In this document: piece after piece, positions 1 through 44,040 of the stretch
How the letters are laid out: each line of letters begins with the position of its first letter
Numbering within the stretch: position 1 is the stretch's first letter
NCBI GenBank assembly: GCA_947627635.1
Contig: CANQWT010000004.1
Span: forward strand, 1-44,040
Source of the DNA: an uncultured Bacilli bacterium
GTDB taxonomy: Bacteria > Bacillota_I > Bacilli_A > RF39 > UBA660
Length of the DNA stretch: 44,040 nt
Reading direction: 5' to 3'
The notes under the pieces: generated by a model
What the model was told of the DNA's origin: nothing
What the model saw: only the letters and a program-made list of their open reading frames with translations
The model's database searches: none
Made by a program: the position numbers and the translations under genes

Positions 1-30
1 TTAGAAATTTCGTGTCTTTTTGTAGTGTCT

Positions 31-59
31 ATAATATCATAAAATTTTATTCTTGACAA
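31..59 (-). promoter_or_regulatory. sigma-A type promoter reading off the left edge
   Basis: On the minus strand TTGTCA (54-59) and TATTAT (31-36) are separated by exactly 17 bases, a good vegetative promoter. It points out of the window to the left, so an unseen gene probably begins there. A 16-base motif shared with the DUF378 upstream region lies just upstream, at 63-78. Confidence 0.5.
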
Positions 60-79
60 TTCTTAGAATGTCACAAATA

Positions 80-112
80 GAAAAATAAACACAAGAATTG
101 TGTGCTTATTTC
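80..112 (-). terminator. intrinsic terminator of the lipoprotein gene
   Basis: Reading minus, a stem of AAATAAGCACACAA with TTGTGTTTATTT (imperfect) closes on a TTC loop and runs into T residues, a few bases after the lipoprotein stop codon. Confidence 0.5.
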
Positions 113-130
113 AAACTTCATCTATCAAGA

Positions 131-1135
131 TTATTTCATAGTTGGAATAACACTAATAGACTCAGCTACTTCAACTAGTTCATCCTGATTTAATACATCA
201 CTTACTAAATAGTATTCCATTCCATTTGCTATCCAAGAAAGAGAATTCGTAGAAAGAGCTCCCACAGTATCCATAAATTGGAACGGTTCACCATAAGTTG
301 GTATTACTGTAAGTTCTTCTTCTTTGTTCACTGTTTCTTCAACTAAGAGAAATGGTTTTTCCCCTTCAAAGGTTAAAATTACTCTTTCTCCATCTGCTTT
401 TGTTACTCTATCCTCACCTGTTAGTTGTGTTCCCTCTGGAATTACAAGAGGATAAATTACATCTTCAATTACACTGGTTGTTCTTACTTCTTCCTCTTGA
501 CTTGTTGTTTTCATTGCATCTTCTAATGTAAAATAATCATCTTTAAATTTTGGCTTCCAGTCAATTTTAGAAAATTGCATAGTCATTAAAGGAATATTAT
601 TATCATCAAACACTTTGACTGTTTTTAAATTTAAATCTTTGTCAATAGTTACTTCCTGTTTTTTTAGTTTACGATTACTTGGATAATTTACATTACTTGT
701 TAAAACATAAGTATCTTTTTTCTCTTTAAAAGTCCTTTCTTTATCATTTTGTAAATCTTCTAAAATAGACTCTAATAGATAAATCTGTGAATTGTTGTAA
801 GGCCAGTCACTTTGAAATTTAAAACTTTTATTCAAAGATGGTGTTAAAACATAGACAGCTGTATCATTTTTTAAAATAATTTGTTCATGATTATTCGCAT
901 TATTTTTTAAACTAACTTTGTAATTATTATCTTTTTGATAAGATGTTATTACCGTATAATTGTATACATCATCATTGTTCACAATTTCTAGTTTTCCTTC
1001 TAATTGATAAGCTTTTGTTTTTGTGATTTTTGTATATAAATCTTTTAATAAATCTTCTTCACCATATTTTCCACATCCTGTAAGACAAATACAAGTAAGC
1101 AAGATAGCTGTTAAAAAAAGACAAATTTTTTTCAT
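131..1135 (-). CDS. LolA-fold lipoprotein (GerS-like?)
   Basis: Predicted secreted lipoprotein of 334 aa. Residues 1-21 form a type II signal peptide with lipobox LTGC, Cys21 being the lipidated residue. Residues about 25-210 alternate short polar beta strands (LEGKLEIV, YTVITSYQK, YKVSLKN, YVLTSNV, QEVTIDKDLNLKTVKVFDD), the pattern of the LolA/RseB/GerS fold. The remainder is a second beta-rich domain without a recognised family. RBS GAGGTG precedes the ATG. The gene stands alone, divergent from the DUF378 gene. A possible sigma-E promoter is seen upstream, which would fit a GerS-like role in sporulation or germination. That role is inference; the lipoprotein call is firm, the exact family is not. 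Confidence 0.7.
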   Translation of the reverse strand: MKKICLFLTAILLTCICLTGCGKYGEEDLLKDLYTKITKTKAYQLEGKLEIVNNDDVYNYTVITSYQKDNNYKVSLKNNANNHEQIILKNDTAVYVLTPSLNKSFKFQSDWPYNNSQIYLLESILEDLQNDKERTFKEKKDTYVLTSNVNYPSNRKLKKQEVTIDKDLNLKTVKVFDDNNIPLMTMQFSKIDWKPKFKDDYFTLEDAMKTTSQEEEVRTTSVIEDVIYPLVIPEGTQLTGEDRVTKADGERVILTFEGEKPFLLVEETVNKEEELTVIPTYGEPFQFMDTVGALSTNSLSWIANGMEYYLVSDVLNQDELVEVAESISVIPTMK

Positions 1136-1164
1136 TCTTTCACCTCTGTTTTTTTGTTCATTAA

Positions 1165-1193
1165 ACTATATGGTTTTATTTTTTGAAGTATTC
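1165..1193 (-). promoter_or_regulatory. possible sigma-E (sporulation) promoter
   Basis: On the minus strand GAATACT (1187-1193) and CATATAGT (1165-1172) lie 14 bases apart. This resembles the sigma-E -35/-10 pair (near ATATT, and CATAYANT) at its usual spacing. It is imperfect and a weak call made by eye. Confidence 0.3.
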
Positions 1194-1248
1194 ATGAATA
1201 ATTTAAAAAATTTGTGACATTCTAAAAATAAAAGTAAAGGAGGAGTTT

Positions 1249-1452
1249 ATGGAAATCATAAAAAAGATAGCACTTGTGCTTATTATCATTGGTGCATTAA
1301 ACTGGGCACTTGTAGGACTATTCAACTTAGATTTAGTTGCAACTATTTTTGGCAGTAGTGAAAATATGTTAGCTAGAATTGTCTATATTTTGATTGGTAT
1401 CTGTGGTCTTATTGCAATTCCAATCTTGTTTGATGACCTAGACAGAAAATAG
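1249..1452 (+). CDS. DUF378 family small membrane protein
   Basis: A 67-aa protein with two hydrophobic helices (about 5-28 and 42-60) around a short polar loop. The pattern LNWALVGLFNLDLV followed by ARIVYILIGICGL is typical of DUF378 (B. subtilis YuzA type), a family of small inner-membrane proteins of unknown function. A strong RBS, AAAGGAGG, sits six bases before the ATG. It is the only plus-strand gene in the first 7 kb and is monocistronic. The sequence ATTTGTGACATTCTAA just upstream (1210-1225) recurs exactly near position 63. Confidence 0.8.
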   Translation: MEIIKKIALVLIIIGALNWALVGLFNLDLVATIFGSSENMLARIVYILIGICGLIAIPILFDDLDRK

Positions 1453-1503
1453 AAGGTTTCTATATAGCCCTCTATTTTTTGTTTCACTTTAATACTTTAA
1501 AAC

Positions 1504-1530
1504 GAAAAAGAATGACCTTGGCCATTCTTT
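1504..1530 (-). terminator. intrinsic terminator after cdaR
   Basis: Reading minus, AGAATG and CATTCT form a stem around GCCAAGGT, followed by a T-run, immediately after the cdaR stop codon. Confidence 0.6.
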
Positions 1531-2892
1531 CTATTTGTTTCCAATTCGAATTTTAACTTTCTTCGTCTTGCTTGAGTAAGTTAATCTTACATCATCACCT
1601 GTCACCTTAACATCAACCTCAATTGGTTCAGTAGATGCTGCATAATCTTTTAAGTCAATTGTTGGGTGAATAGAAGAACTTTCAAGTCCATCTAAGATAT
1701 CCTTACTTCCTCGAACAACAACAGTAACTATACTATCTGCTTCACTAACTGCTGATACAACATAGCTTGGGTCTAGATTTTCAAAGACAATTGGAATATC
1801 TTTAAATTCTCTTGTAACTAATTCATCAACAGTCACTTTAATTGTAACAGTCTTCTCACTAATTTCTGTAATACCACTTGGTCTTTGAAGGGTTACAGTA
1901 AATTCTTTATCCTGACTAAGTCCTTTAACATCAATTTTAACAGGAATAGAATCTACCTGTGATAATGCTTCTTCACTACCATAAATCGTTACCGTATTAA
2001 CAGAAGAGCTTAAAGATTTAATTGCTTTTCCAAGAGCTAAGTCACCTGTTGGAACAATTTTAAGTGGTACTTCCTTACTTGGTGATGTAATCGTTATTTT
2101 CGCTTTTACTGTTTTTGGAACAATTTCTACATTCATCACTTTTCCGTTTGTATCATAAGCAACTAACTGAACATTTTTAAGGGTCATCTCACCTGCTTGT
2201 GGATTTGAGAAATCATCAACATCAATGAGTGCTTTAACAGAAGCAACTTTATCAAGTTTATACTCTGCACCCTTAACAATAACTTCATTTCTATCAAGTT
2301 CTACAGATTCAATATTCAATTTTGTATCTAAATTATCTTTATGTAAAATATCATACGTTAGTGTTTTTGTTTGTGACACTTTCTCGTAAATTGTAACTGT
2401 AACTTCACTTGGGTCTAGCCGATAATCCAATGATTTTAGTCGTTGTGAATATTTAAGAGCAACTTTATGAGTTCCTGGTTTTAACCCTGTAAGGTCTACT
2501 GTTACACCTTTTGCTGGAGACTGTTTTGCTAAAAAGATATGTCTTTTTTGTCCAACTAAAGTAATATCTACTGTTTTAGGTAAGCCCTCTACTACATATG
2601 CTTCCTCATTATAAGTTGCACTAACTGGTTGGTCATAAAACATTTCAGCATATTGGTCAATTAAAGTATTGCCTTCTTGGTCAAGCTTAATAAATACCAC
2701 AAAAGCAAGTAGTAAAGATATAACAATAAGTGTCTGTTTCTTGCCAATAAAGCGTTCAAAACCTCGACTATTATCTTTAAATACATTACTAATTTTTAAA
2801 ATCAATTTCGTAATTGGAGTGATGAGCCATTTATCAAAGAATAGACCAATATGACGAAATAAATTTTTGATACTTTTAATTATTTTCTTCAT
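1531..2892 (-). CDS. cdaR: YbbR-domain regulator of c-di-AMP synthesis (CdaR)
   Basis: A 453-aa protein with a cationic, amphipathic N-terminus (about 1-50), one transmembrane helix (about 54-70) and a long extracytoplasmic beta-rich region. That region carries several YbbR repeats, each with a VDLTGLKPG- or IDVKGLSQD-like strand followed by P-S/TEVTVTI-type segments, about four in all (75-445). CdaR binds the membrane cyclase CdaA and modulates c-di-AMP output in Bacillota. The start overlaps the 3' end of cdaA by 17 bases, so the two are co-transcribed and probably translationally coupled. The N-terminal extension before the membrane helix is longer than usual. glmM, normally third in this operon, is not here. 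Confidence 0.9.
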   Translation of the reverse strand: MKKIIKSIKNLFRHIGLFFDKWLITPITKLILKISNVFKDNSRGFERFIGKKQTLIVISLLLAFVVFIKLDQEGNTLIDQYAEMFYDQPVSATYNEEAYVVEGLPKTVDITLVGQKRHIFLAKQSPAKGVTVDLTGLKPGTHKVALKYSQRLKSLDYRLDPSEVTVTIYEKVSQTKTLTYDILHKDNLDTKLNIESVELDRNEVIVKGAEYKLDKVASVKALIDVDDFSNPQAGEMTLKNVQLVAYDTNGKVMNVEIVPKTVKAKITITSPSKEVPLKIVPTGDLALGKAIKSLSSSVNTVTIYGSEEALSQVDSIPVKIDVKGLSQDKEFTVTLQRPSGITEISEKTVTIKVTVDELVTREFKDIPIVFENLDPSYVVSAVSEADSIVTVVVRGSKDILDGLESSSIHPTIDLKDYAASTEPIEVDVKVTGDDVRLTYSSKTKKVKIRIGNK

Positions 2893-3709
2893 ATATCTCT
2901 TCCTCTTCTATCTCTATTTCATCTAAATCCATATCTTGTTTAGGTTTTAGCTCATCAATTAACATCATACGAACATCATCAATGGTTAAGTTTGAGAATA
3001 ATTCTCCTTTAACAGCAATAGAAAGTCTTCCTGTTTCTTCTGATACAACTAGAGCAATTGCATCTGTTTCTTCAGCAATACCTAAAGCTGCACGATGCCT
3101 TGTACCAAGACGTTTAGCAAGTTTGCCATTACTACTTGTTGGGAATACTGCACAAGCACAAGTTACTCTATCTCCTTGAATAATGACACCACCATCATGA
3201 AGTGGATTATTAGGGAAGAAAATAGATACTAACAAGTCACTTGATAAATCTCCATAAATTTTACGAGCTTTATCAATATAGTTTCCTAAGCTAATGTCTC
3301 TTTCAAGGACAATTAAAGCTCCTATTCTTTGTTTTCTTAAACGCTCTGCAGCTTGAACAATTTCATAAACTAGACGTTCTCTTTCATCGACTGTCAAAAC
3401 TTTATGTCTTCCTAAAAGTTGACTTCTACCAAGTTGCTCTAAAATATTTCTAATTTCAGGCTGAAAGATAATGATGAGTGCAAGAGGCCCCCACATAATA
3501 ACATATTCTAGTAAAACTCCTACTGTAGTAAATCCAAAGAAATCACTAGCTAACTTTAAAATAACAATGATAAGAACTCCTTTGAAAAGAAGCGTTAGTT
3601 TTACATTGTTTCGAATATTTTTTAAGATAATATAAATGAGCATCCATACGATTGAGATATCAATGATTTTCTTCACAATCGACAAGACTGTATCCATGTT
3701 AATAAGCAT
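2876..3709 (-). CDS. cdaA: diadenylate cyclase CdaA
   Basis: Membrane-bound cyclase that makes c-di-AMP from two ATP. The 277-aa protein has three N-terminal transmembrane helices (about 10-90) and then the DisA_N cyclase domain (about 100-245). The domain shows the DGx motif as LHDGGVII (DGG where DGA is usual) and the GTRHRAALGI nucleotide-binding motif, plus ALVVSEETGRLS. RBS AAGGAG lies seven bases before the ATG. The acidic tail overlaps cdaR. c-di-AMP governs potassium and osmolyte transport and wall homeostasis in these bacteria. The Ala-to-Gly change beside the catalytic Asp is conservative and does not by itself suggest loss of activity. Confidence 0.93.
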   Translation of the reverse strand: MLINMDTVLSIVKKIIDISIVWMLIYIILKNIRNNVKLTLLFKGVLIIVILKLASDFFGFTTVGVLLEYVIMWGPLALIIIFQPEIRNILEQLGRSQLLGRHKVLTVDERERLVYEIVQAAERLRKQRIGALIVLERDISLGNYIDKARKIYGDLSSDLLVSIFFPNNPLHDGGVIIQGDRVTCACAVFPTSSNGKLAKRLGTRHRAALGIAEETDAIALVVSEETGRLSIAVKGELFSNLTIDDVRMMLIDELKPKQDMDLDEIEIEEEEIYEENN

Positions 3710-3773
3710 ATTTGAACTCCTTCCATTTTCGGCATCTTTTTAAGTATACTATTTTTTCTTGTATCTTTCAAGG

Positions 3774-4559
3774 TTACTTTTGTTCGGGAACCTGCTGTGG
3801 TGTTGGGATTTTGACAACAGGAATTGGTACAACACCTGTTGCAGGAATAGCTGTTTGTACTGGTTCCTGTGGAACAGGTTGTGCTACTACTGGAGTTTGA
3901 GTTGCTACTGGGGTTTGTACTGGCGTAACTGGAATTGGAGTTGCTGGACTAGGTGTAGGAGTTACTGGTGCTGGTTGTTGTATTGGAGCAACGGGTGTAG
4001 GAATAGGAGTTGGGGCTATTGTAGGCTCAGCGGCTGGTACAACTGGAGTTGCTATACTTGTAGGACTAGTTAGAGCGCTTACTGTTGGAATGGCTGGTGT
4101 TGTTACTGGGGTTACTTCTTCTACAACAGGTGTTGCTAATGGCACTTGAGTTACTTCAGAAACAGGAGTTATAATGCCTTCTTGAACAGGAACTTGAGCA
4201 ACTGAAGTGGCTGGAATGGCTGAAACAGTAGAAACTGGTGTAGAAGTATCAGGAATTGGGGTTGCTAAAGGTTCAAGTGGAACGGTTGATACTTGTTCTG
4301 CTACTGGAGTTTGTACTTGTTGCTGAGGTGTAGGAACTACAGGTGCTACTTCTGGAGCTACTTCCTGAACAGTTTGTCCTTGAGATGCATTTACATCACT
4401 GCTTGCTTCTGCATATTTTCCTTTTTCCTTTTTATCTTTAATCTTTCTTTCTGCTAAATAACCGATACATGCGAAAAGTAAAATAACGCAAAGTACTACG
4501 GTTGCAATATATAAAGGTCCATCTAGAGTATCTCTAAAAAAATAAATAATTCCTTCCAT
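3774..4559 (-). CDS. proline/threonine/valine-rich single-pass membrane protein, unknown function
   Basis: A 261-aa protein with one transmembrane helix (about 16-36), a short basic segment ERKIKDKKEKGK, and about 190 residues of low-complexity sequence made of P, T, V, A, Q (TPVVEEVTPV, PIPTPVAPIQQP and similar). Cys is absent from the tail and charge is low. The helix is preceded by few charges and followed by a Lys/Arg cluster, suggesting the tail may be cytoplasmic, though this is uncertain. No family is recognised. It follows the amidotransferase-like gene and precedes cdaA on the same strand, separated from cdaA by about 65 bases. The repetitive codons make the region prone to length changes. 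Confidence 0.6.
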   Translation of the reverse strand: MEGIIYFFRDTLDGPLYIATVVLCVILLFACIGYLAERKIKDKKEKGKYAEASSDVNASQGQTVQEVAPEVAPVVPTPQQQVQTPVAEQVSTVPLEPLATPIPDTSTPVSTVSAIPATSVAQVPVQEGIITPVSEVTQVPLATPVVEEVTPVTTPAIPTVSALTSPTSIATPVVPAAEPTIAPTPIPTPVAPIQQPAPVTPTPSPATPIPVTPVQTPVATQTPVVAQPVPQEPVQTAIPATGVVPIPVVKIPTPQQVPEQK

Positions 4560-4640
4560 CTTTTCACCCTCTATTCTCTATATAATATCATATCATTTCA
4601 ACAGTTATAATTCAAGGTCGTTTTTCTTTAAAACGATGAC

Positions 4641-5351
4641 TTATTTTTTATTTTGATACTTTTTAGCTGCTTCTATAAATCCTTCTAAAATACGATTTGC
4701 ACTTTTATCATAATCTAACATATCTTCAGGATGCCAAGCTACACCTAAGACAAAAGATTTATTTGGATTTTCTATGGCTTCGATGATACCGTCTTCACTA
4801 ATTGCTGATACAACTAAATTTTTAACTTTACTAACATGATAACTATGTCTACTATTTACTTTTATTTTAGTTTTATCCACAAGAGTTGTTAATAAAGTGT
4901 TTTCTTTTAGATAAACAGAATGAACATACTGTTGATTTTTTTGACAATGATTAAGGCCTGTTTGAATACGACTAAGGTTTTCATCTTCTAAGCCTTTTAT
5001 TCCACAGTCTACTTTAGCCATCATTTGCATTCCTAAACATATTCCTAGAATAGGCATATTTAAAGCTAGGGCTTCTTGATAGTAAAGTTCATCAAATAAA
5101 TACCAGTTTGTTCCACCTTGTAAAAGTAGTCCATCACATAATGATAAGGCTTCCCTTATACCTTCTCGTTCCTTTTTTGTGAGTTTCGCTTCACTTTCCT
5201 GTGGATAACTTATCTTTTTAGGAGAAAGTAAAAGAATAGGAATACCTCCTTTTCTTAAAATAGATTTTCGAATTGCTTCCCAAATACAAGTTGTATTTAA
5301 ATCATCTACGGTCTTTTCTATTCTTCCAAGAACTCCAATAATTGGTTTCAT
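4641..5351 (-). CDS. class I glutamine amidotransferase-like hydrolase (peptidase C26 / PuuD-like)
   Basis: A 236-aa protein of the gamma-glutamyl-GABA hydrolase type. It shows PIIGVLG at the N-terminus, the oxyanion stretch GLLLQGG (about 74-80), the nucleophile elbow GICLGMQ with Cys near residue 104, and the catalytic His in GVAWHPED near residue 207, followed by an acidic residue. Members cleave gamma-glutamyl bonds of small gamma-glutamyl compounds; the substrate here cannot be read from sequence. RBS GGAGGG lies five bases before the ATG. All catalytic positions look intact. Its neighbours give no pathway context. Confidence 0.85.
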   Translation of the reverse strand: MKPIIGVLGRIEKTVDDLNTTCIWEAIRKSILRKGGIPILLLSPKKISYPQESEAKLTKKEREGIREALSLCDGLLLQGGTNWYLFDELYYQEALALNMPILGICLGMQMMAKVDCGIKGLEDENLSRIQTGLNHCQKNQQYVHSVYLKENTLLTTLVDKTKIKVNSRHSYHVSKVKNLVVSAISEDGIIEAIENPNKSFVLGVAWHPEDMLDYDKSANRILEGFIEAAKKYQNKK

Positions 5352-5452
5352 TTTATCCCTCCATTTCTTTTATATTCTATGGAGGTGCCAAATTTTCGAA
5401 TTCCTTCAAAGATATACCAATTTTTTCTCTAATTGATAATTTTTTATCAAAA

Positions 5453-6460
5453 CTATTTTTTATTTTCTTCTAAATATTTTTGATATAATTCATCCATTGA
5501 TGATATATATTCTTTATCTTGTTTAATTCTAAATTTTTCATATTCTTCATTAGCTTTTTCTAAAGCCTGTTTATGTGAGATACTTCCAGCGTTTAATAAA
5601 ATTTCTTTTTTTCGAAATTTCAATAAATCGTCCACAACATCTATCCATTTTTGCATGGTCATTAGATTATGTTCATTTGCCATATCTTCAGCATAGTCTA
5701 AAAATAAAGTTGTCAAACTTTCTAATTTTTTGATTTCTTGTTCGTTTAAATAATTTTTAGCAATACCTATATCATATTTCATGATTTTACCATTTGGAGA
5801 ATGCTTCCAATTAGTAAGCCCAAGATGTTCTTGATTAGCGTCTACTCTTTCATATATAAGCTCTGCTGCGGTATGACCAGATATAGCATAATGAAGTTTA
5901 TTTTGAACAATTTTAAAAAATGTATATGCTTCTTCAGCTTCTTTATTATAATCAATACTTGTGCTTTCAAATAAATCGGTAATTTTTTGATAAAGTCTTC
6001 GTTCACTTAAACGAATTTCCTTAATAGTCTCAAGTAATTCGTCGTAATAGTCTTTCCCAAATTTAGGACCATTTTTCATTCTTTCTACATCTATTTTAAA
6101 ACCTTTAATAATATAATCTTTTAAAACATTCGTAGCCCATATCCTAAATTGTGTTGCTTTTTTAGAGTTTACTCGGTACCCAACAGCAATAATAGCATCT
6201 AAATTATAAAATTCTATATTTCTTTTGACACTACGATTACCTTCTTTTTGAACAACCGAGAAAACCTCGGTTGTTGTATTTTTATCCAACTCTTTATCTA
6301 AAAAAATATTTTTTAAATGCAATCCTATATTATCTTTAGAACAGTCAAATAATTCAGCCATACTTTTTTGAGTGAGCCATATCGTTTCATTTCTTAGAAC
6401 TACATCTATATTTACATTTCCATCTTCAGTTTTGTATAAAACAATATTACTTTCTTGCAT
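5453..6460 (-). CDS. RhuM family protein
   Basis: A 335-aa protein that begins with the RhuM signature: a short beta segment (NIVLYKTEDG), then WLTQKSMAELFDCSKDNI, FYNLDAIIAVGYRVNSKKAT and FRIWATNVLKDYIIKGF. This N-terminal part (about 1-125) resembles the DNA-binding Bro/KilA-like domains of phage antirepressors. The rest is helical and charged, ending in a likely coiled coil (about 290-335). RhuM genes are scattered in genomic islands and prophage remnants; their biochemical role is unknown despite the virulence label from Salmonella. Its position near a tRNA gene and an orphan unknown gene fits acquired DNA. Confidence 0.85.
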   Translation of the reverse strand: MQESNIVLYKTEDGNVNIDVVLRNETIWLTQKSMAELFDCSKDNIGLHLKNIFLDKELDKNTTTEVFSVVQKEGNRSVKRNIEFYNLDAIIAVGYRVNSKKATQFRIWATNVLKDYIIKGFKIDVERMKNGPKFGKDYYDELLETIKEIRLSERRLYQKITDLFESTSIDYNKEAEEAYTFFKIVQNKLHYAISGHTAAELIYERVDANQEHLGLTNWKHSPNGKIMKYDIGIAKNYLNEQEIKKLESLTTLFLDYAEDMANEHNLMTMQKWIDVVDDLLKFRKKEILLNAGSISHKQALEKANEEYEKFRIKQDKEYISSMDELYQKYLEENKK

Positions 6461-6654
6461 GTTAACCTATCATTCCTTTCACTTTGTTCAAGGTACACAT
6501 AGTCATGAAAATAATTATTTTTCAGACTAACCTCCTTGATAGTCTTATTATACAAAAAAGAACATTTGTTTGACAATATATTTTTTGATTTTTTTATTAT
6601 TTATGTAGATATCTAAAACAGCAAAACAAGTTTTATTGTTCAATAAAAAAGCCC

Positions 6655-6730
6655 ATAACATCACATTATGAACCTATATTCTTAAATCGCAAAGGTACGA
6701 CTTTTAACCTTTACAGCACGAGTGTAGAGA
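6655..6730 (-). terminator. hairpins and weak terminator downstream of the 125-aa gene
   Basis: After the stop of the upstream gene, the minus strand holds a 6-bp hairpin AAAGGT/ACCTTT and then CATAA/TTATG followed by GGGC and six T. The last element can act as an intrinsic terminator. Why the 3' region is structured twice is unclear; a small RNA is possible but unsupported. Confidence 0.3.
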
Positions 6731-7108
6731 TTATATACAACTTTTTTGTAATTGTTTATTCTTATTACTTCCTACAGTTAAACCTTGCTCTATATCTTTA
6801 ATATTAGTAAGTTCAATAAATATTAAATCATTTATAGCATCTAATGAATTCCCAGTAAAATAACTTGATTTAAAAATAGATTTTTTGGGAAAATAATCGC
6901 TTTGTTTTGCTAATACAGGAATACTCTCACTTTCACATTGAATAACAATATATAATCCTTCAGATGTTAATTGACCTGATATTGTATCTTGATTATCATA
7001 GTTTTTTTCAGTACAAATTCCATATATTGATTGATTTTCATCTATAACTATGTTTCCTTTATATTCATTTCTACCTTGATTTATTATTCTAATATTATAA
7101 AATTCCAT
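6731..7108 (-). CDS. hypothetical protein, unknown function
   Basis: A 125-aa acidic protein without signal peptide or membrane helix. It is mainly beta by pattern (YNIRIINQGRNEYKGNIVI, GLYIVIQCESESI), and the Cys residues are not arranged as a metal site. No family is recognised. An RBS-like AGAAGGGA precedes the ATG. It lies between the RhuM gene and tRNA-Thr in an otherwise gene-poor, very AT-rich stretch, which suggests an accessory gene. Confidence 0.55.
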   Translation of the reverse strand: MEFYNIRIINQGRNEYKGNIVIDENQSIYGICTEKNYDNQDTISGQLTSEGLYIVIQCESESIPVLAKQSDYFPKKSIFKSSYFTGNSLDAINDLIFIELTNIKDIEQGLTVGSNKNKQLQKSCI

Positions 7109-7253
7109 ACTAAATTCCCTTCTTCTATATCATATTTTCAAAAAAATACTATATTTACCAAAATAATTAACCATCTAGGTATTTTAATTATCAAAGTAAC
7201 CTAGTAGTCATCTTTTTATATTAAGTTCGAAATAGTTCGAACAGATTTTTCAA

Positions 7254-7329
<76 letters not shown>

Positions 7330-7447
7330 ATAACTAACGATTATATTATAACAAAACAAATTTAAGAATACAACTTTACTCGAATATTTTTAATGCCAGA
7401 ATAAATCAAAGCAATATACATACACTAACAATAGAAAGGAAGAAAAT

Positions 7448-7903
7448 ATGAAAAAAATTATTCAGCCGTTATTTTACTTATTTTTACCTATTATTCTAGG
7501 TTCAATTGTAGGATTTTTAATTTCAGGAAGCATTGATTACTCTTCTATAAACAAGCCTTTTTTAACTCCACCTAAAATCTTTTTTCCAATTGCTTGGTCA
7601 ATCATTTATCTTTTAATGGGACTTTCTTACTTTTTATTTCGTAAAGAATATCCAAACAATACAAAAATATCTATTGTTTACTATCTACAATTTTTTGTAA
7701 ATCTTCTCTGGTCTATTATCTTCTTTGTTTGGAAATGGAGATTTTTCTCAATTCTTTGGATTTTACTTTTAGACCTTTTAGTAATTTATCTAATGTATTT
7801 GTTTTTCTATAAGAAAAAAATTTCTTGTTACCTAAACCTACTTTATTTATTATGGATACTATTCGCAACTTATTTAACCATTGGAATTTATATTTTAAAC
7901 TAA
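7448..7903 (+). CDS. TspO/MBR family protein
   Basis: A 151-aa membrane protein with five hydrophobic helices, as expected for TspO/MBR. The family marks are visible: a proline-containing loop (KPFLTPPKIFFPIAWSIIY) after helix 1, and WSIIYLLMGLSYFLF, LQFFVNLLWSIIFF and WKWRFFSILWILLLDL. TspO proteins bind porphyrins and other hydrophobic ligands; the physiological role in Bacillota is unsettled. RBS AGAAAGGAAG precedes the ATG. It is monocistronic, flanked by a tRNA gene and a terminator. Confidence 0.9.
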   Translation: MKKIIQPLFYLFLPIILGSIVGFLISGSIDYSSINKPFLTPPKIFFPIAWSIIYLLMGLSYFLFRKEYPNNTKISIVYYLQFFVNLLWSIIFFVWKWRFFSILWILLLDLLVIYLMYLFFYKKKISCYLNLLYLLWILFATYLTIGIYILN

Positions 7904-7927
7904 AACGACCTATTTGGTCGTTTTAAT
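7901..7927. terminator. bidirectional terminator
   Basis: AAAACGACC and GGTCGTTTT pair around a TATTT loop, with A-run on one side and T-run on the other. The hairpin separates the convergent tspO-like and LysM genes. Confidence 0.75.
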
Positions 7928-7936
7928 ATATCTAGC

Positions 7937-8899
7937 TTAGGATACAACGGGTATTCTTAGTATCTGTCCAATCGATAAAAGATTGGTTGTTAGGCCATTA
8001 AGTTGCTTGATAGCTTCAACTGTTGTTCCATATCTTCTAGCAAGTGCATATAAAGTATCGCCTTTCTCTACTTGGTATGTAATATAAGTTGTATCTGTAC
8101 TTTCTGTTGGGATTTTTAAAGTTTGGCCTATACTTAACATATCACTTGTTAGCCCATTGAGCTTCTTAATAGCTTCAACCGTCGTTCCATACCTCCTAGC
8201 AATGGCATATAAAGTGTCACCTTTCTCTACTTGATATGTAATATAAGTTGTATCTGTACTTTCTGTTGGTATTTTTAACGTTTGGCCTATACTTAACATA
8301 TCACTTGTTAGCCCATTGAGTTTCTTAATAGCTTCGACTGTCGTTCCATATCTTCTAGCAATGGCGTATAAAGTATCACCCTTTTCTACCTTGTATGTAA
8401 TATAACTATCACTTGTATTTTCCTCTTCTTTAGCACAGTCACTAATATTACCATATAAACCATCTATTTTATTCCATGTTGTGCTATTGACTACTCCTGA
8501 TGCAGTAATATCATTAAGCATTTGAAACCGTTTCACAGCATTTTCTGTTTCAATATCAAAACTAGAAGTAAGCGGTCCTTGATAATACAAAAGAGCTTTC
8601 AATTTCTTTTGAAGTTCTAATACATCTTGTCCACTATCTCCTAACTTTAATGTCGGTCTTGTTGAAATAGGAATATAGTCAGGTTCTGTTAAATAATAAA
8701 GTAAATCTAGTGTTTGATTATCCAAAACCCCTGTTACTTCTTGTTGATTTTCTCTTTGAAATGCCTCAATTCCCTCCTCTGTTGCAAGATTATATATTCC
8801 TGTTGGAATAGCATGATAATATCCTAGCTGTTTTAATTTTTCTTGAACAATTTTTATATCATTCACATTGACATTTTGCATCATGTTTTTATCTATCAA
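7937..8899 (-). CDS. peptidoglycan-binding protein: two PGB_1 domains and three LysM repeats
   Basis: About 320 aa. Residues about 10-70 and 85-150 are two PGB_1 domains (LKQLGYYHAIPTGIYNLAT..., LQKKLKALLYYQGPLTSSF...). Three LysM modules of about 52 residues follow, each with KGDTLYA(I/L)ARRYGTTVEAIK and LSIGQ(T/I)L(K/R)IP. Such proteins bind wall or cortex glycan. No signal peptide is present, as in spore-coat/cortex proteins such as SafA that are made in the mother cell; this role is inference. The best start is a TTG at 8899, six bases after GAGGTG; an in-frame GTG at 8908 overlaps that RBS. A sigma-E-like CATATAAT lies at 8917-8924. The gene is divergent from the SpoIID-like gene, 68 bases away. 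Confidence 0.85.
   Translation of the reverse strand: MIDKNMMQNVNVNDIKIVQEKLKQLGYYHAIPTGIYNLATEEGIEAFQRENQQEVTGVLDNQTLDLLYYLTEPDYIPISTRPTLKLGDSGQDVLELQKKLKALLYYQGPLTSSFDIETENAVKRFQMLNDITASGVVNSTTWNKIDGLYGNISDCAKEEENTSDSYITYKVEKGDTLYAIARRYGTTVEAIKKLNGLTSDMLSIGQTLKIPTESTDTTYITYQVEKGDTLYAIARRYGTTVEAIKKLNGLTSDMLSIGQTLKIPTESTDTTYITYQVEKGDTLYALARRYGTTVEAIKQLNGLTTNLLSIGQILRIPVVS
7939..8404 (-). repeat. three tandem LysM-coding repeats of about 156 bp
   Basis: The three LysM modules are nearly identical also at DNA level, including linkers encoding PTESTDTTYITYQVEKGD. Differences are mostly single third-position changes. Such recent duplications can expand or contract by recombination. Confidence 0.85.
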
Positions 8900-8967
8900 G
8901 ATTATCACCTCGATTTATTATATGCATGAAATGAGAGGATATTATATATATTATAATGAGGTGACTT

Positions 8968-10176
8968 ATGAAAAAAGGTTTTTTAGTTGTAAATGTATAT
9001 AATGATACTGTTGCAAATCCTGTTCGTAATGCAACAGTAATCATTTCTAAAGATGGGCTAAATCTTATGACTTTATTGACCAATGAAGATGGCCAAACAG
9101 AAGAAATTTCCTTAGATACGGTATCTTTGGAATACTCTCAAACAAACCAAAAAGAAGTACAGCCTTATGAGACATATGAAATCACAGTATCTGCCATAGG
9201 ACTTACTACTACAACCATTGAAGGAGTTCAAATCTATGAAGATATTACTTCCATTCAAAATGTTTATATGACAACAGTTGGTGAAGAAAATACTCCAAGA
9301 GTATATGAACTACCTCCTAACACTTTATGGGGAAATTATCCTCCTAAGCTAGAAGAACAACAAGAAAATAACACAACCAATAGAGTTTTAAGAGAAATCG
9401 TCATTCCTAAAAACATTGTAGTCCATGATGGCATCCCAAGTAATACCAATGCTCCTAATTATACAGTTCCTTTTATTGACTACATTAAAAATGTCGCAAG
9501 TAGTGAAATTTATAGTACTTGGCCATACGAAACCATTAAAGCAAATGTTCTTGCCATTATCTCTTTCACTCTAAACCGTATTTATACAGAATGGTATCCA
9601 AGTAAAGGATATAATTTTACGATTACATCCACAACGAGCTATGACCAAAAGTACACAAGAAACGGAACGATTTTTAAATCTATTTCCCAAGTTGTAGACG
9701 AAATTTTTACCAACTATATTCGGGTAGGAATACGAGTTGAACCACTTCTTGCTTACTATAGAGATGAGACAAATGAAAGTGGCATTTTAAGTCAATGGGG
9801 TTCTAAAGATTTAGGAGATAGAGGCTATAAAGCCCTTGAAATACTAAGACATTATTATGGAAATGTGAATATCTATGAAGCAGAAATAAAAGGTGATTAT
9901 CCTTACTCCTTTACTCAAACACTACAAGAAGGGACGTGTAATTATGATGTGTATGTCCTACAAAATGCCCTAAATTACATTAGAGGAAGTTATCCAGGAA
10001 TTCCTCTTATCAAAAATCCATCAGGAAAATATAATAGTGAAACAACAAATGCCGTGAAAACGTTCCAAAGAATTTTCTCCCTTGCAGAAACAGGAAGAGT
10101 AAATCGAGAAACTTGGTATAAAATCTCCTATATCTTAACAGCAGTTAGTGATATGACAAATAGTATTTATTCGTAA
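8968..10176 (+). CDS. SpoIID-like domain protein with C-terminal peptidoglycan-binding domain
   Basis: A 402-aa protein in three parts. Residues 1-105 form an Ig/carboxypeptidase-regulatory-like beta domain (FLVVNVYNDTVANPVRNATV). Residues about 160-300 resemble the SpoIID/LytB amidase-enhancer fold (VPFIDYIKNVASSEIY, then WPYETIKANVLAIISF and ATSTTSYDQ-like strands). Residues about 320-395 form a PGB_1 domain (YDVYVLQNALNYI, TTNAVKTFQRIF). SpoIID degrades glycan strands during engulfment; whether catalytic residues are conserved here I cannot confirm. No signal peptide is visible, like the divergent LysM neighbour. RBS GAGGTG is good. A role in the spore envelope is inferred. Confidence 0.7.
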   Translation: MKKGFLVVNVYNDTVANPVRNATVIISKDGLNLMTLLTNEDGQTEEISLDTVSLEYSQTNQKEVQPYETYEITVSAIGLTTTTIEGVQIYEDITSIQNVYMTTVGEENTPRVYELPPNTLWGNYPPKLEEQQENNTTNRVLREIVIPKNIVVHDGIPSNTNAPNYTVPFIDYIKNVASSEIYSTWPYETIKANVLAIISFTLNRIYTEWYPSKGYNFTITSTTSYDQKYTRNGTIFKSISQVVDEIFTNYIRVGIRVEPLLAYYRDETNESGILSQWGSKDLGDRGYKALEILRHYYGNVNIYEAEIKGDYPYSFTQTLQEGTCNYDVYVLQNALNYIRGSYPGIPLIKNPSGKYNSETTNAVKTFQRIFSLAETGRVNRETWYKISYILTAVSDMTNSIYS

Positions 10177-10200
10177 AAGAGCACAAATAGCTCTTTTTAT
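10173..10200. terminator. bidirectional terminator
   Basis: AAAAGAGC and GCTCTTTT pair around ACAAATA between the convergent SpoIID-like and ABC transporter genes, overlapping both gene ends. Confidence 0.75.
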
Positions 10201-11930
10201 TTGTCTTCTAACATTTCACTTTGATACAATTTTTTATAAACTTTATTTCTCTTTAAGAGTTCAGTATGACTTCCCTCATCCGTAATTTTTCCGTCTTCAA
10301 CGAGTAAAATTCTATCTGCATTCACAATGGTAGATAAACGATGGGCAATGATTAAAATTGTATATCTATCTTTCATATTATTGATAGCTTGTTGAATAAG
10401 ACTTTGGGTTTCATTATCAAGTGCAGAAGTTGCTTCATCAAAAAGAATAATTTTGGTATTTTGAACAAAGGCCCTCGCAATTGCAAGACGTTGTCTTTGA
10501 CCACCTGATAAAGTAATTCCTCCTTCTCCTACAATTGTGTCATACCCTTCAGGTAACGTTTTTATAAAATCTTCTAAACAAGCTAAGCGACAGGCTTCTT
10601 CAATTTCCTTCTTTGTAACATTTTTCTTCACCAATTTAAAATTATCTTGAATACTCATGTTGAAAATATAAGGATTTTGACTAATAATGGTAATGTTATT
10701 TCTGATAGAACGTTCATCTAAAGTTGAAATATCAACTCCATCTAGTAAAATCTTCCCACTTTCAATTGGATAAAGCTTACATAGTAAAGAGAATATCGTT
10801 GTCTTTCCAACTCCACTTTTTCCTACAAAAGCAACAGTTTCATTGGCTTGAATTTTAAAGCTTAGTCCATTTAAGACTTTATTTTGTCCATAACCAAAGT
10901 GTACATTTTGAAATTCAAAATTTCCTTTTATCTTTGCTAATTTTTTTGTTCCAAACACTTCTTTTTGAAATTCTTCATCATCTAAAACAGAAAAGACACG
11001 ATTACATGATAAGTTAAAAGCTTTGATTTCTTGTAGTAAATCTCCAACATGATGCATAAATCCTCCAAAGACATGATTTCGATAATTATATAACACCAAA
11101 GCTTGGGCAACACTTAAAAGATTATGGCTTAAAAAATAAATAAACAGAACAACTAAAAATAACTCAAACAAATCATACAGAATATCAATGAAACAATTGT
11201 AGTTGTCTTCAACAGCCCGAAAAGCAAATCTACTAGTTGTTAAGTCGTCTATATTTTTATCAATTTCATCAATAAATGAATCTTTAGCATAAAGCATTTT
11301 AATATCTCTAATTCCTCTTATTAACTCACCAACTAAACTACTTGTTTTCTCTCTTTGTTCTCGATACTTCTTATCAGCTATATTCATCTTTTTTACTTTT
11401 TTCAAATGAAGAAGAGAAAGAAGAAAAGAACATAATGCAAAGTAGAAGAAGAAAGCTTTATTGATAATAAAAATAGCTACAAAAACACCAACGTCTGTGA
11501 AAATTCCAGCTAAAAATCCCATTCCTCTTGTAAAAATACGAGACATTTCATCAGTATCATTATTGATTCTATGAATAAATGTACCACTTCCTGTTTTATC
11601 AATGGATGAAAGTTCTATCTTTAAAATTTCCTTTGCTGTAGCAATTTGAATATCCTTTGTTGTCCCACGAAAAAAGATTTGGGTGTTTCTTCTTAAAAGA
11701 ACTCTTGTTATATCACTTAAAACAACCATACCAAAACAGAAAAGAGAAGCTACTAAAAGTTCAACATAGACCGAACTTGATAATGCAACTAACTGCTTTG
11801 CGGTAAAAATCGGATATATAATATTGATTCCAATATTTAGAAGCGAAATAAGAGTAAATATAATTAAATTCTTCTTATACTTTCTACCATATTGATAAAC
11901 TCGTTTTAAGTTATTCAAAGTTTCTTTCAT
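10197..11930 (-). CDS. ABC exporter, fused permease-ATPase
   Basis: A 577-aa half-transporter of the MsbA/LmrA-like multidrug exporter type; dimers export lipids, drugs or peptides. Residues 1-310 hold about six membrane helices. The ATPase (about 335-570) is complete: Walker A GKSGVGKTT, Q-loop ISQNPYIF, signature LSGGQRQRLAIARA, Walker B IILFDEATSALD and H-loop IAHRLSTI. RBS AGGTGGTGA lies upstream. It stands alone, so it is probably a homodimer; the substrate is not predictable. No peptidase C39 domain is present. Confidence 0.92.
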   Translation of the reverse strand: MKETLNNLKRVYQYGRKYKKNLIIFTLISLLNIGINIIYPIFTAKQLVALSSSVYVELLVASLFCFGMVVLSDITRVLLRRNTQIFFRGTTKDIQIATAKEILKIELSSIDKTGSGTFIHRINNDTDEMSRIFTRGMGFLAGIFTDVGVFVAIFIINKAFFFYFALCSFLLSLLHLKKVKKMNIADKKYREQREKTSSLVGELIRGIRDIKMLYAKDSFIDEIDKNIDDLTTSRFAFRAVEDNYNCFIDILYDLFELFLVVLFIYFLSHNLLSVAQALVLYNYRNHVFGGFMHHVGDLLQEIKAFNLSCNRVFSVLDDEEFQKEVFGTKKLAKIKGNFEFQNVHFGYGQNKVLNGLSFKIQANETVAFVGKSGVGKTTIFSLLCKLYPIESGKILLDGVDISTLDERSIRNNITIISQNPYIFNMSIQDNFKLVKKNVTKKEIEEACRLACLEDFIKTLPEGYDTIVGEGGITLSGGQRQRLAIARAFVQNTKIILFDEATSALDNETQSLIQQAINNMKDRYTILIIAHRLSTIVNADRILLVEDGKITDEGSHTELLKRNKVYKKLYQSEMLEDK

Positions 11931-12040
11931 GATATCACCACCTAATTAGTTTATTATAACATAATTCTTTTAGAGAACGACCGAAAGCTTGTATTTTAAT
12001 TTATAAAGACCTATAATAAAAGCAATTTGGAGGAAGAAAG

Positions 12041-12541
12041 ATGCAAATTAAAAGAGATTTAGAACACAAAAAAATAGATATCATTGATGAAACATACAAA
12101 AAAGTTTCGAGTTTGGAATTTATTCCTAGTTTCTTTTTATGGACAATTTATACAAAAACACCTATTGTTCTTACAAAGTCTGTAGATGAATTTTTCTATC
12201 ACAATCTTTCTTGGCTCTTAAACAACACTTATCAATTTGCTCATCCTTATAGTTATCAAAATGATAACAAACTCATATGGTTTTCAGAACATTTTTATAA
12301 TATTGAAGAGGAAAGTGAACGAGACAAAACATCGCGTCTCATCCTAACGAAGGAAAAAGATGCTGTTGAAATTACATGGAATAATCCATTTTATGAAAAA
12401 TATAAAATTAAAAAAGAAGGTATTACTTCCTTTTCACCTGCCGGAAATGGCTTCTTTTGTAAAAATTTAGAGACAGGAGCTTCTCTACAAGATGATATGA
12501 TACGAGTTTTTCAAAATACACTTTATAAAAAGAAAATCTAA
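12041..12541 (+). CDS. hypothetical protein, unknown function
   Basis: A 166-aa soluble protein with mixed alpha/beta character, rich in aromatic residues (FFLWTIYTKTP, WLLNNTYQFAHPYSYQ, FFCKNLETGASLQDDM). No membrane helix, signal or known motif is recognised. RBS GGAGGAAG is clear, seven bases before the ATG, so expression is likely. It stands alone between the divergent ABC exporter and a convergent unknown gene. Confidence 0.6.
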   Translation: MQIKRDLEHKKIDIIDETYKKVSSLEFIPSFFLWTIYTKTPIVLTKSVDEFFYHNLSWLLNNTYQFAHPYSYQNDNKLIWFSEHFYNIEEESERDKTSRLILTKEKDAVEITWNNPFYEKYKIKKEGITSFSPAGNGFFCKNLETGASLQDDMIRVFQNTLYKKKI

Positions 12542-12595
12542 GCTGTTTGATTTCCTTTTTATTTTGTATAATTTTCAATTATTATGTCGCTATAC

Positions 12596-13210
12596 CTATT
12601 TTCCTACATATGAAGTTGAGGCGTAATATAAACTCTTTTGTCTCATTATATCATTCTGCTCTAAGTGAGATTTAATTTCTCTATCCAACTTAGACATTTC
12701 TCTAGCATAATCAATATCAGATATCATATGTAATATGTAAGAATCTACCATTGATAATTGTGCATATTTTTCAGGTTGTTGTTCTTCTTCTACCTTAGCA
12801 CGTAGTTGTTCTTTAGGAACTTGGCGTAATCTAGTAATTTCTTGCTTTGCATATTGTAACTCATCAACAGTTAATTTGCTAAGCATCAGTTTTTCAATAG
12901 ATTCTTGACACATAAAATCATAAACTTTCATATAGTCTTCTGTAGAGCACTCTTGTGTTCCATAGATTTTAAATAGCCTTGCAAAAACTTTGTTTCTACT
13001 ATAGATACATGCTTCTAAAAGCTCTTCATAAGATAATTCTGATACTCTTTTAGAATCAAAGTATTCTATTCTTTTCTTTTCAAATTCAGGTTCGTAAGAT
13101 AACCATTTAATCCATTCAATATCAGGAGAAACATTTCCTATTGTCTTACCATGAAGAAATTTACCTCCCATACCTGCCATTTCTTTTGCTACCATTCGAT
13201 TATAGTCCAT
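12596..13210 (-). CDS. hypothetical helical protein, paralogue of 33469-34077
   Basis: A 204-aa, highly charged and almost entirely helical soluble protein. It aligns with the 202-aa protein at 33469-34077: (D/E)WI(K/R)(W/F)LSY, then (V/L)SELxxxE(L/I), and near the C-terminus LS(M/L)(V/L)D(S/A)Y(I/V)L followed by a basic helix. The similarity shows a small paralogous family of unknown function. RBS GGAGG lies ten bases before the ATG. No enzyme motif or metal ligand cluster is seen. It precedes secG on the same strand but is separated from it by a terminator-containing gap downstream of secG's own transcript, so operon membership is unlikely. Confidence 0.65.
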   Translation of the reverse strand: MDYNRMVAKEMAGMGGKFLHGKTIGNVSPDIEWIKWLSYEPEFEKKRIEYFDSKRVSELSYEELLEACIYSRNKVFARLFKIYGTQECSTEDYMKVYDFMCQESIEKLMLSKLTVDELQYAKQEITRLRQVPKEQLRAKVEEEQQPEKYAQLSMVDSYILHMISDIDYAREMSKLDREIKSHLEQNDIMRQKSLYYASTSYVGK

Positions 13211-13327
13211 ACACTAAACCTCCATATAAATATTATATCATAATTTTGGATACTTTTTCTAATTCAATAGAACAATGAATGTTTCTTTTTAGTTATTAAA
13301 TCTTCATAATATATTTATAATAACATT

Positions 13328-13353
13328 AAAAAAAGACTATGAGCAAGTCTTCC
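13328..13353 (-). terminator. intrinsic terminator after secG
   Basis: Reading minus, AAGACT and AGTCTT pair around TGCTCAT and are followed by a run of T. Confidence 0.65.
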
Positions 13354-13377
13354 TATTTAAAATATGTATTTGATTTT

Positions 13378-13593
13378 CTACATAAATGATGCGACTAAAC
13401 AAATGATAAAGAATGCAAGTCCTAAACACATTGTAATTCTACTAATCGCAAGCTCTGTTCCTCGTTCCTTTCTTTGACTAAATAATTCAGAATTACCACC
13501 AGAAAAGATTTGAGAAGCTCCCTCTGCTTTTCCACTTTGTAGAAGTACAATAACAATTAAACATATTGATATAATTATAAGTGCTGTTTCCAT
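13378..13593 (-). CDS. secG: preprotein translocase subunit SecG
   Basis: A 71-aa protein with two membrane helices (about 3-20 and 52-70) around a Gly/Ser-rich loop. The pattern IVLLQSGKAEGASQIFSGGNSELFSQRKERG is cut by me into its key parts: LLQSGKAEG and FSQRKERG, both typical of SecG/Sec61-beta-like subunits. SecG assists SecYEG-mediated protein export. RBS GGAGG lies six bases before the ATG. It follows mbl on the same strand with a gap of about 60 bases. Length is normal for the family. Confidence 0.92.
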   Translation of the reverse strand: METALIIISICLIVIVLLQSGKAEGASQIFSGGNSELFSQRKERGTELAISRITMCLGLAFFIICLVASFM

Positions 13594-13656
13594 AAAGTTC
13601 CTCCATAACGCTTATATTTTAGCACAAATTGTACTAGAATGCAAAATTATTTATTT

Positions 13657-14652
13657 TTAGACTTCTTGTTCCAATTTTTTTACTTGCTCCAAAAGAACTC
13701 CAGTTCCTTCTACAACACAAGTGAGTGGTGAATCAGCAATAAAGACAGGGACTTGTAATTCCTTATTAAATAGTTCTGTAAGTCCTTTTAACATTGCTCC
13801 TCCTCCAGTTAGAACAATTCCTTTTTCTACAATATCACCAGCAAGTTCAGGTGGTGTTTGTTCAAGAACATTAGTTGCTGCTTTAATAATTTTATAAAGA
13901 CTTTCATGAAGTGCCTTCTCCGTCTCATCCACCGTAATTTCAATGGTATCAGGAAGTCCTGTCACTAAGTTTCTTCCTCTTACTTCCATGGTATCCTTCT
14001 TGCTTGGTTTAAATACATTTGCAAAGTTAATTTTAATTTCTTCAGCTGTCTTGTCTCCAATTAAAAGTTTATATTGGTCTTTCACATATTTAATAATATC
14101 TTGGTCAAAGACATTTCCTGCAATTCTAATAGAAGAACTTGTTACAATATCATCTAAAGAAAGTACTGCAATATCTGTAGTTCCTCCTCCAATATCAATA
14201 ACCATATTTCCACTAGGCTTTGAAATATCCATTCCTGCCCCTATGGCTGCGACCTTAGGTTCTTCTTCAATATATACTCGTCTTGCTCCCGTTCTTTCAG
14301 CTGCTTCTTTTATCGCATTTTTTTCAACAGGTGTAATATTAGATGGACAGCAAATTAAAATACGTGGACGTGACAAAATATTTTTCGCATGAATTTTCTT
14401 AATGAATGTATTCAGCATAATCTCCGTAATTTCAAAATCAGCAATTACTCCGTCTTTCATTGGTCTAATTGCTTTCACTTTTCCTGGAGTTCTTCCCAAC
14501 ATTTCACTTGCTTCTCTTCCCACAGCAACTACTTTTTTGGTATCTGTATCAATTGCGACAACAGATGGCTCATTTAATACAATTCCTTGTCCTTTTATAT
14601 AAATAAGTACATTCGCAGTGCCAAGGTCAATTCCAATATCTTTTGCTAACAT
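13657..14652 (-). CDS. mbl: rod-shape determining protein, MreB/Mbl family
   Basis: Bacterial actin that organises lateral wall synthesis. The protein (331 aa) shows the actin-fold nucleotide sites: phosphate 1 DIGIDLGTANVLIY, connect 1, phosphate 2 NMVIDIGGGTTDIAVLS and the adenosine motif GIVLTGGGAMLKG. Mbl rather than MreB is favoured by context: a SpoIIQ-like M23 gene is immediately upstream, as in the spoIIQ-spoIIID-mbl region of Bacillus; spoIIID itself is absent. An in-frame ATG at 14670 lies only about three bases past the expected transcription start, so the ATG at 14652 (AAAGG ten bases upstream) is preferred. Confidence 0.93.
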   Translation of the reverse strand: MLAKDIGIDLGTANVLIYIKGQGIVLNEPSVVAIDTDTKKVVAVGREASEMLGRTPGKVKAIRPMKDGVIADFEITEIMLNTFIKKIHAKNILSRPRILICCPSNITPVEKNAIKEAAERTGARRVYIEEEPKVAAIGAGMDISKPSGNMVIDIGGGTTDIAVLSLDDIVTSSSIRIAGNVFDQDIIKYVKDQYKLLIGDKTAEEIKINFANVFKPSKKDTMEVRGRNLVTGLPDTIEITVDETEKALHESLYKIIKAATNVLEQTPPELAGDIVEKGIVLTGGGAMLKGLTELFNKELQVPVFIADSPLTCVVEGTGVLLEQVKKLEQEV

Positions 14653-14679
14653 TATTATCACGCCTTTCATTCGTCTAAT

Positions 14680-14708
14680 ATTCTATCAAAAACAAAATCA
14701 ATTGTAAA
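14680..14708 (-). promoter_or_regulatory. promoter of mbl
   Basis: Minus strand: TTTACA (14703-14708), a 17-base spacer and TAGAAT (14680-14685). Transcription would start near 14673, which supports the downstream start codon for mbl. Confidence 0.5.
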
Positions 14709-14759
14709 TTAGATTATTTCTCTTTTCTATTATATGCAAAAAGAAAGGTTTCATACAAG

Positions 14760-14787
14760 TAAAAGAAAGCTATTCCGCTTTCTTTTC
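14760..14787 (-). terminator. intrinsic terminator after the M23 gene
   Basis: AAAAGAAAGC and GCTTTCTTTT pair around TATTCC at the 3' end of the M23 gene, overlapping its stop codon. Confidence 0.6.
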
Positions 14788-15417
14788 TTGCACAACTTGG
14801 TCAAAATGTTTCATAGGGTCTACAATAACACCTTCCATATAAAGTTCAAAGTGCAAATGATTACCCATTTCTTTATCGATCATGTTTTCTCCACTCTTTC
14901 CAATGATTTGTCCTTGAGTAATTGTATCACCTTTTTTAACAGAAACTTCACTTAGACTTTGATAAACACTAATATAAGAACCCTTATCATGTTTAATTTC
15001 TACAGTCTTACCCATTAGCTCATCATCTCGTACGTCCAAAACAGTTCCACTTAAAACGGCAACAACGTCAAAAGGCTTTTCTTGTTTAAAGTCCATTCCT
15101 GAATTTTGGATATACGTATTTTCATGATAGATAATTGCCTTTTCTTGAGCATCTTTTTCTCCTTGGTAATCATAGAAATACTTAGCAGTTTCTACACTAG
15201 TATCCGTAAAAGGTTTTATCATTTTTGTAGTATCTTCTTGAACAACAGGAAGTTCATTATTTTCTAAAATGGTATCATCTACATAATCTACTACTTCTTC
15301 TTTTGTACTTTTAGGAGTAGCACTTAGACTATAGATAATTGTTGCTCCAATAATCGTCAAGAAAACAGAAAGATAAATCCCTACTACTACGAAACGTTTT
15401 AATCTTAATTTTTTCAT
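14770..15417 (-). CDS. M23-domain protein, SpoIIQ-like
   Basis: A 215-aa protein with one N-terminal membrane helix (about 9-30), a linker, and an M23/LytM domain (about 115-205) containing VEIKHDKGSYISVYQSL, KGDTITQGQIIGKSG and HLHFELY. The HLHFE motif is kept, but the first zinc ligand (HxxxD in active enzymes) is replaced: the domain has DVVAVLSGTVLDVRDD. In Bacillus SpoIIQ the domain is also degenerate and forms a channel to the mother cell with SpoIIIAH. Position between mbl and rpiB/DUF1146 matches the spoIIQ neighbourhood of spore formers. SpoIIQ is the best call; a wall-hydrolase regulator is an alternative. Confidence 0.75.
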   Translation of the reverse strand: MKKLRLKRFVVVGIYLSVFLTIIGATIIYSLSATPKSTKEEVVDYVDDTILENNELPVVQEDTTKMIKPFTDTSVETAKYFYDYQGEKDAQEKAIIYHENTYIQNSGMDFKQEKPFDVVAVLSGTVLDVRDDELMGKTVEIKHDKGSYISVYQSLSEVSVKKGDTITQGQIIGKSGENMIDKEMGNHLHFELYMEGVIVDPMKHFDQVVQEKKAE

Positions 15418-15467
15418 CTTCTCACCTCATTTAAAGTTTTTCCCTGAATGAGGTTTTTATACATTTT

Positions 15468-15665
15468 TTAATAAATTTGTGAACTTAAGAAAAAATCCAT
15501 AATGAAATTAGCTACTAAATAAGTCAATGCTAAAAGCACTAACAAATAGAAAAGTCTTGCTTGAAATACTCTGTTCTTTTTAAAAATTTCATTCATTCTT
15601 AAAGCATCCATAGCATAAAGAACAACGACCATAGTTAATAAATAAACAAAAAATTTAACAGACAT
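15468..15665 (-). CDS. DUF1146 family small membrane protein (YwzB-like)
   Basis: A 65-aa protein with two membrane helices (about 4-22 and 37-58) around a basic loop containing FKKNRVFQARLFYLLVLLAL. The Asn-Glu-rich connection MNEIFKKN and the length match DUF1146/YwzB, a family located between the ATP synthase genes and murAA-spoIID in Bacillus. Function is unknown. The ATG at 15665, ten bases after AAAGGA, is preferred; an in-frame TTG lies nine bases upstream. It starts two bases after the rpiB stop, so the pair is co-transcribed. Confidence 0.75.
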   Translation of the reverse strand: MSVKFFVYLLTMVVVLYAMDALRMNEIFKKNRVFQARLFYLLVLLALTYLVANFIMDFFLSSQIY

Positions 15666-15667
15666 TT

Positions 15668-16114
15668 CTAACAATTCCTTTCATAATCACTTATTTTTTG
15701 AATTCGTCTTCTATGACGTTCTTCATTAGAGAAAGGTGTTGTTAAGAAGGTTATAACTAATTCTTTTGCAGTTTCTAAATCCATTTTGGCAGATAAACAA
15801 ATAATATTGGCATCATTATCACATCTTGTTGCGATAACTTCGTCTTTGGTATCAACTTTGGCTGCTCTTACACCTTGAACTTTATTACAAGCAATTGAAA
15901 TTCCAATGCCACTTCCACAAATAGCAATACCATATTGAACTTCTTTCTTTTGAATAGCTTCTCCCAACTTGATGGCATAATCAGGATAATCTACTGCATC
16001 CTCATTTTTCGTTCCATAATCAACTATATCATAACTTTCTTGTAAAAAAGTAATTAACTCTTCTTTTAATAAATATCCGCGATGGTCACTAGCAATTCCA
16101 ATTTTCATATTCAT
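15668..16114 (-). CDS. rpiB: ribose 5-phosphate isomerase B
   Basis: Interconverts ribose 5-phosphate and ribulose 5-phosphate in the pentose phosphate pathway. The 148-aa length is normal for RpiB/LacAB proteins. Visible motifs are the N-terminal KIGIASDHRGYLLK, DYPDYA, the catalytic Cys in GIAICGSGIGISIACNK, and NANIICLSAK. The open frame extends 41 codons upstream, but the added residues are unlike the family, and AAGGAG sits ten bases before the ATG at 16114, so that start is chosen. Gene order rpmE-rpiB-DUF1146 on one strand suggests a short operon, though a terminator-like hairpin follows rpmE. Confidence 0.92.
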   Translation of the reverse strand: MNMKIGIASDHRGYLLKEELITFLQESYDIVDYGTKNEDAVDYPDYAIKLGEAIQKKEVQYGIAICGSGIGISIACNKVQGVRAAKVDTKDEVIATRCDNDANIICLSAKMDLETAKELVITFLTTPFSNEERHRRRIQKISDYERNC

Positions 16115-16168
16115 AAACTCATATCTCCTTATCTCTAACATTATTGTAGCACAAATCAGAAACACAAA

Positions 16169-16202
16169 CAAAAAAAGTGCATTTAAATCACACTTTTTAA
16201 GC
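16169..16202 (-). terminator. intrinsic terminator after rpmE
   Basis: Reading minus, AAAAAGTG and CACTTTTT pair around TGATTTAAATG and run into T residues just after the rpmE stop. Confidence 0.65.
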
Positions 16203-16208
16203 TTTAAT

Positions 16209-16424
16209 CTAAAGAGCTTCTTTTTGATTAAATCCATATTTTTGGTTGAATTTTTCTACTTTACCAGCACGTGATGCTCTTGCTTGTTTTCCTGTATAGA
16301 ATGGATGACACTTTGAACATACTTCAACTGTAATTTCGTCTTTTGTTGATTTTGTTTCAAATGTTTCTCCACAAGCACAAGTCACTTTACATGTTTTGTA
16401 TTCTGGATGAATTCCTTTTTTCAT
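16209..16424 (-). CDS. rpmE: 50S ribosomal protein L31 (zinc-binding type)
   Basis: A 71-aa L31 with the full set of zinc ligands of the C+ paralogue: TCACGETF (CxC) and [11 protein letters not shown] (CxxC). The sequence MKKGIHPEY and the basic tail [11 protein letters not shown] are typical. RBS GGAGGATG precedes the ATG. A promoter (16486-16514) lies upstream, between this gene and the lectin-domain gene. The roughly 50-base leader can fold a CAAATC/GATTTG hairpin, which might be an autoregulatory L31 leader; that is a guess. Confidence 0.95.
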
Positions 16425-16485
16425 ACTTCATCCTCCTTCCGCCATGATTTTTCTATCAAATCATAGTAATTCGATTTGCTCTATT

Positions 16486-16514
16486 ACTATAACAGAGTTT
16501 TCTTTTATTTTCAA
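16486..16514 (-). promoter_or_regulatory. promoter of rpmE
   Basis: Minus strand: TTGAAA (16509-16514), a 17-base spacer and TATAGT (16486-16491), about 60 bases upstream of rpmE. Confidence 0.6.
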
Positions 16515-16544
16515 GCTTTTTCGCATATTTTTGTATTTGAGAGG

Positions 16545-18392
16545 TTAGTTGTTAGGAGTGAGGACGATGCGGAAGGAACTCACATTATCACCCCATCCAG
16601 GGTTTTGAGCGTAACCAAAACTACCAGAAAGTTTACCCTCATACTGAGCACCTCCACGTAAAGCCCATGGTTCTTCTGTATCTATAATATCTCTATAATC
16701 GTCATACCAACCTGCTGTTTCATTTAAGACATGTCCTTTACATGGACTTCCATTACATGCAGTTTTTGTATCTGTTGTTGTATAAAGATCATAATATTTT
16801 TCTAAAGGCCAGTCTCGTCCTTGAATTATACTTCCATCTTTAAGTTGTCCAGTATATCCTGAATTGCGTTCTAATGTATTTCCTGACATTTTATTGAGTA
16901 CTCCCATGGTATATTCCCAGGCTCCTCCACTAATATCATAGATTCCTGTGATGTTTCCTGTTGTTGAAGCTCCTGCTCCAGCATAACCTTGTCCATTACC
17001 TCGGTCCACCATTACATTATATTGATTTACACAACTAGCTGTACTTGAGACTGTACTTTGTCCACTAGAACACCCTGTCATGTAAGCATTATAGTTATTC
17101 ATATACACTTGTTTATTCTCTCCTGTATATAATGGATTTCCATATTTTCCATACTTACTTTGGGTAAGATATGACATCAATACCCATTCTATATCTTTCG
17201 CTGCATGACTATCATATGTACTTTGGTCAAAGCCATAGATATTTCCTACCTTTGTTATTCCCATGGATACTAATTCTAAAGTTGATACTCTTATTCCTTT
17301 CCACGAATATTCGTTAGGCTTAATAATTGCCTTATTAGGTTCTTCTGTATCATGTCTTGCTTCAGCATCTGTTGTTGCTCCCATGTATCCTGGTTCAAAT
17401 TTGCCTATCCATATTCCTGATAAGTTTTTTTCTCCAAACTTAAATCCTGGCGGAGTGAACCATCCACTTGGTGTGTCTGAATTTGTATATTGGGCACTCC
17501 CATTGTCTGTAGTACTAACGTCTATAAACTTCACATCGATTTCTCCTGGTAATGCTTGACTTGGTTCATCACTTCTTCCTTCCTCTTTCTTTCCATAGTA
17601 GTTTGTCCCATCTTCACTCTTTATTGTATAACTGTATCTTGGTATCCATACCCACATTTGGAGGATATCTTCCATCTTTACTTCTTCTCCTGCTTCTGCT
17701 TTTTGATAACCACTTCTACTTCCATTGGTTACTGTTACTGCATTCGCCCATTCTTGTTTATCATAGTTATACCAATTTGGATTATTGTATTCTGTCTTCT
17801 CCCATCTCTTATTGGTTGTATTGTATACTACAGGTATCATATTGTCTGCGGGCTTCTCTACTTCTACTACTATCCCCTCTATTATTTTTCCATTATTTGG
17901 AAAACTTAACTCTTTGTTCTCTAATCCTCCTATACTTCCAAACTCTACTGTTATATCCTCACTTGTTAAGTTTGTTATTTTTAATTTATAACTTTGACTT
18001 TCTTTGCTATTTATTACTACTCCTTCTTCTGTTGGTGGGATATCTTTTGTGTCCTTATAATAATTGATATGTACTTTCTCACTGATATTATCTTTGTAGT
18101 AGAAATTATATTTGGCATTTCTTTCATTATTATTGGTTAGTGTTATTGTTATATCTTTACTACTATCTTTTGTTACTGTTATCTTATTATCTTTGAAAGT
18201 ACTATCACTTGAAGATAAAGTGGCAGGTAGTGTTCCTGTGATTATCCTAATTGCTTCTTTCTGTTCTTTATTCACTGTGAACATAGCATAACTAAAATAT
18301 CCTACCACTGTAAAAATACTTAACAATATTATCAGTATTAAATAGCTCTTTTCTGCTTTCATTCTTTTTAGAAATAACCTTATTGTTCTCAT
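16545..18392 (-). CDS. surface-anchored protein with C-terminal FGE-sulfatase/C-type-lectin-like domain
   Basis: A 615-aa protein. Residues 1-15 are basic, 17-38 form a membrane anchor or signal, and 40-175 are beta-rich Ig-like sequence (ITITLTNNNERNAKYNF). A linker follows (NPNWYNYDKQEWANAV), then from about 245 to the end a formylglycine-enzyme-like C-type lectin fold: MWVWIPRYSY, GIWIGKFEPGY, YDISGGAWEYTMG, PWALRGGAQYEG and terminal SSFRIVL. This fold presents variable ligand-binding surfaces, as in Mtd and TvpA of diversity-generating retroelements. Cys pairs CSSGQSTVSSTASC and CNGSPC may form disulfides. RBS AGAGGTG is present. The promoter contains G8. Two orphan copies of a related 3' end lie at 23728 and 30931. 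Ligand binding at the surface is inferred. Confidence 0.75.
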   Translation of the reverse strand: MRTIRLFLKRMKAEKSYLILIILLSIFTVVGYFSYAMFTVNKEQKEAIRIITGTLPATLSSSDSTFKDNKITVTKDSSKDITITLTNNNERNAKYNFYYKDNISEKVHINYYKDTKDIPPTEEGVVINSKESQSYKLKITNLTSEDITVEFGSIGGLENKELSFPNNGKIIEGIVVEVEKPADNMIPVVYNTTNKRWEKTEYNNPNWYNYDKQEWANAVTVTNGSRSGYQKAEAGEEVKMEDILQMWVWIPRYSYTIKSEDGTNYYGKKEEGRSDEPSQALPGEIDVKFIDVSTTDNGSAQYTNSDTPSGWFTPPGFKFGEKNLSGIWIGKFEPGYMGATTDAEARHDTEEPNKAIIKPNEYSWKGIRVSTLELVSMGITKVGNIYGFDQSTYDSHAAKDIEWVLMSYLTQSKYGKYGNPLYTGENKQVYMNNYNAYMTGCSSGQSTVSSTASCVNQYNVMVDRGNGQGYAGAGASTTGNITGIYDISGGAWEYTMGVLNKMSGNTLERNSGYTGQLKDGSIIQGRDWPLEKYYDLYTTTDTKTACNGSPCKGHVLNETAGWYDDYRDIIDTEEPWALRGGAQYEGKLSGSFGYAQNPGWGDNVSSFRIVLTPNN

Positions 18393-18414
18393 ATGACACC
18401 TCTATTCTAGTGCC

Positions 18415-18443
18415 ATTATAACTTAATAAAAGTACCCCCCCCG
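18415..18443 (-). promoter_or_regulatory. promoter of the lectin-domain gene containing a G8 tract
   Basis: On the minus strand TATAAT occupies 18415-18420, 23 bases before the ATG. At the -35 distance there is no TTGACA; instead a run of eight G (18435-18442) covers the -35 hexamer and the outer spacer. Slippage would change the -35 context and spacing. Promoter position is seen; phase variation is inferred. Confidence 0.5.
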
Positions 18444-18553
18444 ATTTATGAAATTTTGGAATATATTTTTCAAAAAAACGACCTAAAGTTTTTATTTAAC
18501 TTTCCCTTTTTCTACAAACGGTATTTTAATTCTGGAAAAATATGGGGGAATAT

Positions 18554-18608
18554 AAAAATAATACAAGGTCGAACTTTGTGAGTTCATCTTGAACCTTGTA
18601 TTATTTTT
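18554..18608. repeat. 16-bp perfect inverted repeat (hairpin)
   Basis: AAAAATAATACAAGGT (18554-18569) and its exact complement (18593-18608) flank a 23-base loop that itself can pair GAACT with AGTTC. T-rich on both sides, it can act as a bidirectional terminator in the long gap between the lectin gene and the toxin locus. The rest of 18443-18990 is very AT-rich and shows no gene I can support. Confidence 0.55.
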
Positions 18609-19013
18609 ATTTCCTAACATAATGTTTCTTCAAATAAAGTTTATCTTTATTTGTTATTTACTTAAAAATAGTTTATAATATCTTCTCGTATCTTAGTTTA
18701 CCTAATTATTTTTTTATGTATACTGGATACTTATTGTAGATTATGAATTTACGGGCAGTTATTTCTTTTTAAAAAAATTTTCCAAACTGCACGGCTTTTT
18801 GTGCGCCTTAATTTTCAATTTTGGCTCTTTTTTTGCCCAATTTTTACATTTTTTTCTTTCTTTTGTCGTCATTTTTCTTTTATTTTACGTGCATTTAATT
18901 TTTTATCTCTTATTTTTTCTGCTCCGTGCATTTATCTCTGTAGTTAACGTTTTTCAAAAAAACGAAAAAATTTCTACAAAACATGTAAAAACCTTTTAGA
19001 AACTGTATAAAAT

Positions 19014-19019
19014 TATAAT
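19014..19019 (+). promoter_or_regulatory. -10 element of the predicted toxin mRNA
   Basis: TATAAT on the plus strand, immediately before TAGGAGC, where the left arm of the inverted repeat begins. No convincing -35 is seen at 17 bases, so promoter strength is uncertain. Confidence 0.4.
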
Positions 19020-19081
19020 AGGAGCCACTCATAAGTTGGGCGTTACCTCTTTTTTATTCAAAAGAAAGGGGTTGATAGTTT

Positions 19082-19153
19082 ATGTATAAAAAAGATTTTT
19101 TAATCTTCATTTTACTACTAATTATCCTTTTACAAATAATCTTACAAAAGTAA
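19082..19153 (+). CDS. predicted small hydrophobic toxin of a type I toxin-antitoxin locus
   Basis: A 23-codon frame: MYKKD, then about 16 consecutive Leu/Ile/Phe/Val-type residues (FLIFILLLIILLQIIL), ending QK. This is the shape of membrane-acting type I toxins such as Fst, TxpA or Ldr, though I cannot assign a family. The RBS GAAAGGGG lies about 10 bases before the ATG. The frame sits inside a 217-bp inverted repeat, and a convergent promoter with a short RNA ending in a hairpin reads against its 3' part. Toxicity is inferred from architecture only. The gene is too short to show family conservation here. Confidence 0.55.
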   Translation: MYKKDFLIFILLLIILLQIILQK

Positions 19154-19159
19154 AATTAT

Positions 19160-19233
19160 ATAAAAGAAAACGCCTAACTTGTAAAAGTTAGGCTTACTCA
19201 CAAGGTAACGCCCAGCTTTGTTTTGGGTGCTCC
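19160..19233 (-). ncRNA. predicted antisense RNA antitoxin
   Basis: A minus-strand promoter (-35 TTGTAA, 17-base spacer, -10 TATAAT at 19241-19246) would start a transcript near 19233. About 45 bases on, a 9-bp perfect hairpin GCCTAACTT/AAGTTAGGC (19172-19193) followed by GTTTTCTTTT ends it, giving an RNA of about 75 nt. It is complementary to the 3' part of the toxin transcript. The size and convergent layout match RNA II of Fst/par-type systems. Confidence 0.5.
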
Positions 19234-19240
19234 TACATTT

Positions 19241-19269
19241 ATTATATGTGAAAACCTTTATTTTTACAA
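19241..19269 (-). promoter_or_regulatory. promoter of the predicted antisense RNA
   Basis: Minus strand TTGTAA (19264-19269), 17 bases, TATAAT (19241-19246). It points toward the toxin gene, away from the GDSL gene's 3' end. Confidence 0.55.
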
Positions 19270-19287
19270 TTAAAATTTATCACTACC

Positions 19288-20037
19288 CTATATCTTCTTT
19301 AAAAATTGTTCCTCTACAAGCTCTACAATTTTATTACCAATTGCACTATAACCTTGATTTCCAGGATGAACGTTAAAAGGATTTGGTAAATAATCATCAT
19401 GATATTCAAAAATATTTCTCAATGGAAGATAAGTAAAATGATAGGTCTCACACAACTCTTGATATCCCTTTTCAAAATAAGAAAACAGTCGTTTTATCTT
19501 CGCCTCTTCCTCATGAAATGGATTATAGTAACCTATAACAATAACCTTTCCTTTTGTATATTTCTTCAATGTTATAAAAAGTTGTTCTAATGATTTAAAC
19601 ATTTCGTCCATGTTTTCAACCATCTCATTTTCATTCAAAACAGAAATATCCATACTTGTTAAAGTTAAATCCGTAAGAATATCATTTGCACCTATTGATA
19701 ACGTAATCAAGTTAGCATTTCTTAAAAGCTCCTTGATACCATACTCTTTTTTGTCTTGTTTTACTGTTCTATTTTCTAAAATAATATCTAAAACGTCATC
19801 AATTCTAGCACCAGAAGAGGCAAAATCTTTTGTATAGAACTTAAGCATTTTATTTCTTTTTAAATAAGAAGCAACATAATCACTATAACCATATCCAACT
19901 TCACCATAAGCATTTTCTCCATAAGCAAGAGCATCCCCTAAAGAAAGATACGTAAGACTTTTTGTAGAAGTTGTAGAATAAATCAAATAAATTAGTAAAC
20001 AAACTACCGTACAAAAAATAAGCTTGAAACTTTTCAT
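19288..20037 (-). CDS. GDSL/SGNH-hydrolase-like membrane-anchored protein lacking the nucleophile Ser
   Basis: A 249-aa protein with an N-terminal membrane helix (about 4-21) and an SGNH fold. Block I reads YLSLGDALAYGE: the catalytic Ser of GDSL is Ala (codon GCT). Block III is LSIGANDILTD with Asn kept, and block V is NVHPGNQGY with His kept. SGNH proteins are esterases or lipases; loss of Ser should abolish the classical mechanism, so this may be a binding protein or use another chemistry. GGAGG lies five bases before the ATG at 20037; the upstream in-frame codons belong to the murA intergenic region. It follows murA on the same strand, 34 bases away. Confidence 0.8.
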   Translation of the reverse strand: MKSFKLIFCTVVCLLIYLIYSTTSTKSLTYLSLGDALAYGENAYGEVGYGYSDYVASYLKRNKMLKFYTKDFASSGARIDDVLDIILENRTVKQDKKEYGIKELLRNANLITLSIGANDILTDLTLTSMDISVLNENEMVENMDEMFKSLEQLFITLKKYTKGKVIVIGYYNPFHEEEAKIKRLFSYFEKGYQELCETYHFTYLPLRNIFEYHDDYLPNPFNVHPGNQGYSAIGNKIVELVEEQFLKKI

Positions 20038-20071
20038 AAATGCCTCCAATAAAAAAGAAAGAGTTGTTATA

Positions 20072-21325
20072 TTATATTTCTCTTTCTTTAATATTAGCAC
20101 CTACATTTGTCAGTTTTTCCACAATTTGCTCGTATCCTCTTAAAATGTGTTCGACATTTGTTATTTTAGATTTTCCTTTTCCCAAAAGAGCAGCTATGAC
20201 TAAAGAAGCTCCCGCTCGTAAATCTGTTGCGACAACATTACTTCCTACAAGTTCTGTTGGTCCTACAATGGTTGCTGTCTGATTTTTAATTCGGATATCT
20301 GCACCCATTTGATTTAAATAAGGAATATGCATAAATCTGTTTTCATAAATCGTCTCTTCAACTTTGCTTTTTCCTTCACATTGAGTTAAAAAGACAGATA
20401 GAGGTTGTTGCAAATCCGTTGGAAAACCAGGATAAGTTTGTGTTCTTACATGCACAGCTTTAGCCTTTTTAGGTTTTGAGACAAGAACATAATCCGTTCC
20501 AATTTTAAGAGGAACACCTGCTTCCTTTAGTTTCGAAGTCAAAGCTTCCACATGCTCTGGAATAATGTTATCCACTTTTAAATTATCTCCACAACATGCC
20601 CCCAAAATGATATACGTTCCTGCTTCTATTCTATCTGGAATAACTTCATGGAAACAACTACCCAATTTTTCCACACCCCGTATTTTAATCGTTGAAGTTC
20701 CTGCTCCAGTAATTTTTGCTCCCATATTATTAAGAAGCGTTGCCACATTAACAATTTCAGGTTCCTTCGCAGCATTATCAATAATTGTTGTTCCCTTAGC
20801 CTTAACAGAAGCAAGCATAATGTTAATTGTAGCACCTACACTCGCAAAATCCAAATAGATTTCTGCCCCGTGTAACTCATCTGCTTCTACAACATAACAA
20901 TTTCCTTTTTCAGTAATCGTAGCACCTAAAGCTTCAAATCCCTTGAGATGCAAGTTAATAGGTCTTGACCCAATAGAGCAACCTCCAGGAAAACGCATTT
21001 TAACACGACCATATTTACCCAATAAAGCTCCCATAAAATAGTAAGAAGCTCGTAATTTTTTAGATAAAGATGCAGGAATTTCTTGATTTGTAATCTTCGA
21101 AGACTTTATAACAATACTTTCACTTGCTCTTTGAACGTCTGCTCCCAAGTACTTTAAAATTTCACAAAGTGCTTCTGTATCTGTAATCTCAGGAATATTA
21201 CAAATCGTAACTTCTTCATCTGATAAAATCGCCGCAGGAATTAGCGCAACTGCACTATTTTTAGCCCCACTAATTCTTATCGTACCCGATAAAGTTTTGC
21301 CACCTTCAATTTCCAAAACCTTCAA
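20072..21325 (-). CDS. murA: UDP-N-acetylglucosamine 1-carboxyvinyltransferase
   Basis: First committed step of peptidoglycan synthesis, transferring enolpyruvate from PEP to UDP-GlcNAc. The 417-aa protein shows the EPSP-synthase-like fold with KTLSGTIRISGAKNSAVALI, DADVQRA-type strands, the active loop as FPGGCSIGSRPINLHLKG (Cys115 position kept, so fosfomycin-sensitive type), and AGASLVIAALLGKGKS. The TTG at 21325, eight bases after AGGAGG, is the preferred start; a GTG nine bases upstream overlaps the RBS. Neighbours fba upstream and the GDSL gene downstream are on the same strand. In Bacillus one murA copy sits near spoIID-spoIIQ. Confidence 0.95.
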   Translation of the reverse strand: MKVLEIEGGKTLSGTIRISGAKNSAVALIPAAILSDEEVTICNIPEITDTEALCEILKYLGADVQRASESIVIKSSKITNQEIPASLSKKLRASYYFMGALLGKYGRVKMRFPGGCSIGSRPINLHLKGFEALGATITEKGNCYVVEADELHGAEIYLDFASVGATINIMLASVKAKGTTIIDNAAKEPEIVNVATLLNNMGAKITGAGTSTIKIRGVEKLGSCFHEVIPDRIEAGTYIILGACCGDNLKVDNIIPEHVEALTSKLKEAGVPLKIGTDYVLVSKPKKAKAVHVRTQTYPGFPTDLQQPLSVFLTQCEGKSKVEETIYENRFMHIPYLNQMGADIRIKNQTATIVGPTELVGSNVVATDLRAGASLVIAALLGKGKSKITNVEHILRGYEQIVEKLTNVGANIKEREI

Positions 21326-21372
21326 AAGGAACACCTCCTACTACTATATCTTATTTCAAATAAAATTTCTTG

Positions 21373-22221
21373 TTACTTTCTATTTTTCTCATACAAAGTA
21401 ACAATTTCTCGCACCCGTTTTTGAATAGCATCTTTTCCACTTCCAATGATTTTTCTAGGGTCATAGACTTCCTCATGAAGTGCTAAAAACTTACGCACGT
21501 CTTTACTCCAGACAATTTGTAATTCTGTATTGATATTGATTTTTGAAATTCCACAAGCAATTGCCTTAGTAATTTTTTCATCATCAATTCCTGTACCACC
21601 ATGTAAAACCATAGGAACAGGTAGTTTTTCTTTCATTTCTTGCATCAAAGTAAAATCAAGATTTGGCTCTCCTTTATAAAGACCATGAACACTTCCAAGA
21701 GCAGGTGCTATAGCATCAATTTGAGTTTCATTGCAAAGGGCAAGAGCTTCTTCTAAAGTTGCATTAAAGGAAGATGCACTTACATTATCTTCACTTCCCC
21801 CAATGTGTCCTACTTCAGCTTCAACAGAAACACCTCTTTCATGAGCGTAAGATACAACTTCTTTCGTAATTCTAATATTTTCTTCTAAAGGATATTTTGA
21901 TGCATCAATCATTACAGAAGAAAAACCTGCATCAATTGCTTCCTTACAAACTTCAAAACTACTACCATGGTCAACATGAAGACAAACAGGAATTGTAATG
22001 TTTAGAGAAGACACCAAAGCTTTAACCATATCAGCAACCACTTTGAAACCACCCATGTATTTAGAAGCTCCTTCACTCACTCCTAAAATAACAGGACGAC
22101 CTAAATCTTCCATTTCTTCTAAGATATATTTTGCCCACTCTAAGTTATTGATATTAAAATGAGGGACAGCATAACTTCCTTTTTTAGCATTTTCTAACAT
22201 TTCTATCATATTGACTATCAT
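21373..22221 (-). CDS. fba: fructose-bisphosphate aldolase, class II
   Basis: Zinc-dependent glycolytic aldolase cleaving fructose 1,6-bisphosphate. The protein (282 aa) shows YAVPHFNINNLEWAK, the zinc motif CLHVDHGSS, the second zinc region VSVEAEVGHIGGSED, the His of PALGSVHGLYKGEPNLDF and the phosphate loop VLHGGTGIDDEKI. The frame extends seven codons further upstream, but a consensus promoter (TTGACA-17-TATGAT, 22238-22266) has its -10 overlapping that first ATG, so the ATG at 22221 is chosen. The leader is then only about ten bases. A tagatose-bisphosphate aldolase is the main alternative, less likely without galactitol or lactose genes nearby. Confidence 0.92.
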   Translation of the reverse strand: MIVNMIEMLENAKKGSYAVPHFNINNLEWAKYILEEMEDLGRPVILGVSEGASKYMGGFKVVADMVKALVSSLNITIPVCLHVDHGSSFEVCKEAIDAGFSSVMIDASKYPLEENIRITKEVVSYAHERGVSVEAEVGHIGGSEDNVSASSFNATLEEALALCNETQIDAIAPALGSVHGLYKGEPNLDFTLMQEMKEKLPVPMVLHGGTGIDDEKITKAIACGISKININTELQIVWSKDVRKFLALHEEVYDPRKIIGSGKDAIQKRVREIVTLYEKNRK

Positions 22222-22237
22222 TTTCTTCACCATCTTA

Positions 22238-22266
22238 ATCATAACGAAAGGAACTTATTTTGTCAA
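22238..22266 (-). promoter_or_regulatory. consensus promoter of fba
   Basis: Minus strand TTGACA (22261-22266), 17 bases, TATGAT (22238-22243). It begins right after the terminator of the 44-aa gene. Confidence 0.65.
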
Positions 22267-22295
22267 AAGAAAAGAAACAAGATTTACTGTTTCTT
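22267..22295 (-). terminator. intrinsic terminator after the 44-aa gene
   Basis: Reading minus, AAGAAACA and TGTTTCTT pair (8 bp) around GTAAATCT, followed by TTCTTTT. Confidence 0.7.
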
Positions 22296-22303
22296 ACTTG
22301 ATT

Positions 22304-22438
22304 TTACTGTTTTTTATCCATTTCTTCTACTTCTTTATAATAATGAAGACCTTTTTCATTCATATCTTTGATTTTTTGAAATGCTTCTTTTTGCTTAGCA
22401 ATAGTTTTTAGACATTTTTGTTTTTGATACTTTTTCAT
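22304..22438 (-). CDS. small basic helical protein, 44 aa, unknown function
   Basis: A 44-codon frame starting MKKYQKQKC and ending EEMDKKQ. It is highly charged, with 14 Lys, and predicted as one or two helices. A near-perfect RBS, AGGAGG, stands eight bases before the ATG, and an intrinsic terminator follows eight bases after the stop, so it looks like a real monocistronic gene. No family is recognised; a nucleic-acid or ribosome-associated role would be speculation. Confidence 0.6.
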   Translation of the reverse strand: MKKYQKQKCLKTIAKQKEAFQKIKDMNEKGLHYYKEVEEMDKKQ

Positions 22439-22481
22439 TTTCTCATCCTCCTATTTATAAGATGAGATAGTTCTTATAAAT

Positions 22482-23009
22482 TTATCCCAAGAAATAAAAA
22501 ATAGATAATAAAAATAAGAGAATGCAACCAAAAATATTTGCTTTTTTTCCAAAAGATTTCTGTAGTCTTTTCCCAAAAGTAAGTCCTATATAAGTAAATA
22601 TAAAACTACAAAAAGTAAAAATAAGTCCTGATAGAATAATGTTTTCATGATTTGCTCCAAAACCTATTCCAATAGAAAAACTATCTAAACTCACTGTAAA
22701 AGCAAATCCTAAAATATGGATTATACTAGAATCAAGACTTAATTTCTCGTCCTTTTTAATAGACCAAAGCATTTCAAAAGAAAGAAGTAAAAAGATAAAC
22801 CCTACTAAATAATTAGGATGTGATAAATACTTAGCGATATAAAAAGAGCCTATCATACTTCCTAAAAGTGGCATAAAAAAATGAAAAATGCCAACCATAC
22901 TACTTAGTAATAACTGTCTTTTCTCTAAAAATATTCCATATAAAATAGAAAGAGAAAAAGCGTCCATTGAAAGACCAATTCCTACAATAAAATAACGTAA
23001 TATTTCCAT
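22482..23009 (-). CDS. MntP/YtaF-like cation efflux membrane protein
   Basis: A 175-aa protein with six predicted membrane helices in two related halves. Each half carries the family motif with an acidic residue in the helix: GIGLSMDAFSLSI near residue 12 and FTVSLDSFSIGIGFG near 107. These Asp residues are required in MntP manganese exporters. YtaF, a sporulation-associated relative, is an alternative given spoIIR next door. A GGAGG-like RBS (CTGGAGG) precedes the ATG. It stands between spoIIR and the 44-aa gene, all on the minus strand. Confidence 0.8.
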   Translation of the reverse strand: MEILRYFIVGIGLSMDAFSLSILYGIFLEKRQLLLSSMVGIFHFFMPLLGSMIGSFYIAKYLSHPNYLVGFIFLLLSFEMLWSIKKDEKLSLDSSIIHILGFAFTVSLDSFSIGIGFGANHENIILSGLIFTFCSFIFTYIGLTFGKRLQKSFGKKANIFGCILLFLLSIFYFLG

Positions 23010-23067
23010 AGAAACCTCCAGTGATACTATTCTATGAAAATAAGAAAACAGATAGAAGTTTTAAAGA

Positions 23068-23598
23068 TTATTTAAATAGATGGTGGAAAATTTCTTCTAT
23101 AAAAGAGGTATACTCTACTTTTTCACTTTCTGTTTTTTCTCCTTCTAATAAGCATAGGGGAGGAAATAAGACACAAAAGAAGTTTGCTCCATCTCCTTTT
23201 CCTAATGTGACAATTAAAGATTCATAATCTCCCTCTTGATAAGTAACACCATAATATTGTTTCTCTGGAAAATAATGATTTCCATAAGAAATATCATAAG
23301 ACATATCTTGTTTATTTTCTTTTAAAACATTTGAGACTGTCTCGTTCATTAAATTAGTGTTTTCTAAAAGTTTTCTCTTTGTTTCTTCTTTTGTTTTACT
23401 TTGTAAAAGAATAGGGTTTATCACTTCATCTAATGCATTTTTTACTTTATATTTTAAGATTTGGTCTTCTTCTTTATCACTATTTGCGATGACCCGATAA
23501 CGAATAGAATCCTCTGGAATTATAATTTTTTCTTGTTCTTTCCCTCCTATATTTATAAGAAAGATAGCTAGTAATGATATGATAATTATTTTTTTCAT
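23068..23598 (-). CDS. spoIIR: stage II sporulation protein R
   Basis: Secreted signalling protein made in the forespore that triggers SpoIIGA to process pro-sigma-E in the mother cell. The protein (176 aa) has a signal peptide (about 1-18), then the family pattern IRYRVIANSDKEEDQILKYK, VKNALDEVI, and the C-terminal block NFFCVLFPPLCLLEG. The ATG at 23598 follows AAAGGA by nine bases; the upstream in-frame ATG lacks an RBS. Its presence is strong evidence that the organism sporulates. Length is slightly short of the Bacillus protein. Confidence 0.92.
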   Translation of the reverse strand: MKKIIIISLLAIFLINIGGKEQEKIIIPEDSIRYRVIANSDKEEDQILKYKVKNALDEVINPILLQSKTKEETKRKLLENTNLMNETVSNVLKENKQDMSYDISYGNHYFPEKQYYGVTYQEGDYESLIVTLGKGDGANFFCVLFPPLCLLEGEKTESEKVEYTSFIEEIFHHLFK

Positions 23599-23727
23599 AA
23601 CTTCATTTCCTTTCATATAAAAAATGAAAGAAGAGAGTTGATTTTATACATGTTTCTTTTAAAATTTTTTCGACAAAAAAAAGAAAGTTTTGGTTTCCTA
23701 CTCATTTTCTTTTTATATAGTTTTCTG

Positions 23728-23931
23728 AATAGACTTTACAAGTTATATCTTTTTACTTGTAATCAGAATTTGGCGGAACGAATAGTTTGTGTTCACTTGA
23801 CCTGTGTTAGGGCCGAATGCGAAAACTCCTGCGTTTGCATTGTTGTCATGATCACCGCCACGAAGCAACCACGGATACGTCGCATTCACCATCCAAGGTG
23901 CATCACCGTTTATCGTCTATTCCTCTTTAGT
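23728..23931 (-). pseudogene. orphan 204-bp cassette encoding the end of an FGE/lectin-type domain (copy 1)
   Basis: On the minus strand this unit reads ACTAAAGAGGAATAG, then encodes TINGDAPWMVNATYPWLLRGG, abbreviated here to its motif NATxPWxxRGG, then AGVFAFG and NYSFRQI, with a stop soon after. It is clearly homologous to the last 45 residues of the lectin-domain gene at 16545 (PWALRGG...SSFRIVL). A TAG stop lies in frame just before it, and no start or RBS is visible. The core is about 51% GC by my count, far above the surroundings. It has exactly the same length as copy 2 at 30931, with conserved ends and a divergent interior. It may be a gene relic or a silent donor cassette. Confidence 0.75.
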
Positions 23932-24107
23932 TTACCATTAAATGGATTATATTTGATTATAAAAATAGTACTTTCCTAAATGGTAGTACTAATCTAATAT
24001 TTTTAAATAACATTCAAATTTTTAAAATTATATTGATTATTTCAATAAAGAAAAACTTTTTAAGGCATCTATCTCAAAGTCCAATTACTTGAACAAATTT
24101 CTTAATA

Positions 24108-24484
24108 TGGTGGAGATGACGAGACTCGAACTCGTGTCCGAAAGGTTTCTTAATCAACGTCTACAAGCTTAGTTAACTAATTATTCTCATACCCTATTCA
24201 AGTAGTTAACGACCAAAATAAAGTACCAGCCACTTAATTCATCTCTTTCCTAGGCAAAAAAGAAATATATCCTACTAAAATTGAACCCTAATTCTTCCAC
24301 GTAGGAAAGGAAGATTAGAGTTGTACTTTCCTTAAATTAGGCAAAAGCTACAGCTTGATTTCCACCAAACATGTTAGCAAGTACATTTTTTGCTTTATTT
24401 GCATTTATTGTTGTTTGCTTATTACGTAAGCACTCGGCTTGCAGTTCATCTCGAAATGCCTCCCGTCGAAACCAAAGCATCCCC
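24108..24484 (-). ncRNA. ssrA: transfer-messenger RNA (tmRNA)
   Basis: The 5' end GGGGATGCTTTGGTTTCGAC and the 3' end TTCGAGTCTCGTCATCTCCACCA (its tRNA-like TTCGAGTC loop and CCA) are diagnostic. The tag reading frame begins ANKAKNV, continues LANMFGG and ends AVAFA before TAA. One-piece form, 377 nt. The AFA end resembles the tags of mollicute-related lineages. tmRNA rescues stalled ribosomes and marks the product for proteolysis. Confidence 0.95.
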
Positions 24485-24495
24485 AAGATATGCTT

Positions 24496-24504
24496 ATTAT
24501 ACCA
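24496..24504 (-). promoter_or_regulatory. extended -10 promoter of ssrA
   Basis: TGGTATAAT on the minus strand, an extended -10 (TGn plus TATAAT), about 11 bases upstream of the mature tmRNA 5' end. The -35 region is poor. Confidence 0.6.
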
Positions 24505-24527
24505 CAAAACACTAAAAAAAGGAAGTC

Positions 24528-25379
24528 TTATAAACCTCCTTGCATCTCATAAGCATCACTTGCAATAAAGAAGACATTTTCATCAATACTTTTTAGAGCT
24601 TCAGATAACATAAAATATTCACTCGTTGGAACAACCGTTAACAATACTTTTCTCTTTTTCTCTAAAAATCCACCTTTAACATCAAAGAAAGTCGCTGTAT
24701 GATGAAGTTCTTCAATTAAAAACCTTTTCACTTTCTCTTCCTCATCTGTGAAAATATAGAAAGCCTTATTTTTTGAAACACCTAATATGACCCTATCCAC
24801 AATAATACTATTGATATATAAAACAATAATCGCATACATGACCATATTAAATCCAAAGTAAATACCACCAAGAAGAACAATAATTCCATTGATAACAAAA
24901 CTACTTTTCCCATAGGAAATATGAAAGTATTTATAAAGAATTTGATTTAAAATATTAAGACCACCATTACTAAAACCTACACGATAAACAAAACCATTTG
25001 TAAGTCCTGATAAAACTCCAATAATAATAGATAACAATAACATTTCATTAGTATCTACATGATATCGCACTACTAAAGGCGCAGTAATATCTACAAAAAT
25101 AGGATAAATTATTGTTGCGACAATACTACCAATAGTCTTTTCCTTTCCAAGTAATAGAAAACTTAAAACCAACATCACTAATGATAAAATTAAAATTACA
25201 AGAGACGGTCTAAAGTCAAAGAAATTATGAAGTAGTATTGCCACTCCATTTGCACCACCTGTAACTAAATTCGTAGGAAGCAAAAACAAATTAAAGACAA
25301 TGGCAGATACAAAAAGGCAAAGAATTAAAATGACATAGCGTCCTAGTAAACTTTTCTCACTCACAAACTCTTTCAACAT
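24528..25379 (-). CDS. YitT family membrane protein (second of a tandem pair)
   Basis: A 283-aa protein with about five to six membrane helices (residues 10-190) and a C-terminal DUF2179 domain (about 200-283). Family marks include NLFLLPTNLVTGGANGVAILL, abbreviated LPTNLVTGG, then GFSNGGLNIL and FYIFTDEEEKVKRFL. YitT proteins are of unknown function; the soluble domain resembles a small ligand-binding fold. GGAGG lies eight bases before the ATG at 25379. The start is two bases after the stop of the upstream paralogue, so they are translationally coupled. Confidence 0.88.
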   Translation of the reverse strand: MLKEFVSEKSLLGRYVILILCLFVSAIVFNLFLLPTNLVTGGANGVAILLHNFFDFRPSLVILILSLVMLVLSFLLLGKEKTIGSIVATIIYPIFVDITAPLVVRYHVDTNEMLLLSIIIGVLSGLTNGFVYRVGFSNGGLNILNQILYKYFHISYGKSSFVINGIIVLLGGIYFGFNMVMYAIIVLYINSIIVDRVILGVSKNKAFYIFTDEEEKVKRFLIEELHHTATFFDVKGGFLEKKRKVLLTVVPTSEYFMLSEALKSIDENVFFIASDAYEMQGGL

Positions 25380-25380
25380 T

Positions 25381-26262
25381 TTATTCTCCTCCAAACACTT
25401 CATAAGCATCTGTGACTACAAAGAATGCTGAAGCATCAATTTGATGAATACCTTCTTTTAATTTGAAATACTCTTTAGTAGGAATTACACACATTAAAAC
25501 AGTTTGCTTTTTATCATTATAACCACCATAAGCTTGGAAAGATGTAACTCCATGATGAAGATATTTCAAAATAAAGTTTTTAACTTCTTTTTCTTCTTGC
25601 GTAATAATATAGAATGCTTTACTATCTGAAATACCTAAGACTACACGGTCTGTCATTAAAGAAATAATATACAAAACAATAATAGAATACATCAGTTTTG
25701 TAAAGCCAAAGATAAATCCTCCTGCTAGAACAATTAAACCATCTGTCATTAACATTGCCTTACCAAGACTTACCTTTGCATATTTAGAAACAATTTGGTT
25801 GATAATATCCGTTCCACCTGTTGTAAATCCTGCTTTAAAAAGAAGACCTGCTCCAAAACCATTTAAGAGCCCACCAAAAATCGCAGCCAATAGCATTTCA
25901 CTAGCATCTAAATCAATATAAACAGCAATATGAGCAGTTAATTTAACAAAAATAGGAAATAAAATGGTCCCTAAAATGGTATTTTTTGTCTTTTCAAGAC
26001 CTAGAGTAAAATAAGAAATTACTAATAAAATAAGAGATAAAACTAAAATCACTAAGGAAGGGTCCATTCCAAAAAATTCATTTACAATAATTGAAATACC
26101 ACTAACTCCACCAACAACTAAATCATTCGGTGCATAAAATAAGTTAAAAGCAACAGCAATGCAAAAACAACCAAGAACTAAATAAAAGTATCGTTTTATT
26201 CTTGTCTTTTTATAAATGTCTTTTAATACATCATCTAACTTTCTATTTGTAAAAAACCCCAT
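25381..26262 (-). CDS. YitT family membrane protein (first of a tandem pair)
   Basis: A 293-aa paralogue of the next gene, with the same layout: helices at about 20-190 and a DUF2179 domain at about 205-290. Motifs are APNDLVVGGVSGISI, GFTTGGTDIINQIV and FYIITQEEKEVKNFIL. Its RBS AAAGGAG lies inside the last codons of prfB, and its start codon follows the prfB stop by one base, so prfB-yitT-yitT are probably one transcript. The two copies diverge enough to be an old duplication, possibly forming a heteromer. Confidence 0.88.
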   Translation of the reverse strand: MGFFTNRKLDDVLKDIYKKTRIKRYFYLVLGCFCIAVAFNLFYAPNDLVVGGVSGISIIVNEFFGMDPSLVILVLSLILLVISYFTLGLEKTKNTILGTILFPIFVKLTAHIAVYIDLDASEMLLAAIFGGLLNGFGAGLLFKAGFTTGGTDIINQIVSKYAKVSLGKAMLMTDGLIVLAGGFIFGFTKLMYSIIVLYIISLMTDRVVLGISDSKAFYIITQEEKEVKNFILKYLHHGVTSFQAYGGYNDKKQTVLMCVIPTKEYFKLKEGIHQIDASAFFVVTDAYEVFGGE

Positions 26263-26263
26263 T

Positions 26264-27365
26264 TTATTTTTCTCCTTTCAAATAGCTTTCTATAAAACCG
26301 TCTAACTCCCCATCTAATACAGCATGAACATTGCTTGTTTCATAATTTGTTCGATGGTCTTTTACCATTGAATAAGGATGCATCACATAACTTCTTGACT
26401 GTGAACCAAATTCTATATTTTGTTGTTCCCCTTTAATCGATGCCATTTCTTCTTCTTTTTTCTGTTGTTCTAATACATATAACTTGCTTTTAAGCATTTT
26501 TAAGGCTTGCTCTTTATTTTGAATTTGACTACGTTCATTTTGACAAGTTACTACAATTTTGGTAGGTAAATGCGTAATTCGAACAGCACTATCTGTTGTA
26601 TTAACTCCTTGTCCTCCTGCTCCTGTTGAACGATAGACATCTATTTTTAAGTCTTTTTCATCAATATCAACTTCAATTGTATCATCAAGTTCAGGGGTCA
26701 CATCAATAGAAGCAAAGGAAGTATGCCGTCTATTGGAAGAATCGAAAGGTGAAAGACGAACCAGGCGATGAACTCCTTTTTCTCCTTTTAAATATCCATA
26801 AGCATAGTTTCCCTCTACTTTAATTGTTACACTTTTAATTCCTGCTTCTTCACCTTTTTGATAATCTAAAAGTGTTACTTTTCTCCCTGTTTTTTCTAGA
26901 TATCTTAAATACATTCGGTATAGCATCTCAGCCCAGTCACAAGCTTCAGTTCCTCCTGCCCCTGAATGTACTTCTAAAATACAAGGTAAGGCGTCATATG
27001 GTCCTGATAACAATAAATGGATATTTTCTTTTTCTAAAGTCTCTTTCAAAGTTGGATATTCTTTTTCCAAAGAAGTAGCAATATCATGATCCCTTTCTAT
27101 TTCTAATAAGCTAATCATTTCAAGATTAGAAGCCACTTTTTCTTTTAACTCTTTTATCCCTTTTAATTCTTCTTTCATAGAAGAAAGCTTTTCAATGATA
27201 CTATTTGTCTCATCTCGATTTTGGCCCCAAAAATCAGGAGCACTCATCTGTTCTTCCAACTTTTTTATTTCAAGTTCTTTACGGTCACAGTCAAAGTGAC
27301 CTCCATAATAGGCTTACTTCTTCTTCCAACTGTTGATAATCTTTTTTTAAATCATTGATTTCCAT
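26264..27365 (-). CDS. prfB: peptide chain release factor 2 with programmed +1 frameshift
   Basis: RF2 ends translation at UGA and UAA. A 24-codon first frame starts at 27365 and ends at TGA (27291-27293). The shift site is CTTTGAC preceded by a Shine-Dalgarno-like GGAGG (in TTATGGAGGTCA), the classic autoregulatory arrangement: scarce RF2 favours slipping into the +1 frame, which starts with GAC at 27292. The combined product is 366 aa, normal for RF2. The recognition tripeptide SPF (RLSPFDSSNRR) and the catalytic GGQ (STGAGGQGVNTTDSA) are present. Because the frame changes, an uncorrected annotation would start it at residue 37. It leads into the two YitT genes. Confidence 0.96.
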
Positions 27366-27585
27366 TCTTTCATCACCCATTTATTTGTATTGATTAACTT
27401 CTAAAGATTAACTTCGAAGCAAATCACTCATTCTTATTCTTATTTTTATTATACACAATATCTTATTATCTAACAAATAAATTTTATGTATACTTGTTGA
27501 TTTTTTTCATACACTACTAAAGAGGAACGAAATGCGATGGTTAAATTGTTCCTCTTGTTTATAGATTTGCTTGGAAACAAGCATA

Positions 27586-27612
27586 TGAAAAAGAGTGTTT
27601 ATCGCTCTTTTT
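27586..27612 (-). terminator. intrinsic terminator before prfB
   Basis: Reading minus, AAAAAGAG and CTCTTTTT pair around CGATAAACA, just after the stop of the 268-aa gene. A second hairpin, AAGAGGAAC with GTTCCTCTT, lies at 27520-27560 with a longer loop. Confidence 0.6.
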
Positions 27613-28419
27613 TTAGTCTTCATTAAATATTCGATATCTCTCTTTTTGCCTTTTAATATATTGACGATAACTATCATCAAACTCAACAACTTCATAGTCA
27701 TGCAGATATTCTATTGCTTGTCCATTTGCATCACTATAAGTTTCCCATGTAGTAGGACTAGTAGCTACTTTTAGAGAAATATTTGTATTATTTCTTCTAC
27801 CGATTAAAAAGTTGATAGCTTGATAAGAAGATAGAGCTAAAGACTTTTGACGGTCTATAATGATTTTAAAGGAAGAAGAGTAATTGATAGCTTTTTTCAT
27901 TGAACTAATAAAGAAATCCAAAGATAGAAATGGAATAGGAACATCTTGTATTCTAAACTTTGCATCTTTATTCTGAATACTTTCTTGGTAATAGTCTAAA
28001 TATTTTTCTTTAGATTTTTTTATGAGCAATTCTAACTCTTCTGTTGTCTGAATTGGTGCAACTCCAAGGTTCAATTGTCTTCTATTTAGTCTTTCTAAAA
28101 GTGGTTTGCATTTTTCCTCTAATTCATCTTGAGGCATGACTTCCATTGTTTTGTTTAAAATCGTATCGGCAATAGATAAAGCTAAATACTCACTACTTAT
28201 ACCAACCATCTGTTGTTGTGGATAAAGCCTGTTTGTAATTTTTTCTTTTGGAAAACCTATTTCTTCTAAATAAACAGCAATTGGCTTATTACAGTCTTTT
28301 TGAAGAGGATATTCTTGTTCTAATTCCTTAAGAAAATTTTTTCTTTCTTCTTTATCATAACCATAAATAAAGCTATGTCTATTATCATTCATAATTTGTT
28401 GTTTCAATATTTCTAGCAT
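27613..28419 (-). CDS. hypothetical protein, partner of the kinase-like gene
   Basis: A 268-aa soluble protein. The N-terminus HSFIYGYDKEERKNFLKELE looks like the first strand and helix of a P-loop ATPase, but the canonical GxxxxGK(S/T) is missing. The C-terminal part has SFKIIIDRQKSLALSSYQAI, NISLKVATSP and YLHDYEVVEFDDSY, recalling the strand-plus-Asp and late segments of ORC/Cdc6-like ATPases. I do not assign a family. It follows the kinase-like gene on the same strand by 16 bases and is closed by a terminator, so the two form a two-gene operon. Confidence 0.6.
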   Translation of the reverse strand: MLEILKQQIMNDNRHSFIYGYDKEERKNFLKELEQEYPLQKDCNKPIAVYLEEIGFPKEKITNRLYPQQQMVGISSEYLALSIADTILNKTMEVMPQDELEEKCKPLLERLNRRQLNLGVAPIQTTEELELLIKKSKEKYLDYYQESIQNKDAKFRIQDVPIPFLSLDFFISSMKKAINYSSSFKIIIDRQKSLALSSYQAINFLIGRRNNTNISLKVATSPTTWETYSDANGQAIEYLHDYEVVEFDDSYRQYIKRQKERYRIFNED

Positions 28420-28435
28420 AAAACCCTCCTAATAT

Positions 28436-29179
28436 TTATTCTACTATGATTTTATGATTTTTTAGTAGTCTTTTCTTTATCTTTTTATAACTTTCTATAC
28501 ATTCATTTTTAATGTAAGGATGTGCCAAAACATATGCTTCATCTTCAAATCTTGTTTCACTATCATCCAAATCAACGATTTTAATATCAAAGTCTTTTGG
28601 TCGTACTAAAATATGGTCTTCTTTTAAATCCATTGGGTAAAGTCCTTCTATCATCATACTCTGAAATTCTGTTTGTACTTTTTCCATAACGAATTCTAAT
28701 TCGCTAGGACTTATGTTTTCTTGGAATTTTGTTAATCTAGAATAGTCCTTATAGTACTGCATCAATATACCAATTTTATAGTCATCATAAGTCACTATAC
28801 CTTTTAATAAGCCTATATCAGATAAATATTGTAACTTCTTTTGCTCTATTTCATCTCCTTTAGAGTAAAATGAGTTTTTAGGTTTATCCCCTAAACCAAA
28901 TTCTTGTTGTAATTCACTTTGAGTTTCTTTCTCTAAAGAAGAAAAATCTAAATATGGTAATTCTTCCATCATCTTTTGTACTTCTTTTTGACTTTGTATT
29001 TCTTCGTCCAACTTACTAGGGTCCTTAGAAAGATATGTATCTATTATTTTTTTATAATAGATTTTTATTAAAGTCGTTGAACTAAACTCACATATAATAC
29101 CATTAGTTCCCATTCCAAGTTGCTCTTTATTAAAAAGAAAGTCCAAGAGTTGATTTTTTGTAAGTTCAATAGATTTCAT
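28436..29179 (-). CDS. protein-kinase-fold-like protein, unknown substrate
   Basis: A 247-aa soluble protein with the outline of a small eukaryote-like kinase. Residues about 20-45 (QLGMGTNGIICEFSSTTLIKIY) resemble a glycine-rich loop followed by the lysine strand. Around residue 198, YPMDLKEDHILV resembles the catalytic loop (HxDxKxxN), with His replaced by Met and the Asn position by His. IVDLDDSE stands where the DFG motif is expected. The Asp residues are kept, so phosphotransfer is possible but unproven. It forms an operon with the unknown 268-aa gene. No signal or membrane helix is present. Confidence 0.55.
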   Translation of the reverse strand: MKSIELTKNQLLDFLFNKEQLGMGTNGIICEFSSTTLIKIYYKKIIDTYLSKDPSKLDEEIQSQKEVQKMMEELPYLDFSSLEKETQSELQQEFGLGDKPKNSFYSKGDEIEQKKLQYLSDIGLLKGIVTYDDYKIGILMQYYKDYSRLTKFQENISPSELEFVMEKVQTEFQSMMIEGLYPMDLKEDHILVRPKDFDIKIVDLDDSETRFEDEAYVLAHPYIKNECIESYKKIKKRLLKNHKIIVE

Positions 29180-29347
29180 AGTTTTATCATATTCCTTTTT
29201 AATATTTGCTCTTTAACGGTGTTTATCATACTACAACTTTATAAGATTTTCAAATGTTTTTCCTAAAGAAAAGTTTCATTTCTTGAAAGTCTTATGCCCA
29301 TACACTTCAAAATAACAAGAATACGATAAAACAAGGAGGATATGAAA

Positions 29348-30154
29348 ATGAACCAGTTTTTTATGAATTTACATCCTGTCTTTCAAGCTTTTCTTGCAAC
29401 TTTATTCACTTGGGGTATTACTGCACTTGGTGCAGGAGTTGTCTTTTTCTTTAAAAAAGTCAATAAAAGTGTATTAGATGCGATGCTTGGTTTCGCTGGT
29501 GGAGTTATGATTGCTGCCTCATTTTGGTCTTTACTAGAGCCATCTATTACAATGGCAGAACATTTAAAAATGATACCTTGGCTTGTTGCTTTGGTTGGTT
29601 TTTTAAGTGGTGGTGGACTTCTTTTTGTAAGTGATAAAATCTATGATTTAGTGAAACATAAAAAGGGGTTTCAAACTAGTGAACAGGCAAGTTTAAAACG
29701 CTCTTTTCTTTTAGTGTTTTCAATTACAATGCACAATATCCCTGAAGGTTTAGCAATAGGAGTTGCCTTTGGCTCTTTAGGATACCATCTTGCAGGAACT
29801 TCTCTTGCTTCAAGTCTTGCTTTAGCTCTTGGAATTGGGCTCCAAAACTTTCCTGAAGGAAGTGCTGTATCTCTTCCTCTTAGACGAGAAGGAATGAGTA
29901 GAGGAAAAGCTTTCTTTTTTGGACAACTAAGTGGTATTGTAGAACCAATTTCTGCAATTATTGGAGCTATCTTAGTCATTCATGTGCAAAGACTTCTTCC
30001 CTTTCTACTTGCTTTCGCTGCAGGGGCTATGATTTACGTCGTTGTAGAAGAGCTCATCCCTGAAAGTCAAACAAATAAAAAGAAAGACGTAATGGCTTTC
30101 TTCACTCTCATTGGCTTTTCTTTGATGATGATACTGGATGTAGCTCTTAGTTAG
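29348..30154 (+). CDS. ZIP family metal transporter
   Basis: A 268-aa protein with eight predicted membrane helices and the ZIP metal-binding helices: helix 4 SITMHNIPEGLAIGVAFG and helix 5 LGIGLQNFPEGSAVSLPLR, both HN/QNxPEG. GAGAMIYVVVEELIPES-type sequence (AAGAMIYVVVEELIPE) ends the domain. These transporters move Zn2+ or other divalent metals, usually inward. Two ATGs compete: 29342 is only two bases after AAGGAGG, while 29348 has an eight-base spacing and is preferred. It is convergent with the next gene and overlaps its 3' end by eight bases. Confidence 0.92.
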   Translation: MNQFFMNLHPVFQAFLATLFTWGITALGAGVVFFFKKVNKSVLDAMLGFAGGVMIAASFWSLLEPSITMAEHLKMIPWLVALVGFLSGGGLLFVSDKIYDLVKHKKGFQTSEQASLKRSFLLVFSITMHNIPEGLAIGVAFGSLGYHLAGTSLASSLALALGIGLQNFPEGSAVSLPLRREGMSRGKAFFFGQLSGIVEPISAIIGAILVIHVQRLLPFLLAFAAGAMIYVVVEELIPESQTNKKKDVMAFFTLIGFSLMMILDVALS

Positions 30155-30815
30155 TTCTAAGTTCTTTTAATGTATCAGGCTTCATTCTATGAGGATAGAT
30201 TTTATCAAGAACTTCTTTAGGATAAGTTTTATCGATCCATTCTCCAATAAAAGTAAGTGGTTCATGATGCTTTAATCGTTCTTGCTCTCTAATCATTGCA
30301 AGAGAAGAAACTAATATATCAAAGGTAAAAAAGAGTGTAATCACAAGACCAATAGGAAAATAGAAAGTAGGTTTTATCATTTGAACCATTTTCATAAGTA
30401 AAGGATAACAAAATTTCATAAAAGTAAAGCCAATAATTGCCCACACAAGCATCATAAATATACTTGTTCTACCGTCAAAGTTCATAAATTGATTATGATA
30501 ATCCCAAGAGACTGTTCCAAAAACTGTTTCTTGAAACCAAGAACATAAATATTCAAAAAGACCACCATAAAGCATAGAGTACAAAAATAATTGCAAAGTA
30601 CTCTTTTTCTTTAAAAGTAGTGGTGCAACAGCAAAAGCAATTCCATAAATTACATTAAATGGACCATAAATTAGTCCTTTTCTACTTTCATACTTTCCAA
30701 ACTGAAAGAAACATAAGACTGTTTCGAAAAGATATCCAAAAAGACAGCCTATAAAAAAGAAGAAGACAAATTCAAAGAAAGCTTGCTTTTTTGTACTAGA
30801 CTTTATATTAGACAT
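30147..30815 (-). CDS. CmpB-type putative ABC transporter permease family membrane protein
   Basis: A 222-aa membrane protein with about five helices. The N-terminal FFFIGCLFGYLFETVLCFF, KGLIYGPFNVIYGIAF and the downstream GGLFEYLCSWFQETVFGTVSWDY match the family labelled putative ABC-transporter type IV (CmpB) in Bacillota; true transport function is unproven. Conserved Glu residues lie in or near helices. No ATPase partner is adjacent. The stop overlaps the convergent ZIP gene by eight bases. Confidence 0.8.
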   Translation of the reverse strand: MSNIKSSTKKQAFFEFVFFFFIGCLFGYLFETVLCFFQFGKYESRKGLIYGPFNVIYGIAFAVAPLLLKKKSTLQLFLYSMLYGGLFEYLCSWFQETVFGTVSWDYHNQFMNFDGRTSIFMMLVWAIIGFTFMKFCYPLLMKMVQMIKPTFYFPIGLVITLFFTFDILVSSLAMIREQERLKHHEPLTFIGEWIDKTYPKEVLDKIYPHRMKPDTLKELRTN

Positions 30816-30877
30816 AGTATCACCCCAACAATACTATTATTTTACCATAAATTTAGAAATTTTTCTTTTGAATTTAA

Positions 30878-30926
30878 AAAAGTAAGATTTTCACGTTGAT
30901 TTACTCATCTTACTTTTCTTTTTTCT
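30878..30926. terminator. bidirectional terminator-like hairpin
   Basis: AAAAGTAAGAT and ATCTTACTTTT pair (11 bp) around an 18-base loop, with T-runs in both directions. It directly follows cassette copy 2 on the minus strand and may be the original terminator of the gene whose end the cassette preserves. Confidence 0.6.
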
Positions 30927-30930
30927 TATA

Positions 30931-31134
30931 AATAGACTTTACAAATTCTCATTTTTATTTGTAATCAGATACTTGGCGGAACGAGTTGTTTGAGTTCGCG
31001 TTACCGTTAGCTTGACCATAGGCGAAAACTCCTGCGAGAGTTTCATTATACTGAGCACCACCCCGGACAAACCAAGGGTTCGTCGCATTCACCATATCAG
31101 TATAATCACCGTTTATCGTCTATTCTTCTTTAGT
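30931..31134 (-). pseudogene. orphan 204-bp cassette encoding the end of an FGE/lectin-type domain (copy 2)
   Basis: Same unit as 23728-23931. Reading minus: ACTAAAGAAGAATAG, then a frame with GDYTDMVNATNPWFVRGG, AQYNET, AGVFAYG and NSNNSFRQ, ending in TAA after a one-base shift relative to copy 1. The first 30 bases differ from copy 1 at one position, ATGGTGAATGCGACG and GCAGGAGTTTTCGC are identical, and the last 14 bases are identical, while the bases between vary at most codons. The core is about 49% GC. PWFVRGGAQY is close to PWALRGGAQY of the full gene at 16545. It lies between the CmpB-type gene and rpsI, without start or RBS. Confidence 0.75.
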
Positions 31135-31157
31135 GTATCACATTTACTTTGAATTCA

Positions 31158-31192
31158 AAAGAAAACCCCATTGTTTTTGACAATGAGGTAAG
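31158..31192 (-). terminator. terminator of the rplM-rpsI operon
   Basis: Reading minus, CATTGT and ACAATG pair around CAAAA, followed by GGGGTTTTCTTTT, shortly after the rpsI stop. Confidence 0.7.
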
Positions 31193-31202
31193 AATACTGT
31201 TT

Positions 31203-31625
31203 TTAACGTTTTGAGAATTGTGGAGCACGACGTGCTTTTTTAAGACCTGGTTTCTTACGTTCTTTCTTACGAGCATCACGAGTAATAAATCCTTCGCTCT
31301 TAAGAATTTTACGATAGCTGTTTTCAGAATCAGCTGGAGTTGCTGCATCAACAAGAAGTAAACATCTTGTAATTCCTAAACGAGTAGCTCCTGCTTGTCC
31401 TTGGAAACCTCCACCGTTTACATCAACATCGATGTCATATAAATCACGTGTATTTGTTGCATCAAGTGGTTGAGTTAAATCCATTACCAAAGTTTCATAT
31501 GGGAAATATTCATGAACATCACGTCCATTAACTGTAATTTTTCCAGTTCCAGAAGTCATACGAACACGAGCAACACTTGTTTTTCTGCGTCCTGTTCCTT
31601 GATATACTTTTGTATCTTTTGCCAT
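31203..31625 (-). CDS. rpsI: 30S ribosomal protein S9
   Basis: A 140-aa S9. The N-terminal [36 protein letters not shown] and the C-terminal [18 protein letters not shown] with terminal SKR, which reaches the P-site tRNA, are all characteristic. RBS GGAGGG precedes the ATG. It follows rplM by 13 bases, the usual two-gene operon. Confidence 0.97.
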
Positions 31626-31638
31626 TACCTATTCCCTC

Positions 31639-32070
31639 CTACTTTACTTCCATCACTTCAGGCTTTTGAGCCATATGTGGATGAGTTTCACCAGCGTATA
31701 CGAATAATTTCTTATACATTTGGCGTCCTAAACGATTTTTTGGTAACATTCCTTTAACAGCTTTTTCCACCATTTCAACAGGATACTTTTCTACCATTTC
31801 TTTGGCAGTTCTTTCACGTAATCCTCCAGGATATCCTGAGTGACTATAATATTTCTTATCTTCAAGCTTGTTTCCAGTTAATTTAACTTTCTCAGCATTG
31901 ATAATAATGATATAGTCTCCACAGTCAATATGTGGTGTGAATGTTGCTTTATGTTTTCCACGAAGAATATGAGCTGCTTTAGAAGCTACTCTTCCTAGTG
32001 GAATATCTTTAGCATCAATTACATACCATTTGCGTTCAACAGTTTCTTTTTTTTGCATATAACTTGTCAT
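31639..32070 (-). CDS. rplM: 50S ribosomal protein L13
   Basis: A 143-aa L13. Motifs: [39 protein letters not shown] and the C-terminal [26 protein letters not shown] lies six bases before the ATG. truA normally lies directly upstream in Bacillota; here two genes (the NlpC/P60 gene and an unknown) separate them. It has its own strong promoter and a structured leader. Confidence 0.97.
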
Positions 32071-32083
32071 AATGTTCTCCTTT

Positions 32084-32115
32084 ACTTAAATTAAGTTTTC
32101 CCAAGACTTAATTTA
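32084..32115 (-). promoter_or_regulatory. possible L13 leader hairpin
   Basis: In the rplM leader AAATTAAGT pairs perfectly with ACTTAATTT around CTTGGGAAA, just before the RBS. Ribosomal protein leaders of rplM in Bacillota are autoregulatory; this could be one, but I cannot match the consensus structure by eye. Confidence 0.35.
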
Positions 32116-32143
32116 TGTGGGGATATAAAATGTACCGATTTAG

Positions 32144-32172
32144 ATTATAAGGGAAGTTTTCTTAAAAGTCAA
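32144..32172 (-). promoter_or_regulatory. promoter of rplM-rpsI
   Basis: Minus strand TTGACT (32167-32172), exactly 17 bases, TATAAT (32144-32149), about 75 bases upstream of rplM. Confidence 0.75.
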
Positions 32173-32282
32173 CAACAAAATCATGATTTCATTTTCGTGT
32201 GAATTCTCAAAGTAACGGAAATTATAAGATACTTAGTTTTGACACTTCCAAGGAAATATTTTTACTCTATCATAGATAGGTA

Positions 32283-33407
32283 TTAGTCTGGATAAGAAAT
32301 AGAAATTATATCTGTAAAATATTTATTACCAATACGATTAGGTCTAGGAATTGGATTTCCATTTTTATCTATTTTTGGAATAGCTCCTAAAATATCATTT
32401 ACAATTTCACCTGTTTCAGTACTCATTGTTGTTATATTCATTCCATAACCACTTCCTGATACATGAGCAAAAGTAATTTCTTTTTTATCTTCATTCACAT
32501 CAATAACTATTCCAACGTGTCCTGACATATAACCCACATCTCCAACTTGTACAGTTTCAAATATACTTGGGTCAGTTAAAGACTTAGATGGACCTAACTT
32601 TTTTAAATCTTCTGAACCTAAACAATAACCACTTGGCTGAATATAAGGGTCAACTTCATAGCCTCCATTTAACATACACCATGTTACAAAACCAGAACAG
32701 TCTAATGAGTTTGGAAATTGTTCACCTTGAATATAATAATCGTCTCCACCAAAAACAATAGGCTTATCTATTCCCCAAGTTTGGTTAATGCCGGTCATTT
32801 CTTCTTTTGTATCTGTATGTCCACCTCCCCAAAAATATGGGATTTTTGGAAATTGAGTTGCTAAAAAGATAGCAGCTAAAGCGACTTTATTGCGAGTTCC
32901 ATTTTTTGTAGCTAAGAAAGCACGAAGTTTGCTTTCATAATAAGCAACCACAAAGTTAGGCTGAATATACTGATTTTCTACCGTCACTTGATGGTTTCCA
33001 ATTAACTGAATTCTTATAGAAGGTCGAATAGAAGTAGTTGCTTGTATATTTTCCTCTTCACTTTCTCGTTTTTGATTTGGAATAGTAAGAACTTGTCCTA
33101 CAGCAATTTCATCTGGGTTTTGAATATCTTTGTTACTTTCCATTAAACTTTCTGTACTTGTCTCATAATCTTTAGCAATTTTAGATAATGTCTCACCGGG
33201 CTGAACGGTATGTGTTGCTTCCAAAGGTAGTGTTTCTGTTTCAGTATTCAAAGAAGAACTATTTACTATAGAATTGGTTTGATTATTCATAATGTCTTTT
33301 TGAATTTGTTGTCTTTGTTCTTGAATTGTATTAAATAAGGATGTGGGCTTCTTTAGTTGTCCTAAATCTAAAAAATCTAGCTTACCTTTTTTCTGAGATA
33401 TATTCAT
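32283..33407 (-). CDS. LysM plus NlpC/P60 cell-wall peptidase
   Basis: A 374-aa protein. A LysM module (about 65-110: HTVQPGETLSKIAKDYETST, VGQVLTIP) is followed by a linker and an NlpC/P60-like domain (about 180-370). Catalytic Cys is in SLDCSGFVTWC and His in MSGHVGIVID, with a further His in TFAHVSG. These enzymes cut the stem peptide of peptidoglycan. No signal peptide is present: the N-terminus is polar (NISQKKGKLDFLDLG), as with the LysM and SpoIID-like proteins at 7.9-10.2 kb, which suggests mother-cell deposition in the spore envelope or release by lysis. It is inserted between truA and rplM. Confidence 0.85.
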   Translation of the reverse strand: MNISQKKGKLDFLDLGQLKKPTSLFNTIQEQRQQIQKDIMNNQTNSIVNSSSLNTETETLPLEATHTVQPGETLSKIAKDYETSTESLMESNKDIQNPDEIAVGQVLTIPNQKRESEEENIQATTSIRPSIRIQLIGNHQVTVENQYIQPNFVVAYYESKLRAFLATKNGTRNKVALAAIFLATQFPKIPYFWGGGHTDTKEEMTGINQTWGIDKPIVFGGDDYYIQGEQFPNSLDCSGFVTWCMLNGGYEVDPYIQPSGYCLGSEDLKKLGPSKSLTDPSIFETVQVGDVGYMSGHVGIVIDVNEDKKEITFAHVSGSGYGMNITTMSTETGEIVNDILGAIPKIDKNGNPIPRPNRIGNKYFTDIISISYPD

Positions 33408-33468
33408 ACAAAATTCCTACCTTTCCGTTTTATTATACATCACTTCATAGAAATTCTAAAAGTATATC

Positions 33469-34077
33469 CTATATTCCAAAATCTCTCCTTAAAGCTTTTC
33501 TTAAATAATATGCCCTTTCTTTTTGTCCTTTTACTATTTCTTTTATGGCCTCGTCATTATCTTTTTTCTGTTTTAAATCTCTTACTTGATATAAAACATA
33601 AGCATCCAAAAGTGATAAAGTATCATAGTGTTCCATTTGGCTATCAATATATTCACCTAGTTGTTTCGAAGTCTTTTCTTTATAGAAAGCTATTCTCTCT
33701 TTTGCTTTTTCTTTCTCACTTCTTGTTAGTCTACTTTTCATAAAGCTTTTTAAAGAACCATTGATATACTCTAAAACTCTATCATGTTCTTCTTTCGTAC
33801 AAGTTTTATTCTTATACTTTTTAAGAAGGTCCAATAATTCCTTTTGCTCTCTTAACTTCAGGCATTTTTGAATTTCACTTTCTGTTAATTCGCTGAGTTC
33901 TTTTGCATCAAGCCTTTCTAAAAAAGACAGCTCATCAGGTTTAAAATAAGATAAAAATCTAATCCATTCATCTAAAGTAGTATCTAAGTTTGCCGATGAA
34001 TTGGACATAATTTCGTAAGACATTCCAAGCCTTGTTTCTCGTGCTTCTATTTCTTCAAATATAGTGGAATTTTTCAT
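33469..34077 (-). CDS. hypothetical helical protein, paralogue of 12596-13210
   Basis: A 202-aa, strongly charged, helical protein. Shared with the protein at 12596: LDEWIRFLSY / IEWIKWLSY, KELSELTESEI / RVSELSYEEL, and SLLDAYVLYQVRDL / SMVDSYILHMISDI, in the same order and spacing. No known motif is seen. It starts 22 bases downstream of the truA stop on the same strand and is followed by the NlpC/P60 gene, so all could be co-transcribed from the truA side. Function unknown. Confidence 0.65.
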   Translation of the reverse strand: MKNSTIFEEIEARETRLGMSYEIMSNSSANLDTTLDEWIRFLSYFKPDELSFLERLDAKELSELTESEIQKCLKLREQKELLDLLKKYKNKTCTKEEHDRVLEYINGSLKSFMKSRLTRSEKEKAKERIAFYKEKTSKQLGEYIDSQMEHYDTLSLLDAYVLYQVRDLKQKKDNDEAIKEIVKGQKERAYYLRKALRRDFGI

Positions 34078-34099
34078 GTTTTTAATCTCCTACTCTTTC

Positions 34100-34873
34100 T
34101 TACTTTTCTTCTACAATATATTGATATGGTTCTTGCAATTTTAATGAAAGTAAAGTAAGCCCACAAGCTGGTGCAGTTACTCCATATTGACTTCTATCCT
34201 TACTTTCTAAGATTTCTTTGACCTTACTAGGAGCTATTTTTCCTGTACCTACTTTGATTAACACACCAACCATGTTTCTTATCTGATAACGCAGAAAACC
34301 TTTTCCTTTAAAAGTAAAGACTATTTCATTTGGATAAGCCTTGTCTTTCCTAATTGTTGCTTCTGTTATAGTTCTGACACAACTTTCTTTCGTTTCATTT
34401 TCAGTCACAAAAGCTCTAAAGTCATGTTCCCCTACTAAATAAGAAATTGCTTCTTGCATTTTTACTATATCGAGAGGATAGTTATGTTGATAAACAAATC
34501 TTCTTCGAAGTGGCTGATACTCCCCTACATTGATACGATATTCATAAGTTTTCTCTAAAACCATATATCTTGCATGAAAATCATCGCCAACTTGATAAGC
34601 TCCTCTTACATAAATGTCTTCAGGTAAATGACTATTAAGAGCCCGTTTTAGTTGATACGGTTTGATATCTACATCCATTTCTAAATGAGCAATTTGGCAC
34701 ATGGCATGAACGCCTTTGTCTGTTCGCCCTGCAGAAGTTATTGAAACTTTCTTTGAATTATTGATTTGGTAAAGGGCATCTTCTATTTTTTCTTGAATAG
34801 TTGATAGACCTTTTTGTCTTTGATAACCACTATACATCGTTCCTTCATAAGAAAAACAAATACAGTAACGCAT
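34100..34873 (-). CDS. truA: tRNA pseudouridine(38-40) synthase
   Basis: Isomerises uridines 38-40 in the anticodon arm of many tRNAs. The 257-aa length is normal. The catalytic Asp is in SAGRTDKGVHAMCQ near residue 53; YEGTMYSGYQRQ, YRINVG and FLRYQIRNMVGVLIKVG are typical. RBS AGGAGGG precedes the ATG. It lies ten bases downstream of the second EcfA-like gene, the position where ecfT would be expected between them. Confidence 0.95.
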   Translation of the reverse strand: MRYCICFSYEGTMYSGYQRQKGLSTIQEKIEDALYQINNSKKVSITSAGRTDKGVHAMCQIAHLEMDVDIKPYQLKRALNSHLPEDIYVRGAYQVGDDFHARYMVLEKTYEYRINVGEYQPLRRRFVYQHNYPLDIVKMQEAISYLVGEHDFRAFVTENETKESCVRTITEATIRKDKAYPNEIVFTFKGKGFLRYQIRNMVGVLIKVGTGKIAPSKVKEILESKDRSQYGVTAPACGLTLLSLKLQEPYQYIVEEK

Positions 34874-34883
34874 AAAACCCTCC

Positions 34884-35678
34884 TTATACTTTTCGATAAA
34901 TTTCTTTGATTAAATCTCTTATATCTTTATGATAATCCAAATTTACTTTTTTTTCATCTCTTACATAGGAAGCAAAAGCAATTGCTTTAGGAATAAACAC
35001 TTCATATTTTTTTAAAAAATCCCCTTGTGAATAAACTTCTTCCACAGAACCTGTGGATAAAACTTTTCCCTCTTTTAAAATTACCACTTTATCACTATAC
35101 TGATAAATTTCTTCACAGTCATCTGTAGTAAAAATAATTGTTTTCTGATAGGTTTCTTTTAATTTTTCTAAAATTCTAAAAACTTTTTTAGCCTTTTTCA
35201 TATCTAGTCCTCTAAAAGGATTTTCAAGAAGCAAGACTTCTTTATTAACAATTAAGGAAGTAGCAAGAGATAAGAGTTTCTCTTCTGTTTTTGATAAGCA
35301 ACTAATCGGAAACATTAAAATTTGACTTTTAAGACCCACTAATTTTAAGGCATCCTTGATTTTTTTAGTTTCATTTTGACATGAAATTTGATAAGAAGAT
35401 AACACATAGTGTAAGTATTCTTCGACTGTTGTAATCATATGTGGAACAGTTATAAACTCTTCCATTCGATAAATTCTATCTTTTAAAGCACTTTGATTTT
35501 TTATTAGTAGCCTGTTACCATCTACCATAAATGTTCCCGTCATCTTACATTTTAACGTAAGAATATCAAAAACTTGCTCTTTCTTATCCCCTGTTATCGC
35601 AAAAATTTCTCCTTCTTTAAAGGTTAAATTCAACTGACTTAGTTCATCAGAATTGATATTTTTTAATTTGATTTCCAT
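34884..35678 (-). CDS. degenerate ABC ATPase at the ecfA2 position
   Basis: A 264-aa ABC-type protein with a broken nucleotide site. Where Walker A (GxxGxGKST) should be, it has ITGDKKEQVFDIL; no GK(S/T) exists. The signature LSGGQ is LSKTEEKLL, and Walker B plus Glu reads VLLLENPFRGLD instead of LLLDEPxxGLD. The H-loop His is also absent (FTTDDCEE). Gene order ecfA1-ecfA2-truA-rplM-rpsI identifies it as the ecfA2 equivalent of an energy-coupling vitamin transporter. It probably cannot hydrolyse ATP alone. It overlaps the 3' end of the upstream ATPase gene by 16 bases. Frame and RBS are intact, so it is not an obvious pseudogene. Confidence 0.75.
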   Translation of the reverse strand: MEIKLKNINSDELSQLNLTFKEGEIFAITGDKKEQVFDILTLKCKMTGTFMVDGNRLLIKNQSALKDRIYRMEEFITVPHMITTVEEYLHYVLSSYQISCQNETKKIKDALKLVGLKSQILMFPISCLSKTEEKLLSLATSLIVNKEVLLLENPFRGLDMKKAKKVFRILEKLKETYQKTIIFTTDDCEEIYQYSDKVVILKEGKVLSTGSVEEVYSQGDFLKKYEVFIPKAIAFASYVRDEKKVNLDYHKDIRDLIKEIYRKV

Positions 35679-36460
35679 AATGCATCCACCAACTCTTCTT
35701 GTTTTAAATAAATCTGATTTATCAAATTATAATATTGTAATTTTATGGATAAATCAACAAAAAATGGTAACTGTAACCCTATTTTATTCAATAGACTATC
35801 TTCTTTATATACTTGATGTGGAATATCATCTAAGATAATTTTTCCATGGTCAAGAACAAGTAATCTATCCGCATAAATACCATCTTCTAATCTAGAAGTT
35901 GTCATAAAAATAGCAATACCATTTTCTTTTAAACGTCTAAAGTCCTCTATTAAAATACTTTTTTCTTCCTCATTGAATGAAAGAAATGCATCATCTAAAA
36001 GAACAACTTTTTTTCTTGTTAAAAGAGAAAGCAATAAGAATAATCTTTCTTTTTGAAAAAATGATAACTCTTCAATTTTCTTTTTTAATAGTTGTGAAAA
36101 ATCAAACGCTTTAATTTGTTCTTGAATAAACTTAAGAGATACAGTTTTATCTTTTCCCTTTTTAACAGCATTTTCTATTTCTTCTTCTACTTTATTATAA
36201 GCAAAAAAATAAGAGGAAGCAGAAAAGAAAACAGCGATTTTTTCCTGTTTTTTTGAAAGAGGTATTGTATCAAAATACTCTTGTTCTAAAAGTACTGTCT
36301 TAGAAATTGGAAAAATGGAAGCTAGAATTTTTATAAGTGTTGTCTTACCTGAACAATTAGTGCCAGTTAAAACAGTCCATTCTTTTTCATGAATAGCCAA
36401 ATCCACATGATTAAATAAAGATGATAAATTTAAATTTCGAACTTCTAATACTGTTTTCAT
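35663..36460 (-). CDS. ABC ATPase at the ecfA1 position, partly degenerate
   Basis: A 265-aa ABC ATPase. Walker A is complete (TGTNCSGKTTLIKIL). The signature is degenerate (EELSFFQKERLFLLL), and Walker B has Asp for the catalytic Glu (VVLLDDAFLSF). The C-terminal IGLQLPFFVDLSIKLQ corresponds to LGLxxPFxVELAxxL of EcfA1 proteins, supporting that origin. It overlaps the next ATPase gene by 16 bases and is thus translationally coupled to it. No EcfT gene is adjacent or elsewhere in the window. ATP binding is likely; the efficiency of hydrolysis is doubtful. Confidence 0.75.
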   Translation of the reverse strand: MKTVLEVRNLNLSSLFNHVDLAIHEKEWTVLTGTNCSGKTTLIKILASIFPISKTVLLEQEYFDTIPLSKKQEKIAVFFSASSYFFAYNKVEEEIENAVKKGKDKTVSLKFIQEQIKAFDFSQLLKKKIEELSFFQKERLFLLLSLLTRKKVVLLDDAFLSFNEEEKSILIEDFRRLKENGIAIFMTTSRLEDGIYADRLLVLDHGKIILDDIPHQVYKEDSLLNKIGLQLPFFVDLSIKLQYYNLINQIYLKQEELVDALWKSN

Positions 36461-36484
36461 AATCCCCCTAAAACCAAACTTTTT

Positions 36485-37234
36485 CTATTTCTTTTTCTTT
36501 TGAATATTGTATGCCATCTTAGCAAGCATCTTATCACTTACAAAATGACTAAAGAATTTGGCACACTTCATTTTCATTCCTGGAATAATAATTGTTTTTC
36601 CTTTTTCTAATTGTGATAAGGTATATTCTGCCACTTTTTTACTAGAAAGTGATTTCAAACTAAACTGAACTCCTGCCGTTTTATTGAAATTTGTATCGAC
36701 TGGTCCTGGACAAAGAACAGCAACTTTAACAGCACTATGTTTTCTTCTTAATTCTTCTTCCAAGGCAAGAGATAATTTATATACATAAGATTTACTTGCA
36801 TAATAAGCACTCATTAAAGGACCTGGATAAAAAGCTGCACTTGATGCGACATTCAAAATCGTTCCATGATTTCTTTTTTCCATATCTTTTAAGAAGAACT
36901 TTGTCATCATGTGTACCGCTTTGACATTGACTGAAAGCATTTCAAGTTCTTTAGAAACCTCTGTCTCTGTAAAATTCCCATAAACTCCAAAACCGGCATT
37001 ATTAACAAGTAAATCAACTGCTTCTTGACGCATCAAAACACAAAGTTCTTTCACTTTTTGCTCAATGGATAAATCAACAACAACCACTTTGACTTTTACA
37101 GGAAGTTCTCTTTGAAGTTTTTCCAATTGTTCACGATTTCTAGCAACTAAAATCAAATCATATCCCTTTTTCGCAAGGGCTCTTGCTAATTCCATTCCGA
37201 TACCACTTGAAGCGCCTGTGATTAAAGCTTTCAT
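36485..37234 (-). CDS. short-chain dehydrogenase/reductase
   Basis: A 249-aa classical SDR. The NAD(P) loop TGASSGIGMELA, the NNAGFG motif, the catalytic Ser in NVASSAAFYPG and YYASKSYVYKL (YxxxK) are complete. VARNREQ after strand 2 suggests NADP. Substrate is unknown; members of this DltE/YqjQ-like group act on acyl or keto compounds. The ATG at 37234, four bases after AGGTGGTGG, is chosen over an upstream in-frame TTG. It precedes the EcfA-like pair on the same strand by 24 bases. Confidence 0.9.
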   Translation of the reverse strand: MKALITGASSGIGMELARALAKKGYDLILVARNREQLEKLQRELPVKVKVVVVDLSIEQKVKELCVLMRQEAVDLLVNNAGFGVYGNFTETEVSKELEMLSVNVKAVHMMTKFFLKDMEKRNHGTILNVASSAAFYPGPLMSAYYASKSYVYKLSLALEEELRRKHSAVKVAVLCPGPVDTNFNKTAGVQFSLKSLSSKKVAEYTLSQLEKGKTIIIPGMKMKCAKFFSHFVSDKMLAKMAYNIQKKKK

Positions 37235-37393
37235 AAACCCACCACCTGTCAATTCTATTATAACAAAGGAAGATGCAAAATTCTATCTGTTTTTTTACCT
37301 TTATTTGACAAATTTTCATGCAAAGATAGCAAAAACACTTGTATCTAAAAAAAACATATATTATAATGAAATAAACTAAAGAGGGTGATTAAA

Positions 37394-38062
37394 TTGGATG
37401 GAAAAACTAGAATTATCACAATTGCAACTTTTGCTTTTCTAGGTGTTTACTCCATTACCTGTGGTTCGCTTTATCCTAAATATCAAGAAGCGAAGACGCC
37501 AAAAACTTCATTTTTACTTGTAGAACAAAGACAAGTTGGTATTAAAAAAGAAGTTTCTCTCAAACTAAAAGAAATCTCATCAGAAGTAAATATGCCTTTA
37601 TCAGTTAATGTTTCTGATTATTTAGAAGAACCTGTAGAAGATGATATCTTATCTCAATTAAAGCTTGATACAAGTACAGTAAATGTTCAACAACCAGGAG
37701 AATACATTTATACTGTCTATTATAAAAAGAAATCTTTCCAAGGAAAAGTGCTTGTTAAGGAAAAACCAATTCCAGAAGTGACGATTAAACAAACGATTAC
37801 TTTAAAAGCAATTTCTGTACCAATTGGAACACCGATTTCTCAAGATATTGCATACTATGTTATCGAAGCAATTCCTGATGAGGTTCGAAATAATATGCAA
37901 CTTGATATTTCAAGAGTAAATCCTGACCAAGCAGGAGATTATACTTATACAATTACTTATAATGGAGCTTTTTATCCAGGTTCATATAAAGTATATGACC
38001 CAAATCCAGTCCCACAAACTCAGACAAATACGTCTACTCAGGGACAAGGTGTAACACCATAA
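37394..38062 (+). CDS. membrane-anchored protein with two Ig-like beta repeats, unknown function
   Basis: A 222-aa protein with an N-terminal membrane helix or signal (about 8-25), followed by two related beta modules (about 60-125 and 130-200). Each ends in the pattern QPGEYIYTVYYKKKSFQGKV / QAGDYTYTITYNGAFYPGSY, typical of DUF5011/Ig-like extracellular repeats. The tail is Pro/Thr/Gln-rich and low complexity. The TTG at 37394, with GAGGGTG six bases before it, is the likely start; a GTG at 37385 overlaps the RBS. It is monocistronic, ended by a terminator, and divergent from the SDR gene. Confidence 0.65.
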   Translation: MDGKTRIITIATFAFLGVYSITCGSLYPKYQEAKTPKTSFLLVEQRQVGIKKEVSLKLKEISSEVNMPLSVNVSDYLEEPVEDDILSQLKLDTSTVNVQQPGEYIYTVYYKKKSFQGKVLVKEKPIPEVTIKQTITLKAISVPIGTPISQDIAYYVIEAIPDEVRNNMQLDISRVNPDQAGDYTYTITYNGAFYPGSYKVYDPNPVPQTQTNTSTQGQGVTP

Positions 38063-38073
38063 TCAAAATAGTT

Positions 38074-38101
38074 CGAGTATCTTATAGATACTCTTTTTTT
38101 G
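38074..38101 (+). terminator. intrinsic terminator
   Basis: GAGTATC and GATACTC pair around TTATA, followed by a run of T, just after the Ig-like gene. Confidence 0.8.
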
Positions 38102-38152
38102 TATAACTTTTTTCTTTTTGGTTAGACTATCTCCTAGAAAGGAATAAAATAT

Positions 38153-38590
38153 ATGAACGAAAATATTAAGGTAATGGAAATCATTTATAGGGATAGTGAA
38201 ATGGCTGTCTTTTCTCTTAAAAGTTTACTTGAAACATTAAAAGATAAAAACAATAAAATTAAAGAAACGATAACCCATATCTTAGAAGGATATGAGCGCT
38301 ATCAAGATGATGCTTTAAAAGCATTAGAAGAGTTAGATGCTACTCCTCAAAAAGAAGGGGTTATGGCAAAGATGGCTTCTAAAATGGGAATTCAAAAAGA
38401 AGTCAAAACAGATAATAGTGACTCTGCTATTTCTGAAATGTTAATTCAAGGAATTTCTATGGGAAGTATTGAAATGGAACAAAAATTAAGTGAGTGTGAA
38501 GAACATTTGGACAAATCTTACCGTAAGCTTGCCAAGGATTTCTTAAAATTTCAAGAAGACAATATAAAAACTCTTAAAAAAGAGTTATAA
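38153..38590 (+). CDS. four-helix-bundle protein, possibly DUF2383-like, unknown function
   Basis: A 145-aa soluble protein made of long amphipathic helices (about 5-30, 34-58, 90-118, 120-145). A linker near 62-85 contains MAKMASKMGIQKE. The repeated Glu/Asp at helix positions and the overall length recall ferritin-like DUF2383/PA2169 proteins, but a metal-binding ExxH pair is not visible, so the match is weak. RBS AAAGGA precedes the ATG. It is monocistronic and convergent with corA. Confidence 0.55.
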   Translation: MNENIKVMEIIYRDSEMAVFSLKSLLETLKDKNNKIKETITHILEGYERYQDDALKALEELDATPQKEGVMAKMASKMGIQKEVKTDNSDSAISEMLIQGISMGSIEMEQKLSECEEHLDKSYRKLAKDFLKFQEDNIKTLKKEL

Positions 38591-38592
38591 AG

Positions 38593-38662
38593 AAAAGCGA
38601 AACAAAGCAATGAGTGTGAGGTTTCTTTCAAAGACACACTAAAGCATGTTTCGTTTTTTTAA
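38593..38662. terminator. bidirectional terminator between the helical-bundle gene and corA
   Basis: CGAAACA and TGTTTCG pair over a long loop that contains an inner GTGT/ACAC stem, with A-run and T-run outside. It overlaps the 3' end of the corA-like gene. Confidence 0.55.
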
Positions 38663-39583
38663 GATATAAGCAACAATTAAAGAGAAAACAATGGAGATGA
38701 CTATTAAATGACAGAAGGCAAATGGACTTGTTTCAAAAATACCTAAATCAACATTCATTCCCATAAAGGAGGCAACCATAGTTGGAATAGAAATAACAAT
38801 AGTAATTCCTGCCAAGAACTTCATAATCGTATTCAAATTGTTAGAAATAATCGTTGCGACAGTATCGGTCATGCTTTCCAAAATGCTTCGATAAAGCTCT
38901 GCCATAGAAATTGCTTGATTATTTTCAATAATTGCATCTTCTAATAAATCTTGGTCTTCTTCGTAAAGACTAATGACACTTCCTCTTAAAATTCGGTCTA
39001 ACACAGCACCATTAGAACGAAGCGCAGTAATGATATAAGTTAAACTATTTTCAAGTCCTAGTAAATTTAGAATTTCTTCATTCTTTGTTGCCTGTAACAT
39101 ATTTCCTTCTGCCAATTCAATTTTCTTACGAATATCTCTTAACACTTTTAAATATGTAATCGCAATACGGTAAGCTATTTGAATGGTAAATCTACTTTTC
39201 TTATATGTATAAAACTCTTTCACTTTTCCTTTTGTAAAATCACTTAAAAATGGTGTCTTTTGACTTTCAATTGTAATAATATAGTCATCTCTTACTAGTA
39301 AAATTCCAAGCGTTGCTGTTTTGATAAATTCCATATTGTTACTTTTGTGAATGACTGGTATATCTAAAAGAATTGCTTTGCATCCGTCCTCTTCGTCCAC
39401 ACGTGGTTTTTCATCATCGTCGATTACACTTTGTAAGAACCCTTTAGGAATACCTACACGATTTGAAATTTGCGTTAATTCTTCCTCCGTTGGTGCAACT
39501 AGTTGTATCCACGAACCTACTGTAATCTTTTCCGCTCTTGAAAATTCGTCTGTTTCCAAATTATTTTTATAGATTTTAAGCAT
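38639..39583 (-). CDS. corA: CorA family divalent-metal ion channel/transporter
   Basis: A 314-aa protein with an N-terminal cytoplasmic alpha/beta domain, long helices (about 165-255), and two C-terminal membrane helices (about 255-275 and 288-310). The selectivity loop between them is ASFMGMNVDLG, containing the GMN motif that defines the family. CorA takes up Mg2+ (also Co2+, Ni2+) as a pentamer. The start ATG is supported by its position about 70 bases after the rel stop on the same strand. Length is normal. Confidence 0.92.
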   Translation of the reverse strand: MLKIYKNNLETDEFSRAEKITVGSWIQLVAPTEEELTQISNRVGIPKGFLQSVIDDDEKPRVDEEDGCKAILLDIPVIHKSNNMEFIKTATLGILLVRDDYIITIESQKTPFLSDFTKGKVKEFYTYKKSRFTIQIAYRIAITYLKVLRDIRKKIELAEGNMLQATKNEEILNLLGLENSLTYIITALRSNGAVLDRILRGSVISLYEEDQDLLEDAIIENNQAISMAELYRSILESMTDTVATIISNNLNTIMKFLAGITIVISIPTMVASFMGMNVDLGIFETSPFAFCHLIVISIVFSLIVAYILKKRNML

Positions 39584-39656
39584 AGTATCGCCCCTTACTT
39601 TTCTTAAATATAGGCTTTTTTTAAGGCCTTGTCAAGAAGGGACAAGATATCTTTTC

Positions 39657-41129
39657 TTATTTGACAGCAGGATAAAGTCCAGTTATCAAAACTTTGGCAT
39701 AAGGAGTTTTGCATTCTTCAACAATTTTTCGATTTGGATAGACTGTTTTATTGGTGGAATAGACAAAAACACTATCTTCATTTTGTAGAGGCTCTCCTAA
39801 AGAAACAACCCGTCCATTTTTAACAGCTGTGGAAAAATGTAAAAGTTCTTCTACTCCTAAAGAACAGACTAAATCAAGGACAGTAGAGTTTTTAGGTAGC
39901 TCTCTTTTTGTACCATCTAATAATGTAATATAAATATGTTCTGATAAAATCTGGTCTTTTAAGGCTTTATAGAATTCTAAGTCGTTAGGAAGTCTTGCAT
40001 CCAATTCTTTTAAAACATGATAAAACTGAAAATGCTCAAGCTCTTGTAAAACGGTATCTTTTTTCTTAATGGAAAAGACCATAATTCCTTTTTCGGCAAT
40101 TTCCATCATCTTTTCTGTTCTAATTTGTACTTGATATTGTGTTCCTTTTGAAGTAATTCCTGTTGTGTGTAGGGCTTGATATCCATTGGTTTTTGGCATG
40201 GCAATATAGTCCCTCATATGAAGTTGGGTAGGATGGATTAACTGATGGACTGCTTCTACTGAACGATAACAGTCTGTACTTGTTGGAACAGTCACTTTAA
40301 TTGACCTTAAATCATGAATTTGGTTATAATTTAAATTCTGTTGTAGGGCACAATAAATTCCATAAAGTCCTTTCATTCGAAAACGGATATTTGCATCTAT
40401 TCCTTTTTCATGGAGGGCTTGATTTAAAGAAGTGATAAGCGAAGTTGTTTCTTCTTTGGCTTGGTCTATCATTTCTTTTTGGTCTTGTTCTATTTTGTGA
40501 TATTTCTCATTTTCTAGAGCATGGAAACTCATATTTTCTAAGGCTCTTCTAATTTCTCCACAGCCTAAGTTTCTAGCCATAGGGACATAGATATTTAAGG
40601 TTTCTAGACTATTCTCAATTTGCTTATCACGACGTTTTTTCTTACTAATTGTAGACATATTATGAGACCTATCAAGTAATTTAATAATGAATACTTCTGG
40701 AGATAAATGAAGAAAAGAACGAAACAATTTACTGACATTGACGGCATCTTTTTCTTCCTTATTATGGAAGTTTGTAAGCTTTGTAACACCATCGACTAAA
40801 ACCGCAATATCTAGACCAAATTCATCTTGAATTTGAGAAAGTGAAACAGAAGTATCTTCAACCACATCATGAAGTAAGCATGCAACGATGACATCTTTGG
40901 AAAGTTCAAAATAGGTGGCATAGTTAGCGACTGTGAATGGATGACTAAAATATGGTTCTCCTCCTTCACGATATGCTCCTTCGTGAGCATCTTTAGCGAA
41001 ATGAAATGCTTTGATAATTTCTTGTTTCTCATCTGCTTCTAGATAAGCACAATTTCGCAGTAAGAAATTCAAATCCCAGTCATTGTGATAGTAAGGAATA
41101 CCTTCTTCAATAAATTTCAAAAAATCCAT
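39657..41129 (-). CDS. Rel/SpoT-family (p)ppGpp hydrolase, short form (HD + synthetase + TGS)
   Basis: A 490-aa protein against about 730 in full-length Rel. The HD hydrolase domain (about 30-190) is intact: YFSHPFTVA, CLLHDVVEDT, LLDRSHNM. The synthetase domain (about 235-375) is recognisable by FRMKGLYGIY, IHDLRSIKV, DYIAMPKTNGYQALHTT and VQIRT. However, the catalytic Glu of E(V/I)QIRT is Gln (YQVQIRT), and AAHWxYK is missing. A TGS domain (about 400-460) ends the protein; helical, zinc-finger and ACT parts are absent. Net (p)ppGpp hydrolysis is the inferred activity. The ATG at 41129 (after GGGAGGTGG) is preferred to an in-frame TTG at 41150. A leader peptide gene lies upstream. Confidence 0.85.
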   Translation of the reverse strand: MDFLKFIEEGIPYYHNDWDLNFLLRNCAYLEADEKQEIIKAFHFAKDAHEGAYREGGEPYFSHPFTVANYATYFELSKDVIVACLLHDVVEDTSVSLSQIQDEFGLDIAVLVDGVTKLTNFHNKEEKDAVNVSKLFRSFLHLSPEVFIIKLLDRSHNMSTISKKKRRDKQIENSLETLNIYVPMARNLGCGEIRRALENMSFHALENEKYHKIEQDQKEMIDQAKEETTSLITSLNQALHEKGIDANIRFRMKGLYGIYCALQQNLNYNQIHDLRSIKVTVPTSTDCYRSVEAVHQLIHPTQLHMRDYIAMPKTNGYQALHTTGITSKGTQYQVQIRTEKMMEIAEKGIMVFSIKKKDTVLQELEHFQFYHVLKELDARLPNDLEFYKALKDQILSEHIYITLLDGTKRELPKNSTVLDLVCSLGVEELLHFSTAVKNGRVVSLGEPLQNEDSVFVYSTNKTVYPNRKIVEECKTPYAKVLITGLYPAVK

Positions 41130-41148
41130 AGTTCCACCTCCCGAAAAC

Positions 41149-41177
41149 AAAAAAACTCACCAAGAAAAATGTGAGCC
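41149..41177 (-). terminator. terminator/attenuator inside the rel leader
   Basis: Reading minus, CTCAC and GTGAG (extendable by two G-U pairs) close on a ten-base loop and are followed by seven T. It overlaps the last codons and stop of the leader peptide frame and lies 20 bases before the rel start codon, so it must be passed for rel to be made. Confidence 0.55.
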
Positions 41178-41231
41178 CATGTTGAAAGAAACGAGAGATA
41201 CAATGATTATTTTTTCATTCCATTTTTTCAT
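41157..41231 (-). CDS. 24-aa leader peptide upstream of rel
   Basis: A 24-codon frame beginning MKKWNEK and ending SHFSW before TGA. It has GGAGG seven bases before the ATG and lies directly behind the promoter, as the first frame of the rel mRNA. The central IIIVSLVSF makes it mildly hydrophobic. Its last codons form half of a terminator hairpin, so a ribosome at or near the stop would prevent that hairpin. This suggests translation-dependent attenuation; a simple membrane micropeptide is the alternative. Confidence 0.5.
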   Translation of the reverse strand: MKKWNEKIIIVSLVSFNMGSHFSW

Positions 41232-41254
41232 ATCCTCGCCTCCTATTTTACTAC

Positions 41255-41283
41255 ATATTAAGACAGGAAAAAGCTTTTGTCAA
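41255..41283 (-). promoter_or_regulatory. promoter of the leader peptide-rel transcript
   Basis: Minus strand TTGACA (41278-41283), exactly 17 bases, TAATAT (41255-41260), about 24 bases upstream of the leader peptide start. Confidence 0.75.
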
Positions 41284-41354
41284 GGACTTTTTGAGGGAAT
41301 TTTAAATTTATTATTTTCTCAATTTCAGCATTGAAAAGATGGATAAAAATTGAT

Positions 41355-42950
41355 TTAAAAAAGTCCAACAATTTCATTGTCTATTAAATCTATTTTTTCA
41401 TAATTTGGATGCTTTGGTAAGCCTGGCATTGCATAGATATCTCCTAACATAAAGGTTACAAAGAAAGCTCCACTTTCCAATTTGATTTTTTTAACATAGA
41501 TGTGGTTGTCTTTTGGATAACCTAACTTTTTCGCATCATCTGAGATGGAATACTGAGTTTTTGAAACACAAATAGGTGCTTTTTGGTATTTAGATTTTTC
41601 TAATAAATCTAAGGTCTTTTTCGCATCAGGACTATAAGTAATTTGAGATGCATGATAGACTTGTTTTGCTAGGATTTCAAACTTTTGAGTGAGAGATAAA
41701 TTCCAATGATAAAGTGGTTGAAATTGATTTTCTAAAGCTGCTTTTTGAAGAACTAATCGTCCTAAATCACAAGCTCCTTTTCCACCATGTTTGTAAGCTG
41801 TGCTGATGGAAAAAGAATATCCTTCCTCTTCTACTAATGATTTTAACTGTAAAATATCAGCTTCTTTATCTTCACTATATTGATTTAAGCATACAATAAG
41901 TGGAACATGATATTGTGATAAGTGGTCCAAATGTGCTTTTAAGTTTGTAAAGCCTTGTTCTAAGCTACCGTTGCCATGATATTTTAAGGCTTTGATGGTT
42001 GCGACTAATACGATAACATTAGGAGTTAGTCCTGCACTTGGACAGACAATATTTAGAAATTTTTCTGCTCCAAGGTCTGAGCCAAAGCCTGCTTCTGTAA
42101 TAGTATAATTTGAAAGAGCAAGAGATAATTTTGTTGCAACAACACTGCTACAACCATGTGCAATATTTGCAAAAGGGCCTCCGTGAATAAAAGCTGGTGT
42201 TCCTTCTAGGGTTTGAACTAAATTTGGATAGAAAGCATCTTTTAAAAGTGCCATTAACGCGCCTTCTAATTTGAGGTCATGAACTGTAATAGGTTCGTGT
42301 TTTTGATTATATGCAACAACCATTTGTGAAAGTCGTTTTCTTAAATCTATACGATTTGTAGCAAGGCAAAATAGTGCCATAATTGAAGATGCTGATGTGA
42401 TTTGAAAAGAAGTTTTCCATGTTTTATCGCGAACAGATACTGTTATATCTCTTAGACTTCTATCATTGACATCTAAACACCCTTGATGAATTACTTCACA
42501 AATATCTAGTTCATTTCCTTGATAGATATGATTATATATGGCAGCACTAATTAAGTTATTACAAGAAGTAATGGCATGAAAATCTCCTGTGAAATGCAGG
42601 TTGATTTCATCCATTGGAACAACTTGAGAATATCCTCCACCTGTAGCACCGCCTTTCATACCAAAGACAGGTCCAAGAGATGGTTCACGAAGTGATAAGC
42701 TTACACTTTCTCCTAATTCTTGTAAAGCATCTGCAAGTCCTATGGATACAGTTGTTTTTCCTTCTCCCATAGGAGTTGGAGAAATGGCTGTCACTAAAAT
42801 CAGTTTACCTTTTGCATCAGAAGCTTCTTTAGTTACTTTAGCCTTATCTTTACCATAATAAATTAAATCCTGTTCATCTAACCCTAGTTTTTTAGCAATT
42901 TCTAAAATTGACTTGGTCTTTACTGCCTTAGCGATTTCTAAATCTGTCAT
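41355..42950 (-). CDS. fhs: formate-tetrahydrofolate ligase
   Basis: Makes 10-formyl-THF from formate, THF and ATP for one-carbon metabolism. The 531-aa protein shows the P-loop AISPTPMGEGKTTVSIGL, REPSLGPVFGMKGGATGGGYSQV (key part EPSLGPVFGMKGGA), NLHFTGDFHAI, EAGFGSDLGAEKF and the C-terminal MPGLPKHPN. It is about 25 residues shorter than the usual 556, through small internal deletions rather than truncation; both ends are intact. RBS AAAGGAGGCG precedes the ATG. It stands alone on the minus strand between rel and the nuclease gene. Confidence 0.95.
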   Translation of the reverse strand: MTDLEIAKAVKTKSILEIAKKLGLDEQDLIYYGKDKAKVTKEASDAKGKLILVTAISPTPMGEGKTTVSIGLADALQELGESVSLSLREPSLGPVFGMKGGATGGGYSQVVPMDEINLHFTGDFHAITSCNNLISAAIYNHIYQGNELDICEVIHQGCLDVNDRSLRDITVSVRDKTWKTSFQITSASSIMALFCLATNRIDLRKRLSQMVVAYNQKHEPITVHDLKLEGALMALLKDAFYPNLVQTLEGTPAFIHGGPFANIAHGCSSVVATKLSLALSNYTITEAGFGSDLGAEKFLNIVCPSAGLTPNVIVLVATIKALKYHGNGSLEQGFTNLKAHLDHLSQYHVPLIVCLNQYSEDKEADILQLKSLVEEEGYSFSISTAYKHGGKGACDLGRLVLQKAALENQFQPLYHWNLSLTQKFEILAKQVYHASQITYSPDAKKTLDLLEKSKYQKAPICVSKTQYSISDDAKKLGYPKDNHIYVKKIKLESGAFFVTFMLGDIYAMPGLPKHPNYEKIDLIDNEIVGLF

Positions 42951-42975
42951 ATTATCGCCTCCTTTGTCTATTATA

Positions 42976-43004
42976 CTAAAAAACTTGCCAGTTATAGCAA
43001 GTTA
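42976..43004 (-). terminator. terminator of the Rpn-family gene
   Basis: Reading minus, AACTTGC and GCAAGTT pair around TATAACTG, followed by six T. It lies between the Rpn gene and fhs. Confidence 0.75.
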
Positions 43005-43025
43005 TTTTCATTATTTATTGTTGAC

Positions 43026-43883
43026 CTAAATCGATAATCTTTGGATGGCTTTTTCACTTAAGCCTGTGATTTCTGATATGTATGATATTGTCTCATTATT
43101 TTCAAGCATTCTTTTAGCTACAGTATTCATTCCTTGGCGTTCTCCTTTAGCTTCGCCCTTTTTCATAGCTTCTTGTCGTATCATATTTTCTGTAACTTCT
43201 TGTTTTTCTTCCATTGATAGCCATGGTCTATATCTTTCTTCGTCATTTAATTCTGTTACTCTTTTTGTATATTCCATTATTATCTCATCCCTTCCTACTA
43301 TTTTATTTAACTCTTCTAATTCTTTTTCATTTAAGTCTAACATGATTAAGTATTTGTACTTCTTAATGTTTTTGATATCTCTATTATACCAAAACTCTCT
43401 TACCTTTTCTATGTTATATGTCATTATTACAAGATTTTTTATATATTTCTTTCCATTTTTATTCATTATCTGATAGTAATCAATAACTTGTTCTTGCTTT
43501 GCTTTAGTAAAATTAAAATCTATCAATAAAAATCTTTCTCTTAAATCTATTCTTCCTCCTCGTTCTATATTTCTATCATATATGCTTGCGAGATACCCAA
43601 AGTTTCTTCTTCTAATTCCCTCGTCATACTTTGTATCATTTTCTATATGAATATTGATATGTTCATTTACTTTAATTAACCCATCTACTACTTTTACTTT
43701 TTCTCCTACATTTGTAATTGGTAGTTCTGTTCCTTTTAGTTCTACTTTTTCTACTGGAATAGATAAAAGTTTTTCTAGAAATTTATCTAACAAAGGATCT
43801 GTATCATTTGAATTTAGAAAAACAGCTTTAAAAACTCGATCATATTTTGAGGTTAAGAATTCTTTTTGATTTTCTTCTACCAT
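43026..43883 (-). CDS. Rpn family PD-(D/E)XK nuclease / putative transposase
   Basis: A 285-aa protein of the Rpn/PDDEXK_2 family. It starts with LTSKYDRVFKAVFLN, then LLSIPVEKVELKGTELP, and the catalytic core VVDGLIKVNEHINIHIEND, in which Asp and the Glu of IEN stand for D...(D/E)xK/N/Q; DEGIRRRNFGYLASIYDR follows. The C-terminus (about 225-285) is a charged helical tail ending ITGLSEKAIQRLSI, a family-typical helix-turn-helix-like end. Rpn proteins promote recA-independent recombination and behave like selfish or defence-associated genes. RBS GGAGAAA precedes the ATG. No flanking target duplication or inverted ends were found. Confidence 0.85.
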   Translation of the reverse strand: MVEENQKEFLTSKYDRVFKAVFLNSNDTDPLLDKFLEKLLSIPVEKVELKGTELPITNVGEKVKVVDGLIKVNEHINIHIENDTKYDEGIRRRNFGYLASIYDRNIERGGRIDLRERFLLIDFNFTKAKQEQVIDYYQIMNKNGKKYIKNLVIMTYNIEKVREFWYNRDIKNIKKYKYLIMLDLNEKELEELNKIVGRDEIIMEYTKRVTELNDEERYRPWLSMEEKQEVTENMIRQEAMKKGEAKGERQGMNTVAKRMLENNETISYISEITGLSEKAIQRLSI

Positions 43884-44040
43884 AGTATTTCTCCTTTCTG
43901 GGTGGATAGTCTACAATGGTTAAAGAATAAAAGCAAACAGCAAATTTTTAATTTTTAGAACTATTTTTTCTTAAATTTCTGGGGTTATATCAAAAAAAGG
44001 GCTTTAATTTTTATTTTTTACCCTTATTTTTTTCTAAATA

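Follow-up and report, generated by a model that had tools for sequence, protein, structure and literature searches.

Dispersed cassettes that look like stand-alone DGR template RNA genes in an uncultured Bacilli bacterium

Introduction

Diversity-generating retroelements (DGRs) usually have one template repeat (TR) beside the reverse transcriptase (RT), and they are seen as compact loci that vary only template adenines. Surface-protein variation is also fed by the pilS loci of Neisseria, silent cassettes that are dispersed, promoterless DNA donors. DGRs acting on targets in trans or at remote sites are documented in Thiohalocapsa PB-PSB1 (PMC10907252), cyanobacteria (PMC7517822) and Treponema denticola (PMC4891356). 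A survey covering 948 DGRs found a single TR in 79.9% of the DGRs that have several variable regions (VRs), and six TRs in an atypical case (PMC6642488). Among open-licence papers, preprints excluded, we found no account of tens of templates or of scattered template genes.

The system described here resembles the BPP-1 type DGR (bRT, Avd, TR, VR) in its RT with an SQ motif, its Avd accessory protein, an Asn-rich non-coding template, a C-terminal VR and adenine-directed differences, but it has no template at the RT and instead about 43 separate probable template RNA genes with promoters and terminators. As in the remote-target DGRs of Thiohalocapsa PB-PSB1, cyanobacteria and Treponema denticola, targets lie away from the RT; there, however, it is mainly the targets that are dispersed, whereas here the templates are dispersed too. 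In Candidatus Onthousia and related MAGs (L113-L121, L123), tandem-TR DGRs have the same protein motif, several different templates and an RT homologous to the present one (60-68% identity), but the templates are arrayed beside avd-RT, as many as 18 of them, whereas those of the present genome are scattered. The likeness to Neisseria pilS is that a scattered library would supply surface-protein variation; the difference is that the cassettes appear to be RNA genes working with an adenine-mutating RT rather than promoterless DNA donors. TR genes dispersed in this way seem to be a novel DGR variant.

Results and discussion

Anatomy of the two cassettes

The stretch of DNA analysed (the window, 44,040 nt), from a gut bacterium, carries two related cassettes, whose parts are listed in Table 1. 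The initial annotation had singled them out as an odd 204-bp pair with like edges, equal length and differing interior. This was borne out: each is a 194-nt unit which, together with 10 promoter-side bases, gives 204. The two copies differ in 50 of 198 aligned columns (75% identity), and the differences cluster in the interior without a change in length, as had been proposed. Of the codons in the 45-codon core, 20 show nonsynonymous and 6 synonymous differences. The copies agree fully over the unit's opening 20 bases and at the 3' landmarks TCGTTCCGCCA, GATTACAA and TTGTAAAGTCTATT.

Three smaller features that had been remarked on also proved real. The end of copy 2 is rich in AAC, and by its conservation and covariation the terminator-like hairpin behind it belongs to the unit. 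The shift by one base towards the end of the two copies is accounted for by the reading frame, which is kept in the core and lost only after TTCCGCC. A fold predicted from copy 2 as a single sequence contained the same elements as the conserved anatomy (z -3.2).

Table 1 Features of the cassettes and of the candidate target gene in the window
Feature	Position	Strand	Remarks
Template-repeat unit, copy 2 (AATAGAC...GTCTATT; ends pair as RNA closing stem)	30931..31124	-	194 nt
Template-repeat unit, copy 1 (AATAGAC...GTCTATT)	23728..23921	-	194 nt; covariance-model match 23665-23764, E 1.7e-11
Extended -10 promoter element of copy 2, TGATACACT, 7 nt before AATAGAC	31132..31140	-	TGnTAnnnT at matching place in 52/62 cassettes
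Extended -10 element of copy 1, TGGTAAACT	23929..23937	-	conserved TGnTAnnnT
Template core of copy 2, 45 codons in frame (GDYTDMVNATNPWFVRGGAQYNETLAGVFAYGQANGNANSNNSFR), without own start codon	30976..31110	-	
3' hairpin of copy 2, GATTACAA...TTGTAAAGTC, with 3' arm of closing stem	30931..30966	-	covariation
Intrinsic terminator of copy 2, conserved ATGAGTA beside loop	30876..30918	-	helix 2 covariation
Terminator of copy 1	23675..23717	-	
Surface protein gene of DGR target type (615 aa; membrane anchor at the N-terminus, C-terminus variable); VR ~16563-16703	16545..18392	-	candidate target

A family of cassettes with conserved RNA structure

The cassettes belong to a large family. DNA searches recovered 40 copies in the present genome (1.2 Mb, 72 contigs), and a search at the protein level gave 75 related places, comprising stand-alone cassettes with an upstream in-frame stop and large genes that have the same motif, PW..RGG......AGVF......G.....SFR, at their C-terminus. 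A covariance model of the 3' module matched strongly (E 6e-9 or better) at 43 places, spread over 34 contigs; a 44th match, weak and partial, was left out of the count. As some of these copies had been used for training, the model serves to count them and not as an independent test. Forty-three copies in a 1.2-Mb genome is far beyond chance, and because the assembly is fragmented, further templates or targets are probably missing from it. The cassettes matched no Rfam family.

The aligned cassettes have the following parts in common: the extended -10 element, the AATAGAC arm, the template core, a GA[TC]TACAA...TTGTA[AG]AGTC hairpin, the GTCTATT arm and the intrinsic terminator, in which ATGAGTAG is conserved. 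The TGnTAnnnT element lies seven bases ahead of AATAGAC in the 52 cassettes counted in Table 1, compared with 1.07 expected from shuffled flanks; upstream of it, the aligned cassettes showed no strong conservation. The two 3' helices contained 94 double-change cells versus 33 in shuffles, and pairing was lost when the alignment was slid by one column. Pairs with double changes numbered four in helix 1 (the 3' hairpin) and eight in helix 2 (the terminator).

This anatomy bears on the possibility that the family is a miniature transposon with the 7-bp terminal inverted repeats AATAGAC/GTCTATT, as its numerous dispersed copies and inverted ends would suggest. The conserved promoter and terminator lie outside these ends, however, and the two ends act like the arms of an RNA stem: one sister species has the compensated pair AATGGAT/GTCCATT. 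A miniature transposon is thus very improbable, and we set it aside because conservation continues past the ends.

The template cores of the 40 cassettes are always 132, 135 or 141 nt long, i.e. a multiple of three, and free of stops. AAC and AAT make up most of their variable codons, while the framework codons are fixed. An open frame of about 45-60 codons might be read as a short protein-coding gene, but nearly all copies have an in-frame stop upstream, no start codon is conserved and the frame is dropped after TTCCGCC. We set this reading aside, as the frame is not kept, and give it practically no credence. An in-frame, stop-free core followed by loss of frame after TTCCGCC is instead what one would expect of a template that is copied into coding genes.

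RT and Avd are encoded on another contig

The initial annotation had suspected the template or variable region of a retroelement and had suggested looking for an RT with avd elsewhere in the genome. Both points found support: the cassette corresponds to the template side, in about 43 dispersed copies that each appear to be an RNA gene of their own, and one DGR-type RT with an Avd gene is present on another contig (C54). This single RT of the genome is intact (359 aa), has YMDD and LPIGNYTSQ, the latter fitting the DGR motif pattern [IVL]GxxxSQ, and matches PF00078 and phrog_1423; its best match among solved structures is 8ub7_A (E 4.7e-41), which we take to be the Bordetella phage DGR RT, the database entry being titled just 'Reverse transcriptase'. 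By its SQ motif and its profile and structure-database matches, the enzyme is assigned to the DGR clade. The Avd gene, located directly before the RT gene and with an intact frame, matched PF22296 with 73.2 bits (cut-off 40) and phrog_3206 ('Avd protein of DGR'), and scored 70.4 against NF033474, under the cut-off of 80. A target-type gene also adjoins the RT, and we found no template beside the RT on this contig. The 44-kb contig of the window, in turn, carries two templates and one target-type gene and no RT, so its templates and the RT are at least 13 kb apart.

Distribution among relatives

Among the sister species, RT-bearing genomes contained six (G001), seven (G003), three (G004) and six (G005) cassettes, whereas G002 lacked the RT, the cassette and the target domain alike. 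Cassettes are thus present in exactly the RT-bearing congeners, five of six genomes, and in none of the 54 genomes outside the genus (60 genomes searched). G001 and G004 have one cassette ahead of avd-RT, and a G001 contig (C41) carries four in a row.

Named relatives of the RT are in MAGs of uncultured Bacilli ('Lapin' and other series) and in Candidatus Onthousia. The Onthousia-like genomes have several distinct templates in a tandem array beside avd-RT, three to five in most of them; L119 has about 10 and L118 as many as 18. Multi-template arrays in cis thus occur beyond the genus, and scattered templates within it. The Onthousia-like loci contain A-only TR/VR pairs, such as 15/0 in L115; among the RT-related DGR loci, L122 and L125 have 17/0 and 19/0. 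In L118 (349-7494), as well as in L119, L116, L113 and L123, the different TRs are about 350 bp apart, and those nearest to the RT look richest in Asn by eye.

Target genes and variable regions

We recovered 27 surface-protein VRs in the present genome, located C-terminally in their genes. DGRs carry an initiation of mutagenic homing site after the VR. Here TCGTTCCG is common to TR and VR, and beyond it the two diverge. The predicted structure of the target domain had a pLDDT of 32.8, too low to confirm the CLec fold usual for targets, and a profile search with the target family against solved structures gave no match.

In at least seven places of the genome, a target gene is followed immediately, within about 200 nt and on the matching strand, by a cassette (contigs C47, C21, C9, C51, C59, C32 and C45). 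The same arrangement occurs in sister species (C18 of G003, C31 and C52 of G004, C94 of G005). Genes of a second surface-protein family, whose members terminate in NNVQLKPDLNCEY, precede at least four of the cassettes (L008 1734-3212; similar upstream sequence in L003, L007 and L014). The N-terminal part of this family resembles DGR targets, and its C-terminus is different.

Template-to-target differences are directed at adenines in sister species

The initial annotation had asked whether variable positions coincide with template adenines. We paired each VR with the cassette most similar to it by overall identity and counted changes from a template A against changes to A; the p-values assume independent sites and are approximate. 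In the sister species carrying the same cassettes, the expectation held: the ratio was 54:18 in G001 (p 1e-5), 169:59 in G003 (p 9e-14) and 287:133 in G004 (p 2e-14), with a weak bias in G005 (473:406, p 0.013). In the present genome it held only weakly (419:368, p 0.037). Pair by pair, the direction was from A in 9 of 9 cases in G003, 17 of 18 in G004 and 17 of 24 in the present genome. The best unlinked pair, a template on C23 and a gene on C12 of G003, had 14 of its 15 mismatches at a template A. Comparisons within a class (TR-TR, VR-VR) had only 0.27-0.37 A and no excess. Asn accounted for 16-28% of the codons in templates and 4-9% of those in VRs in G000 (the present genome), G001, G003 and G005; in the present genome the fractions were 0.163 in templates versus 0.062 in VRs, and its cassettes contain fewer Asn codons than those of the sister species.

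Most target VRs of the present genome are just 60-70% identical to any cassette. A global adenine-bias test on this genome alone is nearly uninformative; the signal is clear in the sister species. A likely recent template match was found in one gene only (L095, on contig C11). The 5' 57 nt of its VR correspond to a cassette on C49 with two mismatches, both at A. For the final 48 nt of the VR, the best match is the copy 2 cassette of the window (30931-31124), and 8 of the 11 differences are at A (p ~0.004). A deletion separates the two parts. On its sequence, this VR is suggestive of a chimeric cDNA from two templates, although plain recombination could also yield its first half.

Recombination alone is the essence of one alternative, in which the cassettes are silent donors in the style of Neisseria pilS/pilE, transferred into expressed surface genes by RecA-type recombination without reverse transcription. 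The conserved edges and variable interior, the many targets, the chimeric-looking C11 gene with its nearly exact 57-nt cassette segment and the weak adenine bias of the present genome would all fit it. It does not account for the promoter, RNA hairpin and terminator of every cassette, for the adenine-directed mismatches in the sister species, or for the strict co-occurrence of the cassette with the RT. We consider silent donors quite improbable, and the own promoters and the adenine direction are the grounds on which we set this reading aside.

A second alternative is a variant of the template reading: the DGR may have spread its templates and then decayed, leaving an inactive system and relic cassettes in the present genome. 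The weak adenine bias, the reduced Asn content and the many diverged VRs point this way. Against it, all 40 template cores are still open and in frame, promoters, hairpins and terminators have been retained with compensatory changes, and the RT and Avd frames are intact. Decay is unlikely in our estimation; the system may be active in this genome, where most VRs no longer closely match any cassette.

Proposed mechanism

Taken together, the cassette is very probably a stand-alone DGR template RNA gene, and the dispersed bank of cassettes would serve surface-protein targets in trans via one Avd-RT. Judging from conservation and covariation, transcription from the cassette promoter would begin near GAATAGAC and stop at the terminator, giving an RNA of about 250 nt. 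In this RNA the AATAGAC and GUCUAUU ends would pair into a stem that encloses the template, and the small hairpin and the terminator would come after it. The Avd-RT complex encoded elsewhere would bind this RNA and copy the template core with errors at adenines. In homing, the cDNA would replace the homologous C-terminal VR of a surface-protein gene, with recognition via the shared 3' end TCGTTCCG. The templates would thus form a chromosome-wide bank (about 43 in the present genome, three to seven in the sister species) that is not simply kept at the RT, and since the bank is dispersed over the chromosome, different templates could feed different targets in trans.

The single RT probably rewrites the variable tips of about two dozen surface proteins. 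We regard it as an even call whether this goes as far as a trans DGR with dozens of independently transcribed, differing template RNAs, in which one RT draws on, and even joins, templates in a combinatorial targeted hypermutation. If so, one enzyme would offer different frameworks to many surface proteins, uniting a gene-conversion-like choice of template with random mutation. The system would be a natural, testable case of template RNAs acting fully in trans, and the covariation would delineate a minimal template RNA for DGRs. Arrays in cis could then be compared with dispersed RNA genes among related uncultured gut Bacilli.

Additional observations in the window

Copy 1 is situated about 190 bp downstream of a tmRNA gene (24108-24484, minus strand). 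Just upstream of the target-type gene there is a 34-nt imperfect inverted repeat (18536-18626). At 7950-8426, a 159-nt repeat occurs in three head-to-tail copies that are 75-81% identical.
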